From contig JARULB010000009.1 of the NCBI GenBank assembly GCA_029688905.1, forward strand, positions 1 through 63,784: a stretch of DNA of 63,784 nucleotides, written 5' to 3'. The notes beneath the pieces were generated by a model. That model was not told the DNA's origin and did no database searches. It saw only the letters and a program-made list of their open reading frames with translations. Made by a program: the position numbers and the translations under genes. The stretch is from Balneolales bacterium ANBcel1. Lineage in GTDB: Bacteria > Bacteroidota > Rhodothermia > Balneolales > Natronogracilivirgulaceae. Positions 1 through 63,784 of this stretch are shown in pieces (position 1 is the stretch's first letter; each line of letters begins with the position of its first letter).

Positions 1-73
1 GATCGCTGATCTTTTGAGTAATAAGTAAGTTTGCTAAATGAAATGAATCGCTTCTTCTCTTCTTCAACACCTG

Positions 74-145
<72 letters not shown>

Positions 146-152
146 TTAACAA

Positions 153-229
<77 letters not shown>

Positions 230-237
230 ATGGGTTG

Positions 238-320
238 TGGGGAGGACAGGATTCGAACCTGTGAAGGCGTAAGCCAACAGATTTACAGTCTGCCCCGTTT
301 GACCGCTTCGGTACCTCCCC
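238..320 (-). tRNA. tRNA-Tyr (anticodon GTA)
   Basis: This is an 83-nt class II tRNA with a long variable arm. The acceptor GGGGAGG pairs with CCTCCCC. The anticodon loop CTGTAAA contains GTA. It is the second gene of the leftward tRNA operon. Confidence 0.95.
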
Positions 321-356
321 GGGTTTCAGTAATCGAAAAGAACACTACACTAAAAG

Positions 357-429
357 AGCCAGTGACCGGATTCGAACCGATGACCGACGGTTTACAAAAC
401 CGTTGCTCTACCAACTGAGCTACACTGGC
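357..429 (-). tRNA. tRNA-Thr (anticodon TGT)
   Basis: On the minus strand the acceptor GCCAGTG pairs with CACTGGC. The anticodon stem is ACGGT/ACCGT with loop TTTGTAA, so the anticodon is TGT, reading ACA and related codons. It is the first tRNA of the operon, about 113 nt downstream of the predicted transcription start. Confidence 0.95.
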
Positions 430-548
430 ATTAACAAAACAACTGACTAACCGGGCATGAAATTGTATCCTTGACGGTATCGCCAAACCCGAAAATCAGT
501 TTATTTGATTCGATAGGCGCAGTTTCCCGTACATATCGAAAGACTGTT

Positions 549-577
549 AAATTAGGGACTCTCGCACACCATGTCAA
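549..577 (-). promoter_or_regulatory. Promoter of the Thr-Tyr-Gly-Thr tRNA operon
   Basis: On the minus strand, TTGACA (577-572) is separated by exactly 17 bp from TAATTT (554-549). This is a near-consensus housekeeping promoter, and its -10 also resembles the TAnnTTTG box of Bacteroidota-type promoters. It lies between ispF and the first tRNA and points at the tRNAs. The start site would fall near 542, leaving a leader of about 110 nt. Confidence 0.7.
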
Positions 578-597
578 CAAAACGGTGAAAAATATTT

Positions 598-1086
598 TTA
601 ATCGTTTTTTTCGTCTTCAAAAATCAGACATGTTGCCATGGCGCACATGGCTTCCTCCCTGCCAATAATCCCTACTTGTTCAGAGGTGGTTGCCTTGATA
701 GAAACTTTATCAACAGCCATCGAGAGGTCTTCGGCTACATTTGCTCTCATCATTTCAATATGCGGGGCCAGTTTCGGCTTTTCCGCAACGACAGTGACAT
801 CCACATTTCCCGGCCGATGCCCTTTTTCGGCGAGGAGATCCGCAACCGATCTCAGCAGCACCCTGCTGTCGGCATCCTTGTACTGTGACGCGGTATCCGG
901 GAAATGTGTCCCAATATCTCCCAAGGCAGCCGCCCCGAGCAGGGCATCGATAATAGCATGCAGCAACACGTCGGCATCGGAATGACCGTCCAGCCCCTTG
1001 TCATGGGGTATCGTCACCCCACCGAGAACAAGCTTTCGGCCTTTGGCCAGCCTGTGAAGATCATATCCATAACCCACGCGTATCAT
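598..1086 (-). CDS. ispF: 2-C-methyl-D-erythritol 2,4-cyclodiphosphate synthase IspF
   Basis: IspF performs the fifth step of the MEP isoprenoid pathway, cyclising CDP-ME 2-phosphate to MEcPP with release of CMP. The protein opens [13 protein letters not shown], carrying the Asp-x-His metal ligands, and continues with the signature [11 protein letters not shown], which holds the third zinc-binding His. At 162 aa it has the usual length. An upstream in-frame start at 1110 exists, but the ATG at 1086 overlaps the ispD stop as ATGA. That gives translational coupling and the family-typical N-terminus. It is the last gene of queA-ispD-ispF. Confidence 0.95.
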
Positions 1087-1799
1087 ACGGCCGAATGTGA
1101 CTGAACCCATTTCTCTGCAAAAAAGAGATCGGATGGGTAGGTAATCTTGATATTCTCCTGGGATCCCCGGACCATATATACCGGATACCCCGCAAACTCT
1201 GCAAGTGACGCGTCATCGGTAGCTTTAAAGCCGCTTTTTTCGGCTTTTTTGTAGGCATCTACCAGAATGTCCTTGCGAAAAACCTGGGGTGTCTGAGCCA
1301 GCCAGACCGACTTTCGTTCCGGTGTGGAAACCACCTGCCCGTCCCTGACCACTTTCACCGTATCGCTGGCGGGTATTCCAAGAATAGCCGCTCCGTTCGA
1401 AAGCGCAAGTCTGATCGCCTCCCGAACCGCATTAAGTGGAAAGCAGGGGCGCACGGCATCATGAATCAGAACTACATCGGCACTGGATCCCATCAGATGA
1501 AGCAATCCGTTTTTTACAGAATCCATGCGTTCATCACCGCCATGGATGACATCCAATATGACATCCTTTTCTCTGCCGGCTTCCCGCAAACACTGCGAGG
1601 CGATATTCCGGGTAGTCTGAATCAATTCCGGTGAGGTCGGGATTACAAGGTACCGGACAGTTTCCAGCATCATAAGCCGGTGCACAGTATGAGCCAGAAC
1701 AGGGCGGCCTCTGAGCGACAGCAATTGTTTTACCTGCCCGGAACCCATCCGGGTTCCACTTCCGGCCGCCGGAATTATGACCCCTGTCGTTGAATCCAT
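1083..1799 (-). CDS. ispD: 2-C-methyl-D-erythritol 4-phosphate cytidylyltransferase IspD
   Basis: IspD transfers CMP from CTP to MEP, the third step of the MEP pathway, in the cytoplasm. The N-terminal nucleotide-binding loop is [12 protein letters not shown] followed by KQLLSL. Other family motifs are [18 protein letters not shown] and LAQTPQVF, then ATDDASLAE near the C-terminus. At 238 aa it is of normal length. It starts 3 bp after the queA stop and overlaps ispF by 4 bp. With ispH at 21.1 kb the window holds three MEP-pathway genes. Confidence 0.95.
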
Positions 1800-1802
1800 G
1801 GG

Positions 1803-2849
1803 TTAAATAATTAACATCGCGTCCCCGAAGGAAAAGAAACGGTACTTTTTGGCTTCCGCTTCCTTGTACACCTCCATCAAAAAATCAAAATCGGCAAAAG
1901 CGGCCGCAAGCATCAGCATGGTTGATTCCGGCCGATGAAAGTTGGTGATCAACCCTTCCGTGATCTTGAAATCGTAGGGCGGATAGATGAACTTGTCGGT
2001 CCAGCCCATGGCCGGCTTTACATGACCGCTGGCGGTGGTGCTTGTCTCAATGGCCCTGACCGAAGAAATTCCACAGGCAACCACCTTGTTCTTCTTCGAG
2101 TTAAGCGCCTCGTTGATAACCCTTGAAGACTCTTCCGATATGTAGTAATTCTCTGAATCCATACGATGCTTGGTCAGGTCCTCCACCTCCACCTGACGAA
2201 ACGTACCCCATCCGATATGGAGTGTAATCGGCGCCATGCGAACTCCTTTCTCCTGCAGCTTTTCGAGCAGCTCCGGAGTAAAATGCATCCCGGCCGTTGG
2301 TGCGGCCACCGCCCCTCGCTCCCGGGCAAACACCGTTTGATAACGCTCTTTATCCGCTTCTTCCGGCTTCCGCTTGATATAAGGAGGAAGCGGCATTTCA
2401 CCCAGCTCGTCAAGAATGGAGTAGAGCTTCTCGTTGGGCTCATCAAAAAGAAACCGAATGGTGCGGCCGCGGGACGTGGTGTTGTCGACCACTTCGGCCA
2501 CCAGGTCATCGCCGAAATAGAGCTTGTTGCCGATTCGGATTTTTCTGGCCGGCTCCACCAGCACATCCCACAATTTGTTTTCCGGCTGCAACTCGCGAAG
2601 CAGAAAAACCTCAATGGAAGCATCCGTTTTTTCCTTCTTGCCTTTCAGCCTGGCCGGAAAAACCTTCGTATTATTATATACCAGGCAATCACCCTTTTCG
2701 AAATATTTATGGATATCGGAAAAATTTTCATGCGTGACCGTTTTGGCCGCACGATCCAACACCATCAGCCTTGACGAATCGCGAGGCTCAACCGGGTGTG
2801 AAGGGATTTTGATTTTGTCCAGCTCATACCTGAAATCCGTTAATTTCAT
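1803..2849 (-). CDS. queA: S-adenosylmethionine:tRNA ribosyltransferase-isomerase QueA
   Basis: QueA moves the ribosyl group of SAM onto preQ1-modified tRNA to form epoxyqueuosine at the wobble base of GUN anticodons. The 348-aa protein has the full-length family pattern. It starts MKLTDFRYELD, has VEPARKIRIGNKL and RYQTVFARERGAVAAPTAGMHFT in mid-protein, and ends with GLITNFHRPESTMLMLAAAF. It is the first gene of a minus-strand operon with ispD and ispF. The tRNA-Tyr(GTA) just downstream is one of the expected substrates. Confidence 0.96.
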   Translation of the reverse strand: MKLTDFRYELDKIKIPSHPVEPRDSSRLMVLDRAAKTVTHENFSDIHKYFEKGDCLVYNNTKVFPARLKGKKEKTDASIEVFLLRELQPENKLWDVLVEPARKIRIGNKLYFGDDLVAEVVDNTTSRGRTIRFLFDEPNEKLYSILDELGEMPLPPYIKRKPEEADKERYQTVFARERGAVAAPTAGMHFTPELLEKLQEKGVRMAPITLHIGWGTFRQVEVEDLTKHRMDSENYYISEESSRVINEALNSKKNKVVACGISSVRAIETSTTASGHVKPAMGWTDKFIYPPYDFKITEGLITNFHRPESTMLMLAAAFADFDFLMEVYKEAEAKKYRFFSFGDAMLII

Positions 2850-2885
2850 AATTCGGTTTGATTGATGAGGTTTTTCAAAAAAGTA

Positions 2886-2914
2886 TTGTAGAACTGCGAA
2901 AAGTTCAGTAATAT
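2886..2914 (+). promoter_or_regulatory. Candidate promoter of tRNA-Ser
   Basis: TTGTAG (2886-2891), a 17-bp spacer and TAATAT (2909-2914) lie 40 bp before the tRNA. The spacing is ideal but the -35 is only a partial match. The queA promoter must lie in the same 104-bp divergent gap on the other strand; I could not pick it out. Confidence 0.45.
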
Positions 2915-2953
2915 AAGCATTTTGGAGTCGTTTTACAAGCTTATTTTAGGAAC

Positions 2954-3040
2954 GGAGGTGTGCCAGAGCGGTCGAATGGGGCGGTCTCGAAAACCGTTGT
3001 GCACGCAAGTGCACCGGGGGTTCGAATCCCTCCACCTCCG
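2954..3040 (+). tRNA. tRNA-Ser (anticodon CGA)
   Basis: This is an 87-nt class II tRNA. The acceptor GGAGGTG pairs with CACCTCC, and a long variable arm (TGCACGCAAGTGCA) is present. The anticodon loop CTCGAAA gives CGA, which reads UCG. CCA is not encoded. It is followed immediately by CTGC and a run of six T, a plausible weak terminator. Confidence 0.95.
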
Positions 3041-3223
3041 CTGCTTTTTTCTTGGCAGAGTATTATTCGGGACTGTTTCATAAAATCAGGCCTTCCCGCT
3101 GTCGTTTTTTTCTCTATTTTATCATATCAAGGCCTTGACATAATTTGAGCGTTTTCGTTACGTTGAGAAGTAACAAACGGAGTCATATACAGAACACTCA
3201 CACCGAACATTCCCGGGAGTTGT

Positions 3224-3742
3224 ATGAAAATTTCAACGGTTGTCAGTTTACTTCTTCTGATTATCTGCGCGCCGCTCCAGGAGGGGATGGCTCAGTTCCG
3301 CTCTGATAACAATTCCGAGTTCGACCGGACAGGACACATTCTGCGCAGCGACAACCCGGATGCCGGAAGCGGCCTTTTCGGATTGCAGGATTTCCAAATG
3401 GACCATTCATATGAAATGACCATGGGATCTTTTGGCGGCAACATGTACAACCAGAACATGTATACCAATACCATGCACCTGCTGTTTAATGAGAACCTCT
3501 ACGGCCGGGTCGACCTCTCCGTTGCTCACTCCCCGTTCGGGAACAACTTCATGGGTCAGGACAACCAGGCCCAGTTTTTTATCCGCAATGCGGAGCTGAA
3601 CTACCGGTTTAGTGACAATGCGCGCATCCAGCTCCGGTTTCAGCAACTGCCTGCCGGGTATGGATACGGCCGGGGATTTGGCTACGGCGGGCCGGCATAC
3701 CACCGAAGCCCGTTTTACCACAACCCGTATTCCCGATGGTAA
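3224..3742 (+). CDS. Secreted hypothetical envelope protein
   Basis: I do not recognise this 172-aa protein. It has a signal peptide (Lys at position 2, hydrophobic core at residues 5-16, probable cleavage after GMA near residue 23). The mature part is rich in Asn, Met, Phe and Tyr, with alternating stretches such as YGRVDLSVAHSPFG and AELNYRFSDNARIQLRF that look like outer-membrane beta strands. The tail is Gly/Tyr/Pro/His-rich (GYGYGRGFGYGGPAYHRSP). It is probably periplasmic or outer-membrane. It lies 65 bp before the LytR_C gene on the same strand, so co-transcription is possible. Confidence 0.6.
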   Translation: MKISTVVSLLLLIICAPLQEGMAQFRSDNNSEFDRTGHILRSDNPDAGSGLFGLQDFQMDHSYEMTMGSFGGNMYNQNMYTNTMHLLFNENLYGRVDLSVAHSPFGNNFMGQDNQAQFFIRNAELNYRFSDNARIQLRFQQLPAGYGYGRGFGYGGPAYHRSPFYHNPYSRW

Positions 3743-3807
3743 CACCCCGGGAAATCGTCCGATCGCAATCTCCAGCGGTCACGCCCAAGCTATCTACAGT
3801 TATTTGA

Positions 3808-4248
3808 ATGACGCATAACAAGAGCTCTACTTTCCTGGTTCATGCCTCTCTGGGCTTTCTGAGTATCCTTTTGCTCATCCTCCTGGCCGCCCTCTTCACA
3901 CGCATCATTTATCCGCGCATAATTGCCGAACGCAGTGAAACCGGTACGCTGCTGAGCGAGGTTATTCAGATTGAAGTAGTCAACGGGTGTGGCGTCCCCG
4001 GCCTGGCCACCCGATTTACCAGCATATTGCGTCAAAACGGCTTCGACGTCGTACAGTCGGGAAATTTTGACACCTTCGACATCAGGGAATCCCTGGTAAT
4101 CGACCGAAACGGAAATATGGAAAACGCCCGCAGGGTCGCACGGGCCCTTGGAATACCCGATGATCGCATTTTGCGGGAGATTTCGTCCGATTTCTATCTT
4201 GATGCCACCGTAGTCATCGGTGCCGATTATGAATCTCTAAAACAGTAA
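3808..4248 (+). CDS. Membrane-anchored LytR C-terminal domain protein
   Basis: This 146-aa protein has one N-terminal membrane segment (about residues 12-33) and then a periplasmic LytR_C-type domain. That domain begins IEVVNGCGVPGLATRFTSILRQNGF and ends FYLDATVVIGADY. LytR_C domains usually follow cell-wall teichoic ligase domains. Here the domain stands alone on an anchor, a layout often found beside rsfS in Bacteroidota relatives. Its function is unknown, though a role in envelope or peptidoglycan binding is likely. It is 8 bp upstream of rsfS. Confidence 0.75.
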   Translation: MTHNKSSTFLVHASLGFLSILLLILLAALFTRIIYPRIIAERSETGTLLSEVIQIEVVNGCGVPGLATRFTSILRQNGFDVVQSGNFDTFDIRESLVIDRNGNMENARRVARALGIPDDRILREISSDFYLDATVVIGADYESLKQ

Positions 4249-4256
4249 AACCATCT

Positions 4257-4643
4257 ATGACCGAAACTTCTCAACCCGATGTTGAAACAGAAACCACGAC
4301 CTTTCCGCAACTTGTATCCCTCATCAATGAAGCGCTGCTGGAGAGAAAAGCCGAACAACTGGTCGTACTTGATGTGAGCGAAATCACTACCCTCGCCGAT
4401 TATTTTATTATCTGCTCCGGCGGATCGGACACCCATATCAAGGCCCTGGCCGACAACGTCAGTGAAAGTATCAAAGAGAGCACAGGCGAACATGTCTGGC
4501 GCAGAGAGGGGCTGGAAAGCAAAAAATGGGTCGTTCTGGACTATGTGAACGTTGTAGTGCATGTTTTCAACCACGAAACCCGGTCTTATTACGCGCTGGA
4601 GAATATGTGGAGTGATGCAAAAATCACCTCAATTGAAGATTGA
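4257..4643 (+). CDS. rsfS: Ribosome silencing factor RsfS
   Basis: RsfS (formerly YbeB/Iojap) binds ribosomal protein L14 and blocks subunit joining during starvation. The 128-aa protein shows the whole family core: VLDVSEITTLADYFIICSG, then SDTHIKALADNV, then WVVLDYVNVVVHVFN and YYALENMWSDA. The start ATG directly follows the LytR_C gene. The 3' end overlaps the following lipoprotein gene by 29 bp in another frame. Confidence 0.93.
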   Translation: MTETSQPDVETETTTFPQLVSLINEALLERKAEQLVVLDVSEITTLADYFIICSGGSDTHIKALADNVSESIKESTGEHVWRREGLESKKWVVLDYVNVVVHVFNHETRSYYALENMWSDAKITSIED

Positions 4644-5037
4644 TACGACTGCCGCGATTGTACTGACTTTCGTTCTGGCCATCGCCTGCAGCACGGAAGA
4701 GCTGGCAGAGCGTTCGACGCATCGGCCCGCCGAACCCGAGAACTCCCGCAACATCTCCTCCGGACCGGTATATGTGGAAGCTCTCGGACTCAAGGAGGAT
4801 AACAGCAAGGCTTTTCTGCAAATCAAGGGGCATCTGCCCACTCCCTGCCACCGGCTCTCTCCGCCCGTCCGGCATCAGCATTCGGATACCCTGAGCATCA
4901 CCCTCTCCTCCTGGCAGCGTTCCGATGTCATGTGCGCACAAGTGCTGGAGCCTTTTGTGTTCTATCTGGAACTCAACGATGAGGAGCTCGATCTGGCCAC
5001 CGTAATCACCTGCAACGGGATCACCATCACTCCCTGA
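4615..5037 (+). CDS. Putative lipoprotein
   Basis: This is a 140-aa protein of no recognised family. Starting at the ATG at 4615, it has a basic N-terminus, a hydrophobic stretch (AAIVLTFVLAIAC) and a lipobox Cys at about residue 23 followed by Ser, so it is probably a lipoprotein. The mature part has three further Cys (CHRLS, VMCAQ, ITCNG) and beta-type stretches. A longer reading from 4561 would bury the signal peptide inside rsfS and is rejected. It overlaps rsfS by 29 bp, suggesting coupled translation. Confidence 0.65.
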   Translation: MQKSPQLKIDTTAAIVLTFVLAIACSTEELAERSTHRPAEPENSRNISSGPVYVEALGLKEDNSKAFLQIKGHLPTPCHRLSPPVRHQHSDTLSITLSSWQRSDVMCAQVLEPFVFYLELNDEELDLATVITCNGITITP

Positions 5038-5235
5038 CCCAATCGCGCGCAACCATCCCCTCATCCAGGCGCCAAATCCATCCGCGCTGTTGGCTATTTA
5101 AAAATTCCGAATGGTTTTTTTGAAACACCGGCATATCTTTCCCGCCACCGGACACCCCTCGCTTTCGCATTTCATAACAATGGCCCGCGCATTCATCTAC
5201 ACAAGTTTGTCTCATTCTTTCTGGAGACGACCCGA

Positions 5236-6579
5236 ATGAGCCTGAGAACCGAATTTCAAAACGAGTCACGGTTAACCCTCGGACTCGGTATCCCTCTGGT
5301 CGGCGCGCAGCTGGCGCAGGTGTCCATGAGTTTTGTCGATACGGTGATGGCCGGCAACTACCATCCCGACGACCTGGCCTCGGTCGCCATCGGTTCCAGT
5401 TTCTTCATGCCGCTCTTTACTATTGCCGTCGGCATCCTGATGGCGCTCAGTCCGATCATAGCACAGCTTTTCGGCTCCCGCCGGCTCGGGCTCATCGGCA
5501 AGAAAGTCCGGCAGGGCCTCTGGCTGAGCCTGTTCCTCTCTGTACCGGCCATACTCGTACTCAACAATCTCGGTCCGGTGATGAACCTCCTGGGCTTCAC
5601 CCCTGAAGTCATCTCAATCACATCAGGCTACCTGTTCGCACTTTCCTGGGGCATCCCCGCCATCTTCGCCTTCATGGTGCTGAGGTTCTTCAACGAGGCA
5701 CTCGGCGCAACCAGGCCGGCACTCTATGTAACCCTGATCGGACTGGCCTTCAACATTTTGGGAAATTACACGCTCATCTACGGACGCTTCGGGTTCCCGG
5801 AGCTGGGCGCTGTCGGCACCGGATGGGCTACCGCCCTGGTATTCTGGGTGATGTTCCTGGTGATGCTCTCATATACCGCCGGACGCAAAACCTTTCGGAG
5901 GTTTCAACTGTTCCGCCAGATTCGCCTGCCGGAACGACGGCATATCGGTGAAATCCTTCGTATCGGCACACCCATCGGCATCAGCATGGGGATGGAAACC
6001 AGCATGTTTGCCATGGTCGCCCTGCTTATGGGATCGCTCGGCACGACCATCGTTGCCGCCCATCAGGTAGCCATTAATATTGCCTCGGTTACCTTTATGA
6101 TACCGCTCGGGCTCTCCATGGCCATTACCGTCCGTGTCGGTCAGCTTCGCGGGAGAAATCAACCGGCAAAGGCACGTTTTGCCGGCTTTACCGGCATCAT
6201 CCTGTGCACCCTCATCATGAGCCTCGCCGCCCTGATCATGATCAGCTTCCCGAAGCAGATTGTCGGAATCTACACCGGCGATCCGGAAGTCATCGAAATG
6301 GCATCCATGCTGCTGATCATGGCCGCCGTTTTCCAGATTTCGGACGGATTGCAGGTGGGTGGATCCGGGGCACTACGCGGACTCAAAGACACCCGCGTGC
6401 CCATGATCGTCAACCTGGCCGCCTATTGGGGGATCGGAATACCGCTGGGCTACTTTCTGGGGATGATCCTGGACTGGGGTCCGCGCGGCCTGTGGATGGG
6501 GCTTATTGCCGGCCTGACCGTAGCCGCCATTCTTCACAACATAAGATTTCACCGCATCACCAGAAGAATGACCTCGTAG
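5236..6579 (+). CDS. MATE family Na+/H+-coupled multidrug exporter
   Basis: This 447-aa inner-membrane protein has the twelve-helix pattern of MATE transporters in two related halves. The N-terminal half carries GIPLVGAQLAQVSMSFVDTVMAG. The second half begins near residue 240 (IGTPIGISMGMETSMFAMVALLMG). MATE pumps export cationic drugs using Na+ or H+ gradients. Length and motifs fit the NorM branch. It stands alone, about 200 bp after the lipoprotein gene. The substrate cannot be told from sequence. Confidence 0.9.
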   Translation: MSLRTEFQNESRLTLGLGIPLVGAQLAQVSMSFVDTVMAGNYHPDDLASVAIGSSFFMPLFTIAVGILMALSPIIAQLFGSRRLGLIGKKVRQGLWLSLFLSVPAILVLNNLGPVMNLLGFTPEVISITSGYLFALSWGIPAIFAFMVLRFFNEALGATRPALYVTLIGLAFNILGNYTLIYGRFGFPELGAVGTGWATALVFWVMFLVMLSYTAGRKTFRRFQLFRQIRLPERRHIGEILRIGTPIGISMGMETSMFAMVALLMGSLGTTIVAAHQVAINIASVTFMIPLGLSMAITVRVGQLRGRNQPAKARFAGFTGIILCTLIMSLAALIMISFPKQIVGIYTGDPEVIEMASMLLIMAAVFQISDGLQVGGSGALRGLKDTRVPMIVNLAAYWGIGIPLGYFLGMILDWGPRGLWMGLIAGLTVAAILHNIRFHRITRRMTS

Positions 6580-6975
6580 CGCTTCAATGACGAGCAGCTC
6601 CATTCGCACCTTCTGTTCCTCCGTTTGGCAACTCTCTGCAACCCAATTTATCAGTGATTCCTGAAATCGTTTGGTCACACTTCGGGGATCTCTCCGGACG
6701 AAGGAAATCGCTCAGGGTTTTCTTGTCCGAGTGACCCGGGTCGCCATCGTTTCACATGCCGACTGCTGTTCGGATAAACGATATCGTTCCTGTTGCGGTT
6801 ATGGTCAGGGTACAACACGGTGCCGAAAGTTCCGCTCCCGGCAGATACGCAATACCCCGAAGAAGTCCGGCAGCCTGCCGTTATCCCGATTGTCGGGATT
6901 CTGCATTGTCTGGAAACGGGAGCATACCTTATCACCGCAGAGCCATTGTTAACGTGAAAAAAGTGAGGAAAATGC
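6580..6975. other. Intergenic region before the polyketide synthase
   Basis: I find no convincing gene in these 396 bp; the reading frames present have no recognisable composition or motif. It contains a perfect 7-bp inverted repeat, ATCCCGA-ttg-TCGGGAT (6883-6899), not followed by a T run. It sits about 77 bp before the polyketide synthase start and could be an operator. Confidence 0.4.
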
Positions 6976-8244
6976 ATGGCTGTCCACATTCACCGCATCG
7001 AGACCTCAGTCCCCGACACCTTCTACCGCCAGTCGTTTGCCTCCGAATTGATGCAAAACATTCCCTGGCGCAGGGCCGGGACCAAACGAATCCTTCGAAA
7101 CATATACCAGCAGTCCGGTATTGAGAAGCGGCACAGTGTCATTACGGATTTCAACGGGTCAGCGACCTCTCCCCTGTTTTTCAACCGGGACGGTTCCCCG
7201 GCGCCTCCTCCCGATACACAAACCCGAAATGAGTGGTATACCCGTGAAGCGCGCCGGCTTTTTTTACGGCTTGGTGACCAGCTGTTGCGCAATTCGCCCG
7301 GATTCAACAAAGAGGATGTCACTCATGTGATTACGGTTTCATGCACCGGTTTCTTTGCACCCGGACCGGATTATTACGTAGTGCGGGAGCTGGGGCTCAG
7401 GGACTCGGTTCAACGGTATCATATCGGCTTCATGGGATGCTATGCTGCGTTTCAGGGACTGAAGATGGCGGATTCCTTCTGCCGATCGAATCCCGATGCC
7501 GTGGTTCTGGTTCTCTGCGTTGAGCTTTGCACCCTGCACCTGCAATTCAGCGAAGATACCGATGCCATCATTTCGGCTTCCGTTTTCGCGGATGGCGGAT
7601 CGGGAGCACTGGTCAGTGCCCGGAATCCGTCCGACATCCGTCGGATGACTTCACAAGACGGCCACAACCCCCTTCCAAAATCACTAAATGACGATGATTC
7701 ACCAACCGGTCTGCCCGACTCCGGGCAAAGTCAGGATATAACCCTGGAAATGCTGGACTTTCAATGCAGCATCACTCCGGAAGGAGAAGAGGATATGGCC
7801 TGGACCATTGGCAACCAGGGTTTTCTGATGAGGCTCTCCACATACGTGCCGGATATCATCCGGAAAAATATCGGGCCGGCACTCACATCCATATTGAAGT
7901 CGGCAGACCTCAAATCCGGCGACATCGCCCGATGGGCGGTGCATCCCGGGGGGCGGGCCATTCTGGACAAGGTCAGAGACGCATTGCAACTTCCCGACGA
8001 ACAGCTTTCAGATTCCCGAGCCGTACTCCGCGATTACGGCAACATGAGCAGCGCCACAATTTTGTTCGTTTTAAAAAGGATGATGGAGGACACCAGCCTG
8101 CAGGCAAACCGGACCGTGTTTGCGATGGCCTTCGGACCCGGTCTCACCATCGAATCCGGTTTATTCCGCACCCGACAGATTTCGAACCGCGAATCGCAGC
8201 AAAACCGTCAAAATAAAGAGGTCCCGAAAGCAGTAAAATCCTGA
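6976..8244 (+). CDS. Type III polyketide synthase
   Basis: Type III PKSs are chalcone-synthase-like homodimers that extend an acyl-CoA starter with malonyl-CoA and cyclise the product to resorcinols or pyrones. The catalytic triad is visible: Cys155 in GFMGCYAAF, His323 in WAVHPGG and Asn356 in YGNMSS. Other family signatures are VSCTGFFAPGPDY and the C-terminal AFGPGLTIESGLF. At 422 aa it is longer than the usual 350-400, with an extra polar loop at about residues 220-255. The gene begins a cassette with a methyltransferase and an FAD monooxygenase, as in the alkylresorcinol/quinone operon srsABC. The actual product is not provable from sequence. Confidence 0.93.
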   Translation: MAVHIHRIETSVPDTFYRQSFASELMQNIPWRRAGTKRILRNIYQQSGIEKRHSVITDFNGSATSPLFFNRDGSPAPPPDTQTRNEWYTREARRLFLRLGDQLLRNSPGFNKEDVTHVITVSCTGFFAPGPDYYVVRELGLRDSVQRYHIGFMGCYAAFQGLKMADSFCRSNPDAVVLVLCVELCTLHLQFSEDTDAIISASVFADGGSGALVSARNPSDIRRMTSQDGHNPLPKSLNDDDSPTGLPDSGQSQDITLEMLDFQCSITPEGEEDMAWTIGNQGFLMRLSTYVPDIIRKNIGPALTSILKSADLKSGDIARWAVHPGGRAILDKVRDALQLPDEQLSDSRAVLRDYGNMSSATILFVLKRMMEDTSLQANRTVFAMAFGPGLTIESGLFRTRQISNRESQQNRQNKEVPKAVKS

Positions 8245-8418
8245 AATTGAAGTTCCGTACCGGGTATCTTTCCTGCACATGCAAAACACCTGCACACAAA
8301 CGCGAAAATCCTGCCGCAACAAACACCTGGCCTTTCGGCGGTGAAGCGATCCGGCTTTCTGCCGATAACCATTTCCGGTATCTTCTGTTTCCATCATACG
8401 ATTTCCCGGCATTCCCCC

Positions 8419-9210
8419 ATGATCACACCCCTTACCCAGCGACAGTCCGAGCTTGTTGAATGGATGGACAGGCCCGATTGCAACCCGGAGCTCCTGCGCA
8501 ACACCTACCGCCACTTTTCTACCGTCAATGAGTGGATTTCAGGCTGGCGGGATGTGTATCTGCGCCTTATCCGTCCCGAGCTCGTTCCCGGCAAGTTGTT
8601 CCGGCTGCTTGATGTTGGTTCGGGTGGAGGAGACATCACAAAAAAACTCTGGAAATGGGCCAGAAATGACGGTTTTACGCTGGATGTCACGGGCATAGAC
8701 CCCGACCCTCGCGCGCTTGCCTTTTCTTCGGAACACATACAGCCTCATAATTATCCAGGACTTCGATTTGTGCAGACCGACACCTCCGGACTCCTCCACA
8801 ACAACATAAAGTTTGATTTCGTCGTGAGTAATCACGTGCTTCATCATCTTAAGAACAGGGAAGTCGCTCCGTTTCTGAACGGACTGTCGCAGCTTGCATC
8901 CAGACGCGTTATCTGCAGTGATATTGAACGCTCGTCCCTGGGCTATTTCCTGTTCTCCGCACTCACATTGCCGCTGTTCAACGACTCCTATATCCGAACG
9001 GACGGACTGATATCGATCAAAAAAAGCTTTACCTGTAATGAGCTCATGCGCATTGCGCCATCCGGCTGGACGGTCAGGCGCCAGTTTCCATTCCGCCTTC
9101 TGGCGATATATGACACTGCCGCATCAAAGCGTTCATCTGCAAGCAGCCCGCATCCCTACCGGTCCATTGCCGCCGGCAATCTCGCATCCGGTCAAACGAA
9201 ACAAATCTGA
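8419..9210 (+). CDS. Class I SAM-dependent methyltransferase of the polyketide cassette
   Basis: The 263-aa protein has the Rossmann methyltransferase motif I LLDVGSGGGD (residues 63-72). The acidic loop is GIDPDPRALAF, and motif IV is FDFVVSNHVLHHL. It resembles UbiE-like and polyketide O/C-methyltransferases. I chose the ATG at 8419 (MITPLTQRQ). A start at 8341 would add an unrelated hydrophobic N-terminus. It sits between the type III PKS and the FAD monooxygenase, so the likely substrate is the PKS product or its hydroxylated form, as for SrsB. Confidence 0.85.
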   Translation: MITPLTQRQSELVEWMDRPDCNPELLRNTYRHFSTVNEWISGWRDVYLRLIRPELVPGKLFRLLDVGSGGGDITKKLWKWARNDGFTLDVTGIDPDPRALAFSSEHIQPHNYPGLRFVQTDTSGLLHNNIKFDFVVSNHVLHHLKNREVAPFLNGLSQLASRRVICSDIERSSLGYFLFSALTLPLFNDSYIRTDGLISIKKSFTCNELMRIAPSGWTVRRQFPFRLLAIYDTAASKRSSASSPHPYRSIAAGNLASGQTKQI

Positions 9211-9237
9211 GCACATCCAACCAGAAACGGCCGCCCC

Positions 9238-10392
9238 ATGACCCTTCAGGGATCTTTCGATCTTGCAATCATCGGAGCCGGACCCGCAGGGCTGCTTGGC
9301 GCCGCTCTGGCTGCCGGAAAGGGGCTCCGGACACTGCTCATTGAAAAGGAGCCCACGGCCAATCGACACTCCAGGTCAATCGGCATCCATCCGCCATCCC
9401 TCGAAATATTCTCCAGACTTGACTTGCTGGACCCTCTCCTGCAAGAGGGGGTCAGCATCCGGAAAGGCCTGGCAAGTGAGGATGGGGGAAACACGCTCGG
9501 AGAGCTCGACTTTTCAACCCTTCCGGAACCCTTTAATTTCATCCTCACGATTCCCCAGTGGAAGACCGAGATGATTCTGGAACAGCATCTTAAACAAGTC
9601 GGTGTGCACGTTTTACGCGGGTACCGCCTCACCGGATTAACCCTTCCAGAGGCGCCGCATTGCCACCTTGAGATTACAGACTCTGCCGGAAACCGGCATC
9701 ACATCGAGGCAGGCTTCGCCCTGGCCTGCGATGGCAAAAACAGCACTACGCGCAACTTGCTGGGCATTCGCTTCTCCGGATCCTCATACAGGCGACGGTT
9801 TGCCATGGCTGATTTCACCGACCACACCGGCTTTGGTCCGCATGCCATCGTTTTCTTGTGCAAGGAAGGACTCGTGGAAAGCTTTCCGTTGCCCGGAAAT
9901 GTGCGACGATGGGTGGCAGGTCAGGTCCGTGGACAGCGTACCGGCAGTGCAGACGAGCTTGCAGCGATTATTGCAAGGCGAACCGGCTGCCGGCCTGACC
10001 CGCAGACATGTACCATGTTTTCGGAATTCGGTGTCGAGCGATACCTCGCAGAGAGATTGTCGCGAGGCAGAGTGATGCTGGCCGGTGATGCTGCCCATGT
10101 AACAAGTCCGATTGGTGGACAGGGAATGAACCTCGGGTGGATGAATATGGTGGATGCGACCGATGCCATTGAACAGGTGTTGCAGGGCGGCCTGAGTGCT
10201 GAAGATGCCGGCAGCCAATACGACCGGATTGCGCGAAAAAGGGCGGTGAAAGTGATTCGGAGGGCGGAAGCAAACATGTTGCTTGGCAGCCGCACCGTGT
10301 TTCACACCATCCGCAACGGCATGGTGAAAATGCTTCTGAAAAGTTCTGTGAGTGAGGTATTGAAGCGGCGGTTTACCATGCAGGGGCTATAA
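9238..10392 (+). CDS. FAD-dependent aromatic hydroxylase (class A type)
   Basis: This 384-aa flavoprotein has the dinucleotide-binding fingerprint IIGAGPAGLLGA (Gly13, Gly15, Gly18) and an acidic strand end (LLIEKEP). It also has the second FAD motif GRVMLAGDAAHVTSPIGGQGMN near residue 280. This is the class A monooxygenase/geranylgeranyl-reductase fold. It starts 27 bp after the methyltransferase. By analogy with SrsC it would hydroxylate a polyketide ring, giving a quinol or quinone. A reductase role cannot be excluded. Confidence 0.85.
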   Translation: MTLQGSFDLAIIGAGPAGLLGAALAAGKGLRTLLIEKEPTANRHSRSIGIHPPSLEIFSRLDLLDPLLQEGVSIRKGLASEDGGNTLGELDFSTLPEPFNFILTIPQWKTEMILEQHLKQVGVHVLRGYRLTGLTLPEAPHCHLEITDSAGNRHHIEAGFALACDGKNSTTRNLLGIRFSGSSYRRRFAMADFTDHTGFGPHAIVFLCKEGLVESFPLPGNVRRWVAGQVRGQRTGSADELAAIIARRTGCRPDPQTCTMFSEFGVERYLAERLSRGRVMLAGDAAHVTSPIGGQGMNLGWMNMVDATDAIEQVLQGGLSAEDAGSQYDRIARKRAVKVIRRAEANMLLGSRTVFHTIRNGMVKMLLKSSVSEVLKRRFTMQGL

Positions 10393-10402
10393 GCCACCAG
10401 GT

Positions 10403-10436
10403 AAAAAAAAAGCCCGGTCATTCGAAAATGCCGGGC
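10403..10436 (-). terminator. Rho-independent terminator of the sod gene
   Basis: On the minus strand, GCCCGGCATT-ttcg-AATG(A)CCGGGC is followed by nine T. The T tract exists only in the leftward direction, so it serves the sod gene. Rightward read-through from the polyketide cassette meets the hairpin without a T tract. Confidence 0.85.
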
Positions 10437-10524
10437 ATTGCAAGTAGTAAGGCCTAAACCTTTACGTTAATGTTTGCGGGTTACTTGTAAAGATAAAAGT
10501 CCGCCGGACATTGTCAAGAGGTTG

Positions 10525-11268
10525 TCAGCTATTCGTAGCGCGTGCCGTATGATACAGACGGGCGACGGCATCCCAGTCGATTACGTTCATGAACGCTCTC
10601 ACATAGTCAGCCCGCCGGTTCTGATAACGCAGGTAGTAGGCGTGCTCCCAGACATCCACCGGCAGCAGGGGTACGGTCACCATGGGCGACAGGTTCTGAT
10701 GCTTTTCCGCCTGCAGCACCATTAGCCGATCGGCATACGGCTCCCATGCCAGAACGCCCCATCCGCTGGCCTCCACGGCGCTTGACGCGGCGATATAATG
10801 TGCGGCGAATTTGTCAAAACTTCCAAAAGATTGATCGATGGCACGGACCAGGTCGGGATCCGACGGCTCGCCGCCGCCGTCGGGGCTCATCACTTCCCAA
10901 AAAATCTGATGCATAAAATGACCGGCCCCGTGAAAACCGACTTCTCTGGACCAGTGCTTCACCAGTGCGAAATCATCCGCTTCCCTCGCTTCGGCCAGTT
11001 TGGCAAGCGCGTTATTCAGGCCGTTTACATAGGACTGGTGATGAATACTGTGATGCAACTCCATGGTCTGGGCATCGATGTGGGGCTCGAGCGCATCATA
11101 GGAATAGGCAAGCTGGGGCAGGCGGTACTCACCGGACGACTCGGAAAAGGTCGATTCCAACCCAATCGCTCCGGCTGGCAGGCCGTTAGCCAGTGAAGTT
11201 CCAAATCCATAGGAGCCGAGCAGGGCGAATCCGCCCAGTGTTGATGTCAGGTATTCTCTGCGATTCAT
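10525..11268 (-). CDS. sodA: Exported Mn-type superoxide dismutase with Tat-like signal
   Basis: This 247-aa Fe/Mn superoxide dismutase has an N-terminal extension of about 45 residues containing a twin-arginine motif (NRREYL) and a hydrophobic stretch. Export by Tat to the periplasm is likely. The core begins YRLPQLAYSYDALEP. Metal ligands are visible in MELHHSIHHQSYVNGLN, GHFMHQIFW and DVWEHAYYL. The Gly in HGAGH and the Gln in EKHQN match Mn rather than Fe enzymes. It is monocistronic, with its own terminator, and divergent from rplM. Confidence 0.92.
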   Translation of the reverse strand: MNRREYLTSTLGGFALLGSYGFGTSLANGLPAGAIGLESTFSESSGEYRLPQLAYSYDALEPHIDAQTMELHHSIHHQSYVNGLNNALAKLAEAREADDFALVKHWSREVGFHGAGHFMHQIFWEVMSPDGGGEPSDPDLVRAIDQSFGSFDKFAAHYIAASSAVEASGWGVLAWEPYADRLMVLQAEKHQNLSPMVTVPLLPVDVWEHAYYLRYQNRRADYVRAFMNVIDWDAVARLYHTARATNS

Positions 11269-11481
11269 GGGGAGGGGATTAGGTTACGATTAGAATGAAA
11301 ACTCACTCCAAACAACACCACGCACTGCAAAAAGGTTGACGGAAACTAAAAAAAACGACAACCGGCTATTGCTGAGAATCGGATGTTTATAATGTTGCAA
11401 GACAGAAATATTACTTTTATATTTCCAGACTTGACATAAATCTTATTAGTTAGCGATCTCCCAATAAAAAAACAAAAGACC

Positions 11482-11925
11482 GTGAATACCGAGAGTTTTA
11501 AAACATATTCGGCAAAACCTGGCGACATTCAGAAAAAGTGGGTGGTTATTGACGCGGAGGGACAGCCCCTCGGACGCCTGAGCACCAAAGTCGCGACCTT
11601 GCTCAGAGGCAAGCACAAGCCCGAATACACGCCCCACATGGATACGGGCGACAACGTGATTGTAATCAATGCCGGCAAAGTGGCCTTATCCGGAAAGAAA
11701 ATGCAGGACAAGCTGTACTTTCGCCACTCCGGTTATCCCGGCGGAACCACCTTTACCACAGCGGAAGAGGCTTTGAAAAAAGATCCCACATTTCTGGTGC
11801 GAAATGCCGTCAAGGGCATGGTGCCGAAAAACCGTCTGGGCCGCAAGCTTCTTACCAACCTCCGTGTTTTCGCTGGACCCGAGCACAACCTGAACGCGCA
11901 GAAACCTGAAACAATTGAACTTTGA
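11482..11925 (+). CDS. rplM: 50S ribosomal protein L13
   Basis: The 147-aa L13 protein carries KWVVIDAEGQPLGRLST, then MDTGDNVIVINAGKVALSG, then YRHSGYPGG-like FRHSGYPGG, and ends MVPKNRLGRKLLTNLRVFAGPEHNLNAQKP. The start codon is GTG. The 213-bp gap to the divergent sod gene has an AT-rich stretch with a TATAAT at 11388-11393 but no well-spaced -35, so I do not call a promoter. It is paired with rpsI, the universal bacterial arrangement. Confidence 0.96.
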   Translation: MNTESFKTYSAKPGDIQKKWVVIDAEGQPLGRLSTKVATLLRGKHKPEYTPHMDTGDNVIVINAGKVALSGKKMQDKLYFRHSGYPGGTTFTTAEEALKKDPTFLVRNAVKGMVPKNRLGRKLLTNLRVFAGPEHNLNAQKPETIEL

Positions 11926-11927
11926 CA

Positions 11928-12314
11928 ATGGCTAATCAATCCTTTCTGGGCCGGAGAAAAACATCGACAGCACGCGTGCATGTAACGCCCGGCTCCGGTA
12001 AAATCACCGTCAACAAAAAAGACTTCGAAACCTATTTCGTATTGCCGGCTCAGCGTAACACGATTAACCTCCCTTTTGAGGTAACCGAGACTACCGGCAA
12101 GTACGACGTCAAAGTGACGGTTCGCGGCGGCGGCATCACCGGCCAGGCCGATGCGGTACAGCTTGGCGTAGCCCGGGCGCTCAATACGATGGAGCCCGAA
12201 ACCCATACTGTGCTGAAGTCGCATGATTTACTGACCCGCGACGACCGGATGGTTGAGCGCAAAAAATACGGTCAGCCCAAAGCCCGGAAGAACTTCCAGT
12301 TCTCCAAGCGCTGA
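11928..12314 (+). CDS. rpsI: 30S ribosomal protein S9
   Basis: The 128-aa S9 protein has FLGRRKTSTARVHVTPGSG at the N-terminus, VRGGGITGQADAVQLGVARAL in the middle, and the tRNA-contacting tail KKYGQPKARKNFQFSKR. I take the ATG at 11928, 2 bp past the rplM stop. A TTG two codons earlier would overlap rplM. Confidence 0.96.
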   Translation: MANQSFLGRRKTSTARVHVTPGSGKITVNKKDFETYFVLPAQRNTINLPFEVTETTGKYDVKVTVRGGGITGQADAVQLGVARALNTMEPETHTVLKSHDLLTRDDRMVERKKYGQPKARKNFQFSKR

Positions 12315-12447
12315 TTTTTATCCCATTATCACAATCACACATACACAGTGACCCGTGACCAGGTGTTCTCTGCTGCCGGCGGCGGCGGGAATTTGTCACA
12401 GGGAATGACCTGTGTAGTGGCCCAACCTTAAACATACGAGTACCGAC

Positions 12448-13443
12448 ATGGCTAAAGCTGCATCAGTAGAAGAGCTCCTCAAGTCAGGGGCACACTTCGG
12501 ACACCTCACCAGGAGATGGAACCCCAAAATGCGCGAATTTATTTTCATGCAGCGCAACGGGATCCACATCATCGACCTCAACAAGACCCAAGCCCTTCTT
12601 CAGGAGTCGCTGGACGAGATCGCAAAAGTCGCCCGTTCCGGAAAGAAAGTGCTTTTTGTCGGGACAAAGAAGCAGGCGCAGGAAATTATCCGCACCGAAG
12701 CGCAACGTTGTGACATGCCCTACGTTACACATCGCTGGCTTGGCGGTATGCTCACCAATTTTGTGACCATCAAGAAAAGCATTTCCCGCATGGAAGAGAT
12801 CCATGCCATGCAAAATGACGGCACCTACGACAACATCACCAAGAAAGAACGGCTGATGCTTGACCGTGAAAAGCAAAAGCTGGAAGATGTCATGGGAGGT
12901 ATCTCCAAAATAGGCCGCATTCCCGGTGCGCTTTTCGTTGTCGATATTGTCAAGGAGAATATCGCCGTCAACGAAGCCTTGAAGCTGAACATCCCCATCT
13001 TCGCACTGGTAGATACCAATTGCGATCCGGATGTGCCCGATTACATCATTCCCTGCAATGACGATGCTGCCAAAGCCATTCAGCTGGTAGCCTCTAATGT
13101 TGCCGACGCCATTATCGAAGGAATGGCCGAGCGGGAGGCTTATCAGCAGGAACAGCTTGCCACTGATGCTGCGCAGCAGGAGGAAGGCGAAGTAAAAGAA
13201 GAGATGACCGAAGCCGATGTGAAACCCACCCGGCGCAAGCGCTCACGCAAGCCGAAAGCAGAACCCAAACAAAAAGTGGCTGTAAAAGCCGGTAAAACGG
13301 ATTCGGAAGAGAAAAGTGCGGCTGACGCAGGTACGACCCCAAAAGAAGCATCTGAAGACGCTTCCGGAGAAAAGCCGCAAAAAGCGGAAAAACCCGCTTC
13401 CGATAAGGATGCAAAAAGCGACTCGGCCGCATCCGACAAATAG
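12448..13443 (+). CDS. rpsB: 30S ribosomal protein S2 with long charged C-terminal tail
   Basis: The S2 core occupies residues 1 to about 230, with motifs AHFGHLTRRWNPKM, VLFVGTKKQAQEI, THRWLGGMLTNF, and PIFALVDTNCDPD. It is followed by about 95 extra residues rich in Lys, Glu, Ala and Ser, including the basic patch PTRRKRSRKPKAEPKQK. The total of 331 aa compares with about 240 in E. coli. The tail is probably disordered. The gene is followed by tsf as in most bacteria. The 133-bp leader has a GC-rich stretch (CTGCCGGCGGCGGCGGG) that could fold, but no known S2 leader was recognised. Confidence 0.95.
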   Translation: MAKAASVEELLKSGAHFGHLTRRWNPKMREFIFMQRNGIHIIDLNKTQALLQESLDEIAKVARSGKKVLFVGTKKQAQEIIRTEAQRCDMPYVTHRWLGGMLTNFVTIKKSISRMEEIHAMQNDGTYDNITKKERLMLDREKQKLEDVMGGISKIGRIPGALFVVDIVKENIAVNEALKLNIPIFALVDTNCDPDVPDYIIPCNDDAAKAIQLVASNVADAIIEGMAEREAYQQEQLATDAAQQEEGEVKEEMTEADVKPTRRKRSRKPKAEPKQKVAVKAGKTDSEEKSAADAGTTPKEASEDASGEKPQKAEKPASDKDAKSDSAASDK

Positions 13444-13518
13444 CGGTGCTCCTTTGCTATCATTTCGCCGGGAAACCGGACCAGAACCACAACTTCCATT
13501 TTACGTATTGACAAGACA

Positions 13519-14349
13519 ATGAGTATATCAGCCTCCGATGTAAAGAAACTCCGCGACCAGACCGGCGCGGGTATGATGGACTGTAAGAAAGCCCTGACCG
13601 AAAGCAACGGCGACATGGAAGCCGCCATTGAACTTTTGCGGAAAAAAGGGCAGAAAGTATCCGAAAAACGGGCCGACCGCGAAGCCAATCAGGGCGTGAT
13701 CGTGTCCCTGCTCTCCGACGACAAGAAGAAAGCCGTTGCCGTTGAACTCAACTGCGAAACCGATTTCGTTGCAAAGAACGAAGAATTTGTCGAGTATGCC
13801 AACGACTTTGCCCGCGCCATCTTCGAGCAGGAGCCGGCTGACCGGGACGCGCTGCTTGCCGCAAAGGTAAGAAACCTCACAGTAGCCGACATGCTCAAAG
13901 ACCTGGTCGGAAAAATCGGTGAAAAAATTGACATCGGCCGCTTTGAAATTATGAAAACCGATGGCCAGATCATTGACTACATCCACCCTGGCAATCAACT
14001 CTGTGTACTCGCCGAGTTTGAAGGGCCTCTTGAGAATGCAGGGGTTGGAAAGGATGTCGCCATGCAGGTGGCCGCCATGAACCCGCTGGCCGTAACCAGA
14101 GACGGTGTGGACAGCAAAATTATGGAAAAAGAGAAGGAAATCGCCAAGGAGCAGCTCATCAATGAAGGCAAGCCCGAGGAAATCGCAGAAAAAGCGGCCG
14201 CCGGAAAAATGCGCCGCTTCTTCGAAGAGCGGGTACTTCTGGAGCAGAAGTTTGTAAAAGACGGCTCCCTGAGTGTTCAGGACTACCTGAAGCAGGCCGG
14301 GGAACCGACAGTGCTTTCATTTGCCCGCATACAGCTTGGCGGTCAATAA
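13519..14349 (+). CDS. tsf: Elongation factor Ts
   Basis: EF-Ts is the nucleotide exchange factor for EF-Tu. The 276-aa protein starts MSISASDVKKLRDQTGAGMMDCKKAL and has the TDFVAKNEEF signature (CETDFVAKN). It ends with EQKFVKDGSLSVQDYL. It lies 75 bp after rpsB and closes with a strong terminator. Confidence 0.96.
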   Translation: MSISASDVKKLRDQTGAGMMDCKKALTESNGDMEAAIELLRKKGQKVSEKRADREANQGVIVSLLSDDKKKAVAVELNCETDFVAKNEEFVEYANDFARAIFEQEPADRDALLAAKVRNLTVADMLKDLVGKIGEKIDIGRFEIMKTDGQIIDYIHPGNQLCVLAEFEGPLENAGVGKDVAMQVAAMNPLAVTRDGVDSKIMEKEKEIAKEQLINEGKPEEIAEKAAAGKMRRFFEERVLLEQKFVKDGSLSVQDYLKQAGEPTVLSFARIQLGGQ

Positions 14350-14362
14350 GTAACGGCTATTC

Positions 14363-14390
14363 AAGGCTGCCTTCGGGCGGCCTTTTTTTT
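14363..14390 (+). terminator. Rho-independent terminator after tsf
   Basis: AAGGCTGCC-ttcg-GGCGGCCTT forms a 9-bp stem with one G-T pair and is followed by eight T. It separates rpsB-tsf from pyrH. Confidence 0.9.
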
Positions 14391-14449
14391 ATCCCCGAAC
14401 GGGGAAATACTGTCTCTTCATCTACTTTCCACCGAACCGGAGCGGCGTT

Positions 14450-15163
14450 GTGAAACATTATAACAGAGTACTTTTGAAACTGAGCGGGGAGTCCCTGCTG
14501 GGAAAACAAGGGCATGGTATCGACGGAGAGGTATTGACACGCTATGCCGAAGAGATTCAGGAGGCCACACAGACCGGAACCCAGATCGCCATTGTCATCG
14601 GTGGCGGTAATATCTTCCGTGGCGTCCGGGGCGCCACCCAGGGCATGGATCGCGTGCAGGGAGATTATATGGGCATGATGGCCACTCTGATCAACAGTAT
14701 TGCTCTTCAAGATGCCCTGGAGCGTAAAGGTGTGCACACCCGCTTGATGTCGGCTATCAGGATGGAGCAGGTGGCCGAGCCCTTCATCCGACGGCGGGCT
14801 GTCCGCCATCTCGAAAAGGGACGGGTGGTGATTTTTGGGGCCGGTACCGGCAACCCCTACTTTACGACCGATACGGCAGCCTCGCTGCGGGCCATCGAAA
14901 TCGAAGCCGATGCCATCCTCAAGGGAACCAGAGTAAACGGAATCTATGACTGCGACCCCGAAACCAACAGTGATGCGCAGAAATACGACGAAATTAGCGG
15001 AGACGACGTGCTGAAAAAGCGGTTGGCTGTCATGGATCTGACCGCCTTTACCCTCTGCAGAGACAACAAAACCCCGATTCTCGTCTTCAACATGGATCAG
15101 AAAAAAAACCTCAGCAAAGTGATCCGGGGCGAAGCTGTCGGCACCCGCGTTTACTGGGACTGA
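14450..15163 (+). CDS. pyrH: UMP kinase
   Basis: PyrH phosphorylates UMP to UDP and belongs to the amino-acid-kinase fold. The 237-aa protein shows [45 protein letters not shown] and [17 protein letters not shown]. The start is GTG (GTGAAACATTAT) after a GGAGCGG ribosome site. The downstream gap has a run of ten T after AGCGCGCT, but no clear stem. Confidence 0.96.
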
Positions 15164-15234
15164 GCGCGCTTTTTTTTTTGCCAATTTGTTATATATTTCG
15201 CATCTGAAACAGCATTTCTCACTCTACTCTTCAG

Positions 15235-15807
15235 ATGTTTATGATACCTGAACTGCAACCATTTCTCGACGAGGCTAAAGAGCGGATGGATGAAGCCATG
15301 TCCTTTCTGAAAAAAGAACTCGGCTACATTCGCGCCGGCAAAGCCACCCCCCAACTACTGGACGGCATCAAGGTGGATTACTATGGAGCCCAGACTCCCC
15401 TGAACCAGCTTGCCAATATTTCTGCTCCCGACGCGCGCCTGCTCACCGTCGAGCCGTTTGACAAGTCAACCGTCAAACAAATAGAAAAAGCGATTATGAC
15501 GTCAGGGCTCGGCCTCAATCCCAACAACGACGGAACCCTCATCCGTATACCGCTGCCGGCACTCTCCGAAGAACGCCGGGCCGAACTGGCAAGGGTATCC
15601 AAAGACAAGGCGGAAGAGGCACGGATTAGCGTCCGGAACACGCGGCGTGAAATCAAGGACGAAATCAAGCAGGAAGTAAAAAACGAATCCCTGCCGGAAG
15701 ACTCCCGCTTTGATGCCGAAGAAGAACTCCAGAAACTCACCGACTCCTACATCGTAAAAATTGACGGGATGCAAAAGGAGAAGGAAGATGAGATCATGAC
15801 TGTCTAA
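15235..15807 (+). CDS. frr: Ribosome recycling factor
   Basis: RRF splits post-termination ribosomes together with EF-G. The 190-aa protein shows IRAGKATPQLLDGIKVDYYG, LTVEPFD and GLGLNPNNDGTLIRIPLPALSEERR, all family hallmarks. The start may be the ATG at 15235 or the one two codons later. It lies 71 bp after pyrH, the usual pairing. Confidence 0.96.
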   Translation: MFMIPELQPFLDEAKERMDEAMSFLKKELGYIRAGKATPQLLDGIKVDYYGAQTPLNQLANISAPDARLLTVEPFDKSTVKQIEKAIMTSGLGLNPNNDGTLIRIPLPALSEERRAELARVSKDKAEEARISVRNTRREIKDEIKQEVKNESLPEDSRFDAEEELQKLTDSYIVKIDGMQKEKEDEIMTV

Positions 15808-15831
15808 TTTTCGTGAACTGGGTAATCCTGC

Positions 15832-19347
<3,516 letters not shown>

Positions 19348-19437
19348 CGGCGAATTGCGGTTCCAGGCGCGGCGCTCAGAATTCCGCGCAATCCTTCGTA
19401 TCTTTGGCGCTCAAACCTCCACCGAATTAGAACAGGA

Positions 19438-21111
<1,674 letters not shown>

Positions 21112-21120
21112 TCCGCCGCT

Positions 21121-22359
21121 ATGCCCAGGGAGTTTCACATACCGGACCTGTACCAGTCGCAGATCATCAAAACGGTTAAAAATGCCCGGCAGATTCTGGA
21201 TCCGCGAAAAAAGGACCGAACGCCGAGCGTTCTGGATCTTGGTCCGGTTCGCTATCTGATTCCAAGACACTTCGGGTTCTGCTACGGCGTTGAAAACGCT
21301 ATCGACATTGCCTACCGTACCGTGGAGAACCATCCCGGGAAAAACATTTTCCTGCTCAGTGAAATGATTCACAATCCGACGGTAAACAAGGACCTGGAGG
21401 CGCGGGGAGTCCGTTTCCTGTTTGAAACCGACGGAAGCGAACGCATCCCGATCGCAACGCTCACACCCGACGATATCGTGATTGTACCCGCTTTCGGCAC
21501 CACCGTGGAAATTCAAAAAAAGCTGGAGGCCCAGGGAGTCGACCCCTATCAGTACGACACGACCTGCCCGTTTGTAATCAAGGTCTGGAATCGGGGCAAA
21601 CAACTCGGAAAGAAAGGGCACGCATTGGTGATACACGGCAAACACAAGCACGAAGAGACCCGGGCCACTTTTTCACACAGTTCGCAGCAGGCGGCCTGTG
21701 TGGTCGTGCTTAACCCGGAGGAAGCGCGCATACTGGCCGACATCATGGTTGAAAAAAGGCCCAGGGATGACTTTCAGAAGTATTTCGGAATGAAATGCAC
21801 CGACGGCTTTGATCCGCTGACCGATCTGAAGCGTTTCGGGGTTATCAATCAGACTACCATGCTGGCTTCCGAGACCCGGGAAGTGATGGAGATCCTGAAA
21901 CAGGCGGTGATAGAGAAACATGGCGAAGCGGATGTGGAGATGCACTTTGCCGACACCTCCGACACCCTCTGCTACGCGACCAACGAGAATCAATCGGCAA
22001 CCTACGCCCTGATGGAAGAGCGGGCCGACCTGGCGCTGGTTGTTGGCGGATACAACTCCTCCAATACCATGCACCTGGTGGAGTTACTGGAAGAGCGTTT
22101 TCCAACCTATCACATCCGCGACGCCTCGGAAATCAAGTCACAGTGGGAAATTCACCACTTCAACCAGTGGAAAAAAAAGGTGGAGAAAACCCGAAGCTGG
22201 ATGCCGAAAACCGACGGGCCGATGACCATTGCGCTCACCTCCGGCGCTTCTTGCCCGGATGCTCTTGTGGATGAAGTGCTGCTCAAAACCGCCTCCTGGT
22301 TTGAGGATTGCCTGCCGCTGGAAAAAGCCCTGGAGCCGTTCACGGCCGAACCCGGATAA
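21121..22359 (+). CDS. ispH: 4-hydroxy-3-methylbut-2-enyl diphosphate reductase IspH, long form
   Basis: IspH is the [4Fe-4S] enzyme that reduces HMBPP to IPP and DMAPP, the last MEP step. The three cluster Cys are visible in RHFGFCYGVENA, DTTCPFV and SGASCPDALVD. HGKHKHEETRATFSHS also belongs to the family. At 412 aa it is about 100 residues longer than E. coli IspH. It has the N-terminal and middle insertions seen in the cyanobacterial/plant-like and FCB branch. It is tightly coupled to ettA. Confidence 0.94.
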   Translation: MPREFHIPDLYQSQIIKTVKNARQILDPRKKDRTPSVLDLGPVRYLIPRHFGFCYGVENAIDIAYRTVENHPGKNIFLLSEMIHNPTVNKDLEARGVRFLFETDGSERIPIATLTPDDIVIVPAFGTTVEIQKKLEAQGVDPYQYDTTCPFVIKVWNRGKQLGKKGHALVIHGKHKHEETRATFSHSSQQAACVVVLNPEEARILADIMVEKRPRDDFQKYFGMKCTDGFDPLTDLKRFGVINQTTMLASETREVMEILKQAVIEKHGEADVEMHFADTSDTLCYATNENQSATYALMEERADLALVVGGYNSSNTMHLVELLEERFPTYHIRDASEIKSQWEIHHFNQWKKKVEKTRSWMPKTDGPMTIALTSGASCPDALVDEVLLKTASWFEDCLPLEKALEPFTAEPG

Positions 22360-22490
22360 CCGGCCACGATACTGTTCTATTCGAGGGGACTACCGGCACA
22401 GATTGGATCGAAACGGCAGAAATCGCAGCAAACCGTCACAAATCATAGCAAAACGGCAAGAATGGTCGCAAGCAGATAAAGAGCGGCCAA

Positions 22491-23480
22491 CTACTCTCCG
22501 ATTACCCTGAAATAGGAAACCCTGCGCGGCTGAAAGGATCGAAGCCTCAGATTCAGTGCTTCGGTGGTGGGCCTCACTTCCGGCACCAGAAAACCGGTAG
22601 TGTCTTCGATAACGTCAAAATAGTCCACATAGGCTTCATACGGTACCATCTCCTGGGCCCGGCTGTAATGCTCGATAGGCACATCGTAGCGAATCGTGAG
22701 CACGGACGGGCTTAACCTGACCTGCTCCCCCTCCGGAATATTCCTGGCCTGGACATAGACCCTGACCTCCCCTTCCGTGAATTCGGTCACATCAAACGAC
22801 AACACCACACGGCTTGTATCCTTTGAGACGAGCGACCTGGACCCGGCAAGCCGTACCGGCTGTTCAACCCTGTCCTTGACGTTTCTGAGCCGCAGAATTT
22901 CGGTCGGCCAGCTGCTGATTGTATCCACAACCGATTCAGCCCCGGTAACGGTGACACTGTCGGGATCGGATCGGACATCGCCCATTATCTCAAACCGGCT
23001 CTCCAGCCGCACATCAATCCGGGGAGCGACCGGTACCCGCTTCTGCGTTTTCATCTCCATGGCTACGGTGAACTCCGAAGGCGCTACCTTGTTTACGACC
23101 AGGTCCGGGTAGCCTGCCAGATGCTCCTGGATTCTGTCCGCGACACTTACCGTGCCCCTTTCGTAGGGAATCACAATCTCCGGTGGATTTCTGTACAGAG
23201 AGAACAGATTCCAGCCTTCACCGCTGATACCAACCCTTGCTGAAGCCGGAGGCGGCTCCGAGAACGCCATCTCGTCGCTGTACTCGACCACCTGCAACGG
23301 CACTTCCAGCGTAATGCTGTATTCCCGGCCAAGGTTTACCAGCAGCCACAGGGAAAGGGCAATCACATAGCCGATCAAAAAAACGATCAGGATTTCCCTC
23401 TTGTGCAGATAGGTGGTTTCCCTCTCGGTTGGTTTGAACAACCGCATCAGCCAGTTACCGTTCTTTCGATCTATATCCAT
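22491..23480 (-). CDS. YbbR-like domain protein (CdaR-related)
   Basis: This 329-aa protein has one N-terminal membrane helix (about residues 29-50, ILIVFLIGYVIALSLWLLVNL) and an extracytoplasmic region of repeated YbbR-type beta domains. One repeat is visible around RIDVRLESRFEIMGDVRSDPDSVTVTG. In Firmicutes such proteins regulate the diadenylate cyclase CdaA, but no cyclase gene is adjacent here. It lies 103 bp after dciA in a recF-dciA-ybbR run. Confidence 0.75.
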   Translation of the reverse strand: MDIDRKNGNWLMRLFKPTERETTYLHKREILIVFLIGYVIALSLWLLVNLGREYSITLEVPLQVVEYSDEMAFSEPPPASARVGISGEGWNLFSLYRNPPEIVIPYERGTVSVADRIQEHLAGYPDLVVNKVAPSEFTVAMEMKTQKRVPVAPRIDVRLESRFEIMGDVRSDPDSVTVTGAESVVDTISSWPTEILRLRNVKDRVEQPVRLAGSRSLVSKDTSRVVLSFDVTEFTEGEVRVYVQARNIPEGEQVRLSPSVLTIRYDVPIEHYSRAQEMVPYEAYVDYFDVIEDTTGFLVPEVRPTTEALNLRLRSFQPRRVSYFRVIGE

Positions 23481-23583
23481 TCTCTTAAAATGGGCGATGG
23501 GTTATCATTATCAGTCAAGGAGACACATCCACAATATGCAGGGAAACGCATGCCGCCCGGCCGAGCCGGCATGGAACCGGCAA

Positions 23584-23883
23584 CTACGATTTAACCACAA
23601 TATCGCGAATGATTTCCTCTTTTACAGCACGGTTAAGAGTTTTTGCGAGTTGGTGGCGCTGCATATGGATTTCATGCCGCCAGGACGGATCAGAAACATG
23701 GAGGACCAGCCGGCTGCCCTGAAATTTCATATCCCGAACCTGTTCGCGAATAGCGGCTCCAACCTTCTCCGGCCAGAGAGCGAGAATCATCCCCCGTTTA
23801 AGCGAGACCCGGTGCGGATAATTATCGATATAATCATCCAGAAGGTCTTTCAGGGCTTTGGGTTGTTTGCGTCTGTATGCCAT
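23584..23883 (-). CDS. dciA: DciA family (DUF721) replicative helicase loader
   Basis: DciA is the ancestral loader of DnaB helicase, replaced by DnaC/DnaI in some lineages. The 99-aa protein carries the DUF721 signature LALWPEKVGAAIREQVRDMKF, then LVLHVSDPSWRHEIHMQRHQL. The downstream gene order recF-dciA is common in bacteria that use DciA. It begins 2 bp after the recF stop. Confidence 0.88.
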   Translation of the reverse strand: MAYRRKQPKALKDLLDDYIDNYPHRVSLKRGMILALWPEKVGAAIREQVRDMKFQGSRLVLHVSDPSWRHEIHMQRHQLAKTLNRAVKEEIIRDIVVKS

Positions 23884-23885
23884 TA

Positions 23886-25019
23886 TCAGGCCTTTTCAGA
23901 TATCAACGTTCCTTCGCTTACACGAAATTCCGATATACGGGCATCGCCGCGGGAGGAAAAACCCGAAATTTTATCGGGGTGTGCCGCCGTTACAAACGAC
24001 TGCCCTTCATGCTGCAGCAACATTTCCATTACGATACCGGTTTTATGCGGATCCAGGTCACCAAACACATCATCCAGTAAAAAAACGGGAAGGTCGTCCA
24101 GCGCATCCCGGTAAAAGTAGAGCTGCGCCATTTTCAGAGCCAGGGCAAACATCCGGTGCTGGCCCTGCGATCCGAATTTACGCAGTTCCATGTCGTCAAG
24201 AAAAAAAATCAAATCATCGCGATGGGGCCCGTGCAGTGTCTGCTGGCGCTCCAGCTCCCGGCTGTGCGATTCTCTGATTTTTTCCCCGTAAGCCATTCTG
24301 ATCTCCTCGTCGGAGAGTCCTGTGTCGCAGACCGAACGGTATGTCATGGCGGGTTTCAGTCCGGTACCAGTCAGCTGTTCATGCGCCTCTTCCAAAAAAT
24401 GGTAAAACTGCTGCACAACACTGCTTCGCTTTGCAACTATCCGGGCACCGGTCTCCACAAGTTGCAGGTCCCAGGGTTCCAGCATCGCCTCCAGTAATCC
24501 GGGCGTGTGGTGATGATCGGAGAGCAGCCGGTTGCGCTGCCTTACAATCTTCCGGTACCGGATGAGGTCATCCAGATAGGCCAGCGAGGTTTGCGCGATC
24601 AGGGCGTCCAGAAACGAACGCCGTTCGGCCGGACCCTCGCCTGTCAGTTTTTTATCATCGGGCGATACCAGAACCACCGGCACCCTGCCGATAAGATCAG
24701 CGTGACGCTCCAGCGGACTGTCGTTCACCCGCAGGCTTTTGCCCTCTCCTTTTTCATAAGCGCAGCTGATTTCAAAGCGGTCCCGGATGGAACCCCGAAA
24801 CTCCCCTTTCACCAGAAAACCGGTTGCTCCCTGTCTCACCACGTACTGATCCGAGCTGCTGGTAAAACTGCGCCCCATGCACAGATAGTGAACCGCATCG
24901 ATCAGGTTGGTTTTTCCCGCGCCATTCGGACCGGTAATGATATTGATCCGTTCACCCCACTCTGCGTCGGTATGAAAATGATTTCTGAAATTGGTGAGGG
25001 AAAGCCGGGTATTGATCAT
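23886..25019 (-). CDS. recF: DNA replication and repair protein RecF
   Basis: RecF loads RecA at single-strand gaps. The 377-aa ABC-type ATPase has Walker A GPNGAGKTN (residues 30-38), a GSQGQHRMFALALKMAQ signature and Walker B VFLLDDVFGDLD. It heads the minus-strand run with dciA and ybbR. Unlike in many genomes, it is not next to dnaA-dnaN; dnaA is 6 kb away. Confidence 0.95.
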   Translation of the reverse strand: MINTRLSLTNFRNHFHTDAEWGERINIITGPNGAGKTNLIDAVHYLCMGRSFTSSSDQYVVRQGATGFLVKGEFRGSIRDRFEISCAYEKGEGKSLRVNDSPLERHADLIGRVPVVLVSPDDKKLTGEGPAERRSFLDALIAQTSLAYLDDLIRYRKIVRQRNRLLSDHHHTPGLLEAMLEPWDLQLVETGARIVAKRSSVVQQFYHFLEEAHEQLTGTGLKPAMTYRSVCDTGLSDEEIRMAYGEKIRESHSRELERQQTLHGPHRDDLIFFLDDMELRKFGSQGQHRMFALALKMAQLYFYRDALDDLPVFLLDDVFGDLDPHKTGIVMEMLLQHEGQSFVTAAHPDKISGFSSRGDARISEFRVSEGTLISEKA

Positions 25020-25100
25020 ATGGATTATGTCCGGTCGAATGACCTGGGCGCAAATTAGTTATGGGCGATACATACCCGGCCAGGTGTGTCCCGGATCGGG

Positions 25101-25709
25101 TCAGGTGCCCTTTTCCTGATTCTTGCCGCTGTCGTCATTGCTATCTTCGCCGCTCTCGTCACTATCGGATTCCACGGCAGAGGGCGTCTCCTCCGAAGCA
25201 ACTGAAGGCTCATCATCACCGGAGTCCCGGTCAGCGCCGGGTGCCATCTCATCGCGGGATGCATCTTCACCATCCGCAGCCAGCTCCTCGCCGGAAGAAA
25301 CGGTTTCTGTGGAAGCGGATTGCTCGTCATGGCCGGCATCACCACCGGCTTCCTCTTCACCAGTGGAGCTATCCGCGCTGGTATCGGCGGCCTCATCCAC
25401 AGCGTTGCCCACATATTCGTCCTCGTTAACGTCAGTCGGACTCTCATTCGCGCCATCGTCGCCCTCCTCTTTGGGCAGCGCCTCATTCACAACAATGGTG
25501 CGCTCGAGAAAGACGGTATTGTTCAGTTTTTCAATGGCCTCCTGCGCCTCACCATCTTCCGCCATCTCCACAAAACCGAAACCTCTGGATCTTCTCGTTT
25601 TTTTATCACGAACGATGAAGGCGTTGGTGACCTCACCAAAATTTTCAAACAGTTCTTTCAATTCCTTTCGCCTGGTTTTCCAGGCCAGATTTCCAACGTA
25701 GATATTCAT
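25101..25709 (-). CDS. RRM RNA-binding protein with long acidic tail
   Basis: Residues 1-80 form one RNA recognition motif with RNP2 IYVGNL and RNP1 RGFGFVEM, like the small RNA-binding proteins of cyanobacteria and Bacteroidota. About 120 residues of Glu, Asp, Ser, Ala and Gly follow, and are probably disordered. I start at the ATG at 25709 (MNIYVGNL). Bacterial RRM proteins are normally 80-110 aa, so the tail is unusual. It may limit non-specific RNA binding or aid solubility at high salt. It appears monocistronic. Confidence 0.85.
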   Translation of the reverse strand: MNIYVGNLAWKTRRKELKELFENFGEVTNAFIVRDKKTRRSRGFGFVEMAEDGEAQEAIEKLNNTVFLERTIVVNEALPKEEGDDGANESPTDVNEDEYVGNAVDEAADTSADSSTGEEEAGGDAGHDEQSASTETVSSGEELAADGEDASRDEMAPGADRDSGDDEPSVASEETPSAVESDSDESGEDSNDDSGKNQEKGT

Positions 25710-25786
25710 AACGAAAATATACTTAGATACGGGTGACCATGGTTCGCAATACAACCTGCCACAGCAGGTAATGCCGGATGCAATTT

Positions 25787-25821
25787 AAAAAAAAAGCAGA
25801 CTGCGAAGAAACACAGTCTGC
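25787..25821 (-). terminator. Rho-independent terminator after enolase
   Basis: On the minus strand, GCAGACTG-(10 nt)-CAGTCTGC is followed by nine T. In the other direction a short TTTT could also terminate weakly. Confidence 0.88.
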
Positions 25822-25890
25822 TTTTGAAATAACCGCGGCTGCGCGAACTAACCGGGCAGGTTCATGATCGCGCAACGGCATACACCGGAC

Positions 25891-27216
<1,326 letters not shown>

Positions 27217-27355
27217 TTAAAGGTACCCTTTTTTTTGCTAAGTTGAAAAGATTGGTCGCATATTAATGGAAGAATAACTCCGCAGCCGGCCGGCCCCGGT
27301 CTCGCCCGACAAGCAGGCATTTTTGAGCCTTCCTCTTTCACTCCAAATAACCTCA

Positions 27356-28036
27356 ATGAACCTGGCATACCTTTTTGATATTGACGGCACGCTGCTGAAA
27401 GTTAAGAACCGGGTTAACCGGGTTGTAATTCAGGAGGTGCTGAACCGGCTCGGAGTTGACAGGGAGGATGTGCGCACAGTTGACTTTGCCGGGCGAACCG
27501 ACCGGGCCATTTTCACTGATCTTCTCGATGGCTATGGTGACGGCCTGTTCGACCAGGTCAAACGTCATTATATCAGCGCGCTCGATGCCTCGCTTCGCCG
27601 GGAGGATGTGCATGTTCTCCACGGTGTGGAGAGCTCCCTCCGGTATCTTGCTGAAAAGAGCGCATGGACCGGACTACTGACGGGCAATTTTGCCCGGGCC
27701 GCTGAAATCAAGATCAGCCGCACGGGCCTGGACAACCATTTCGCATTCGGGGCTTTTGGAGATGATCATGCCGACCGAAACGATCTGCCCCCCAACGCCA
27801 TGAAGGCGCTGGAATCCTTCTCCGGAAAGGCATTCCGGCCTGCCGACCTGGTCATCATTGGCGACACCCCCAGGGATATCCTGTGTGCCAGGTCACATGG
27901 TTCCCCCTGTGTTGCCGTTTCAACCGGTCACTACACAAGAGAACAGTTGCGTTCATACCGGCCGGATGCCCTCCTCAATTCACTGGAAGAGTTTCCAGAC
28001 TGGGACCGGCAGTTCCGCAGATCCCGAATGAACTGA
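27356..28036 (+). CDS. HAD superfamily phosphatase (phosphoglycolate phosphatase-like)
   Basis: The 226-aa protein has the HAD motifs: I FDIDGTLLK with the nucleophile Asp, II LLTGN, and IV DLVIIGDTPRDILCA. The helical cap between motifs I and II suits a small phosphorylated metabolite. A TTG start at 27323 is possible, but the ATG at 27356 gives the usual N-terminus directly before motif I. Substrate unknown; Gph-like repair of phosphoglycolate is one option. It is divergent from enolase. Confidence 0.8.
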   Translation: MNLAYLFDIDGTLLKVKNRVNRVVIQEVLNRLGVDREDVRTVDFAGRTDRAIFTDLLDGYGDGLFDQVKRHYISALDASLRREDVHVLHGVESSLRYLAEKSAWTGLLTGNFARAAEIKISRTGLDNHFAFGAFGDDHADRNDLPPNAMKALESFSGKAFRPADLVIIGDTPRDILCARSHGSPCVAVSTGHYTREQLRSYRPDALLNSLEEFPDWDRQFRRSRMN

Positions 28037-28255
28037 TGCTCGTTTTCCCGGTTTTCCGGCGGGAATGCCATTGTGCGGAAATATGAATGGGTACCCGGGA
28101 TAATTAATTGCACAGGAAGAACGCTGTCTCTTGCCGCCGGTCCGGGACGCAGGCATAAGCGACCTCTCGTGCAGGAAAGAAACTCCCCGGCAGCAAATGG
28201 CTGGGGGGGATACGAGCGCCTCTCAGGAGAAGTGCGCGGGAAACATCCGCCGCAA

Positions 28256-29089
28256 TTACCACATGGAACCGAAGACGAAAGTAATGTGGGGCGTTCCAAA
28301 GAAAGATTGCTTGCCGGCGGCCGGCTGAAGCGCTCCGTCCGGCAGTTCGTCTACAGGCAGAAAATCAAAACCAGGGCCGGGCATCTTCGGCTCCATAACC
28401 TGGATTCCATTGGGGAAGTAGTGGAAAAAGTATCCAATGCGGATGGTCTGGATGTTTCCGAAATCGCCGCCAAGATTGGCACCGATAGAGAGATGTCCGG
28501 CCGCCCCGAGAATAAACTCTCCATCGCCCCACCCCTCAAGCGGATCATAATGGGGATCCACATTAACACCAACCATGCCCTGGGTAATGCGAAACCCGTA
28601 GCCGAAACGGTCGTGGTCGTAGTAAGGATAGACAAATGCAGGGGAAGGTCCGCCGGAAACCTGACCGAACAGGCGGAAGTTGTCTGACAACGTCCGGGCG
28701 AAAAAGCGCTGCTGGACACCAAGCATCAGCGGAAATGCCATTACCCGGTTGTATTTGTTCGGGATGGTGGACAGCCCCCAGTTGGATTGAAACGTCTGCT
28801 CGTTCTCATCCTTGACATTGCCAATCTGAAACTCCAAAATCATTTTTCTGTTACGCGACAACACCCGGCGGTATTCCGCTCCGGCTCCGAACCCGAAATT
28901 GTTTACCTGCAGCCGGAAGCCGGCTCCATTTCGGATATCGAAATCAATCGGGCTCAACGGCTCGGTAATCTCAAGCAGGTCCGGTTCTACCCGCTCCTGC
29001 GCATGGGACACTCCGGTAACGGCAAGTACCGTACCGGCAAAGAAAAACAGAGCAACAGCGATAATGGAGTGCCTCATGGCATTACTCAT
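28256..29089 (-). CDS. Outer-membrane beta-barrel hypothetical protein
   Basis: This 277-aa protein has a signal peptide (cleavage probably after SHA near residue 30). The remainder consists of alternating aromatic beta strands, for example FRLQVNNFGFGAGAEYRRVL and FGYGFRITQGMVGVNV. It ends in aromatic residues (ITFVFGSMW), as outer-membrane barrels do. No specific family is recognised. The 219 bp between it and the HAD gene, which converge, hold no visible gene. Confidence 0.65.
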   Translation of the reverse strand: MSNAMRHSIIAVALFFFAGTVLAVTGVSHAQERVEPDLLEITEPLSPIDFDIRNGAGFRLQVNNFGFGAGAEYRRVLSRNRKMILEFQIGNVKDENEQTFQSNWGLSTIPNKYNRVMAFPLMLGVQQRFFARTLSDNFRLFGQVSGGPSPAFVYPYYDHDRFGYGFRITQGMVGVNVDPHYDPLEGWGDGEFILGAAGHLSIGANLGGDFGNIQTIRIGYFFHYFPNGIQVMEPKMPGPGFDFLPVDELPDGALQPAAGKQSFFGTPHITFVFGSMW

Positions 29090-29244
29090 GGTTGAATTTC
29101 GGTTGCAGCGGAGTTCAGCATTATGACTGACCGCTTGCGAATGACAAAAACTGTCGTATTTTCAGACATCCAAAAACGGATACTTCAGCGAGGATAACGC
29201 TTATTCCGCTTATATGGTATCCCGATCCGAAACCTGACAAAACA

Positions 29245-29610
29245 ATGGCAACAGTTTCTCAATTCCAAATCTACGGACCCGGCAAAACCCTGAAAAGTAT
29301 GGGTGCGGCCATGCAAAAAGAGACGCCTCACGTACATTATTTTACAAGAAGTATCGATGAACAGCAAAGCATCTGGGTTTTTTTGTACGAAGACCAGAAT
29401 ACTGCGGTTCAGAGCTCCCGTTGTGTGACATGCATTCTTTCTGAGTATCCTGACTCCTTGAGTTTGGAAATTGCCGATATCGGCAGACAAAGCGGGTTTC
29501 GCGGATCGCAGGGCCTTAACGAGGAGCCGGTCTACGACCAGTTGATTGATTTCATTCTCGATTACAGCAAGCAGTTCGGCCTGACTGTTCAGAACAAAGA
29601 GAGCGAGTGA
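29245..29610 (+). CDS. Conserved-looking hypothetical protein upstream of prmC
   Basis: This is a 121-aa soluble protein without signal or membrane segments, and not a family I recognise. It carries two Cys (SSRCVTCIL). Its stop overlaps the prmC GTG start as GTGA, so the two are translated as a pair. It lies 155 bp from the divergent outer-membrane gene. Confidence 0.6.
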   Translation: MATVSQFQIYGPGKTLKSMGAAMQKETPHVHYFTRSIDEQQSIWVFLYEDQNTAVQSSRCVTCILSEYPDSLSLEIADIGRQSGFRGSQGLNEEPVYDQLIDFILDYSKQFGLTVQNKESE

Positions 29611-30467
29611 GCAGCAGCGATAACAACAACGAGTGGGATGTGGTCCGCATGCTGGAATGGGGCACGGATTACTTCCGGGAAAAGGGGGTGCCTTCTCCCC
29701 GGTTGAGCATGGAGTGGATCCTCTCGGATGTGTTGAAGATCAGGCGGCTCGATCTGTATCTGGCATTTGACCGGCCTCTGACCTGTCGGGAGTTGGATGC
29801 CGTCAGACCGATGGTTAAACGCAGGGCCGAACATGAACCGCTGCAGTACATCACCGGCACCGCCGACTTCCATCAGCTCACTCTGCGGGTTACACCGGAC
29901 GTGCTGATCCCCAGACCGGAAACCGAAGAGCTGGTGGAACGAATCCTGGAAGACCATCCGCCCGACACCGCACGCACCTTTCTGGACATCGGCACCGGAT
30001 CCGGATGCATTGCCCTGGCCGTGAAGAAGGCCCGCCCGCAGTGGGAAGTCACGGCAATCGACCTCTCCGAAAAGGCGCTGGAGATCGCCCGGCAGAATGC
30101 CCGGGAAAACCGGCTTGATGTTGCGTTTGTCCATACTCCATTCGAGCCCTGGAAGCCCGGCCGCAACTGGGACATTATCGCCTCCAATCCGCCCTACATC
30201 CACGAAAACGAAATCCCGGATTTGGCCGAACAGGTGATCAAATATGAACCGCGTAACGCCCTGATTACCGAAGACATAGTGGACATATACCGCCGCCTGG
30301 CCGATTTTTGTGAAACCTTTCTCACTCCGGGAGGATCCTTCTATTTTGAGATAAATGAAGCACACGGAGAAGCCCTGCTCAAGACATGCGGCGAAAAAGC
30401 TCTAAAGTGCCGTCTTGCAAAAGACTATTCAAACAAAGACCGCTTTATTACAGGAGTTCGAAGCTGA
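29607..30467 (+). CDS. prmC: Peptide chain release factor N5-glutamine methyltransferase PrmC
   Basis: PrmC methylates the GGQ glutamine of release factors 1 and 2. The 286-aa protein shows the N-terminal helical domain and QYITGTADFHQLTLRV. It then has the SAM loop FLDIGTGSGCIALAV and the catalytic NPPY motif (IIASNPPYI). The start is GTG. No prfA is adjacent in this window. Confidence 0.94.
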   Translation: MSSSDNNNEWDVVRMLEWGTDYFREKGVPSPRLSMEWILSDVLKIRRLDLYLAFDRPLTCRELDAVRPMVKRRAEHEPLQYITGTADFHQLTLRVTPDVLIPRPETEELVERILEDHPPDTARTFLDIGTGSGCIALAVKKARPQWEVTAIDLSEKALEIARQNARENRLDVAFVHTPFEPWKPGRNWDIIASNPPYIHENEIPDLAEQVIKYEPRNALITEDIVDIYRRLADFCETFLTPGGSFYFEINEAHGEALLKTCGEKALKCRLAKDYSNKDRFITGVRS

Positions 30468-30856
30468 TTTGTGCTATTTCATTGTTTTTCAACGCATTAC
30501 CTCATCCAACCAAGCAGGGGCCAATTTATTTACCTCGGGTGTTGAAAACTTGTTGAAAACTTTTGGCGCGGAACCGCCGCCTTTCTGAAACCTTATCGTT
30601 TGAATCCCAATATACGAATTTGCCTAATTTTGCCCAGCATACATTTTGAACATACCTCTCCGTATTTTACTAAATATCATTAATTTACCAGCTTATAATC
30701 AATGTGGATAAATAGGCCTTGCCGGATATACACAGAATTGACAAGTGTGCTAAATATTGCCATCTTCATTTCAGCCCGTCGTCAAAGCGCGACAGTAATT
30801 GTGGATAACCAGTACAGCCACACCTAAAAGTCAAGCGTTTTTTTTTAAATTTTTTA
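30468..30856 (+). other. Candidate replication origin (oriC) upstream of dnaA
   Basis: This 389-bp AT-rich gap has no gene. It holds two perfect DnaA boxes in reverse orientation, TGTGGATAA at 30703-30711 and 30800-30808. It also holds a one-mismatch box ATATACACA (30726-30734) and a tandem pair TGTTGAAAA (30540-30548 and 30551-30559), with a related TTTTCAACG at 30486-30494. The last group matches the box consensus with one or two mismatches. A T/A-only tract precedes the dnaA start. It could be the origin, the autoregulated dnaA promoter, or both. dnaN is not next to dnaA, so caution is needed. Confidence 0.55.
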
Positions 30857-32359
30857 ATGGCATTAGCAAAAAAATATCATACAGAGGAAAAAGGGAAAGA
30901 GGTATCGGCGGCCGGTGTATGGGCGGAGTGTCTTGAAATTATCCGGGATAACATTAATTACCAGAAGTATACATCCTGGTTCCAGCCGATCAAGCCGGTC
31001 GCATTAAACGACAAAACCCTGACCATTCAGGTACCTTCCCAGTTCTGGTACGAATGGCTGGAAGAACACTACTACAATATTATGCGATCCACGATATCAA
31101 AAGTACTCGGTGAGGGGGCCAGGTTTGAATATTCGATCGTGTTGGAAAAAGCGGAGCAGGAGAGTCAGGATTTATCGGTGAGAATGCCTCAGCGGTCGAA
31201 CCCTCCCGTACAGGACAGCCGCAACCAGGACAGTCGGGGGGGAAATGGATTCAACAACGCCTATTCTGCGGATTCCATCCAGAACCCGTTTGTTATTCCA
31301 GGTATTCAGAAAGAGAAAATCCACTCCAACCTCAATGAGAGTTACGTTTTCAGCCATTTTATTGAGGGGGACTGCAACCGTCTGGCGCGGTCTGCTGCCA
31401 TAGCCATCGCGGAAAATCCCGGAAAGAACTCCTTCAACCCGTTTTTTGTCTATGGCGGCGTGGGACTGGGAAAAACGCATCTGGTTCAGAGCATCGGAAA
31501 CAAAATTCGCCAGGATTTCGGCGACAGGTACTCCACCCTGTACATCTCATCTGATCAGTTCACCAACGAATTCGTCCATGCCATCCGGAACAACCGGGCC
31601 CGGGAATTTTCCATGTTCTACCGGAGTATTGACGTACTGATTGTCGATGACATCCAGTTCTTCAGCGGCAAGGAAAAAACCCAGGAAGAGTTTTTCCACA
31701 TTTTCAACGCCCTGCATCAGGAAGGCAAGCAGATTATCCTCACCAGCGACCGTGCGCCCAAAGACGTGCCCGATATCGAGGAGCGTCTGATATCCCGTTT
31801 CAATTGGGGTTTGAGCGCTGATCTTCAGATGCCTGATTACGAAACCCGCTACGCCATCCTCGAAAAGAAGTCCATTGACAACGGCATTGAATTTGACGGC
31901 GAAATATTCGAGTTCATCGCCCACAACTTCAAATCGAGCATACGCGATCTGCAGGGAGCGATCATCAAGCTTCTGGCCACCGCGTCGCTGCAGCGAATCG
32001 ACAACATCGACCTGCCGATGGCCAAGCGCATCCTCAAGGATCTTATTAAAGAGACCAAGAAGCATATTTCGATCGAGAGTATCCAGCGCCTGGTCTGCGA
32101 CTATTTCGGCATCGACCCGAACAAGGTCAGGGAAAAAACCCGCAAGCAGGAGATTGTCGAAGCCCGGCAAATCGCCATGTACCTCTCCAAGACCATGACC
32201 AAGTCGAGCCTGAAAACGATCGGGCTGCATTTTGGCGGGCGTGACCACTCCACGGTGATCCATGCCATCGGCTCTGTGGAAGACCGGCTCGAAACCAGTC
32301 CCAAATTCCAGCAAATCATCAAGGACATCCAGCAGCGTGTCGAGTTGGCCAGCATGTAA
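30857..32359 (+). CDS. dnaA: Chromosomal replication initiator DnaA
   Basis: The 500-aa protein has domain I (residues 15-95, with WFQPIKPV) and a Ser/Asn/Gln-rich domain II linker of about 60 residues. The AAA+ domain follows, with Walker A GGVGLGKTH, Walker B VLIVDDIQFF and the sensor region ISRFNWGLSADLQMPDYETR. The C-terminal helix-turn-helix carries the DnaA signature FGGRDHSTVIHAI. The preceding gap contains DnaA boxes, which fits autoregulation. Confidence 0.97.
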   Translation: MALAKKYHTEEKGKEVSAAGVWAECLEIIRDNINYQKYTSWFQPIKPVALNDKTLTIQVPSQFWYEWLEEHYYNIMRSTISKVLGEGARFEYSIVLEKAEQESQDLSVRMPQRSNPPVQDSRNQDSRGGNGFNNAYSADSIQNPFVIPGIQKEKIHSNLNESYVFSHFIEGDCNRLARSAAIAIAENPGKNSFNPFFVYGGVGLGKTHLVQSIGNKIRQDFGDRYSTLYISSDQFTNEFVHAIRNNRAREFSMFYRSIDVLIVDDIQFFSGKEKTQEEFFHIFNALHQEGKQIILTSDRAPKDVPDIEERLISRFNWGLSADLQMPDYETRYAILEKKSIDNGIEFDGEIFEFIAHNFKSSIRDLQGAIIKLLATASLQRIDNIDLPMAKRILKDLIKETKKHISIESIQRLVCDYFGIDPNKVREKTRKQEIVEARQIAMYLSKTMTKSSLKTIGLHFGGRDHSTVIHAIGSVEDRLETSPKFQQIIKDIQQRVELASM

Positions 32360-32369
32360 CGGATCGGGT

Positions 32370-32732
32370 ATGGACTGCATCACCATCAAAAACATGACCT
32401 TCCGGGGTCTGCACGGACATTTTCCGGAGGAGCGCCGGGACGGTAATGATTTTGAAGTGGATGTGACGATTTGGGTTCCGCTGCAATCCGCATCCCGTGA
32501 TGACGAACTGGGACAAACGATCGATTACAGCCATGCAGCCGGACTGGTACGGGAGGTGATGGAGGGCCCGTCGGTCAGGCTCATAGAAACGCTGCTCTAC
32601 CGGATCGGGGAGCAGCTGGCGACAACCTTTCCTGAAGCACATGAAATCGAGGTCGCGATCCGAAAGCTCCATCCGCCCATGAACCCATCATGCGAATACA
32701 CCGAAGTCAGAAGCCGATGGCCCAGGCAGTAA
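32370..32732 (+). CDS. folB: Dihydroneopterin aldolase FolB
   Basis: FolB cleaves dihydroneopterin to 6-hydroxymethyl-dihydropterin in folate synthesis. The 120-aa protein starts MDCITIKNMTFRGLHGHFPEE and has TIDYSHAAGLV, then SVRLIETLLYRIGEQL and the end motif IRKLHPPM. The longer frame from 32262 is an overlap with dnaA and is rejected. It is 10 bp after dnaA and overlaps folK by 16 bp. Confidence 0.92.
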   Translation: MDCITIKNMTFRGLHGHFPEERRDGNDFEVDVTIWVPLQSASRDDELGQTIDYSHAAGLVREVMEGPSVRLIETLLYRIGEQLATTFPEAHEIEVAIRKLHPPMNPSCEYTEVRSRWPRQ

Positions 32733-33208
32733 TAGCGTTAGGCTCCAACCTGGGCGACCGGGCGGCCCACATGTCCAAAGCCCGGGCCTTCCTCGGTTCG
32801 TTAAGCGAAAGCAGCCTGGTGGTATCGGCCATCTATGAGACCGAGCCCGTAGGCGAGGCTTCGACCCATATGTACTACAATGCCGTGTGCGCGTTTCAGA
32901 CCCGGCTGGAACCGATGGAGCTCCTCGAAAAACTCAAGCGCTACGAGCAGGAGTACGGCCGGGATCCCTCCGCCCCTCGCTGGTCCAATCGGACGATCGA
33001 CCTCGACATTATCGATTTCAACCGGGAAACCATCTCCAGACAGCGGCTTCAGGTTCCCCACCCGGAGTATACCCGGCGGCTTTTTGTATTGCTGCCACTT
33101 CAGGAGCTGTTCCCCGAATGGACCGACCTCCGGTCAGGTACGCCCATTTCCGACATGATCGCCTCCGCACCTAAAATTGATGTTTTTAAAAAAGGGGTAA
33201 ATTGGTAG
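32717..33208 (+). CDS. folK: 6-hydroxymethyl-7,8-dihydropterin pyrophosphokinase FolK
   Basis: FolK transfers pyrophosphate from ATP to the FolB product. The 163-aa protein carries IALGSNLGDRAAHM at its start, SAIYETEPVG, and the metal-binding signature RTIDLDIIDF, then VPHPEYTRRLFVLLPL. The ATG at 32717 lies inside the 3' end of folB, so the two are coupled. Confidence 0.94.
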   Translation: MAQAVIALGSNLGDRAAHMSKARAFLGSLSESSLVVSAIYETEPVGEASTHMYYNAVCAFQTRLEPMELLEKLKRYEQEYGRDPSAPRWSNRTIDLDIIDFNRETISRQRLQVPHPEYTRRLFVLLPLQELFPEWTDLRSGTPISDMIASAPKIDVFKKGVNW

Positions 33209-33218
33209 CTTTCCGTCC

Positions 33219-33857
33219 ATGAATCAGTACGATTTCATAGCAATCGAAGGCGTGATCGGGGCAGGAAAAACCTCCCTGGCACGACTGCTTTCCGAACGCC
33301 ACAACGCACGGCTGGTTCTGGAGCAGTTCGAGGAGAATCCGTTTCTGCCCGACTTCTACCGCGACCGCGAACGATACGCCTTTCAGACCCAGCTCGCTTT
33401 TCTTGCCAGCCGCTTCAAACAGCAGCAGGCCTTGCGCAGCCGCGACCTGTTCCAGGAAATGGTAATATCGGACTATCTGTTTGAAAAGGACCGAATTTTT
33501 GCCCGGCTTAATCTGTCGGGGGACGAGCTTGCCCTCTACGACAGCATCTATACCATTATGAACAGCATCGCCGCAAAAGCCGACCTGGTGGTGTTTATTC
33601 AATCTTCAGTGGACCGCCTCATGCAGAATATCAGTGACCGGGGAAGGCCGTATGAAAAGGAGATCAGCCGCTCTTACATCGAGGAACTCAACGACGCCTA
33701 CAACCATTTCTTCTATCACTATACACGGTCACCGCTGCTGATTATCAATGCCAGCGAAGTGGACTTCGTGCAGGACAAACAGCAGCTCAAATACATTGAA
33801 GATCAAATATTTCTGGAGCCTATTCGTAGCAGTACTACACACATCACTCCCAGATAG
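33219..33857 (+). CDS. Deoxynucleoside kinase (dAdo/dGuo kinase family)
   Basis: The 212-aa protein has Walker A GVIGAGKTS (residues 11-19), the LEQFEENPFLPDFY substrate loop, FQEMVISDYLFEKDRIFA and a lid with RGRPYEKE. It salvages deoxynucleosides by phosphorylation. The branch resembles the deoxyadenosine/deoxyguanosine kinases of Firmicutes and Bacteroidota, but the exact base preference is not readable. It is 10 bp after folK, at the end of a dnaA-folB-folK run. Confidence 0.88.
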   Translation: MNQYDFIAIEGVIGAGKTSLARLLSERHNARLVLEQFEENPFLPDFYRDRERYAFQTQLAFLASRFKQQQALRSRDLFQEMVISDYLFEKDRIFARLNLSGDELALYDSIYTIMNSIAAKADLVVFIQSSVDRLMQNISDRGRPYEKEISRSYIEELNDAYNHFFYHYTRSPLLIINASEVDFVQDKQQLKYIEDQIFLEPIRSSTTHITPR

Positions 33858-33860
33858 CCC

Positions 33861-34103
33861 ATGTTGCGTATCCTGCTTATTATTATCATCGCCTACCTGG
33901 TGATTCGCATCGCCCTGAGACTGTTGCTGTCGGAATCCCCCTCACAGCGCCGCAACCGGGTAAACAGTGCCGGAAACTACGGACAACCCAACGGAGATCC
34001 CCGCTTCAGCCGTGGCAAAAAAACCGGCCGCTCCCGTTTTGACCACATCGAAGACGCCGAATTTGAAGAAATTCCGGACAAATCGTCACGGAAGAAAAAA
34101 TAA
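33861..34103 (+). CDS. Small membrane protein (DUF4834-like)
   Basis: This 80-aa protein has one N-terminal helix (residues 2-24, ILLIIIIAYLVIRIALRLLL) and a polar, charged tail ending in basic residues. DUF4834-type proteins of Bacteroidota have this size and layout and often sit near folate or kinase genes; the assignment is by resemblance. It lies 3 bp after the kinase. Confidence 0.6.
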   Translation: MLRILLIIIIAYLVIRIALRLLLSESPSQRRNRVNSAGNYGQPNGDPRFSRGKKTGRSRFDHIEDAEFEEIPDKSSRKKK

Positions 34104-34171
34104 CGGAACCCGGAGTGAAGCGGTTGCAAAAGTAGAGCGTATCATCGTATATTTGGAATCTACTCTCAAAT

Positions 34172-34255
34172 GCCCTGGTGGTGGAATTGGTAGACACGCT
34201 ATCTTGAGGGGGTAGTGCCTTAATTGGCGTGCTGGTTCGAGTCCAGTCCAGGGCA
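34172..34255 (+). tRNA. tRNA-Leu (anticodon GAG)
   Basis: This is an 84-nt class II tRNA. The acceptor GCCCTGG pairs with CCAGGGC. The anticodon loop TTGAGGG gives GAG, reading CUC and CUU. CCA is not fully encoded. It is followed by a strong terminator. Confidence 0.95.
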
Positions 34256-34270
34256 CATAAGTAAAAAAAA

Positions 34271-34305
34271 GCCTTGCAGCTCAATTAGTTGCAAGGCTTT
34301 TTTTT
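34271..34305 (+). terminator. Terminator after tRNA-Leu
   Basis: GCCTTGCA-(11 nt)-TGCAAGGC is followed by eight T. Eight A precede the stem, so it can also stop transcription coming leftward. It follows tRNA-Leu and separates it from the convergent pilus operon, whose last gene ends at 34393. Confidence 0.9.
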
Positions 34306-34392
34306 GTTGCCGGTTTTTGGTGCGAGCCTTTTGGCGGATTTCTTCTCTTCCACTCACTCCCCGTCTGATACACCCGCAAAAACCGCTAGCTG

Positions 34393-35568
34393 TCAATCCA
34401 GCAATTCGAATTCCTCGCGCATTCCCTCGATCAGTTCCGGAACGGTGAAGAAGGTGCCTTCCAGCCGTTCCTGAAGGGTGGGTACCAGATTAGCTTCCAG
34501 AACCACAACCAGCTCCTGGACATTGTAATTCGTCGAACTGTATCCGAACAGGTATCGAAGTCCGAAGAACCAGCCCGGCAGATCCTTGAGAATCGGAACG
34601 CCGCGGCGCACTTTGGAGGTCTCGGTTTCGTAGAGGCCGCCGATCACGGTTGACTCGCCGCTCAGCATCAGTATCTCCGTATTGGCCTCCTGCTTATTGA
34701 CCACCGTGCTTACGGCACCCGGAGCCGCAGTGCTTCTCTCGGCCTGCACCGTCATGTATATAAAGGGTTGGCCCTGGTGGTAGAGCACGTTGGGGGTCAC
34801 TTCCAGAATGGTTCCGGTACTGAAAAACTCGTCGATCACATTGCCTGCAAAATCACGCTGGCGGATGGAAAAGTCCTGGCCCACCTGAATGCGCCCGGTC
34901 TCCCCGTCCATCACCTTGATGTTCGGCGACGAGAGCACCTCTCCCTTGTTACTCGACTCAAAAGCGTTGAAAAGAGCCGATATGTCCCATCCCGAGCTTC
35001 CGATATCATCCCAGTTCACCTCCACGCTGAAGGCATCTTCGGTCACCTGCGCGGCGGCGACGTTATCCACTCTGACCTTCCCGTTGTGCAGGGAGGTCCA
35101 GTCGATACCCAGTTCCCGTATCAGCTGCCGGCTTCCTTCGAAGAAGGTGGCCTTGATCTCAATTTCCCGGGTATTGAAATCAATGACTCGCTCACCGTTT
35201 CGGCGTACCGGCTCCGCTGCCTCCTGCCGCACCGGCTGCTCCACGATTTCGATCTGCCGCTCCCCCTCCCTCACTACAAGATTGTGATAGGACGCAATCC
35301 GGTCGAGGGCGTCGCGCCAGTGCAGCCTGGGAATCGGTACACCAATGGCTCCGCTGAAACCCGATCGGTCGACGATGGATTTGTTTCTGAAACGCTGGGA
35401 GAGCTCTTCGAAAACAACCAGCGCCTCGGAAAAAGGCACGTTCTCGGTCAGCACCACCAGTTCATCGGGGTGGGTGTACTCCCGTTGCGGCAGCTGATTT
35501 TGTCCCGTCGCGATTCCGGTTGCTGCAAAAACCATCACCCATGCCATAAACCCTGTTATATACCTCAT
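34393..35568 (-). CDS. Short secretin-family protein of the type IV pilus locus
   Basis: This 391-aa protein has a signal peptide (residues 1-22) and a small N-domain (residues 35-110, with VPFSEALVVFEEL). The secretin core follows, with KGEVLSSPNIKVMDGETGRIQVGQ, GTILEVTPNVL, and the hallmark ending GGLYETE... VPILKDLPGWFFGLRYLFG. Secretins form the outer-membrane pore for pili or type II secretion. PilQ is typically 600-700 aa, so this one lacks AMIN and most N-domains. It is the last gene of the pilus operon. Confidence 0.85.
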   Translation of the reverse strand: MRYITGFMAWVMVFAATGIATGQNQLPQREYTHPDELVVLTENVPFSEALVVFEELSQRFRNKSIVDRSGFSGAIGVPIPRLHWRDALDRIASYHNLVVREGERQIEIVEQPVRQEAAEPVRRNGERVIDFNTREIEIKATFFEGSRQLIRELGIDWTSLHNGKVRVDNVAAAQVTEDAFSVEVNWDDIGSSGWDISALFNAFESSNKGEVLSSPNIKVMDGETGRIQVGQDFSIRQRDFAGNVIDEFFSTGTILEVTPNVLYHQGQPFIYMTVQAERSTAAPGAVSTVVNKQEANTEILMLSGESTVIGGLYETETSKVRRGVPILKDLPGWFFGLRYLFGYSSTNYNVQELVVVLEANLVPTLQERLEGTFFTVPELIEGMREEFELLD

Positions 35569-35595
35569 CCGATTCTCCTGTTTCAGTGAAAGAAA

Positions 35596-36447
35596 TTATT
35601 CCAAATTAAGTGTAACTCTGTCCACAATTCCGCCGCGGTTAAGCTGAAAGACCGCTCGCTGATCACCGGTGTCGATGCGCTGCAAATGGCCGAGATACAC
35701 CGGATCGCCCACCGACAGCCTGCGCACCGCACCGCCCTGATCCTCGACCAGGATATAGCGGGTGGTCATCCCGACCATCGAGCTCTGATCCACGTCCACA
35801 AGGCCCCGTGTATTGGGTGGTACCGGATGGATCAGCGGATAGAAGGGATTGTGCCCGACATTGCCGGCAGAGGCGGGCAGTATCAGGGAAGCGGTATAGT
35901 CCAGACGGTCGTCCCGGTTGTAGTAGGCCTGGAGAGTCATCCGGAACTGGACACGGCTCAGCCGCTCGAGTTCTGTAATATTCCGAATCTCCACCGATTC
36001 AATTTTTATAATGGGACTTCCATGCTCAATGCGGTATATGAAATTGTAGAGGTTCCGGTAATATCCCTCCCCGTCGATGGTCAGATTCAGGTACCCGTAA
36101 TCATCCTGCAGGACCGAGTCGCGGACCGAGTAGTTCAATTCGGTGAAAGAGATACCCCGGTTCAGCTGTTGCAGATAATCATACAGCCGGCCGGCACGGT
36201 TGTCGGTCAGCAGCTCTTTGGGGTGATTTTCCCGGATGTGGACCTGCCTCGCATACTCCATCGAAATATGGTCATACAGCCCGGCCACCTCGGCAAGTTC
36301 GGCGATGTCCTGCTCCCTCTGCTCGCGGGTCTCTTCAAGCTCAACCACCTTTGAGGCATACGTCAAATGAAGAACAAGCCACCCCCCGCCTGTAAACAGC
36401 ACCAGTGCCAGGGTGAGTATCAAGGTATTTCGGATTCCGTAATTCAT
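35596..36447 (-). CDS. PilO-like pilus alignment protein with PilP-like tail
   Basis: The 283-aa protein has an N-terminal membrane helix (residues 9-30), a coiled coil (residues 33-60) and a ferredoxin-like PilO-type domain (to about residue 175). That domain includes LYDYLQQLNRGISFTELNYSV and YYRNLYNFIYRIEHG. The last 80 residues (YILVEDQGGAVRRLSVGDPVYLGHL, then VFQLNRGGIVDRVTL) resemble the PilP/GspC homology-region domain that contacts the secretin. No separate pilP is present, so this looks like a PilO-PilP fusion. It sits between the PilMN fusion and the secretin, the usual MNOPQ order. Confidence 0.7.
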   Translation of the reverse strand: MNYGIRNTLILTLALVLFTGGGWLVLHLTYASKVVELEETREQREQDIAELAEVAGLYDHISMEYARQVHIRENHPKELLTDNRAGRLYDYLQQLNRGISFTELNYSVRDSVLQDDYGYLNLTIDGEGYYRNLYNFIYRIEHGSPIIKIESVEIRNITELERLSRVQFRMTLQAYYNRDDRLDYTASLILPASAGNVGHNPFYPLIHPVPPNTRGLVDVDQSSMVGMTTRYILVEDQGGAVRRLSVGDPVYLGHLQRIDTGDQRAVFQLNRGGIVDRVTLNLE

Positions 36448-36483
36448 GGTCAGCTTTTGTAAAAGGTTAATTCCGTCTCCTGG

Positions 36484-38172
36484 TCAGGGCATCTCCCGGA
36501 ACCCCGAAACATCTTCAAAATTAAATTCCGGTATATCGGGGTTGAAGCGTTCCTCATCCGACCTGAAATTGTTGACGCGAATGGTGAAATGGTAGACCGT
36601 AGCGCCGCGAATGGTCCCCTCCGTCACCTGAAATACATGGGCGTCGTCAAAAATTTCGGATACCAGCGGGATGCGATGCCGGTACAGGGAGTATCCCTGC
36701 AGATTCAGGTCGTTGCCGGCTGTCTGAAGTGACGTGATCCAGGTGTTCCTGATATCTCCCATCCCCTCGTTGAGCTGTTTTATGGTTTCCGACCACAGCA
36801 GGGTCTGTTCCGAAAGCCCGGTAATCCGTTCATTCATCTCCTGCAGAACCAGTTGCTGCTCCATCAGATGGTTCACCTCGGAGGCAATCGGCTGCAGTTC
36901 GGAGATTCGTGCTTCGCTCAAAGCCACCTGCCGTTCAAGCGACTCCTGCTGCGCGGAATAATCCTGATACCAGTGGTTGATCAGGAACGGCGTGGCGGCA
37001 ATCATTGCGAGCAGCAGCATGCCGTGCCACTCCAGTTTGAACACCCGCTGGCGCTCGCGGACATACTCCGGAAGCAGTGAAAACGAAGGCCATTCGCCCG
37101 TATCCACGCCTGCCGCAGCCTGGGCCGCTCCGATAGCCGTGAGATAGGAGTTGAGCGCGTCAGGGTCGCCGGCCAGTTCCTCCGGCAACAGCAGTTTTTC
37201 CGGATCGGGTTCAAAAAGCTCCACTTCGGTATCACGGAACTTGTCCCGGAAAAAATCACGTGCCTGTTCACCCATTCCGGAACTGTGCACAATCACCAGT
37301 CGCTCAAGTGACGTGACGGTTCCCTTGTCGATTTCAAACAGGACTTTGCTGAAAAGCGTCTGCAGAATATTCCGGTTTTTGGCCCCTTCCCCGATGAGGG
37401 GCATCACCTGCACAATTTCACGGCCCTTCAGAAATACGATGCGGCTGGTCTTTTCGCCGATACTGATCAGACCGGTTGTCTCGTCGTCTGCCAGTTCGTA
37501 ATGCGAGCGCATCAGGCCTGTCCAGATGGCCTCGTCGGGTAGCATCTCACTGATCAGCATTTTGCCTCTATAGCTGGTTCCGGCCAGCTCAACAAGGTTC
37601 AGCAAACTGGTATCCTGGTCGTATGAAACCAGCCATCCCTCGCCATTTTCCCCGACATCCCAGGTATACTGCTCGGTGGTTACGACCTCATTATAGATTG
37701 GTGCCAGCTTGCTGGTAAAAAACTCTTCCCTCTCCCGTTTCTTCATCCTGGCGGGCTGAACATCGCTGAGCGGCTGAAACACCGATCGTCCCTGGGGGAT
37801 GTTGAGGCCCACATACACTCTTCGCCTCCCAAGATGGTGGAAAAACTCGGACACAACCTGATCGTTGCTCTCTTCTTCTGCGGTTTCGAAGACACTTCCG
37901 GAAAGATCCAGCCCCTCTTCATCTTCGTCGGTTTCACTTTCCTCCGAATAGGAAGGTTCCGGTTTGTCCGGCTGCCCCTCCAGGTTAAAAATATCCTCTT
38001 CCGAATCCTCTTTGGTCTCCTCCGGCTGTGATGCCGTCCCCTGATGTATCGTCTGGGGCAGGACCAGTGTCTTGACACTCAACAGCTCCAGCGCGCCTCC
38101 CGCTTTCCCCAGCCGCGCGGCGTAAATCCGGTTGCCGTCGAGGGCAAATCCAATATATTCCCTGGTAGCCAA
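36484..38172 (-). CDS. PilM-PilN fusion protein
   Basis: The 562-aa protein begins with an actin-like PilM domain (IGFALDGNRIYAARLG at the start, GLISIGEKTSRIVFLKGREI in mid-domain). It is interrupted by an acidic insert at about residues 48-105. A membrane helix follows near residue 385 (LLLAMIAATPFLINHWY), then a coiled coil and a PilN-type periplasmic domain ending near residue 545. Normally PilM (cytoplasmic) and PilN (membrane) are separate proteins joined by an N-terminal peptide. The fusion hard-wires that contact. GspL of type II secretion has the same topology, so GspL-like is the alternative name. Confidence 0.75.
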   Translation of the reverse strand: MATREYIGFALDGNRIYAARLGKAGGALELLSVKTLVLPQTIHQGTASQPEETKEDSEEDIFNLEGQPDKPEPSYSEESETDEDEEGLDLSGSVFETAEEESNDQVVSEFFHHLGRRRVYVGLNIPQGRSVFQPLSDVQPARMKKREREEFFTSKLAPIYNEVVTTEQYTWDVGENGEGWLVSYDQDTSLLNLVELAGTSYRGKMLISEMLPDEAIWTGLMRSHYELADDETTGLISIGEKTSRIVFLKGREIVQVMPLIGEGAKNRNILQTLFSKVLFEIDKGTVTSLERLVIVHSSGMGEQARDFFRDKFRDTEVELFEPDPEKLLLPEELAGDPDALNSYLTAIGAAQAAAGVDTGEWPSFSLLPEYVRERQRVFKLEWHGMLLLAMIAATPFLINHWYQDYSAQQESLERQVALSEARISELQPIASEVNHLMEQQLVLQEMNERITGLSEQTLLWSETIKQLNEGMGDIRNTWITSLQTAGNDLNLQGYSLYRHRIPLVSEIFDDAHVFQVTEGTIRGATVYHFTIRVNNFRSDEERFNPDIPEFNFEDVSGFREMP

Positions 38173-38190
38173 TAGAAACTCCTTTTTTAG

Positions 38191-39420
38191 TTATCTGAGC
38201 AGATCTTTCAATCGCTTTTTGTTGTTTGCGTAGTTCATTGCCTCGTCTACCGAGATCATATGCTGATCCACCAGCCGCTTGAGATCCTGCTCCAGGGTGT
38301 GCATCCCGTATTGGGACCCTTCGGCCTGCATCTGGTAGATCTCCCCCACATTGTTATTTCGGATGGCGGCCCTGACCGACGGTGTCGCGAGCATCACCTC
38401 TTTGGCCAGCACCCGTTTTCCGTCGGTGGTGGGAACCAGCTTCTGACTGACAACACAGGTAATGACATCCGCCAGCCTGTTCCGCACCCGTTCCTGCTCC
38501 CTGACCGGCACTTCACCGATAATCCGGTCAATGCTCTCCATCGCGGAAGCCGTATGCAGTGTGGAGAAGGTTTTGTGCCCGGAGTCGGTGATTTCGAGTG
38601 CGGCGAGAATGGTCTCGTCGTCGCGCAACTCCCCGATTACGATGATATCGGGATCCTGGCGCATCGCCTGTACCACTCCTTCCCGGAACGATGGCACATC
38701 CCGGCCAACCTCGCGGTGGCGGATGATGCTTTTGATCGGGGTATGCACCAGTTCCACGGGCGCAGAAATAATCACGATGTGGGCGGGTGATGTCCGGTTG
38801 TTGGCATCGATGATGGTATCAAGCGTGGAAGACTTTCCCGAGCCGGTGATACCGGTCACCAGTGTCAATCCGTATTTCAGGTAATTCAGGCTCAGGGCCC
38901 GGGCCACCTCGGGATGAAACTGCAGTGATTTGAACGGCCGGATCTCAGTGTCGATTCGTCGCATGTTCAGCGCCAGGTGCTCCAGGTCGAAATACATGTC
39001 GGCGCGAAAACGCCGGTCGGCTCCGTCATCGCTGCGAATGACGTACGAAAAATCGAGGTTGCGGTGCCGAAGCAGGTAATCGAGCTGGTCGTCACTGATG
39101 ATGTTCAGCAGCAGCAGGTCGGTCTCCTCCAGCCGGTAGGAACCCGTACCCGGCACGGGCTTTTTGTTGCCGTGAATCCGGTACCAGACCTGACCGTTGC
39201 ACCCGACCCCGCCGATATCAATATCCGACGCCTCGGCGGGTTCCATCCCCAGCAGATGATGCTCCAGCTCGGAGACGAGATGACCACGCATATCAGCCGG
39301 AAGATCCTCCAGCAGCTGTCGGATTTTTTTAAAGCGATCCACCCCTCTCACATGAGAGATCATGGTCTGAAGCTGCTGAAACACCCCCTCCAATTGTGAA
39401 TTCAAAACCTGCGATCCCAT
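38191..39420 (-). CDS. pilT: PilT-like pilus retraction ATPase with altered Asp box
   Basis: The 409-aa protein has an N-terminal extension of about 60 residues, then a PilT-type N-domain (residues 62-155, ASDIDI... RFRADMYFDL) and the RecA-like motor. Walker A is GITGSGKSST (190-199), Walker B is DIIVIGELRD with Glu264, and the His box is STLHTASAMESIDRII. The Asp box, normally IEDPIEFVH in PilT, reads ISAPVELVH: Glu-Asp is replaced by Ser219-Ala220. PilT powers pilus retraction. The change may alter nucleotide or metal handling, or mark a PilU-like partner. It lies between the PilMN fusion and pilin-like genes. Confidence 0.82.
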   Translation of the reverse strand: MGSQVLNSQLEGVFQQLQTMISHVRGVDRFKKIRQLLEDLPADMRGHLVSELEHHLLGMEPAEASDIDIGGVGCNGQVWYRIHGNKKPVPGTGSYRLEETDLLLLNIISDDQLDYLLRHRNLDFSYVIRSDDGADRRFRADMYFDLEHLALNMRRIDTEIRPFKSLQFHPEVARALSLNYLKYGLTLVTGITGSGKSSTLDTIIDANNRTSPAHIVIISAPVELVHTPIKSIIRHREVGRDVPSFREGVVQAMRQDPDIIVIGELRDDETILAALEITDSGHKTFSTLHTASAMESIDRIIGEVPVREQERVRNRLADVITCVVSQKLVPTTDGKRVLAKEVMLATPSVRAAIRNNNVGEIYQMQAEGSQYGMHTLEQDLKRLVDQHMISVDEAMNYANNKKRLKDLLR

Positions 39421-39482
39421 AAAAAAGTGTCTTGTAAGGTCACCCGGAAACCGGATGCCCGCCCAAATAATTAAAAAAAACG

Positions 39483-40520
39483 TTAGTAGTAGATCCGGTC
39501 CACTACCATTCTTGTTTCATCAAAAATTCCGGATAGACTGTTGTTGATATTATTGAGTGCCTGGCTGCTGTACTGAATGGTGGCATTGCCGGTGAAGTAG
39601 GCATCGCTGCTTTCCGGGTCGTCAATTTCCAGCAGCGCGTTGTCGGAAAACATCATCGCACCGTACACATGCACATTCCCCCGGATGTCGAGTTCACCCT
39701 CGACCAGCACCAGGCCCTGGAACGCGAAATTTCCGCGAAAGTCCACTTTCGATCCTTCCGTAACAATCATGATGCCGGCGGCATTGACATTGTCGCTGAC
39801 CTTGTTGTACCCGTCGAACAGCGTGATCGCCGGATACTCCACCGATCCCAGATCCGTCTGGCTCTGATAGACAGTTGCCTGTGTCTTGTACATTTCAAGA
39901 AACTCGAATACCGTCTGGGCGTTCATATCCTCCTTGTGTATGAAGTCTGGGTCTCCGGTGTATGATGCGTTCCCCTGGTGATTAATCAGGTAAGACTCCT
40001 CATCGACCGCGGCAATACCGGGAACCGCAGCCTCCGGACCCTCCGAACCATCGGGGTTGGTATCATATCCACTAATCTTCGCGTTTCCGCTCAGGTTAAC
40101 TTCGGAACCTGTCCCGTAAAATCCAAGCGCGCCGTCCACCGGTGGTATAATGGTTCCTTCATTGACAAAAGCGAACGATTCGAACTCCCGCCCGTGCAGG
40201 GTATGGCCGGCTCTAACCCTTAAAAACCGGGGAGGAACTTCACCGGGGGCATCGTCGTGGGTATCTACATGCACATTGATATTCATACCGTCAACCGTAA
40301 ACACCCAGGGCGGCGAACCGCTTAGCTGCTGGTCCTGGTCATGAAAAAGGCGGTTCAGGCCCAGTTCCAGGCCGATCCCGGTGGCATTGCGTGCCTGGTT
40401 GACCTCAAATGTCTGCACATTGCCTTCTGTGGCCGACAGCTGCCGCTGATAGACCGCTCTCTGGACCATGCCGAGAATGATCATCGAACCCAGACAAAGT
40501 ATCAGCAGTGCGCGGCCCAT
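39483..40520 (-). CDS. Pilus-associated protein with N-terminal anchor and beta-rich passenger
   Basis: The 345-aa protein starts at the ATG at 40520 (MGRALLILCLGSMIILGM), 28 bp after the previous stop. A start at 40625 would overlap that gene by 77 bp. One hydrophobic helix (residues 3-18) is followed by GNVQTFEVNQARNATGIGLELG, like PilX-type minor pilins. The long C-terminal part has repeated strands such as VNLSGNAKISG, VDFRGNFAFQGLVLVEGELDIRGNVHVYG and AYFTGNATIQY, suggesting a beta-helix. A surface or tip function is likely. No named family recognised. Confidence 0.65.
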   Translation of the reverse strand: MGRALLILCLGSMIILGMVQRAVYQRQLSATEGNVQTFEVNQARNATGIGLELGLNRLFHDQDQQLSGSPPWVFTVDGMNINVHVDTHDDAPGEVPPRFLRVRAGHTLHGREFESFAFVNEGTIIPPVDGALGFYGTGSEVNLSGNAKISGYDTNPDGSEGPEAAVPGIAAVDEESYLINHQGNASYTGDPDFIHKEDMNAQTVFEFLEMYKTQATVYQSQTDLGSVEYPAITLFDGYNKVSDNVNAAGIMIVTEGSKVDFRGNFAFQGLVLVEGELDIRGNVHVYGAMMFSDNALLEIDDPESSDAYFTGNATIQYSSQALNNINNSLSGIFDETRMVVDRIYY

Positions 40521-40548
40521 GAAAGCAGTTGTTGGTGAAAGAAAACGG

Positions 40549-41103
40549 TCAGTGCAGGTGAAGCGGTGTAATTTCCGTGGTACGGGAGGAGCGTCCGAAG
40601 TGCCGGTTGTCGTACCCTTCGGCACTTTCCGTCACCAGCTCCAGTCGAATCTGCCGGATTTCGTCATATGTTGCGGGATCCGGCTCGAAGGTCTGGCGGT
40701 GTTCGTCAAGATACTCCAGTCGAAAACGGGTGACGCCGGCACTCACCATCTGTTGATTGCCGTCAACGATACGGTAAAGCGGGCTGATCGATGGGTTGTC
40801 GGGAGAAACCATCGCTCCCTGGTCGAACTGCCAGCGAATTTCGGTCGGGTCTTCATCGCCTTCAAAATGTGCCCTGAATCGGATCTGGTGGGAATCGGCG
40901 GCGACAACGGGTGCCGACTCCACCCGGTAGCCCATGGCCCGGAAATCTTCGGCAATCAGCTCCAGCACCAGCTCGGCGCGGATATCTGCCATACGGTACA
41001 TCGTCTGCTCCCCTCCTGTCCGCGACACATGGTGATTCAGTGCCAGCAGCGACAGCATGATAAGTCCCGAAATGATGGAGCTGATGATGTATCCCAGATT
41101 CAT
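40549..41103 (-). CDS. PilW-like minor pilin candidate
   Basis: The 184-aa protein begins MNLGYIISSIISGLIMLSLLAL, a short leader and hydrophobic helix as in pseudopilins but without the canonical GFTLIE sequence. A polar domain of mixed beta strands follows (QIRFRAHFEGDEDPTEIRWQF, VTRFRLEYLDE). The start overlaps the stop of the upstream cyclic-nucleotide-domain gene as ATGA. Its position between other anchor-type proteins supports a minor pilin role. Confidence 0.6.
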   Translation of the reverse strand: MNLGYIISSIISGLIMLSLLALNHHVSRTGGEQTMYRMADIRAELVLELIAEDFRAMGYRVESAPVVAADSHQIRFRAHFEGDEDPTEIRWQFDQGAMVSPDNPSISPLYRIVDGNQQMVSAGVTRFRLEYLDEHRQTFEPDPATYDEIRQIRLELVTESAEGYDNRHFGRSSRTTEITPLHLH

Positions 41104-41594
41104 GCAAGGCCTCCGGTGCAGTCAATGAGTTTTCGCTGGAGCCGGGCCACTTTGGAATTCATGGCCGTCAGCCGTTTCTGCTGGATCTCCAGCAGATTCA
41201 TAATAAAGAGCTTGAACACCCGCTCCGGGCGGGTTCGGAAAAAGCGCAGCACAGCGTCCCGCTCAAAACGGATCATGGCACAGTCTGTCTCGGCCTTGAC
41301 CGTTGCGATCCGGAATCCGTTGCTGAAAAGGAACGTTTCACCGATAAAATCGCCGGCGTCCAGTTGTGCCACCTCGATCCCGTCTTTCCATATGCTAAGC
41401 TTGCCGTCGGTGATCAGCCATGCATCGCTGATTTCATCCGAACTCTCCGACAGGATGATTTCACCAGCCGGATAGGTCTCCAGATCCCCTGTCATCAGAA
41501 AACCCCGGAAATCCTCCGGGGCAAACTTTCTGAGCAGGGCGGGAACATTCTTCAGTATCTGCTGGACCCTTTCGTGATTAAGCAGGTTTGTCAT
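41100..41594 (-). CDS. Cyclic nucleotide-binding domain protein
   Basis: Residues 20-130 form a cNMP-binding beta-roll: FLMTGDLETYPAGEIILSE, then WLITDGKLSIWKDG and LDAGDFIGETFLF, where the Gly-Glu pair sits in the phosphate-binding cassette. The Arg that contacts the phosphate in CRP is not obvious; the loop reads GETFLFSNGFRIATV. A helical tail with EIQQKRLTAMNSKVARLQRKL follows, possibly a coiled coil. There is no DNA-binding domain. It may sense cAMP, c-di-GMP or nothing, and relays to the pilus machinery. Confidence 0.75.
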   Translation of the reverse strand: MTNLLNHERVQQILKNVPALLRKFAPEDFRGFLMTGDLETYPAGEIILSESSDEISDAWLITDGKLSIWKDGIEVAQLDAGDFIGETFLFSNGFRIATVKAETDCAMIRFERDAVLRFFRTRPERVFKLFIMNLLEIQQKRLTAMNSKVARLQRKLIDCTGGLA

Positions 41595-41681
41595 GACTCC
41601 TTCCCCCTATTTTCCAATATGCGCCCGGTACCATGTACCGTAATGTTATTCGATATGTGATGTCGTTTGCTGCCCATGGTG

Positions 41682-42167
41682 TCAAAAGTAAGTTTTAACA
41701 TATTGCAAACGAACGCTTTGCTCCGATTGCAGCGGCCTGACCCTCGCGGTCAGCTGCTTGCTGAATGTCGGGTGCTGCACAACTTGAAACGGAGGCTCCG
41801 GTTCCACGTAGGTGACGGTCACCTCCAACTCATAAAACCCGAGGCTCGTCTCCACCGTATCCCGGTATCCGTGAAAGTGGTCGAAAACGGCAAAATCGCC
41901 GCGGCTCATATGCTCCGCCGCACCCAGCTGTTGCCGAAATCCGCCGGGGAGCGTTTCCGGATCCACACCGGTCAACAGCACCTCGTCAAATGGCTTGCTT
42001 CGGGCTTCATCTACGATAGACTGTGCCAGCGCGATGCCCGTGTTCTCATATTCATGATCCACGATCATCTGGTCGCTGTGCACCACAAAGTGATTTGCCT
42101 GTAAAACCAGTACAGAGAAAATCACAATGGAGGCCATCGCAAAGAAAAGGTCCGAAACGTCGCTCAT
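41682..42167 (-). CDS. PilV-like minor pilin candidate
   Basis: The 161-aa protein has an N-terminal hydrophobic helix (residues 8-24, FFAMASIVIFSVLVLQA) after a short leader. It continues YENTGIALAQSIVDEARSKPFDEV, the pattern of PilV/GspI pseudopilins (alpha helix, then AxxxA..A...KPFDE). A beta-type C-terminal half ends LQYVKTYF. The canonical Gly-Phe-Thr-Leu cleavage site is missing. It is the first gene after pilB. Confidence 0.6.
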   Translation of the reverse strand: MSDVSDLFFAMASIVIFSVLVLQANHFVVHSDQMIVDHEYENTGIALAQSIVDEARSKPFDEVLLTGVDPETLPGGFRQQLGAAEHMSRGDFAVFDHFHGYRDTVETSLGFYELEVTVTYVEPEPPFQVVQHPTFSKQLTARVRPLQSEQSVRLQYVKTYF

Positions 42168-42329
42168 CAGCTGTTCCTTTCTGTTTTCGTTTCACTACCG
42201 TGTTGCTGCTGATGCCCGTCCGGCATCCTTCTGCCTCTTCGACACCCGGCGGGACATGTGCACTGTCATCCTGTTATCGGCTGTGTGCTGTATTCATATT
42301 AATAAATTCTAACTTTAGCTCCTAACTTC

Positions 42330-44105
42330 TTAATCTTCAAGCGTTGTCGCTACAATTTCATCGATAGTAGTAGTGCCGCTTTTGATCCGCTCCCGGCCCG
42401 ACGCCCGCAGGGTGAGCATTCCGTTTTCCTGCGCCTGGCGGCGAATCCGGTCTTCGTCGATATCCGCACCCGATTCAAAGATGATGTTCTTGATCTCCTT
42501 GTCGAAGTAAAGCGCTTCGTGGATAGCCACCCGGCCCTTGAACCCGCCGTTGCACTTTTCACATCCCACCGGTTTGTAAAAGGTGGTCTGCTCAATTTCT
42601 TCATCGGTGAAACCGAGGTTTTTGGGCAGCTCCGGATTGAGCTCCTCCATCGGCACCTTGCAGTTTTCGCACAGCCGGCGCACCAGCCGCTGGGCCATCA
42701 CCAGATTGATGGCGTTGGCGATCAGAAACGGCTCCACGCCCATCTTGAAGAGCCGGGCAACGGCGCTGGGCGCATCGTTGGTGTGTAGGGTGGAGAAGGT
42801 GAGGTGCCCCGTATTGGCCAGTTTAATGGCGATTTCGGCGGTTAGCAGGTCACGGATCTCGCCGACCAGCACGATGTCGGGGTCGTGCCGCAGAATCCCC
42901 CTCATGGCGTTGTCGAAGGTCATGTGATCGGAGATCTTGAGCTGGCGCACGCCACGAATCAGGTATTCCACCGGCTCCTCAACCGTCAGTACATTTACGG
43001 TAGGGTCGACCACGGTGTACAGGGCCGCCACAAGGGTGGTTGATTTACCACTTCCCGTCGGACCTGTAATGATCACAATACCCGAAGGCTTGTGGATCGC
43101 CTTGTAAAAGTCTTCGTACGCTTTTTCCTGCAGGCCCAGCTTGTTCAGGTCGGTGATCACCTTGCGGTCGTCGAGCACCCGGATAACAATGGACTCGAAC
43201 TTGCGGTCGAACTCTTCCCCGACAATCGGCATGATGGAGACGCGATAGCGGATATTGTGGCCGTCCACCCGCCGCTGGATGAAACCGTCCTGCGAGGAAT
43301 CCCGCTCAAACCGGTCGATATTCCGGCTTTTGTCCTTCACAACGGCGGCCAGCGCCTCGGGCTTCATGTTGGTCTGCGAGAACCAGAGCCGCAGCTTGCC
43401 ATCCACCCGAAACAGGATGTCGGTCTTGTTGCCCGCCCCCGGAATCACATGGATGTCGCTGACGTCCCGGCGCACCGCCTCCACCAGCATCCCCTCCACC
43501 AGCGAGTTGAGCATGCTCTGGTTGATCTCGGCGTCGAGCTCCTCCTCGTTGATCACCTCGTCCTGGAGATCCTGATCTTCGTAGTCGATCTCCTCGAGAA
43601 TTTCCAGAAACTCGTTTTTCTGCTCATACACCTGGCTGATGATGGACTGGATGGTCTCCAGCCGGCAGTAGACCAGCTCGTAGTGCTTGTAGGGCAGTTC
43701 CCGCGCGTACTCGGTGAGTTCCGGATCGGTCGGATCGGCGGTAGCCAGCACCAGCCGGTTCTTCCGGATTTCGAGCGGTATGGTGCTTCGGTGGATGAGT
43801 TCCTCGGCAAGCTCTTCGGGGAGCTCGCGGATGTTGTTTTTGATGGCCTCCAGATTCAGCTCTTGCAGGCTCCCGTTCGTGAGCACTTCCCGGAAAGCGT
43901 ACAGATCGGCAATCGTACGCATCACTTCGTGCCGGTTGACTCCAATGTCCTCAATGATGATGGTCCCCAGCCTGCGGCGTACCGAATCCGGCTCCGCTTC
44001 AAAAATCCTGATGGCGCGCTCCAGCTGGTCGTGGTCGATGATACCCTTGCCGACCAGCGCTTCGCCGATATGCCTTCGTACGTTGGATGTAACTGACGAA
44101 CTCAT
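42330..44105 (-). CDS. pilB: Type IV pilus assembly ATPase PilB
   Basis: PilB/GspE powers pilus extension. The 591-aa protein has the N-terminal MshEN-like domain, Walker A GPTGSGKST, Asp box VEEPVEY, Walker B IVLVGEIRD and the His box STLHTNDAPSAVARL. The zinc tetracysteine is formed by CENC and CEKC flanking PKNLGFTDEEIEQT. I start at the ATG at 44105 (MSSSVTSNVRRHIGEAL) rather than 44159. The intact motor here contrasts with the odd Asp box of the PilT-like protein. Confidence 0.92.
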   Translation of the reverse strand: MSSSVTSNVRRHIGEALVGKGIIDHDQLERAIRIFEAEPDSVRRRLGTIIIEDIGVNRHEVMRTIADLYAFREVLTNGSLQELNLEAIKNNIRELPEELAEELIHRSTIPLEIRKNRLVLATADPTDPELTEYARELPYKHYELVYCRLETIQSIISQVYEQKNEFLEILEEIDYEDQDLQDEVINEEELDAEINQSMLNSLVEGMLVEAVRRDVSDIHVIPGAGNKTDILFRVDGKLRLWFSQTNMKPEALAAVVKDKSRNIDRFERDSSQDGFIQRRVDGHNIRYRVSIMPIVGEEFDRKFESIVIRVLDDRKVITDLNKLGLQEKAYEDFYKAIHKPSGIVIITGPTGSGKSTTLVAALYTVVDPTVNVLTVEEPVEYLIRGVRQLKISDHMTFDNAMRGILRHDPDIVLVGEIRDLLTAEIAIKLANTGHLTFSTLHTNDAPSAVARLFKMGVEPFLIANAINLVMAQRLVRRLCENCKVPMEELNPELPKNLGFTDEEIEQTTFYKPVGCEKCNGGFKGRVAIHEALYFDKEIKNIIFESGADIDEDRIRRQAQENGMLTLRASGRERIKSGTTTIDEIVATTLED

Positions 44106-44211
44106 CACTGCTTTTAGAAACCTGTGTGTTTTGTGTGGCTGATGGCGTCCCGTCATCAACGGGAGCCGTTTGTAAACGCGTCACCTGCCGATAGTCCGGC
44201 GGCAGTGCCGG

Positions 44212-45540
44212 TTAATTGGGCTGGATCAATGCCGATTCGGAGGAGACCACCGTGATTCCGATGAGGGCGACCATGATAAACAGGTTGATGCCCAGGTTGA
44301 CCATGTCGACCACCGCATCCATCTTGTAGGTGGTCTGCGATTCGTAATACTCCGACAACTGGTAGGCGTTCTGCTTGAGCGTGCCCGATTCGGCGCCCAG
44401 GCGAAAACGGCTCAACGCCGACTGTGGAAACACGCCGGTTGCCTCCAGCGACTCCAGCAGCCCCCTGCCGTCGTCGAGCATCATCCGGATGGCGACATCC
44501 TTGATCCGTTTTTCGATATGAGTGTTGCGGCACGCCTCGGATGCAACCCGAATGACCTCGATGTTTTGACCGGAGCCGCTGTAGAGCGTATAGAACACCC
44601 GTGAAAAGATTTCGATACTGGTTTTGTGAAGCAGGTCGCCAATAACCGGAAGGCGTAACAGGTTGCGGTCGAGCCAAAGGCGTCCGGTGGCCGACCGGAT
44701 GAATGCCAGAAAACCGGCGATCGGGAGCACATGGGCTAGGGTGACCAGGATCCAGTTGGCTTTGAGCCAGTTACTGAAGTCCAGGGTGGCGGCGGTCATC
44801 GGCGGCAGCGCGATATCGAATTCCAGGAACATCTCGGCGGTCTGGGGGAAGATGTAGCCGACGTAGAAGATGATGACCAGGATCACCGCGATGAAGGTGA
44901 TCACCGGCATAAGCAGGGCGCGGCGCATGTTTTTGCGGAATGTGGCGTCCCGCTCCATAAACTTGGCGGTGCTTTCGAACACCTCGGCCATGTTACCGCT
45001 TGTGGAAGCGACGCTGAGCATGTAGGCGGCAAACCGGCCGAAAATACCGCTGTGCTTGCCGTAGACCTGCTGTCCCTCTTTGCCGTCGCGCAGGTCTTTC
45101 TGAATTTCCCGAATCACCTCACGCATCCGTTTGTTGGCCGTATCGGCATGCAGCAGGTTCAGGATCTGGTCATAGGGGAGTTTTTGGCGGAGGAGATCGG
45201 AGGAGAGCCGGATGAAGGTGACCACCTCCTGGTTGGGGACTCCGCCCTTCAGATCGAGCCACTTTTTCCCGATACGGTCGACCTTGAAGCCCATTTTGAT
45301 CAGGGCCCGTTCCACCTCTTCCTTCCGGTAGGCTTCCTGTTCGCCCTCGACCGGGGGCCTGCCCGGTTTCCGCGCCTTGTAGATGAAGACGGTTTTCTGC
45401 TCCAGGGCGCGGATGGTCAGATTCCGTGCCTTCGCCAGTTTTTCGACCCTGGCTTTGGCCTCTTTCCTGCCCGGCGCCTCGAATTCGCTCTGAACAAGTT
45501 TGCCTTGTGGATTTACGCCCTGAAAACGAAACTCAGGCAT
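44212..45540 (-). CDS. pilC: Type IV pilus inner-membrane platform PilC
   Basis: The 442-aa protein has two GspF domains and three membrane helices (near residues 210, 262 and 415), and family motifs LRQKLPYDQIL, SGNMAEVFESTAKFMER, and ESGTLKQNAYQLSEYYE. The N-terminal about 100 residues (PEFRFQGVNPQGKLVQSEFEAPGRKEAKARV) form the usual cytoplasmic lead. PilC anchors PilB and PilT. It lies 106 bp before pilB. Confidence 0.92.
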   Translation of the reverse strand: MPEFRFQGVNPQGKLVQSEFEAPGRKEAKARVEKLAKARNLTIRALEQKTVFIYKARKPGRPPVEGEQEAYRKEEVERALIKMGFKVDRIGKKWLDLKGGVPNQEVVTFIRLSSDLLRQKLPYDQILNLLHADTANKRMREVIREIQKDLRDGKEGQQVYGKHSGIFGRFAAYMLSVASTSGNMAEVFESTAKFMERDATFRKNMRRALLMPVITFIAVILVIIFYVGYIFPQTAEMFLEFDIALPPMTAATLDFSNWLKANWILVTLAHVLPIAGFLAFIRSATGRLWLDRNLLRLPVIGDLLHKTSIEIFSRVFYTLYSGSGQNIEVIRVASEACRNTHIEKRIKDVAIRMMLDDGRGLLESLEATGVFPQSALSRFRLGAESGTLKQNAYQLSEYYESQTTYKMDAVVDMVNLGINLFIMVALIGITVVSSESALIQPN

Positions 45541-45630
45541 GGAATCGGTGGTTGCTTGTGGTGAAAAATTTGCGGCCGTCCCGGTGCTGCTTTTGAACGG
45601 AAAGCCGTTCGGAGAGGCCCTGTTAGCGGA

Positions 45631-46062
45631 TCAATTGGCGGCATCGGAAACACTGACGTCCCACTGGCGGGTATCGGTATCCCTGGCAATGGTGACCAGG
45701 ATGGCCGGTCCGCCGCTGGACGGGGTGCCACGAATGGTGACGGCATCGGAGGTGACATCCCCTTCAATCTCATAGGTTCCGTTTTCGTTGCTGAAGGTGC
45801 CGTCGGCATTTTCCCGGGCCGGCAGACGGAGCCGCCGCAGCAGGTCGTCCTCGACACGGGTGAAATCACCGCCGGCGCCGTCCATCATTTGGGGCCTGAC
45901 GTAGACGGTCTGCGCCACGCTTGCCGCGGCCAGCAGATCCTGCCGCACAGCGTCGCGGTTGGCATCGGTAGCCGCGGTTCCGAACACATTAAGGCCGACT
46001 ACGGTCGCGGTACCCACAATGATCGTCACAAGAATGACTAATAATAGCTGCTGTTGACCCAT
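45631..46062 (-). CDS. Major-pilin-like protein 1
   Basis: The 143-aa protein opens with MGQQQLLLVILVTIIVGTATVV. A two-residue leader ends in Gly, followed by a pilin-like hydrophobic helix without Phe at +1 or Glu at +5. A polar head with VRPQMMDGAGGDFTRVEDDLLRRL and mostly Gly/Thr/Asp-rich beta strands follows. It shares nearly the whole N-terminal half with the gene at 46210. It lacks the Cys pair of that paralogue. It lies 91 bp upstream of pilC and probably starts the main operon. Confidence 0.72.
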   Translation of the reverse strand: MGQQQLLLVILVTIIVGTATVVGLNVFGTAATDANRDAVRQDLLAAASVAQTVYVRPQMMDGAGGDFTRVEDDLLRRLRLPARENADGTFSNENGTYEIEGDVTSDAVTIRGTPSSGGPAILVTIARDTDTRQWDVSVSDAAN

Positions 46063-46140
46063 AATAGTGGTATCCGGGGTGAATAATAATTGGGTATCCG
46101 ATACCTGTTCAAATTATCGGATAAGTCCGGCAAAAACTTA

Positions 46141-46174
46141 AACAAAAAAGGCTCTCGCAAGAGCCTTTTTTGTT
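46141..46174 (-). terminator. Terminator between the two pilin-like genes
   Basis: AACAAAAAAGGCTCT-cgca-AGAGCCTTTTTTGTT is a perfect 15-bp stem, symmetric and able to act both ways. It follows the upstream pilin gene, so most transcripts of that gene should end here, raising pilin output relative to the machinery genes. Confidence 0.88.
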
Positions 46175-46209
46175 ATCGAGAGTTGGGGATATGATGAAGC
46201 AATGACAAA

Positions 46210-46683
46210 TTAATCATTAACAGATGCATCACTCCAAGTGATGTGCCATCCTTCATCTGGTCCATCTGTACCTTCTCCATCAGAGTAGAGAATTGTTGCA
46301 ACTATATTAGCACCACCACTCGCCGGCACGCCAATTATATCAAAACTATCGTCATTCAGGTCACCAATACTGTAGCAACCATTTTCATTGCCGAAAGTAC
46401 CGGTTACGTCATCACAATTGTTATGACCCGAAACAATCGGCATACCCAACCGTTGTAACAGATCAGCTTCAGAAAAATTACTAAAATCACCACCCGCACC
46501 ATCCATCATCACAGGACGCGCATAAATCGCCTGCGCCATGGTGGCACCTTGCAGAATATCCTGGCGTACGGCGTCGCGGTTGGCATCTTCCGCCGCCCCT
46601 CCGAATACGTTCATGGCAACCACTGTTGCGATTCCCACGAGTATCACTACCAATATCACGAGTAAAAGTTGCTGTTGACCCAT
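46210..46683 (-). CDS. Major-pilin-like protein 2, AT-rich C-terminal half
   Basis: The 157-aa protein starts MGQQQLLLVILVVILVGIATVV and is nearly identical to its neighbour for the first half (ANRDAVRQDI, MMDGAGGDF). The second half differs, with a Cys pair (NNCDD, ENGCYS) that could form a disulfide loop. A good AAGGAG ribosome site precedes the start. The C-terminal coding part counts as roughly 42% G+C (46201-46440), against roughly 62% in the matching part of the other gene. This suggests replacement of the exposed region by recombination with foreign DNA. It is followed by a terminator, as expected for a strongly expressed major pilin. Confidence 0.75.
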   Translation of the reverse strand: MGQQQLLLVILVVILVGIATVVAMNVFGGAAEDANRDAVRQDILQGATMAQAIYARPVMMDGAGGDFSNFSEADLLQRLGMPIVSGHNNCDDVTGTFGNENGCYSIGDLNDDSFDIIGVPASGGANIVATILYSDGEGTDGPDEGWHITWSDASVND

Positions 46684-47233
46684 TGTTATCTCCTTTTTGT
46701 TTGGTTCAGAGAGAGGCGCCGCCGGATTCCGGCCGTGACCTCCCCCATGTTTTTTGGTGTATTACCTTCTTCTTCCGTGCAAAATCTTTTCGTGTGGCAC
46801 CGCAATATTAATATAGTCCGGCCGGCTTCCTCATAAACCGGCCTCAACCATGCGGCTCTGCCCGACTCATATCTATCCTATATTTATTAAGAGGAGTTCC
46901 CAGATACTCATTTGTTACACAATACTTTTACTTTTTTTAGCCTGGCATTAGTGACTAATATCCCTTTTCCGGTTAATATAAAACATTAAATTTCTCTAAC
47001 AAGTTGTTTCGGCTTTTTTTTAACGTCAGGCAGGATCCGGCGTTAAAAAACAGGCGCTTGCCGTCTGCATATTTTCGGACCGTGCCGCCTCCCGTTCCGC
47101 CACCTACTGCGAGCCTTTCCATTAGCTCGTAAACCGGCGGCGTCTTTTGCAAACCGGAACATCCCTCCATACCCGCCGGCAACATGACCGGCCTCTCCGC
47201 CTCTGCCGAAGCAGTACCGGCCGCCAGGCCCGG
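46684..47233 (-). other. Long intergenic region upstream of the pilin genes
   Basis: I see no convincing gene in these 550 bp. The AT-rich part at 46860-47000 very likely carries the pilin promoter, but no -35/-10 pair stood out. No sigma-54 motif (TGGCAC-N5-TTGCA) was found. An inverted repeat GGCCGG/CCGGCC (46820-46843) would lie in the leader. Confidence 0.4.
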
Positions 47234-48415
47234 TCACCCGGCCTGCTCGTCCAGCACTTTCCGCAACACTTCCACCGCGGTGGCAAGGTCTTCCTTCGAT
47301 ATCACCAGCGGCGGCACAAACCGGATCACATTCACCGACGCCGCATTGGTCAGCACGCCATACTCGGCCATCTTTTTCATCACCGGACCGCCATCCACCG
47401 TGAGCTCCACGCCCACCATCAGGCCCTGCCCGCGGATCTCTTTGACCAGCGAGTGCCCCTTCAGCTTCTCCCTCAACTGCTGCAGCAGGTAAGCGCCCTT
47501 CCCGGCGGCCTGCTCCACCAGTCCGTCCCGCTCAATAGTCTTCAGCACCGCCAGGGCCGCGGCGCATGCAAGCGGGTTGCCGCCGAACGTGGTTCCGTGC
47601 TCGCCCGGCTTCAGGCTGGAAGCCACCTCGTCGGTGGCAAGAATGGCACCGATCGGCACACCCCCGCCCAATCCCTTGGCCAGGGTCATGATATCGGGTT
47701 TGACGCCGCTGTGCTCGCAGGCGAACATGGCGCCGGTCCGGCCGATCCCGCACTGGATTTCGTCGAAAATCAGCAGCGCGCCGTGCTCATCACATTTTTT
47801 TCGCGCATAGCGCAGAAAATCCGGGTCTGCCGGACGAATTCCCCCTTCGCCCTGTATCGGCTCGATGATGACGGCAGCCGTATCACCATCCACGTGCTCG
47901 TCCAGCGCTTCGCGGCTGTTGAACGGGATCTGGCGGAAGCCCGCCGGCATCGGCTCAAAGCCCCGCTGGTATTTCTCTTTCCCCGAAGCGATTCCGGCGA
48001 TGGAGCGGCCGTGAAAGCACCCCTCCATGGAGAGGATGGGACCCTTGCGCCCCTTGGTGTTGGCGACTTTACGCGCAGTCTTATAGGCTCCCTCGATGGC
48101 CTCCACCCCGCTGTTGCACAGAAATACACGATCCAGGCCGCTGATCCCCGCCAGTTTTTCGACCAGCCGGGCCGCCGTAACCGTAGAGTAGAAATTGGAG
48201 ACATGGATCAGTTTCTCCGCCTGGTTCTTGACGGCATGGACCAGCATCGGGTGCGCGTGACCCAGGGCATTAACCGCGATGCCCGCCAGCATGTCGATAT
48301 ATTCTTTGCCTTCGGTATCCCAGACCCGGGCGCCCTTGCCGTGGCTCAGCGTAATGGGCAGCCGCTTGTAGGTGGGAAAATGATATTTTTGATCCAATGT
48401 CTGCACTTCGTTCAT
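47234..48415 (-). CDS. argD: Acetylornithine/ornithine-type aminotransferase ArgD
   Basis: This PLP enzyme of class III makes acetylornithine in arginine synthesis, or degrades ornithine. The 393-aa protein has VWDTEGKEYIDMLAGIAVNALGHAHP, VFLCNSGVEAIEGAYKTAR, IIEPIQGEGGIRPA, LIFDEIQCGIGRTG and the PLP-lysine region TLAKGLGGGVPIGA. The ATG at 48415 is preceded by AAGGAG six bases away. A start at 48442 is less likely. No other arg gene is near, so biosynthetic versus catabolic use is open. Confidence 0.87.
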   Translation of the reverse strand: MNEVQTLDQKYHFPTYKRLPITLSHGKGARVWDTEGKEYIDMLAGIAVNALGHAHPMLVHAVKNQAEKLIHVSNFYSTVTAARLVEKLAGISGLDRVFLCNSGVEAIEGAYKTARKVANTKGRKGPILSMEGCFHGRSIAGIASGKEKYQRGFEPMPAGFRQIPFNSREALDEHVDGDTAAVIIEPIQGEGGIRPADPDFLRYARKKCDEHGALLIFDEIQCGIGRTGAMFACEHSGVKPDIMTLAKGLGGGVPIGAILATDEVASSLKPGEHGTTFGGNPLACAAALAVLKTIERDGLVEQAAGKGAYLLQQLREKLKGHSLVKEIRGQGLMVGVELTVDGGPVMKKMAEYGVLTNAASVNVIRFVPPLVISKEDLATAVEVLRKVLDEQAG

Positions 48416-48743
48416 AACACTCCTTATCTGGCTAATTTTCATGAGTTCCTGAAACTACCAATTACCGGGCTAACAGACAATCGGCGATGCCGGCGGTACG
48501 ATTTTTTCCGGTTGCGGCTCCTTCGTATCTTGCAATCCGTACCATCAACCGTTAAATCGTTACCTCCTGCGGCAGCATCCGTTCCGCACGGACTCCGGCC
48601 GGTGACACGTCCGGGAACCATGCCGCCGGTCCGCCGGCCCCGATCGGATACCGAAACCGCTTCTGCTGTTCCGGCCGTACAAACCGCGGCACACAACCCA
48701 ATCCCGCATATCTGTTTCCTCACACCATACACAACCAGCCCCG
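48416..48743. other. Divergent intergenic region argD / plsC
   Basis: These 328 bp lie between two divergent genes and must hold both promoters. No gene-like frame and no clear -35/-10 pair was found. Confidence 0.35.
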
Positions 48744-49487
48744 ATGAAGCACAATCCCGGTATTTTCATAAAAATCCGCATGATCGTCACGCTGATCTAC
48801 ATGCTGTTGCTGCTGCCGGTTCTCTGCGCAATCACGATTGTGGTGTCGATACTGACCCTCGGCCGCCTCAGCACCTTTCTCACCCACTGGATCGGATACA
48901 TCATGGGGGCCTCCTCGCTTGCGGTCGCCGGAGTGCGTTTTAAAAAAGTGTACCACGGCGAGAAGCCAAAGGACCCGGCCATTTTCCTCATCAATCACAG
49001 TTCCACCCTCGACCTGTTCATTATCGTCTCCCTGTTCCTGCCGGGCATTCGCTACATCGCCAAACGGGAATTGCTTTACAATCCGTTTTTCTGGGTGCTC
49101 ACGCGCTTTTCCGGCCAGATCATGATCGACCGCAAAGATTCGAGGAAATCGGTTGCGCAGCTCAGAGAGGCAGCCCGCTACGTCAAAAAGAACGGCAATT
49201 CGCTCTTTTTCGCTCCGGAAGGAACCCGTTCGGAAACCGGCGAAATCGCCCCTTTCAAATCGGGGGCGTTTCACATGGCGATGGATCTCGGATATCCCAT
49301 CATCCCTATATATATAGAAGGCGCGTACGAGCTGTGCCCCGGGAAATCGCTGGTCACCCTGCCGGGAACGGTAACGGTGCACTTCCATCCGCCCATCGAC
49401 TCCAGCCACTGGGAGAAAGGCAACATCCGCAAACACATTGAAGAGGTGCGGAACCGGTACCTGGAGTGGTCGGAAGTATACCGGTGA
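48744..49487 (+). CDS. 1-acyl-sn-glycerol-3-phosphate acyltransferase (PlsC family)
   Basis: PlsC acylates lysophosphatidic acid in phospholipid synthesis. The 247-aa membrane protein has an N-terminal hydrophobic region (residues 8-45), and the acyltransferase motifs NHSSTLD (HxxxxD), IDRKDSRKS, FAPEGTRSE and the PIIPIYIEGA block. It is a single gene. Family members also acylate ornithine or other lipids. Confidence 0.88.
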   Translation: MKHNPGIFIKIRMIVTLIYMLLLLPVLCAITIVVSILTLGRLSTFLTHWIGYIMGASSLAVAGVRFKKVYHGEKPKDPAIFLINHSSTLDLFIIVSLFLPGIRYIAKRELLYNPFFWVLTRFSGQIMIDRKDSRKSVAQLREAARYVKKNGNSLFFAPEGTRSETGEIAPFKSGAFHMAMDLGYPIIPIYIEGAYELCPGKSLVTLPGTVTVHFHPPIDSSHWEKGNIRKHIEEVRNRYLEWSEVYR

Positions 49488-49746
49488 CCTGCTGACGGTG
49501 CCAGGAGCGCTTGTCGGGCCGGCCAGCCGTGGCTGTCGCCATTTTGCAGCCATACTACCCCTAATCGCATATTATTAATTATTTTAAAAACCTTTTACAA
49601 AAAACTTCCAACCAATTGGAGTATTTTTCGTCCAAATGGTTGTTACCGTTACCGTGCATGCCGGTCATGCTACATACCTTACCGGCTGCAAACGCCTCCT
49701 GGAGCGCAATTTGCCGGGCCACTCCGGCTTTCCCGAATTCACCACC

Positions 49747-51051
49747 ATGCAAATATCCATCCAAAAAAATCTCATTTCGTTACTTACCTTTGTCATGCTG
49801 CTTGTCCTGGCCGGCTGTTCCGGCAGCGATGAAAATGGCAACAACGGGTGGAACAATGCACGGCCTCCTACGGTGGAAGCGGTTCAGGTGGTTACCGGAA
49901 GCCTTCCGCTGGAAGAGACACTGACCGGGGTGGTGCGTGCACGCAATCAGGTGGACATCTATCCGGAAATCACGGCGCCCGTCACCGAGGTACTGGTCAA
50001 CAACGGGGATTATGTGGAGCAAGGCCAGGTGCTGGTCAGATTGCGCGACAACGAAGCGCGCGAGCGGTTGCGACAGGCGGAAGCGGGGCACCAGATTGCC
50101 CGGGCCCAGGTCCGGCAGGCGGAAGCGCGGCTCAACCGGCAGCGGCTGGAACTGGAGCGGGTGCAGCAGCTGCACAGCCGGGAGCTCGAAACCGACGCCG
50201 CGCTGCAGAATCTCGAAGCGGAGGTGGAAGCCGCCGACGCCACCCTGGAGCTGAACATCGCCCAGATGAATCAGGCGGAGTCGGTGATCGATGAGCGCCA
50301 AAACGAACTTGAGAACACGGTAATTCGCGCGCCTGTAAGCGGCTATGTGGGGTTACGGAATGCCGAAATTGGTCAGCAGGCCAATCCGTCCACCCGGCTG
50401 TTCCAGATTGGCGACCCCGGCCAGATGAAGGTCGAACTGACCCTGACCGAAGCCATGACCGGCTATATCCGCTCCGGACATCCCGCTACCATCTCATCGC
50501 CCGGCAACGGCGGTGTGGTGGACGGCACCATCACCCGGATCTCCCCGTTCCTCAATCCGGTAACCCATACTACCACGGCGGAGATCGAGGTAGACAATCC
50601 CGATCGCATCCTCCGATCCGGCATGTTCGTGTCGGTGAACATCCGCTATGCCGAAAGCGAACGCTCCGTACTGGTGCCCAACAACGCGATCTACTACCAC
50701 CCCGACCGCGGCCAAAACGGTATCTATGTGGCGGAAAGAACCGGCCAGGAACTTTTGTTTGATGGAGATGAGCCGCCGGACGAGCTGATCGGCCCGGCAT
50801 CGGTACAATTTGTCCCCATCCAGATAGTAGCCCGCGGACGGCTGATCACCGGAGTTGAAGGGATTCCCCAGGACAGCTGGGTGGTTACGCTGGGGCAGAA
50901 TCTGCTGGTCCGGGGTTCCGAGGAAGCCTATGTCCGGCCCGTTTCGTGGGATCACATCATCAATCTGCAGGAAATCCAGAGCCGTGACCTGTTTGATATC
51001 ATCGAGCGGAAAATGGCCTCACAGGCCAGCAGCGACTCTGCCGAAGCCTGA
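49747..51051 (+). CDS. RND efflux periplasmic adaptor (lipoprotein)
   Basis: The 434-aa membrane-fusion protein starts at 49747 with a lipoprotein signal (LLVLAGCSGS, lipobox Cys near residue 22). Then come a barrel-sandwich half (VDIYPEITAPVTEVLVNNGDYVEQGQVLVRL), a long alpha-helical hairpin with many Gln/Arg (residues 100-185) and the closing half VIRAPVSGYVGLRNAEIGQ. A frame from 49636 would bury the signal and is rejected. It connects the RND pump to an outer-membrane channel, for which no gene is present here. Confidence 0.92.
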   Translation: MQISIQKNLISLLTFVMLLVLAGCSGSDENGNNGWNNARPPTVEAVQVVTGSLPLEETLTGVVRARNQVDIYPEITAPVTEVLVNNGDYVEQGQVLVRLRDNEARERLRQAEAGHQIARAQVRQAEARLNRQRLELERVQQLHSRELETDAALQNLEAEVEAADATLELNIAQMNQAESVIDERQNELENTVIRAPVSGYVGLRNAEIGQQANPSTRLFQIGDPGQMKVELTLTEAMTGYIRSGHPATISSPGNGGVVDGTITRISPFLNPVTHTTTAEIEVDNPDRILRSGMFVSVNIRYAESERSVLVPNNAIYYHPDRGQNGIYVAERTGQELLFDGDEPPDELIGPASVQFVPIQIVARGRLITGVEGIPQDSWVVTLGQNLLVRGSEEAYVRPVSWDHIINLQEIQSRDLFDIIERKMASQASSDSAEA

Positions 51052-51128
51052 CGCGGAGCCGCGAGCCGCATTATCGGCCTCGCATGCTGCCGCGCCCATC
51101 CATCGTTTTCCAATAACGCACAAATGCC

Positions 51129-54100
51129 ATGTCCATAACCGAACGTTCTGTCGCCAGGCCGGTAACCACGATGATGGTCTTTTTGATCGTCATCACCCTC
51201 GGCACCCTCGGTTTCCGCTACCTGCCCATCGACCTTCTCCCCCCTATTGAATACCCGCAGCTCACGGTCGCGGTATTCTACAGCAACGTGGGTCCGGAGG
51301 AGATGGAACAGCTGGTCACCGAACAGGTCGAAAACTCCCTGGCCGGCATCGCCAACGTCGAACGATTGACTTCGCGCTCGTCGGAAGGCAGCAGCTGGGT
51401 AACACTCAACTTCTCCCAGGGCACCAATATCGACGAGGCCACCAACGATGTGCGCGCATCCCTGGACCGCCTGCGCAACAACCTGCCGGAGGACGCCGAC
51501 CCGCCGCGGATCTGGAAATTCGACCCGAACGATGCCCCGATTGTGATTGTAGGCGCCCGGTCGGCGCGCGAACTCTCGGAACTGACGCGCATCCTGGAAC
51601 GGGACGTCACCAAGAATTTTGAACAGATTCCCGGAGTGGGTGCCATCGATATCTGGGGCGGTATTTACCGCGAGATACAGATCGACCTGATCCGCGAACG
51701 GCTGATCTCCAGCGAACTGACCGCCGCCGATGTGGTCCAGGCCATCGGCCGCGAAAACATAACCCTGCCCGGCGGCAACGTGAAAGACGGACTGAGCGAT
51801 CTCTACGTGCGATCGCTTGGAGAGTACGAACGTGTCGAGGACATAGCGCAGACCGTGATTACAATCGTCGACGGCGCACCGATTCGTATCGGCGATGTGG
51901 CCAATGTCCGCGAAGGGTACCAGGATATCTGGCGCTATATCGAAATCGACGAGCAGCCGACCATCCGTTTCGGCATACGGAAACAGACCGGCGCCAATAC
52001 GGTGGCCGTGGCGGAGGGCATCCGGAGCGAGGTGGACCGCATCAACCGGACACGCTCCGACCTTGAGCTCCGCATCATCACCGATCAAAGCGATTTCATC
52101 CAGTCGTCGATCGACAACGTGCGGAACGCCGCGCTTTGGGGCGGCATCCTGGCGATCATAGTGCTTTTTGCCTTCCTCCGGAACGGCTCGACCACCCTCA
52201 TCATCGGCATCTCCATCCCCATCTCCATAATCGCCACCTTCGCACTGCTCTATTTCGGCGGACTCACGCTCAACCAGATGAGTTTCGGCGGATTGGCCCT
52301 CGGCGTCGGACTGATTGTCGACAACGCCATCGTGGTGCTGGAGAACATTGTCCGGCAGCGGCAAAACGGAAAATCCCGCAAACAAAGCGCGCTGATCGGT
52401 ACCCGGCAGGTATCCGGAGCGATTGTCGCGGCCACGCTTACCACCTCTGTCATCTTCCTGCCGGTCGTTTTCATGCAGACCATCACCGGACTGCTGTTCC
52501 AGGAGCTGGCAATCGTCGTGGTGTTCGCGCTGCTCTGCTCCCTGGTTGTCGCCCTCACCCTGGTGCCCATGATGAGCAGCAAGATTCTGTCGGTCCAGCC
52601 GGACGATCCGGATCCCGACAAGCGGTCACGCTATCAGCGCATGTTTGAGAAGCTGGAAAACGGCTATGCCCACATGCTGGAGCGGGTACTGCAGCGAAAG
52701 CTGATTGTCTTTGGCGGGGTGCTGGTGCTTTTTGGTCTGGCTGTTTTCGGCTTCCGGACCATCCCCTACGAACTCACCCCCCAGGTGGACGCCGACGAGG
52801 TGCGCGTGCGAATGACCATGGCCGATGGAACCAATATCGCCGTCATCCACCAGTATCTTGAGGAACTGGACCAGATCGTGCAGTCGGTGGTTCCGCAGGA
52901 TGAGGTGGTCTATTATTCCAAGGATGTGCGCAACGGCAATGGCCGCATTGACATAACCCTCCGTCCGCCCGACCAGCGGAGAATCGCCAGTGCCGATATC
53001 GCCGACGAACTGCGTGAAAAACTGCACGGGGTGATCCCGGGAGCGGACATCCGGGTTTCGGCCCGCTCGGGCCTGTGGGTGCTGCGCCGGGTGTTCGGCG
53101 GTGGCGGTGGCGGCGGAGACGACGACGGCGGCGAATCGCTACAAATTCAGCTGCGCGGCAACAACCTGGAGCAGGCGGCCCAGCTTTCCCGTGAATTGAT
53201 AACCGTTCTGGAACGGCTGCCCGGCGTTACCGATGTCGAAACCGACCGTGGCGAAGGCAATCCGCAGCAGGACATCCGGTTCGATCGGGAGCGGATCTCC
53301 CGTCTGGGGATCGGAGTCAGTGATGTCGCCCGTGCCATTCAGACCAACATCGGCGGTACCCAGGCCGGCGTGTTCCGGGTGGATGCCGAGGAGTGGCCCA
53401 TAACGGTGCGGCTGCGGCCTGAAGACCGGCTCTCCGCGCTGGATCTCGACAATATCTCCATCCGCAGCGCCAACGGTACCATCCTGCCGGTCTCGTCGGT
53501 GGCCAGTCAGGAGTACACCCGCATGCCGGAGAATATCAACCGGGTGAACAACCAGCGGGTCACCTACATCACCGCAAACCTGGAGAGCGGGGTAGCCCTG
53601 GGCGACGCGGTGGCCAGGATGGAAGAAGCTCTGGCGGAATTCCCGATGCCGGACGGTTTTTCGGTCTATTTCGGCGGCGAGTACGAGGAACAGCAGCAGG
53701 CGCAGCGCGACTTCACCCTCTCCATTATTATGGCTCTGGTTTTGATCTACATGGTGATGGCAGCGCAATTCGAGCGGTTCATTGATCCGCTGATTGTCAT
53801 GTTTTCGGTGCCGCTGGCACTTATCGGGGTTGTTCCCGCACTCCTGCTCACCGGCACCACCCTCAACATGCAGAGCTTCATGGGAATGGTGATGCTGATC
53901 GGCATTGTGGTCAACAACGCGATCGTTCTGGTCGACTACATCAACCTGATGAGGCGCGAGCAAGACCTCCCGCTCTACCGGGCGGTCGTCGAAGCGGGCA
54001 AACTGCGCCTGAGGCCCATCATGATGACCACCCTTACCACCATTCTGGCCATGGTTCCCCTGTCGCTGGGTACCGGTGCCGGAGGCGAAATCCAGGCATC

Positions 54101-54275
54101 CCTGGCCCGCGTGGTGATCGGCGGCCTCGCCGTATCGTCCCTCATCACCCTTGTATTCATTCCGGTGGTGTATGTATCGGTGACTTCCGCCTTCGACCGA
54201 CTGCGCAGCTGGCTCGGTTCCTGGAAAAGCGAGCAAGAGGCCGATCCCGCCGCCGCGACATCCCTGCCCGATTGA
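51129..54275 (+). CDS. RND family efflux pump (AcrB/HAE1 type)
   Basis: This 1048-aa inner-membrane pump has twelve helices and two large periplasmic loops. Visible signatures are FYSNVGPEEMEQLVTEQVE near the start and the proton-relay helix GGLALGVGLIVDNAIVVLEN. The second-half match is MGMVMLIGIVVNNAIVLVDYI. A Gly/Asp-rich stretch (VFGGGGGGGDDDGGES) interrupts the middle of the protein near residue 660. The preceding adaptor is 77 bp away. Substrates could be drugs, bile-like lipids or polyketides. Confidence 0.95.
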   Translation: MSITERSVARPVTTMMVFLIVITLGTLGFRYLPIDLLPPIEYPQLTVAVFYSNVGPEEMEQLVTEQVENSLAGIANVERLTSRSSEGSSWVTLNFSQGTNIDEATNDVRASLDRLRNNLPEDADPPRIWKFDPNDAPIVIVGARSARELSELTRILERDVTKNFEQIPGVGAIDIWGGIYREIQIDLIRERLISSELTAADVVQAIGRENITLPGGNVKDGLSDLYVRSLGEYERVEDIAQTVITIVDGAPIRIGDVANVREGYQDIWRYIEIDEQPTIRFGIRKQTGANTVAVAEGIRSEVDRINRTRSDLELRIITDQSDFIQSSIDNVRNAALWGGILAIIVLFAFLRNGSTTLIIGISIPISIIATFALLYFGGLTLNQMSFGGLALGVGLIVDNAIVVLENIVRQRQNGKSRKQSALIGTRQVSGAIVAATLTTSVIFLPVVFMQTITGLLFQELAIVVVFALLCSLVVALTLVPMMSSKILSVQPDDPDPDKRSRYQRMFEKLENGYAHMLERVLQRKLIVFGGVLVLFGLAVFGFRTIPYELTPQVDADEVRVRMTMADGTNIAVIHQYLEELDQIVQSVVPQDEVVYYSKDVRNGNGRIDITLRPPDQRRIASADIADELREKLHGVIPGADIRVSARSGLWVLRRVFGGGGGGGDDDGGESLQIQLRGNNLEQAAQLSRELITVLERLPGVTDVETDRGEGNPQQDIRFDRERISRLGIGVSDVARAIQTNIGGTQAGVFRVDAEEWPITVRLRPEDRLSALDLDNISIRSANGTILPVSSVASQEYTRMPENINRVNNQRVTYITANLESGVALGDAVARMEEALAEFPMPDGFSVYFGGEYEEQQQAQRDFTLSIIMALVLIYMVMAAQFERFIDPLIVMFSVPLALIGVVPALLLTGTTLNMQSFMGMVMLIGIVVNNAIVLVDYINLMRREQDLPLYRAVVEAGKLRLRPIMMTTLTTILAMVPLSLGTGAGGEIQASLARVVIGGLAVSSLITLVFIPVVYVSVTSAFDRLRSWLGSWKSEQEADPAAATSLPD

Positions 54276-54447
54276 GTCTTGCGGCAGGGCCGTCATCCCC
54301 ATCCACAGCTCTGTTAGTTCCATGCGCTCCCCGGATTTCCCCTTCCGGCAGAACAGAATCCGGGCCGACGGAACATCCCTGCGCAAGCGTCTGTTATAGA
54401 CATAGCCAACTGTCCATTCCATTATTTTGCAAAAACGGAGTTATTCT

Positions 54448-55326
54448 ATGAAAAAACCGATCATCGCAGGAATAGGGGAAGTGTTATGGGATGTGTTTCC
54501 GGAGTACAAACGGGCCGGCGGCGCTCCCGCTAACGTGTCGTTTCATGCGACCATGCTCGGCAACCGCGGGGTTCCCGTGAGCCGCGTCGGCAACGATGAG
54601 GACGGAACCGAGCTGCTCAATGTTTTAAAATCCTGCGGACTCGACACCACATTTATTCAGGAAGATGACCGGGTGCCCACGGGAACGGTGGAGGTCACCA
54701 TGACCAACGGCGAAGCCTCCTACGATATTCCAGAAGGCGTGGCATGGGATCGTCTGTCGCTTACCTCTGAGCTTCAGGATCTGGCCCGCGAAGCGGATGC
54801 CGTCTGTTTCGGAACACTCGCCCAAAGAAACGATGTCACCCGGCGGACCATCCGTGAGTTTATCAACCTGACCTCCGGCGACTGCCTCAAAATCGCCGAC
54901 ATCAATCTTCGTGCACCCCACTATTCCGAAAAAGTGATTCTGGAAACACTGGAAATGGCCGATGTGGTGAAACTGAATCAGGACGAATGGAGCCATATCG
55001 GGGAGATGTTCGGGGTAACGGACCTGAAAAGCTGGCTGTTCAACGAGAAAGGGGTTCGCATTCTCTGCCTGACCAAGGGCAGGGAGGGAGCGGAGCTGAT
55101 GACTCCCGAACAGCATCTGGTGGAGCCCATCCATCCGGTAGAAAATTCCAGCGGCGACTCCGTTGGCGTCGGAGATGCATTTACCGCTTCCCTTACTCAT
55201 CATTTATTGCGAAATTCCCCGTTGGATGTCAGCCTGTCGGTCGCCAACAAGTACGCCGCCCAGGTTTCCGCTCGAAAAGGGGCCATGCCCGAGCTTCCAT
55301 CCGCCATCATCAATTCCCTAACCTGA
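54448..55326 (+). CDS. PfkB-family carbohydrate kinase, probable fructokinase
   Basis: The 292-aa ribokinase-fold enzyme has GGAPANVSFHATMLGN, RVGNDEDGTELL, NLRAPHYSEK and the active-site loop DSVGVGDAFTASL with the catalytic Asp. The start ATG at 54448 follows a GGAG site. It is 19 bp upstream of an amylosucrase-like gene, whose reaction releases fructose, so fructose 6-kinase is the natural reading. Confidence 0.85.
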   Translation: MKKPIIAGIGEVLWDVFPEYKRAGGAPANVSFHATMLGNRGVPVSRVGNDEDGTELLNVLKSCGLDTTFIQEDDRVPTGTVEVTMTNGEASYDIPEGVAWDRLSLTSELQDLAREADAVCFGTLAQRNDVTRRTIREFINLTSGDCLKIADINLRAPHYSEKVILETLEMADVVKLNQDEWSHIGEMFGVTDLKSWLFNEKGVRILCLTKGREGAELMTPEQHLVEPIHPVENSSGDSVGVGDAFTASLTHHLLRNSPLDVSLSVANKYAAQVSARKGAMPELPSAIINSLT

Positions 55327-55345
55327 CAGATCACCTCTTTTTTAC

Positions 55346-57643
55346 ATGGCATTAAAAACCTGGAATCCCAGATCGGTCTCGCAGTATATTCCGCTCACTA
55401 TCTCACGGGAAGCGTGGAAAGCGGGCGACAAGCGGGCGCTCATGAAACGGGATATCCTGAATCGATACGAACAGCATTACCATCGCTATCCGTATTTGAA
55501 GAACCGAATCCGGAAAAACTTCGACGATTTCTGGCGGTTTTACACCACGATCTACGGTGACGGCTACGAGCAGCAGCACTGGATAATCCGCCTGTTCAAT
55601 TCCATCCTTCAGGGTCTGCAGGACCGGAAGAAGGACATGCGGGAGCTCGATCTGGAGCGTGAAAAGAATCCGCTCTGGTTTCAAAGCGAAGAGCTGGTGG
55701 GCGGTGTGTTGTATGTCGACCTGTTTGCCGGCGACCTGAAAAAACTGCGCGACAAGATCCCCTACCTCAAGGAGCTGGGCATCAACTTTCTGCATCTGAT
55801 GCCCCTTCTCAGGCCGCGGGACGGCCTCAATGACGGCGGGTATGCCGTGCAAAATTACCGCGATGTGGACCGCCGCCTCGGAACCTACGACGACCTGCGC
55901 AAAACATCACGCATGCTGCATAACGAGGGCATCAACCTGGTGCTGGATTTCGTGATGAACCACACCGCCAAGGAACACGGCTGGGCCCAGGCGGCCATGA
56001 GCGGCCACCCCCGCTATCAGAAGTTCTACCACATGTTCGACGACCGGAGCATACCCGACATGTACGAACAGCACCTGATCGAGGTGTTCCCCGATTTCGC
56101 ACCCGGCAACTTCAGTTATTACCCGCAGATCGACAAATGGGTGTGGACCACGTTCTATGAGTTTCAGTGGGATCTGAACTACGCCAATCCCGACGTGTTT
56201 CACGCCATGTTTGATGAGATGGTGCACCTGATCAACACCGGAGCCGACTGCCTGAGGCTGGACGCGGTCCCCTATCTGTGGAAAAAGCTGGGCACGCACT
56301 GCCAGAACCAGGACGAAGCGCACCATCTGCTGCAGGCCTACCGCGCACTGCTCCGCATCATCTCTCCGGGAGTATTATTTAAAGCGGAGGCGATTGTGGG
56401 TCCGGAGGAAATCGTTCGCTATCTGGGCATCAACGGATTCGAAGGCAAAGAGTGCGACCTTGCCTACAACGCCACGCTGATGTCGCATGTCTGGCATGCG
56501 CTGGCATCCGAAAACACCCATCTGCTGCGCACTGCGCTCAAAAGCCTGCCACGGGCCCCGAAAAACACCTCCTGGGTCAATTATATGCGGTGCCATGACG
56601 ATATCGGGTGGGGGATTTCGGATGAATTCGCGGGCGCGGTCCAACAGAACGGACACGACACCCGTATGTTCTGCACCGATTTCTACACGGGCAAGCTGGC
56701 CGGCAGCTACGCCGAAGGGTACGCCTTTCAGCGTGATTACTACTCCGGTGAAGCCCGGGTATCGGGTACCATGGCGTCGCTCTCCGGGCTGCAGAAGGCC
56801 ATGGTCGAGGCCGAAGACCTTGGGATCGACGATGCCGTAAAGCGCATTATGCTCATCAACAATATTATCTTCAGCTGGAAGGGCATCCCCCTGATTTACA
56901 TGGGCGATGAGATCGGACAGACCAACGAGTACCGCTATCTCTCCAACCCTCTGAAGATGCGAGACAACCGCTGGGTTCATCGTCCGGCTATGGACTGGGA
57001 CAAGGTCGAGCTGCGCAACATGCCCGGCACCATCGAACACCGCCTGTTCAATGAGTTTCGCAAACTGGTCGATTCGCGGAAGAAAACCAGAGCCATCCAC
57101 GGCTCGTCATCCGACCATCTGCTGATCCTGGATATCGACTCTGTGTTTTGCTTTGAACGGCATTGCGGTGACGACAGCGTGCTTTTTCTCTCCAACTTCT
57201 CCAGGGAGCCCGTGCACATCCCGACCTCCATCCTTCCGGACGAGTGGAAACGCCGGGTGTATTATGATCGCTTCTCGGGTCGCACGCTCCATTTCAGCTT
57301 TGATGAAATCGTCATGGAGCCGTATGGCTTTTACTGGCTGGCGCCCACCGACCTTCAGCCCGCCATCGAAGCCGAGAACACTATTATAGATGTACTGGTG
57401 GAAACGGTTATGGGTGAGCAGGTGTATCTTGTTGGAAATATCCCTGAACTGGGCGCCTGGAATCCCGACAAGGCGATTGGTCCGCTCGACCCCTCCTCCT
57501 ACCCCACCTGGGAGATACAGCTCAAACTCCCGGCAAACACCTATTTCGAATTTCAGTGGATCAAAAAGCGGAATGGAAGCATCCTGGAATGGGCTCCCGA
57601 CAAATACTGGATGAAGAGCGGGGACGAAATTTCGTACATATAG
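55346..57643 (+). CDS. Amylosucrase-like GH13 enzyme with C-terminal CBM20
   Basis: The 765-aa protein matches GH13 subfamily 4. Catalytic residues are Asp306 (CLRLDAVPYLW), Glu348 (LFKAEAIVG) and Asp418 (MRCHDDIGW). The helical N-terminal domain and DLNYANPDVFHAMFDEM are typical of amylosucrase, which builds alpha-1,4-glucan from sucrose and frees fructose. The last 85 residues form a CBM20 starch-binding domain (QVYLVGNIPELGAWN, PDKA, WEIQLKLP, FEFQWIKK), not usual in this subfamily. There is no signal peptide, so it acts in the cytoplasm. A sucrose hydrolase/phosphorylase variant is the alternative. Confidence 0.88.
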   Translation: MALKTWNPRSVSQYIPLTISREAWKAGDKRALMKRDILNRYEQHYHRYPYLKNRIRKNFDDFWRFYTTIYGDGYEQQHWIIRLFNSILQGLQDRKKDMRELDLEREKNPLWFQSEELVGGVLYVDLFAGDLKKLRDKIPYLKELGINFLHLMPLLRPRDGLNDGGYAVQNYRDVDRRLGTYDDLRKTSRMLHNEGINLVLDFVMNHTAKEHGWAQAAMSGHPRYQKFYHMFDDRSIPDMYEQHLIEVFPDFAPGNFSYYPQIDKWVWTTFYEFQWDLNYANPDVFHAMFDEMVHLINTGADCLRLDAVPYLWKKLGTHCQNQDEAHHLLQAYRALLRIISPGVLFKAEAIVGPEEIVRYLGINGFEGKECDLAYNATLMSHVWHALASENTHLLRTALKSLPRAPKNTSWVNYMRCHDDIGWGISDEFAGAVQQNGHDTRMFCTDFYTGKLAGSYAEGYAFQRDYYSGEARVSGTMASLSGLQKAMVEAEDLGIDDAVKRIMLINNIIFSWKGIPLIYMGDEIGQTNEYRYLSNPLKMRDNRWVHRPAMDWDKVELRNMPGTIEHRLFNEFRKLVDSRKKTRAIHGSSSDHLLILDIDSVFCFERHCGDDSVLFLSNFSREPVHIPTSILPDEWKRRVYYDRFSGRTLHFSFDEIVMEPYGFYWLAPTDLQPAIEAENTIIDVLVETVMGEQVYLVGNIPELGAWNPDKAIGPLDPSSYPTWEIQLKLPANTYFEFQWIKKRNGSILEWAPDKYWMKSGDEISYI

Positions 57644-57732
57644 GCCGGCAATCCGCAGCCCCTCAAGAGCAGACAGGATAAAAGGCGCAGCTTCTTTTTG
57701 GCTGCCATATCATCCTGCACCCGACTGCAGGC

Positions 57733-57759
57733 TTATCAAAATTGAGAAACTGCCGATAA
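57733..57759 (+). promoter_or_regulatory. Sigma-28-like promoter of the 154-aa gene
   Basis: TTAT-N15-GCCGATAA has the exact E. coli FliA -10 consensus and the same spacing as the flagellin promoters below. It lies 55 bp before the ATG at 57815. The -35 is weak (TTAT rather than TAAA/TTAA). Confidence 0.55.
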
Positions 57760-57814
57760 TAGAGAGACGTTTCGTAGATGCCCAATATAGCCGCTGCCCC
57801 CTGCCAGCCCCGCC

Positions 57815-58279
57815 ATGTTATCCAACTTTGCTTCTCCAACAGCACAGACCACGGTACAACCTGCCGAAGGAGTTCCGGCTATCGCAGGCATCCATCCATA
57901 CCAGCAGCGGGGACTTGCGGCGGCATTCCGATTGCCGGAAGATGGCACTCTGACCGACGACAAAGAAGATAAACAGGAGCAGCAGACAGAAGAGACTGAA
58001 AACGAAGGGCGATTGCTGCCCGGTACTCCGGAGATATTTCACCTTTTAATGGATGACCGGTTCCGGGAGCTGGTGGACTTTTTTCTGACTCCGGGTCATC
58101 AGGAGATCATGTACATCATTGCCGGTTTCAGAGAGGAGAGACAACTCTCGGGACTTTCACTTTTTCGTCCGCAACTCATCAGAGAGGAGTTGCTGGACCA
58201 GGTCAGGCACCGCATGTATCTGAACGCCATTGAAAAATCGCCGCTTAAGACCGGCAGACAATTTTATACAGTGATATAG
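57815..58279 (+). CDS. Hypothetical protein, possibly flagellar
   Basis: I do not recognise this 154-aa soluble protein. Residues 50-75 form an acidic, disordered-looking stretch (LTDDKEDKQEQQTEETENEG). The C-terminal half is helical (FHLLMDDRFRELVDFFL, LIREELLDQVRHRMYLNAI). It has a sigma-28-like promoter just upstream and lies beside the flagellins, so a flagellar role (chaperone, anti-sigma, filament control) is possible. No match to FlgM, FliS or FlgN was seen by eye. It converges on the histidine kinase gene. Confidence 0.55.
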   Translation: MLSNFASPTAQTTVQPAEGVPAIAGIHPYQQRGLAAAFRLPEDGTLTDDKEDKQEQQTEETENEGRLLPGTPEIFHLLMDDRFRELVDFFLTPGHQEIMYIIAGFREERQLSGLSLFRPQLIREELLDQVRHRMYLNAIEKSPLKTGRQFYTVI

Positions 58280-58286
58280 GGAGGGA

Positions 58287-59162
58287 TTAGAAGTTCTGGC
58301 TGGATTCGCTGCTGCTAAGCGGCAGGTGCAGCGAAAAACGGGAGCCCTCTTCAACTTCGCTTTCCAGGGTGATGCGTCCGTTCATTTGTGCGGCGAAGTG
58401 AGTGCTTATGTAGAGCCCGAGACCGGATGAGCTTTCGTTTTCGGTACCACAGAGATGCAGTTTCTTATCCGGGCGGAAGATATCCTTGAACGACTCTCGG
58501 GGGATTCCCAATCCGTTATCGGCTACAATGATCCTGGCTTCGGCATCATTGTTCTCCACGCTGACGGTTATTTCTCCGCCCCTTGAGGTATATTTGATGG
58601 AGTTTGTAATCAGGTTGAACAGAATTCGTTTCAATCGGGAGAGGTCGGCAGAAACATAGACCGGCTGGCTGGTCTGGATGCACTCAAGCTTGTGCTCTTT
58701 TGCAAGTGCCGCGCCCTCCATCACATCACAAACATCACGCACCACCCAGTTGAGGTCCACATCCAGTGCGATATAATCCTCGTATTCATCCTGTTTTCCC
58801 ATTTCCCGTACCTGCTGCAAGATACTGGAGATATCTTCGACACCGCTTTTGATCTTGGACCGATACCCGGCAAGCTGTTCGAGATCGGCGTTGGTATTGA
58901 GGCAGAACTTCATCAGATCGAGATACCCCTTTATGGCATTGAGCGGCGACATCAGATCGTGAGTAGTAAGCCTGAGTACACTTTTCCGGGCATCCGACTC
59001 CTGCTTGAGTTTGCGGTGGCGGCACGATAATTCCTCCATCTGGCGGAGCAATTGATATACCGGCGAGGTCTCCTCATCCACTTCCCAAAAAAACCGATCA
59101 AACTCAAGATCCCCGGATAAGATCCTGTTTCTCATTTGCTGACTGATTTTCCGCTCTTTCAT
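58287..59162 (-). CDS. Orphan cytoplasmic histidine kinase
   Basis: The 291-aa protein has a coiled lead, the phospho-accepting His68 in VLRLTTHDLMSPLNAIKGYL, and a HATPase domain with NLITNSIKYTS (N box), IIVADNGLGIP (G1) and SSGLGLYISTHFAAQMNG (G2). It has no membrane helix or PAS domain, so it senses an internal signal or a partner. No response regulator is adjacent. The ATG at 59162 is preferred over a GTG at 59204. It lies between a putative flagellar gene and the flagellins. Confidence 0.85.
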   Translation of the reverse strand: MKERKISQQMRNRILSGDLEFDRFFWEVDEETSPVYQLLRQMEELSCRHRKLKQESDARKSVLRLTTHDLMSPLNAIKGYLDLMKFCLNTNADLEQLAGYRSKIKSGVEDISSILQQVREMGKQDEYEDYIALDVDLNWVVRDVCDVMEGAALAKEHKLECIQTSQPVYVSADLSRLKRILFNLITNSIKYTSRGGEITVSVENNDAEARIIVADNGLGIPRESFKDIFRPDKKLHLCGTENESSSGLGLYISTHFAAQMNGRITLESEVEEGSRFSLHLPLSSSESSQNF

Positions 59163-59432
59163 GGGCACTTGAATAAGCCGGTAGCTGATCTGATGGCAAC
59201 ACACAATATTACTTCACCCCACTGCCGGGTCACCTTTCCATTAGACAGGAGGCCGTGTCCTGACATTACAGACTGAAACGGCATGCGACAGAATACCTGG
59301 ATAACAGTTCTGACCGGATGTGAAAACTACAAAAAACAAAGGTCAAATCCCAACAGTCAAATAGTGTAAAAACCACTCTGAATTTGTCGAATTTTACGAA
59401 AAAACAGCACTCAGCCATTGCAGAATGAGTAG

Positions 59433-59450
59433 TATCCACAGCTGTGGATA
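59433..59450. repeat. Palindromic pair of DnaA-box-like sites
   Basis: TATCCACAG-CTGTGGATA is a perfect 18-bp palindrome. It contains GTATCCACA (one mismatch to the DnaA box TTATCCACA) and the perfect box TGTGGATAA (59443-59451), head to head. It lies upstream of the first flagellin promoter. Confidence 0.7.
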
Positions 59451-59471
59451 ACCATGAAATCGAAAAAAAAT

Positions 59472-59498
59472 TTAAGATGGAAAAACGCGACTCGATAA
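59472..59498 (+). promoter_or_regulatory. Sigma-28 (FliA) promoter of flagellin 1
   Basis: TTAA (59472-59475), 15 bp, then CTCGATAA (59491-59498). The same arrangement precedes flagellins 2 and 3, and it matches FliA promoters (TAAA-N15-GCCGATAA). The predicted leader is about 115 nt and includes a 10-bp direct repeat ATTGGGCAAA (59565-59574 and 59583-59592). Confidence 0.75.
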
Positions 59499-59620
59499 CT
59501 GGGGTAAATCAACATTGAAACAGTCGGGCAGCAGGCTCGGCAACGCAGCACCGTTTCAATGAATATTGGGCAAACCACTTAAATTGGGCAAATTTAACAC
59601 ACAACAACCGGGGAAGAATT

Positions 59621-60598
59621 ATGTCAACTTTTGGAGATATCAACCGCGTAAATACGAATATTCAGTCGCTGGATTCCCAGCTTTCACTGAACCGGATCAA
59701 CCGGGGAATAGCAGAGAATCAGCTGCGAATGTCAACCGGCCTCAGGATCAACCGCGCCGAAGACGATGCCGCCGGGTACTCCATCGCAACCAAACTGAAC
59801 AGCCGCGTTACCGGCCTCAACCAGGCCTTGCAGAATGTAGGTGACGCCAAGTCCATTCTCGACATTGCCGAAGCCAGCTTCGACACCATTATGGATAACC
59901 TGATCGAGATGAAGGGTCTGGCTACCCAGGCCGCCAGCAACGCGCTTGGCAACGAAGAGCGTGTATATATCGGTGAGCAGATAGGCGGACTCGCCGACGA
60001 TATCAATGAAATCGCCAATCAGACCGTATTTCAGGATTTCGACCTGCTCAACGGAGAGGACGGAGGCTATACCGGTGATCTCAGTCTCACCTTCCAGGTG
60101 GGTGAACGCGTCAACGACACGCTCACCAGTACCATCAGTGCTGTGAATGTTTCCACGCTGTTTGATACTACCGGCGACAATGTCATGGGCTTCACCGCCG
60201 GTGCCGAGGGCACGGCTACCGCCATCGGAAACATTACGATCAATACAACGGAAAGCGTTCAGGGCCGATTGGTATTCAACAGTAATCCCGATGGTAGCGA
60301 CATCTCCGCCGAATCGGATGATTTCCGGGCCTTTCTGGGAGCCATCGACCAGGCGATTGACCGCATGTCGGAGCGTGTCAACCAAATAGGTATCACCCAG
60401 TCGTCGCTGAGTGTGCGCGAGGTGACCCTTTCACAGGGCATTAGCGCCAACCAGTCTGCGGTAAGCCGGATCATGGACACCGACTTTGCCAAGGAACAGA
60501 GTGAGTCCGTGAGGCTCCAAATCCTGCAGCAGACCGCTACCTCGGCCCTGGCACAGGCCAATATGGGTCCGCAGTCGGTTCTCGGATTTCTTGGGTAA
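59621..60598 (+). CDS. Flagellin 1
   Basis: The 325-aa filament protein has the conserved flagellin N-terminus (NTNIQSLDSQLSLNRIN, then LRMSTGLRINRAEDDAAGYSIA) and C-terminus (VREVTLSQGISANQSAVSRIMDTDFAKEQSESVR, QQTATSALAQANMGPQSVLGFLG). The central part is a short variable region (residues 165-235), so D2/D3 are small. It is exported by the flagellar type III apparatus without a signal peptide. It is preceded by a sigma-28-like promoter and has its own terminator. The most divergent of the four copies. Confidence 0.96.
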   Translation: MSTFGDINRVNTNIQSLDSQLSLNRINRGIAENQLRMSTGLRINRAEDDAAGYSIATKLNSRVTGLNQALQNVGDAKSILDIAEASFDTIMDNLIEMKGLATQAASNALGNEERVYIGEQIGGLADDINEIANQTVFQDFDLLNGEDGGYTGDLSLTFQVGERVNDTLTSTISAVNVSTLFDTTGDNVMGFTAGAEGTATAIGNITINTTESVQGRLVFNSNPDGSDISAESDDFRAFLGAIDQAIDRMSERVNQIGITQSSLSVREVTLSQGISANQSAVSRIMDTDFAKEQSESVRLQILQQTATSALAQANMGPQSVLGFLG

Positions 60599-60681
60599 GT
60601 TTTAATATATCCCCCCCGCGGATGAAGCATACGGGATCACGCCCAATATCCCTTTCCGGCAACGGAAAACTTCATCCGATC

Positions 60682-60715
60682 AGCCCTCCGGTCATAGCCG
60701 GAGGGCTTTTTTTTT
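60682..60715 (+). terminator. Terminator after flagellin 1
   Basis: AGCCCTCCGG-tcata-CCGGAGGGCT is followed by nine T. The next 250 bp are AT-rich and carry the flagellin 2 promoter. Confidence 0.93.
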
Positions 60716-60868
60716 ATATAAAACTGGCTTTTTGCCTCAAACCCTCTCTTCCAGGATCGATTGCACCTCCCTTCTCAGTTATCGTGTAAATCACTAGAAA
60801 ATAACACCCTTAAATAAGGTTAAAGAAGCTTAATAAAACATGTAACATTAATTTTTTCTAATAAAAAT

Positions 60869-60895
60869 TTAAGATTAAAAAGCCTGCTTCGATAA
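60869..60895 (+). promoter_or_regulatory. Sigma-28 promoter of flagellin 2
   Basis: TTAA (60869-60872), 15 bp, then TTCGATAA (60888-60895), 66 bp before the ATG. It shares spacing and flanking AAAATTTAAGAT with the flagellin 1 promoter. Confidence 0.75.
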
Positions 60896-60961
60896 GTGGG
60901 GTAGCGAACAATCGCATTAGTTCAACCATTTCGCTAATCCAAACAAACCAAGGAGTACCCT

Positions 60962-61921
60962 ATGTCAAGCTTTGGTGATCTTAACAGAGTGAATACCAAT
61001 ATTCAGTCGATGGATTCACAGCTTTCGCTGAACCGCATCAACCGCGGTTTGGCTGAAAACCAGCTTCGTATGTCGACCGGTTTGCGGATCAACCGCGCCG
61101 AAGACGATGCCGCCGGCTATTCTATTGCAACCAAATTGAACAGCCGTGTCGCGGGCCTGGACCAGGCCCTGCAAAACGTGGGTGACGCAAAGTCCGTTCT
61201 GGACATTGCCGAATCCAGTTTCGATACCATCATGGACAACCTGATCGAAATGAAAGGCCTGGCTACCCAGGCGGCCAACGATACCCTCGGTGACACCGAG
61301 CGGGGATACATTGGCGATCAGATCAAGTCGTTGGGTGATGATATCAACGAAATCGCCAACCAGACTGTCTTCCAGGACTTCGACCTGCTCAACGGTACCG
61401 GCAACACCGGTTCGCTGAGCCTGACCTTCCAGGTCGGTGAGCGTGCTGATGATACGCTGGTAACAAATATATCCGCAGTGAACGTCGGCCAGTTGTTTGC
61501 CGGAAGCACTTCCGGAACTGCTAACCTCGGTGCCGCTACCAGTGGCGGCGGCGGTGTTGCGGATGGTGCGGCGATCACCGCTACCAGTGCCGGTTCCTCC
61601 GAACAGGGCGCATTGGCGTTCCATGATGATGTCACATCGGCCGACTTCCGGTCCTTCATCAGCGCCATTGACAGTGCCATTGACGGCATGTCCGAGCGTG
61701 TGAACGACATTGGTATCGCCCAGTCGTCGCTGAGTGTGCGTGAAGTGACCCTTTCGCAGGGCATCAGCGCCAACCAGTCTGCGGTAAGCCGGATCATGGA
61801 CACCGACTTTGCCAAAGAGCAGAGCGAGTCCGTGCGGCTCCAGATTCTTCAGCAAACCGCAACCTCTGCGCTTGCGCAGGCAAATATGGGACCGCAGTCG
61901 GTCCTTGGGTTTCTGGGATAA
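60962..61921 (+). CDS. Flagellin 2
   Basis: The 319-aa flagellin has N- and C-terminal regions nearly identical to flagellins 1 and 3. The start is MSSFGDLNRVNTNIQSMDSQ and the C-terminal end is ANMGPQSVLGFLG. The variable centre (residues 165-220) is Gly/Ala/Ser-rich. It has its own sigma-28-like promoter. A 44-aa frame overlaps its 3' end (see the next entry). Confidence 0.96.
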   Translation: MSSFGDLNRVNTNIQSMDSQLSLNRINRGLAENQLRMSTGLRINRAEDDAAGYSIATKLNSRVAGLDQALQNVGDAKSVLDIAESSFDTIMDNLIEMKGLATQAANDTLGDTERGYIGDQIKSLGDDINEIANQTVFQDFDLLNGTGNTGSLSLTFQVGERADDTLVTNISAVNVGQLFAGSTSGTANLGAATSGGGGVADGAAITATSAGSSEQGALAFHDDVTSADFRSFISAIDSAIDGMSERVNDIGIAQSSLSVREVTLSQGISANQSAVSRIMDTDFAKEQSESVRLQILQQTATSALAQANMGPQSVLGFLG

Positions 61922-62039
61922 CCTGGATAGCCAGGAATATCGTGAAGAACTGGTAAAAGATATCTGGAGAAACCTGATTCGTGACCCCTCCTATCCATAT
62001 GGGGGAAACGATGACGGTTACACTCCGGATGACAAATGA
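61905..62039 (+). CDS. Possible 44-aa protein or frameshifted flagellin tail
   Basis: A +1 frame overlapping the last codons of flagellin 2 starts at a TTG (61905) and runs to a TGA ending 1 bp before the terminator. It encodes a charged peptide (DNLDSQEYREELVKDIWRNL, then PSYPYGGNDDGYTPDDK). The 118 bp between the flagellin stop and the terminator are fully open in this frame, and only here. It could be a small co-translated protein, a +1-frameshift extension of the filament protein, or the remnant of a lost gene. Start codon and expression are unproven. Confidence 0.35.
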   Translation: MGFWDNLDSQEYREELVKDIWRNLIRDPSYPYGGNDDGYTPDDK

Positions 62040-62040
62040 A

Positions 62041-62075
62041 AAGCCTTTCAGGTCCTGCTTGAAAGGCTTTTTTTT
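62041..62075 (+). terminator. Terminator after flagellin 2
   Basis: AAGCCTTTCA-(9 nt)-TGAAAGGCTT is followed by a run of T broken only by a G. It ends the flagellin 2 unit before the flagellin 3 promoter. Confidence 0.9.
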
Positions 62076-62107
62076 GTTAAAAAATTAATTAGAAGTCAAG
62101 AAAAAAT

Positions 62108-62134
62108 TTAATCTGGCGCAGACTCGCCCGATAA
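62108..62134 (+). promoter_or_regulatory. Sigma-28 promoter of flagellin 3
   Basis: TTAA (62108-62111), 15 bp, then CCCGATAA (62127-62134), about 77 bp before the ATG. It is the best -10 match of the three flagellin promoters to GCCGATAA. Confidence 0.78.
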
Positions 62135-62210
62135 CCCTGTTAACATTGGAAATAGTGAGATCCGCTCATCGATCCAAAACCTTAAATCAGATCTAAACAA
62201 GGAGCACATT

Positions 62211-63179
62211 ATGTCAAGCTTTGGTGATCTTAACAGAGTGAATACCAACATTCAATCGTTGGATTCACAGCTTTCGCTGAATCGCATTAACCGCGGTTTG
62301 GCTGAAAACCAGCTGCGTATGTCGACCGGTTTGCGGATCAACCGCGCCGAAGACGATGCCGCCGGCTATTCTATTGCAACCAAATTGAACAGCCGTGTCG
62401 CGGGCCTGAGCCAGGCTCTGCAAAACGTGGGTGACGCAAAGTCCGTACTGGATATTGCCGAATCCAGTTTCGATACCATCATGGACAACCTGATCGAAAT
62501 GAAAGGCCTGGCTACCCAGGCGGCCAACGACACCCTCGGCGATACCGAGCGGGGCTACATTGGCGAGCAGATCAAGGCGTTGGGTGATGATATCAACGAA
62601 ATCGCCAACCAGACCGTCTTCCAGGACTTCGATCTGCTCAACGGATCGGATAATACCGGTAACTTGACACTGACCTTCCAGGTCGGTGAACGGGCCGAAG
62701 ATACCCTGCAAACTGAAATCAATGCCGTCAATGTCGGTCAGCTCTTCACCAGCGGCTCCGATGTGAATCTTGGCGCTTCTTCCGGTGGAGCTACCGCCGG
62801 TGGTGCTGCCATTCAGGCAACCGCTGCAACAGCCGGCAGTCAGGGCTCACTGATGTTTACGGCTGGTACCGGGGCCAATGCTCCCGCAGCAAACTCCGCC
62901 GACTTCCGGGCCTTCATCAGCGCAATCGACAGTGCGATCGACAGCATGTCCGAGCGTGTGAACGACATCGGTATCGCCCAGTCATCACTGAGTGTGCGCG
63001 AAGTGACTCTTTCTCAGGGCATCAGCGCCAACCAGTCTGCGGTGAGCCGGATCATGGACACCGACTTTGCCAAGGAGCAGAGCGAGTCCGTGAGATTGCA
63101 GATCCTGCAGCAAACCGCGACTTCGGCCCTGGCGCAAGCCAATATGGGTCCGCAGTCCGTGCTCGGATTCCTCGGCTAA
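62211..63179 (+). CDS. Flagellin 3
   Basis: The 322-aa flagellin shares nearly all of the first 165 residues with flagellin 2 and the identical C-terminal end. The variable centre (residues 170-225) has GASSGGATAGGAA and TAGTGANAPAA stretches. The copy arose by tandem duplication. It has its own promoter and terminator. Confidence 0.96.
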   Translation: MSSFGDLNRVNTNIQSLDSQLSLNRINRGLAENQLRMSTGLRINRAEDDAAGYSIATKLNSRVAGLSQALQNVGDAKSVLDIAESSFDTIMDNLIEMKGLATQAANDTLGDTERGYIGEQIKALGDDINEIANQTVFQDFDLLNGSDNTGNLTLTFQVGERAEDTLQTEINAVNVGQLFTSGSDVNLGASSGGATAGGAAIQATAATAGSQGSLMFTAGTGANAPAANSADFRAFISAIDSAIDSMSERVNDIGIAQSSLSVREVTLSQGISANQSAVSRIMDTDFAKEQSESVRLQILQQTATSALAQANMGPQSVLGFLG

Positions 63180-63244
63180 ACCGACGGATCCAAATACCGA
63201 ACCATTCCGGCCGGCACCGTTATCTCCTGCCGGCGGCCTTCGAA

Positions 63245-63277
63245 AGCCGGGTGTCATCGCGACATCCGGCTTTTTTT
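63245..63277 (+). terminator. Terminator after flagellin 3
   Basis: AGCCGGGTGTC-atcgc-GACATCCGGCT (one G-T pair) is followed by seven T. Confidence 0.9.
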
Positions 63278-63531
63278 ATGATATGAACCCGGCGTGAATA
63301 ACCAGAGAGACGAATCGTATCACATCGCCACCGCTCTTTTTCCAGAAGCATCCAAACCGATCCTCGCCACCCTCAGCTAACCCGTTAATAATCTGATATT
63401 TCCTGCATATTGTGCTTCTGTGGCCGATTTTTCTCAAGAACCGCATGGTAGCATCCGATATATATGGGAACTATCAGACACAGTAAAGCGGCACAAATCC
63501 ACTATTAACTCTTCAAATCAAAGATATAGAT

Positions 63532-63784
63532 ATGTCCACTTTTGGAGATCTGAACAGGGTCAGTACCAATATTCAGTCATTAAACTCACAGCTTTCTCTG
63601 AACCGTATCAACCGTGGCCTGGCCGAAAACCAGCTGCGCATGTCGACCGGCCTTCGGATCAACCGCGCCGAAGACGATGCCGCCGGCTACTCTATTGCCA
63701 CCAAATTGAACAGCCGTGTCACGGGCCTGAGTCAGGCTCTGCAGAACGTGGGTGACGCCAAGTCGGTACTGGATATTGCCGAAT
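63532..63784 (+). CDS. Flagellin 4, truncated by the window end
   Basis: The first 84 residues of a fourth flagellin (STFGDLNRVSTNIQSLNSQL... LRMSTGLRINRAEDDAAGYSIA) run off the window. Unlike the other three it has no clear TTAA-N15-CGATAA promoter. The nearest candidate is TCCGATAT at 63454-63461 with a poor -35, so it may be controlled differently. Confidence 0.95.
   Translation, partial: MSTFGDLNRVSTNIQSLNSQLSLNRINRGLAENQLRMSTGLRINRAEDDAAGYSIATKLNSRVTGLSQALQNVGDAKSVLDIAE

Follow-up and report, generated by a model that had tools for sequence, protein, structure and literature searches.

In the type IVa pili (T4aP) of Thermus, Pseudomonas and Myxococcus, as with HofM and HofN of E. coli, PilM and PilN are two proteins, and the N-terminal peptide of PilN is the part that binds PilM in the solved PilM-PilN complexes. 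GspL of the type II secretion system (T2SS) carries a cytoplasmic actin-like domain, one helix and a periplasmic ferredoxin-like domain. Pilins, a prepilin peptidase, an extension ATPase and a platform are regarded as the four proteins present in every type IV filament (2023 review, PMC10191384). The ‘T2SS’ of Cytophaga hutchinsonii (CHU_3191-3202) has genes for Peptidase_A24 and a T2S-G pseudopilin; a single ATPase is listed for it, and its L-, M- and C-type proteins are separate (PMC5553014). The ‘T2SS’ of Bacteroidetes is reported to branch together with T4aP, and may be a secretion system in its own right whose major pilin is very divergent (Denise et al. 2019, PMC6668835). A fusion of PilM and PilN is described for the T4aP of Clostridioides difficile in a passage of PMC6916266 that cites Melville and Craig (2013).

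Here we report an open reading frame (ORF) that very probably encodes a covalent PilM-PilN scaffold (PilMN) of a T4aP-derived pilus machine. It lies in a window of 63,784 nucleotides, the whole stretch of DNA analysed, from Balneolales bacterium ANBcel1, where it occupies the initially annotated positions, 36484..38172, but on the minus strand; the 562-aa product is read from a TTG start at 38172 that is preceded by the Shine-Dalgarno sequence AAAAAGGAG. AlphaFold and the sequence recovered all four parts described in the initial annotation, an actin/PilM fold, an acidic insert, a membrane-spanning helix and a periplasmic domain of the PilN type, although confidence in the model of the whole protein, built with eight homologues, was moderate (mean pLDDT 73.6, pTM 0.58). 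The actin/PilM-like domain comprises residues ~1-357 and is interrupted after its third strand by the disordered insert (residues 43-100; 37873..38046, minus strand; pLDDT ~30), in which 22 of 58 residues are D/E and 2 are K/R. The insert bears a recurring D/E-x-F-x-L/F-D/E motif with F62 invariant in the alignment; the inserts of relatives also contain DMTE or DMTK, and both kinds of motif look like short docking motifs. A long helix (residues 369-470) combines the hydrophobic membrane span (residues ~382-402; 36967..37029, minus strand) with a coiled coil reaching ~470, and W382 is invariant in the homologues aligned. Beyond it, at about residues 476-533 (36574..36747, minus strand), models and structure matches place a PilN/GspL-type ferredoxin-like periplasmic domain, and PilN was the sole pilus family returned by a Pfam scan of the fused protein alone (E 0.005, below the cut-off).

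The junction between the two halves (residues 361-376; 37045..37092, minus strand) carries what corresponds to the N-terminal docking peptide of PilN, PSFSLLPEYVRERQRV. The hhalign alignment to E. coli HofN begins at HofN residue 3 and pairs PINFLPW, with its NFLP motif, with SFSLLPEY of the fusion, and relatives have INLLP or VNLLP at the same site. Because the docking peptide is kept at the junction, the protein is a whole PilM followed by a whole PilN.

The fused gene belongs to a co-directional minus-strand cluster, in whose downstream part it lies. The cluster opens with two leaderless pilin-like genes whose products begin MGQQQLLLVILV; one (46210..46683) has the Shine-Dalgarno sequence AAAAAGGAG just upstream, and the other (45631..46062) is placed by alignment and has no in-frame start codon upstream. 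These are followed by a PilC/GspF platform protein (44212..45540; PF00482 E 4e-27, above the Pfam cut-off) and a PilB-type extension ATPase with an MshEN domain (42330..44159; T2SSE E 5e-100 and MshEN E 2e-8, both above Pfam cut-offs), which scored 442 bits with TIGR02538 against 413 with GspE, both below the curated cut-offs. Two minor-pilin-like genes recognised by synteny (41682..42167, and 40549..41103 with the start MNLGYIISSIISG) enclose a cyclic-nucleotide-binding domain protein (41100..41594; PF00027 E 4e-14), a possible regulator that is syntenic in Balneolales loci. With a stand-alone cNMP-binding protein in the operon and an MshEN domain of the c-di-GMP type in PilB, the machine may be under the control of two nucleotide signals. 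Next come a PilX/GspK-like minor pilin candidate (39483..40520; synteny, with a probable start MGRALLILCLG at 40520 based on relatives) and a PilT-family, retraction-type ATPase (38191..39420; E 9e-90), for which TIGR01420 was the best match by far at 301 bits against a cut-off of 319.

Downstream of PilMN lie a PilO-type protein of 283 aa (35596..36447) and a short secretin of 391 aa (34393..35568; PF00263 E 1.7e-29), the latter scoring 84 bits as PilQ against 74 bits as GspD, both under cut-off. The PilO-type ORF matches Myxococcus xanthus PilO (E 3.7e-6 with a profile; Pfam PilO under its cut-off), and ends in an extra conserved domain of ~85 aa (GDxVYLGxLxxI...LNKGGI; 35599-35850, minus strand). 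We suspected a PilP/GspC-HR domain there and make no such claim, as no PDB, Pfam or hhalign match backed it. The genome encodes exactly two T2SSE ATPases, the PilB- and PilT-type proteins of this locus, and its sole match to PilM_2 elsewhere is FtsA rather than a separate PilM. The PilM, PilN and PilO assembly sub-complex of T4aP is represented, with PilM and PilN as one protein, and together with PilB and PilQ models that outscore GspE and GspD and a PilT-family ATPase it indicates T4aP-type machinery; PilO, secretin, PilB, PilC and PilT are likewise the neighbours of the split genes in T4aP. That the complex is a simplified one, as suggested at the outset, is borne out in part: nothing in the cluster was recognised as a separate PilM, PilN or PilP, and the PilO-type protein has its extra domain of unproven type. 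Elsewhere in the window, three tandem, closely similar flagellin genes on the plus strand (59621-60598, 60962-61921 and 62211-63179) indicate that the organism is probably flagellated too.

The fusion is phylum-wide rather than local, and it is ancient and apparently invariant. A profile search of the phylum sample matched 96 of 296 genomes, a count that includes one apparently spurious match (G280, 52 residues within a 1271-aa frame) and two genes broken at contig ends (G254 and G097), where each second piece starts at the beginning of a contig and was read as an assembly break and not as a two-piece version; about 93 of the 296 genomes carry the fusion. Homologues of similar length as single ORFs in these 96 genomes and in 8 of 20 family genomes show that the fusion is not due to chance, and no split PilM/PilN pair was seen in the phylum genomes surveyed. 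Each of 20 distant loci inspected over its whole length has PilMN as one ORF (511-767 aa) with PilT and PilO on its flanks, which rules out a local fusion or an annotation accident, and the order PilC-PilB-minor pilins-PilT-PilMN-PilO-secretin is conserved. An alignment-based contig search returned 23 named loci, for the most part from Balneolales or Balneolaceae and including a homologue in Rhodohalobacter sulfatireducens, whereas a search with the single sequence gave no match; matching genomes belong to other classes as well, and no plasmid homologue of the fused protein was found. Some relatives are longer at the C terminus: in one (L064:8890-11157) the tail looks like a peptidoglycan-binding SPOR domain, frames of 750-790 aa with a similar extension occur in three further genomes (G138, G190 and G222), one aligned member matches SPOR with E 3.6e-6, and the secretin of another locus (L065) has a SPOR-like tail.

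The reading that the initial annotation itself had set against a fusion is that of an ordinary GspL, the anchor of the ATPase in a secretion machine with a pseudopilus, and the topology of the protein is indeed that of GspL. By structure the isolated periplasmic domain also falls somewhat nearer to PulL, XcpY and EpsL (Z 8.2-8.7), with Thermus PilN behind at Z 6.7, so that in this domain fold alone cannot tell PilN and GspL apart, the ferredoxin-like domain being a feature of GspL that is common to PilN; in addition, the PilO-type ORF matches T2SSM_b/XpsM profiles. The cytoplasmic half, however, has the full PilM fold and not the shorter one of GspL: VIA-align gave Z 23.9 to Thermus PilM (2ych, titled as a PilM-PilN complex; 281 residues at 3.3 A) and Z 23.7 to Pseudomonas PilM (5eou, titled PilM:PilN1-12), with FtsA next at Z about 17-19 and EpsL at Z 14.5. 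By sequence the C-terminal part, whose separate model reached pLDDT 88.5, goes with PilN, as had been supposed: a 25-member profile found M. xanthus PilN (E 2.1e-12) and Thermus PilN (E 0.002), and hhalign found HofN (E 3.4e-5), whereas E. coli GspL gave no hhalign match to this part and the T2SSL/GspL_C profiles matched none of 25 homologues of the fused protein. To this and the NLLP motif is added the gene content, since a PilT-family ATPase adjoins PilMN in 20 of 20 loci, while T2SS have a single secretion ATPase and no PilT, and the genome contains neither a GspG-type N_methyl prepilin nor GspO; the partners expected of a T2SS are absent. With sequence, cytoplasmic fold and gene content all against it, we reject GspL as a very improbable identity, and the evidence supports a PilM-PilN fusion.

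A second alternative, that the fused protein is the scaffold of a T4aP-derived machine for protein export, like the Cytophaga ‘T2SS’, and not of retractable pili, is unlikely, if a little less so. The branching of the Bacteroidetes ‘T2SS’ with T4aP, the short secretin and the divergent parts of the present locus are in its favour, and both are T4aP-related machines of the same broad group. The Cytophaga system differs in having a prepilin peptidase, T2S-G and split inner-membrane proteins, whereas the present one has two ATPases, one fused protein and MGQQQ pilins, and genome profile searches found neither Peptidase_A24 nor a T2S-G pseudopilin.

The candidate major pilins of this machine are unusual in being encoded almost without a leader. 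All 14 pilins in an alignment drawn from distant loci begin MGQQQLLL, and position 5 is not Glu; 22 of 23 MGQQQ pilins have no alternative in-frame start before the upstream stop, and many of the 23 have a Shine-Dalgarno sequence directly before this ATG. The genome, which is 98% complete, contains no prepilins with a class III signal peptide (N_methyl) and no Peptidase_A24 by PF01478 at E<=1; a second profile, built from 14 peptidases of the phylum, gave the same answer and speaks against a peptidase missed through divergence. PilMN and MGQQQ pilins occur together in 93 genomes (discordant cases, 3 and 8). Among these 93, no prepilin peptidase was detectable in 82, and 79 have neither a peptidase nor canonical prepilins; in the other 11 a canonical prepilin always lies within about 1 kb of the peptidase, away from the PilMN gene, which argues that the peptidase follows the canonical prepilins and not this machine. 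Assembly gaps do not explain the absence, as 11 single-contig genomes with the fusion lack a peptidase (a weak profile match in one of them, G313, E 0.002 inside a 1034-aa frame, was treated as spurious). N_methyl genes in three genomes with no detected peptidase (G065, G097 and G194) show that detection is imperfect, and a non-homologous peptidase could exist.

Based on these near-leaderless MG-QQQLLL sequences, the T4aP-derived machine probably needs no prepilin peptidase. We lean, with some reserve, towards a class of type IV filament machines that is spread across the phylum and does without this enzyme. Its near-mature pilins, which lack Glu5, would gain an N-terminal Gly through loss of the initiator Met instead of undergoing PilD cleavage and N-methylation. 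Methionine aminopeptidase acts when residue 2 is Gly, and may thus supply the free N-terminal Gly of pilins that would enter the membrane in almost mature form. Our literature search turned up neither a study of pilins that are leaderless or independent of the peptidase nor a published sighting of a pilus from this system.

The T4aP of C. difficile's group have canonical prepilins and a peptidase. C. difficile resembles the present case in having PilM and PilN in one T4aP protein, a likeness drawn from the published description, and differs in being monoderm and hence without a secretin. A related arrangement probably exists in Akkermansia, since the Amuc_1101 family (NCBIfam NF045709, PilM-like pilus complex protein), whose 608 aa are a similar length, matches residues 363-485 of our protein (E 1.7e-6), although at 27 bits against a family cut-off of 650, and we infer that it too is a fused PilM-PilN. 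The initial annotation presented the fusion as a departure from the T4aP models, which have two proteins and, in contrast to PilMN, no acidic disordered insert in PilM, but with a fusion already documented in C. difficile it is by itself modest news. It is a variation on the T4aP scaffolds already known; the leaderless, peptidase-free machine is the newer claim, and one that was absent from that annotation.

The arrangement is consistent with a scaffold whose PilM half would lie in the cytoplasm and contact the PilB and PilT ATPases and the PilC platform, while one helix would cross the inner membrane and, beyond it, the PilN half would pair with the PilO-type partner, which in turn would lead to the secretin. 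PilMN may in this way anchor the ATPase to the membrane and couple it to PilO and the secretin, in a machine that would form a filament and may retract it. Fusion would fix PilM and PilN at 1:1 and keep PilM at the membrane, with the retained NLLP peptide presumably docking in cis on the PilM groove, and the acidic insert with its conserved Phe motif is a possible docking arm for a cytoplasmic partner.

The covalent PilM-PilN is also a naturally occurring 1:1 construct with which the structure of the inner-membrane complex could be solved. If the peptidase-free machine is confirmed, PilD processing and the Glu5 rule would not be intrinsic to filament assembly, and the purpose of PilD cleavage would become testable by comparison.
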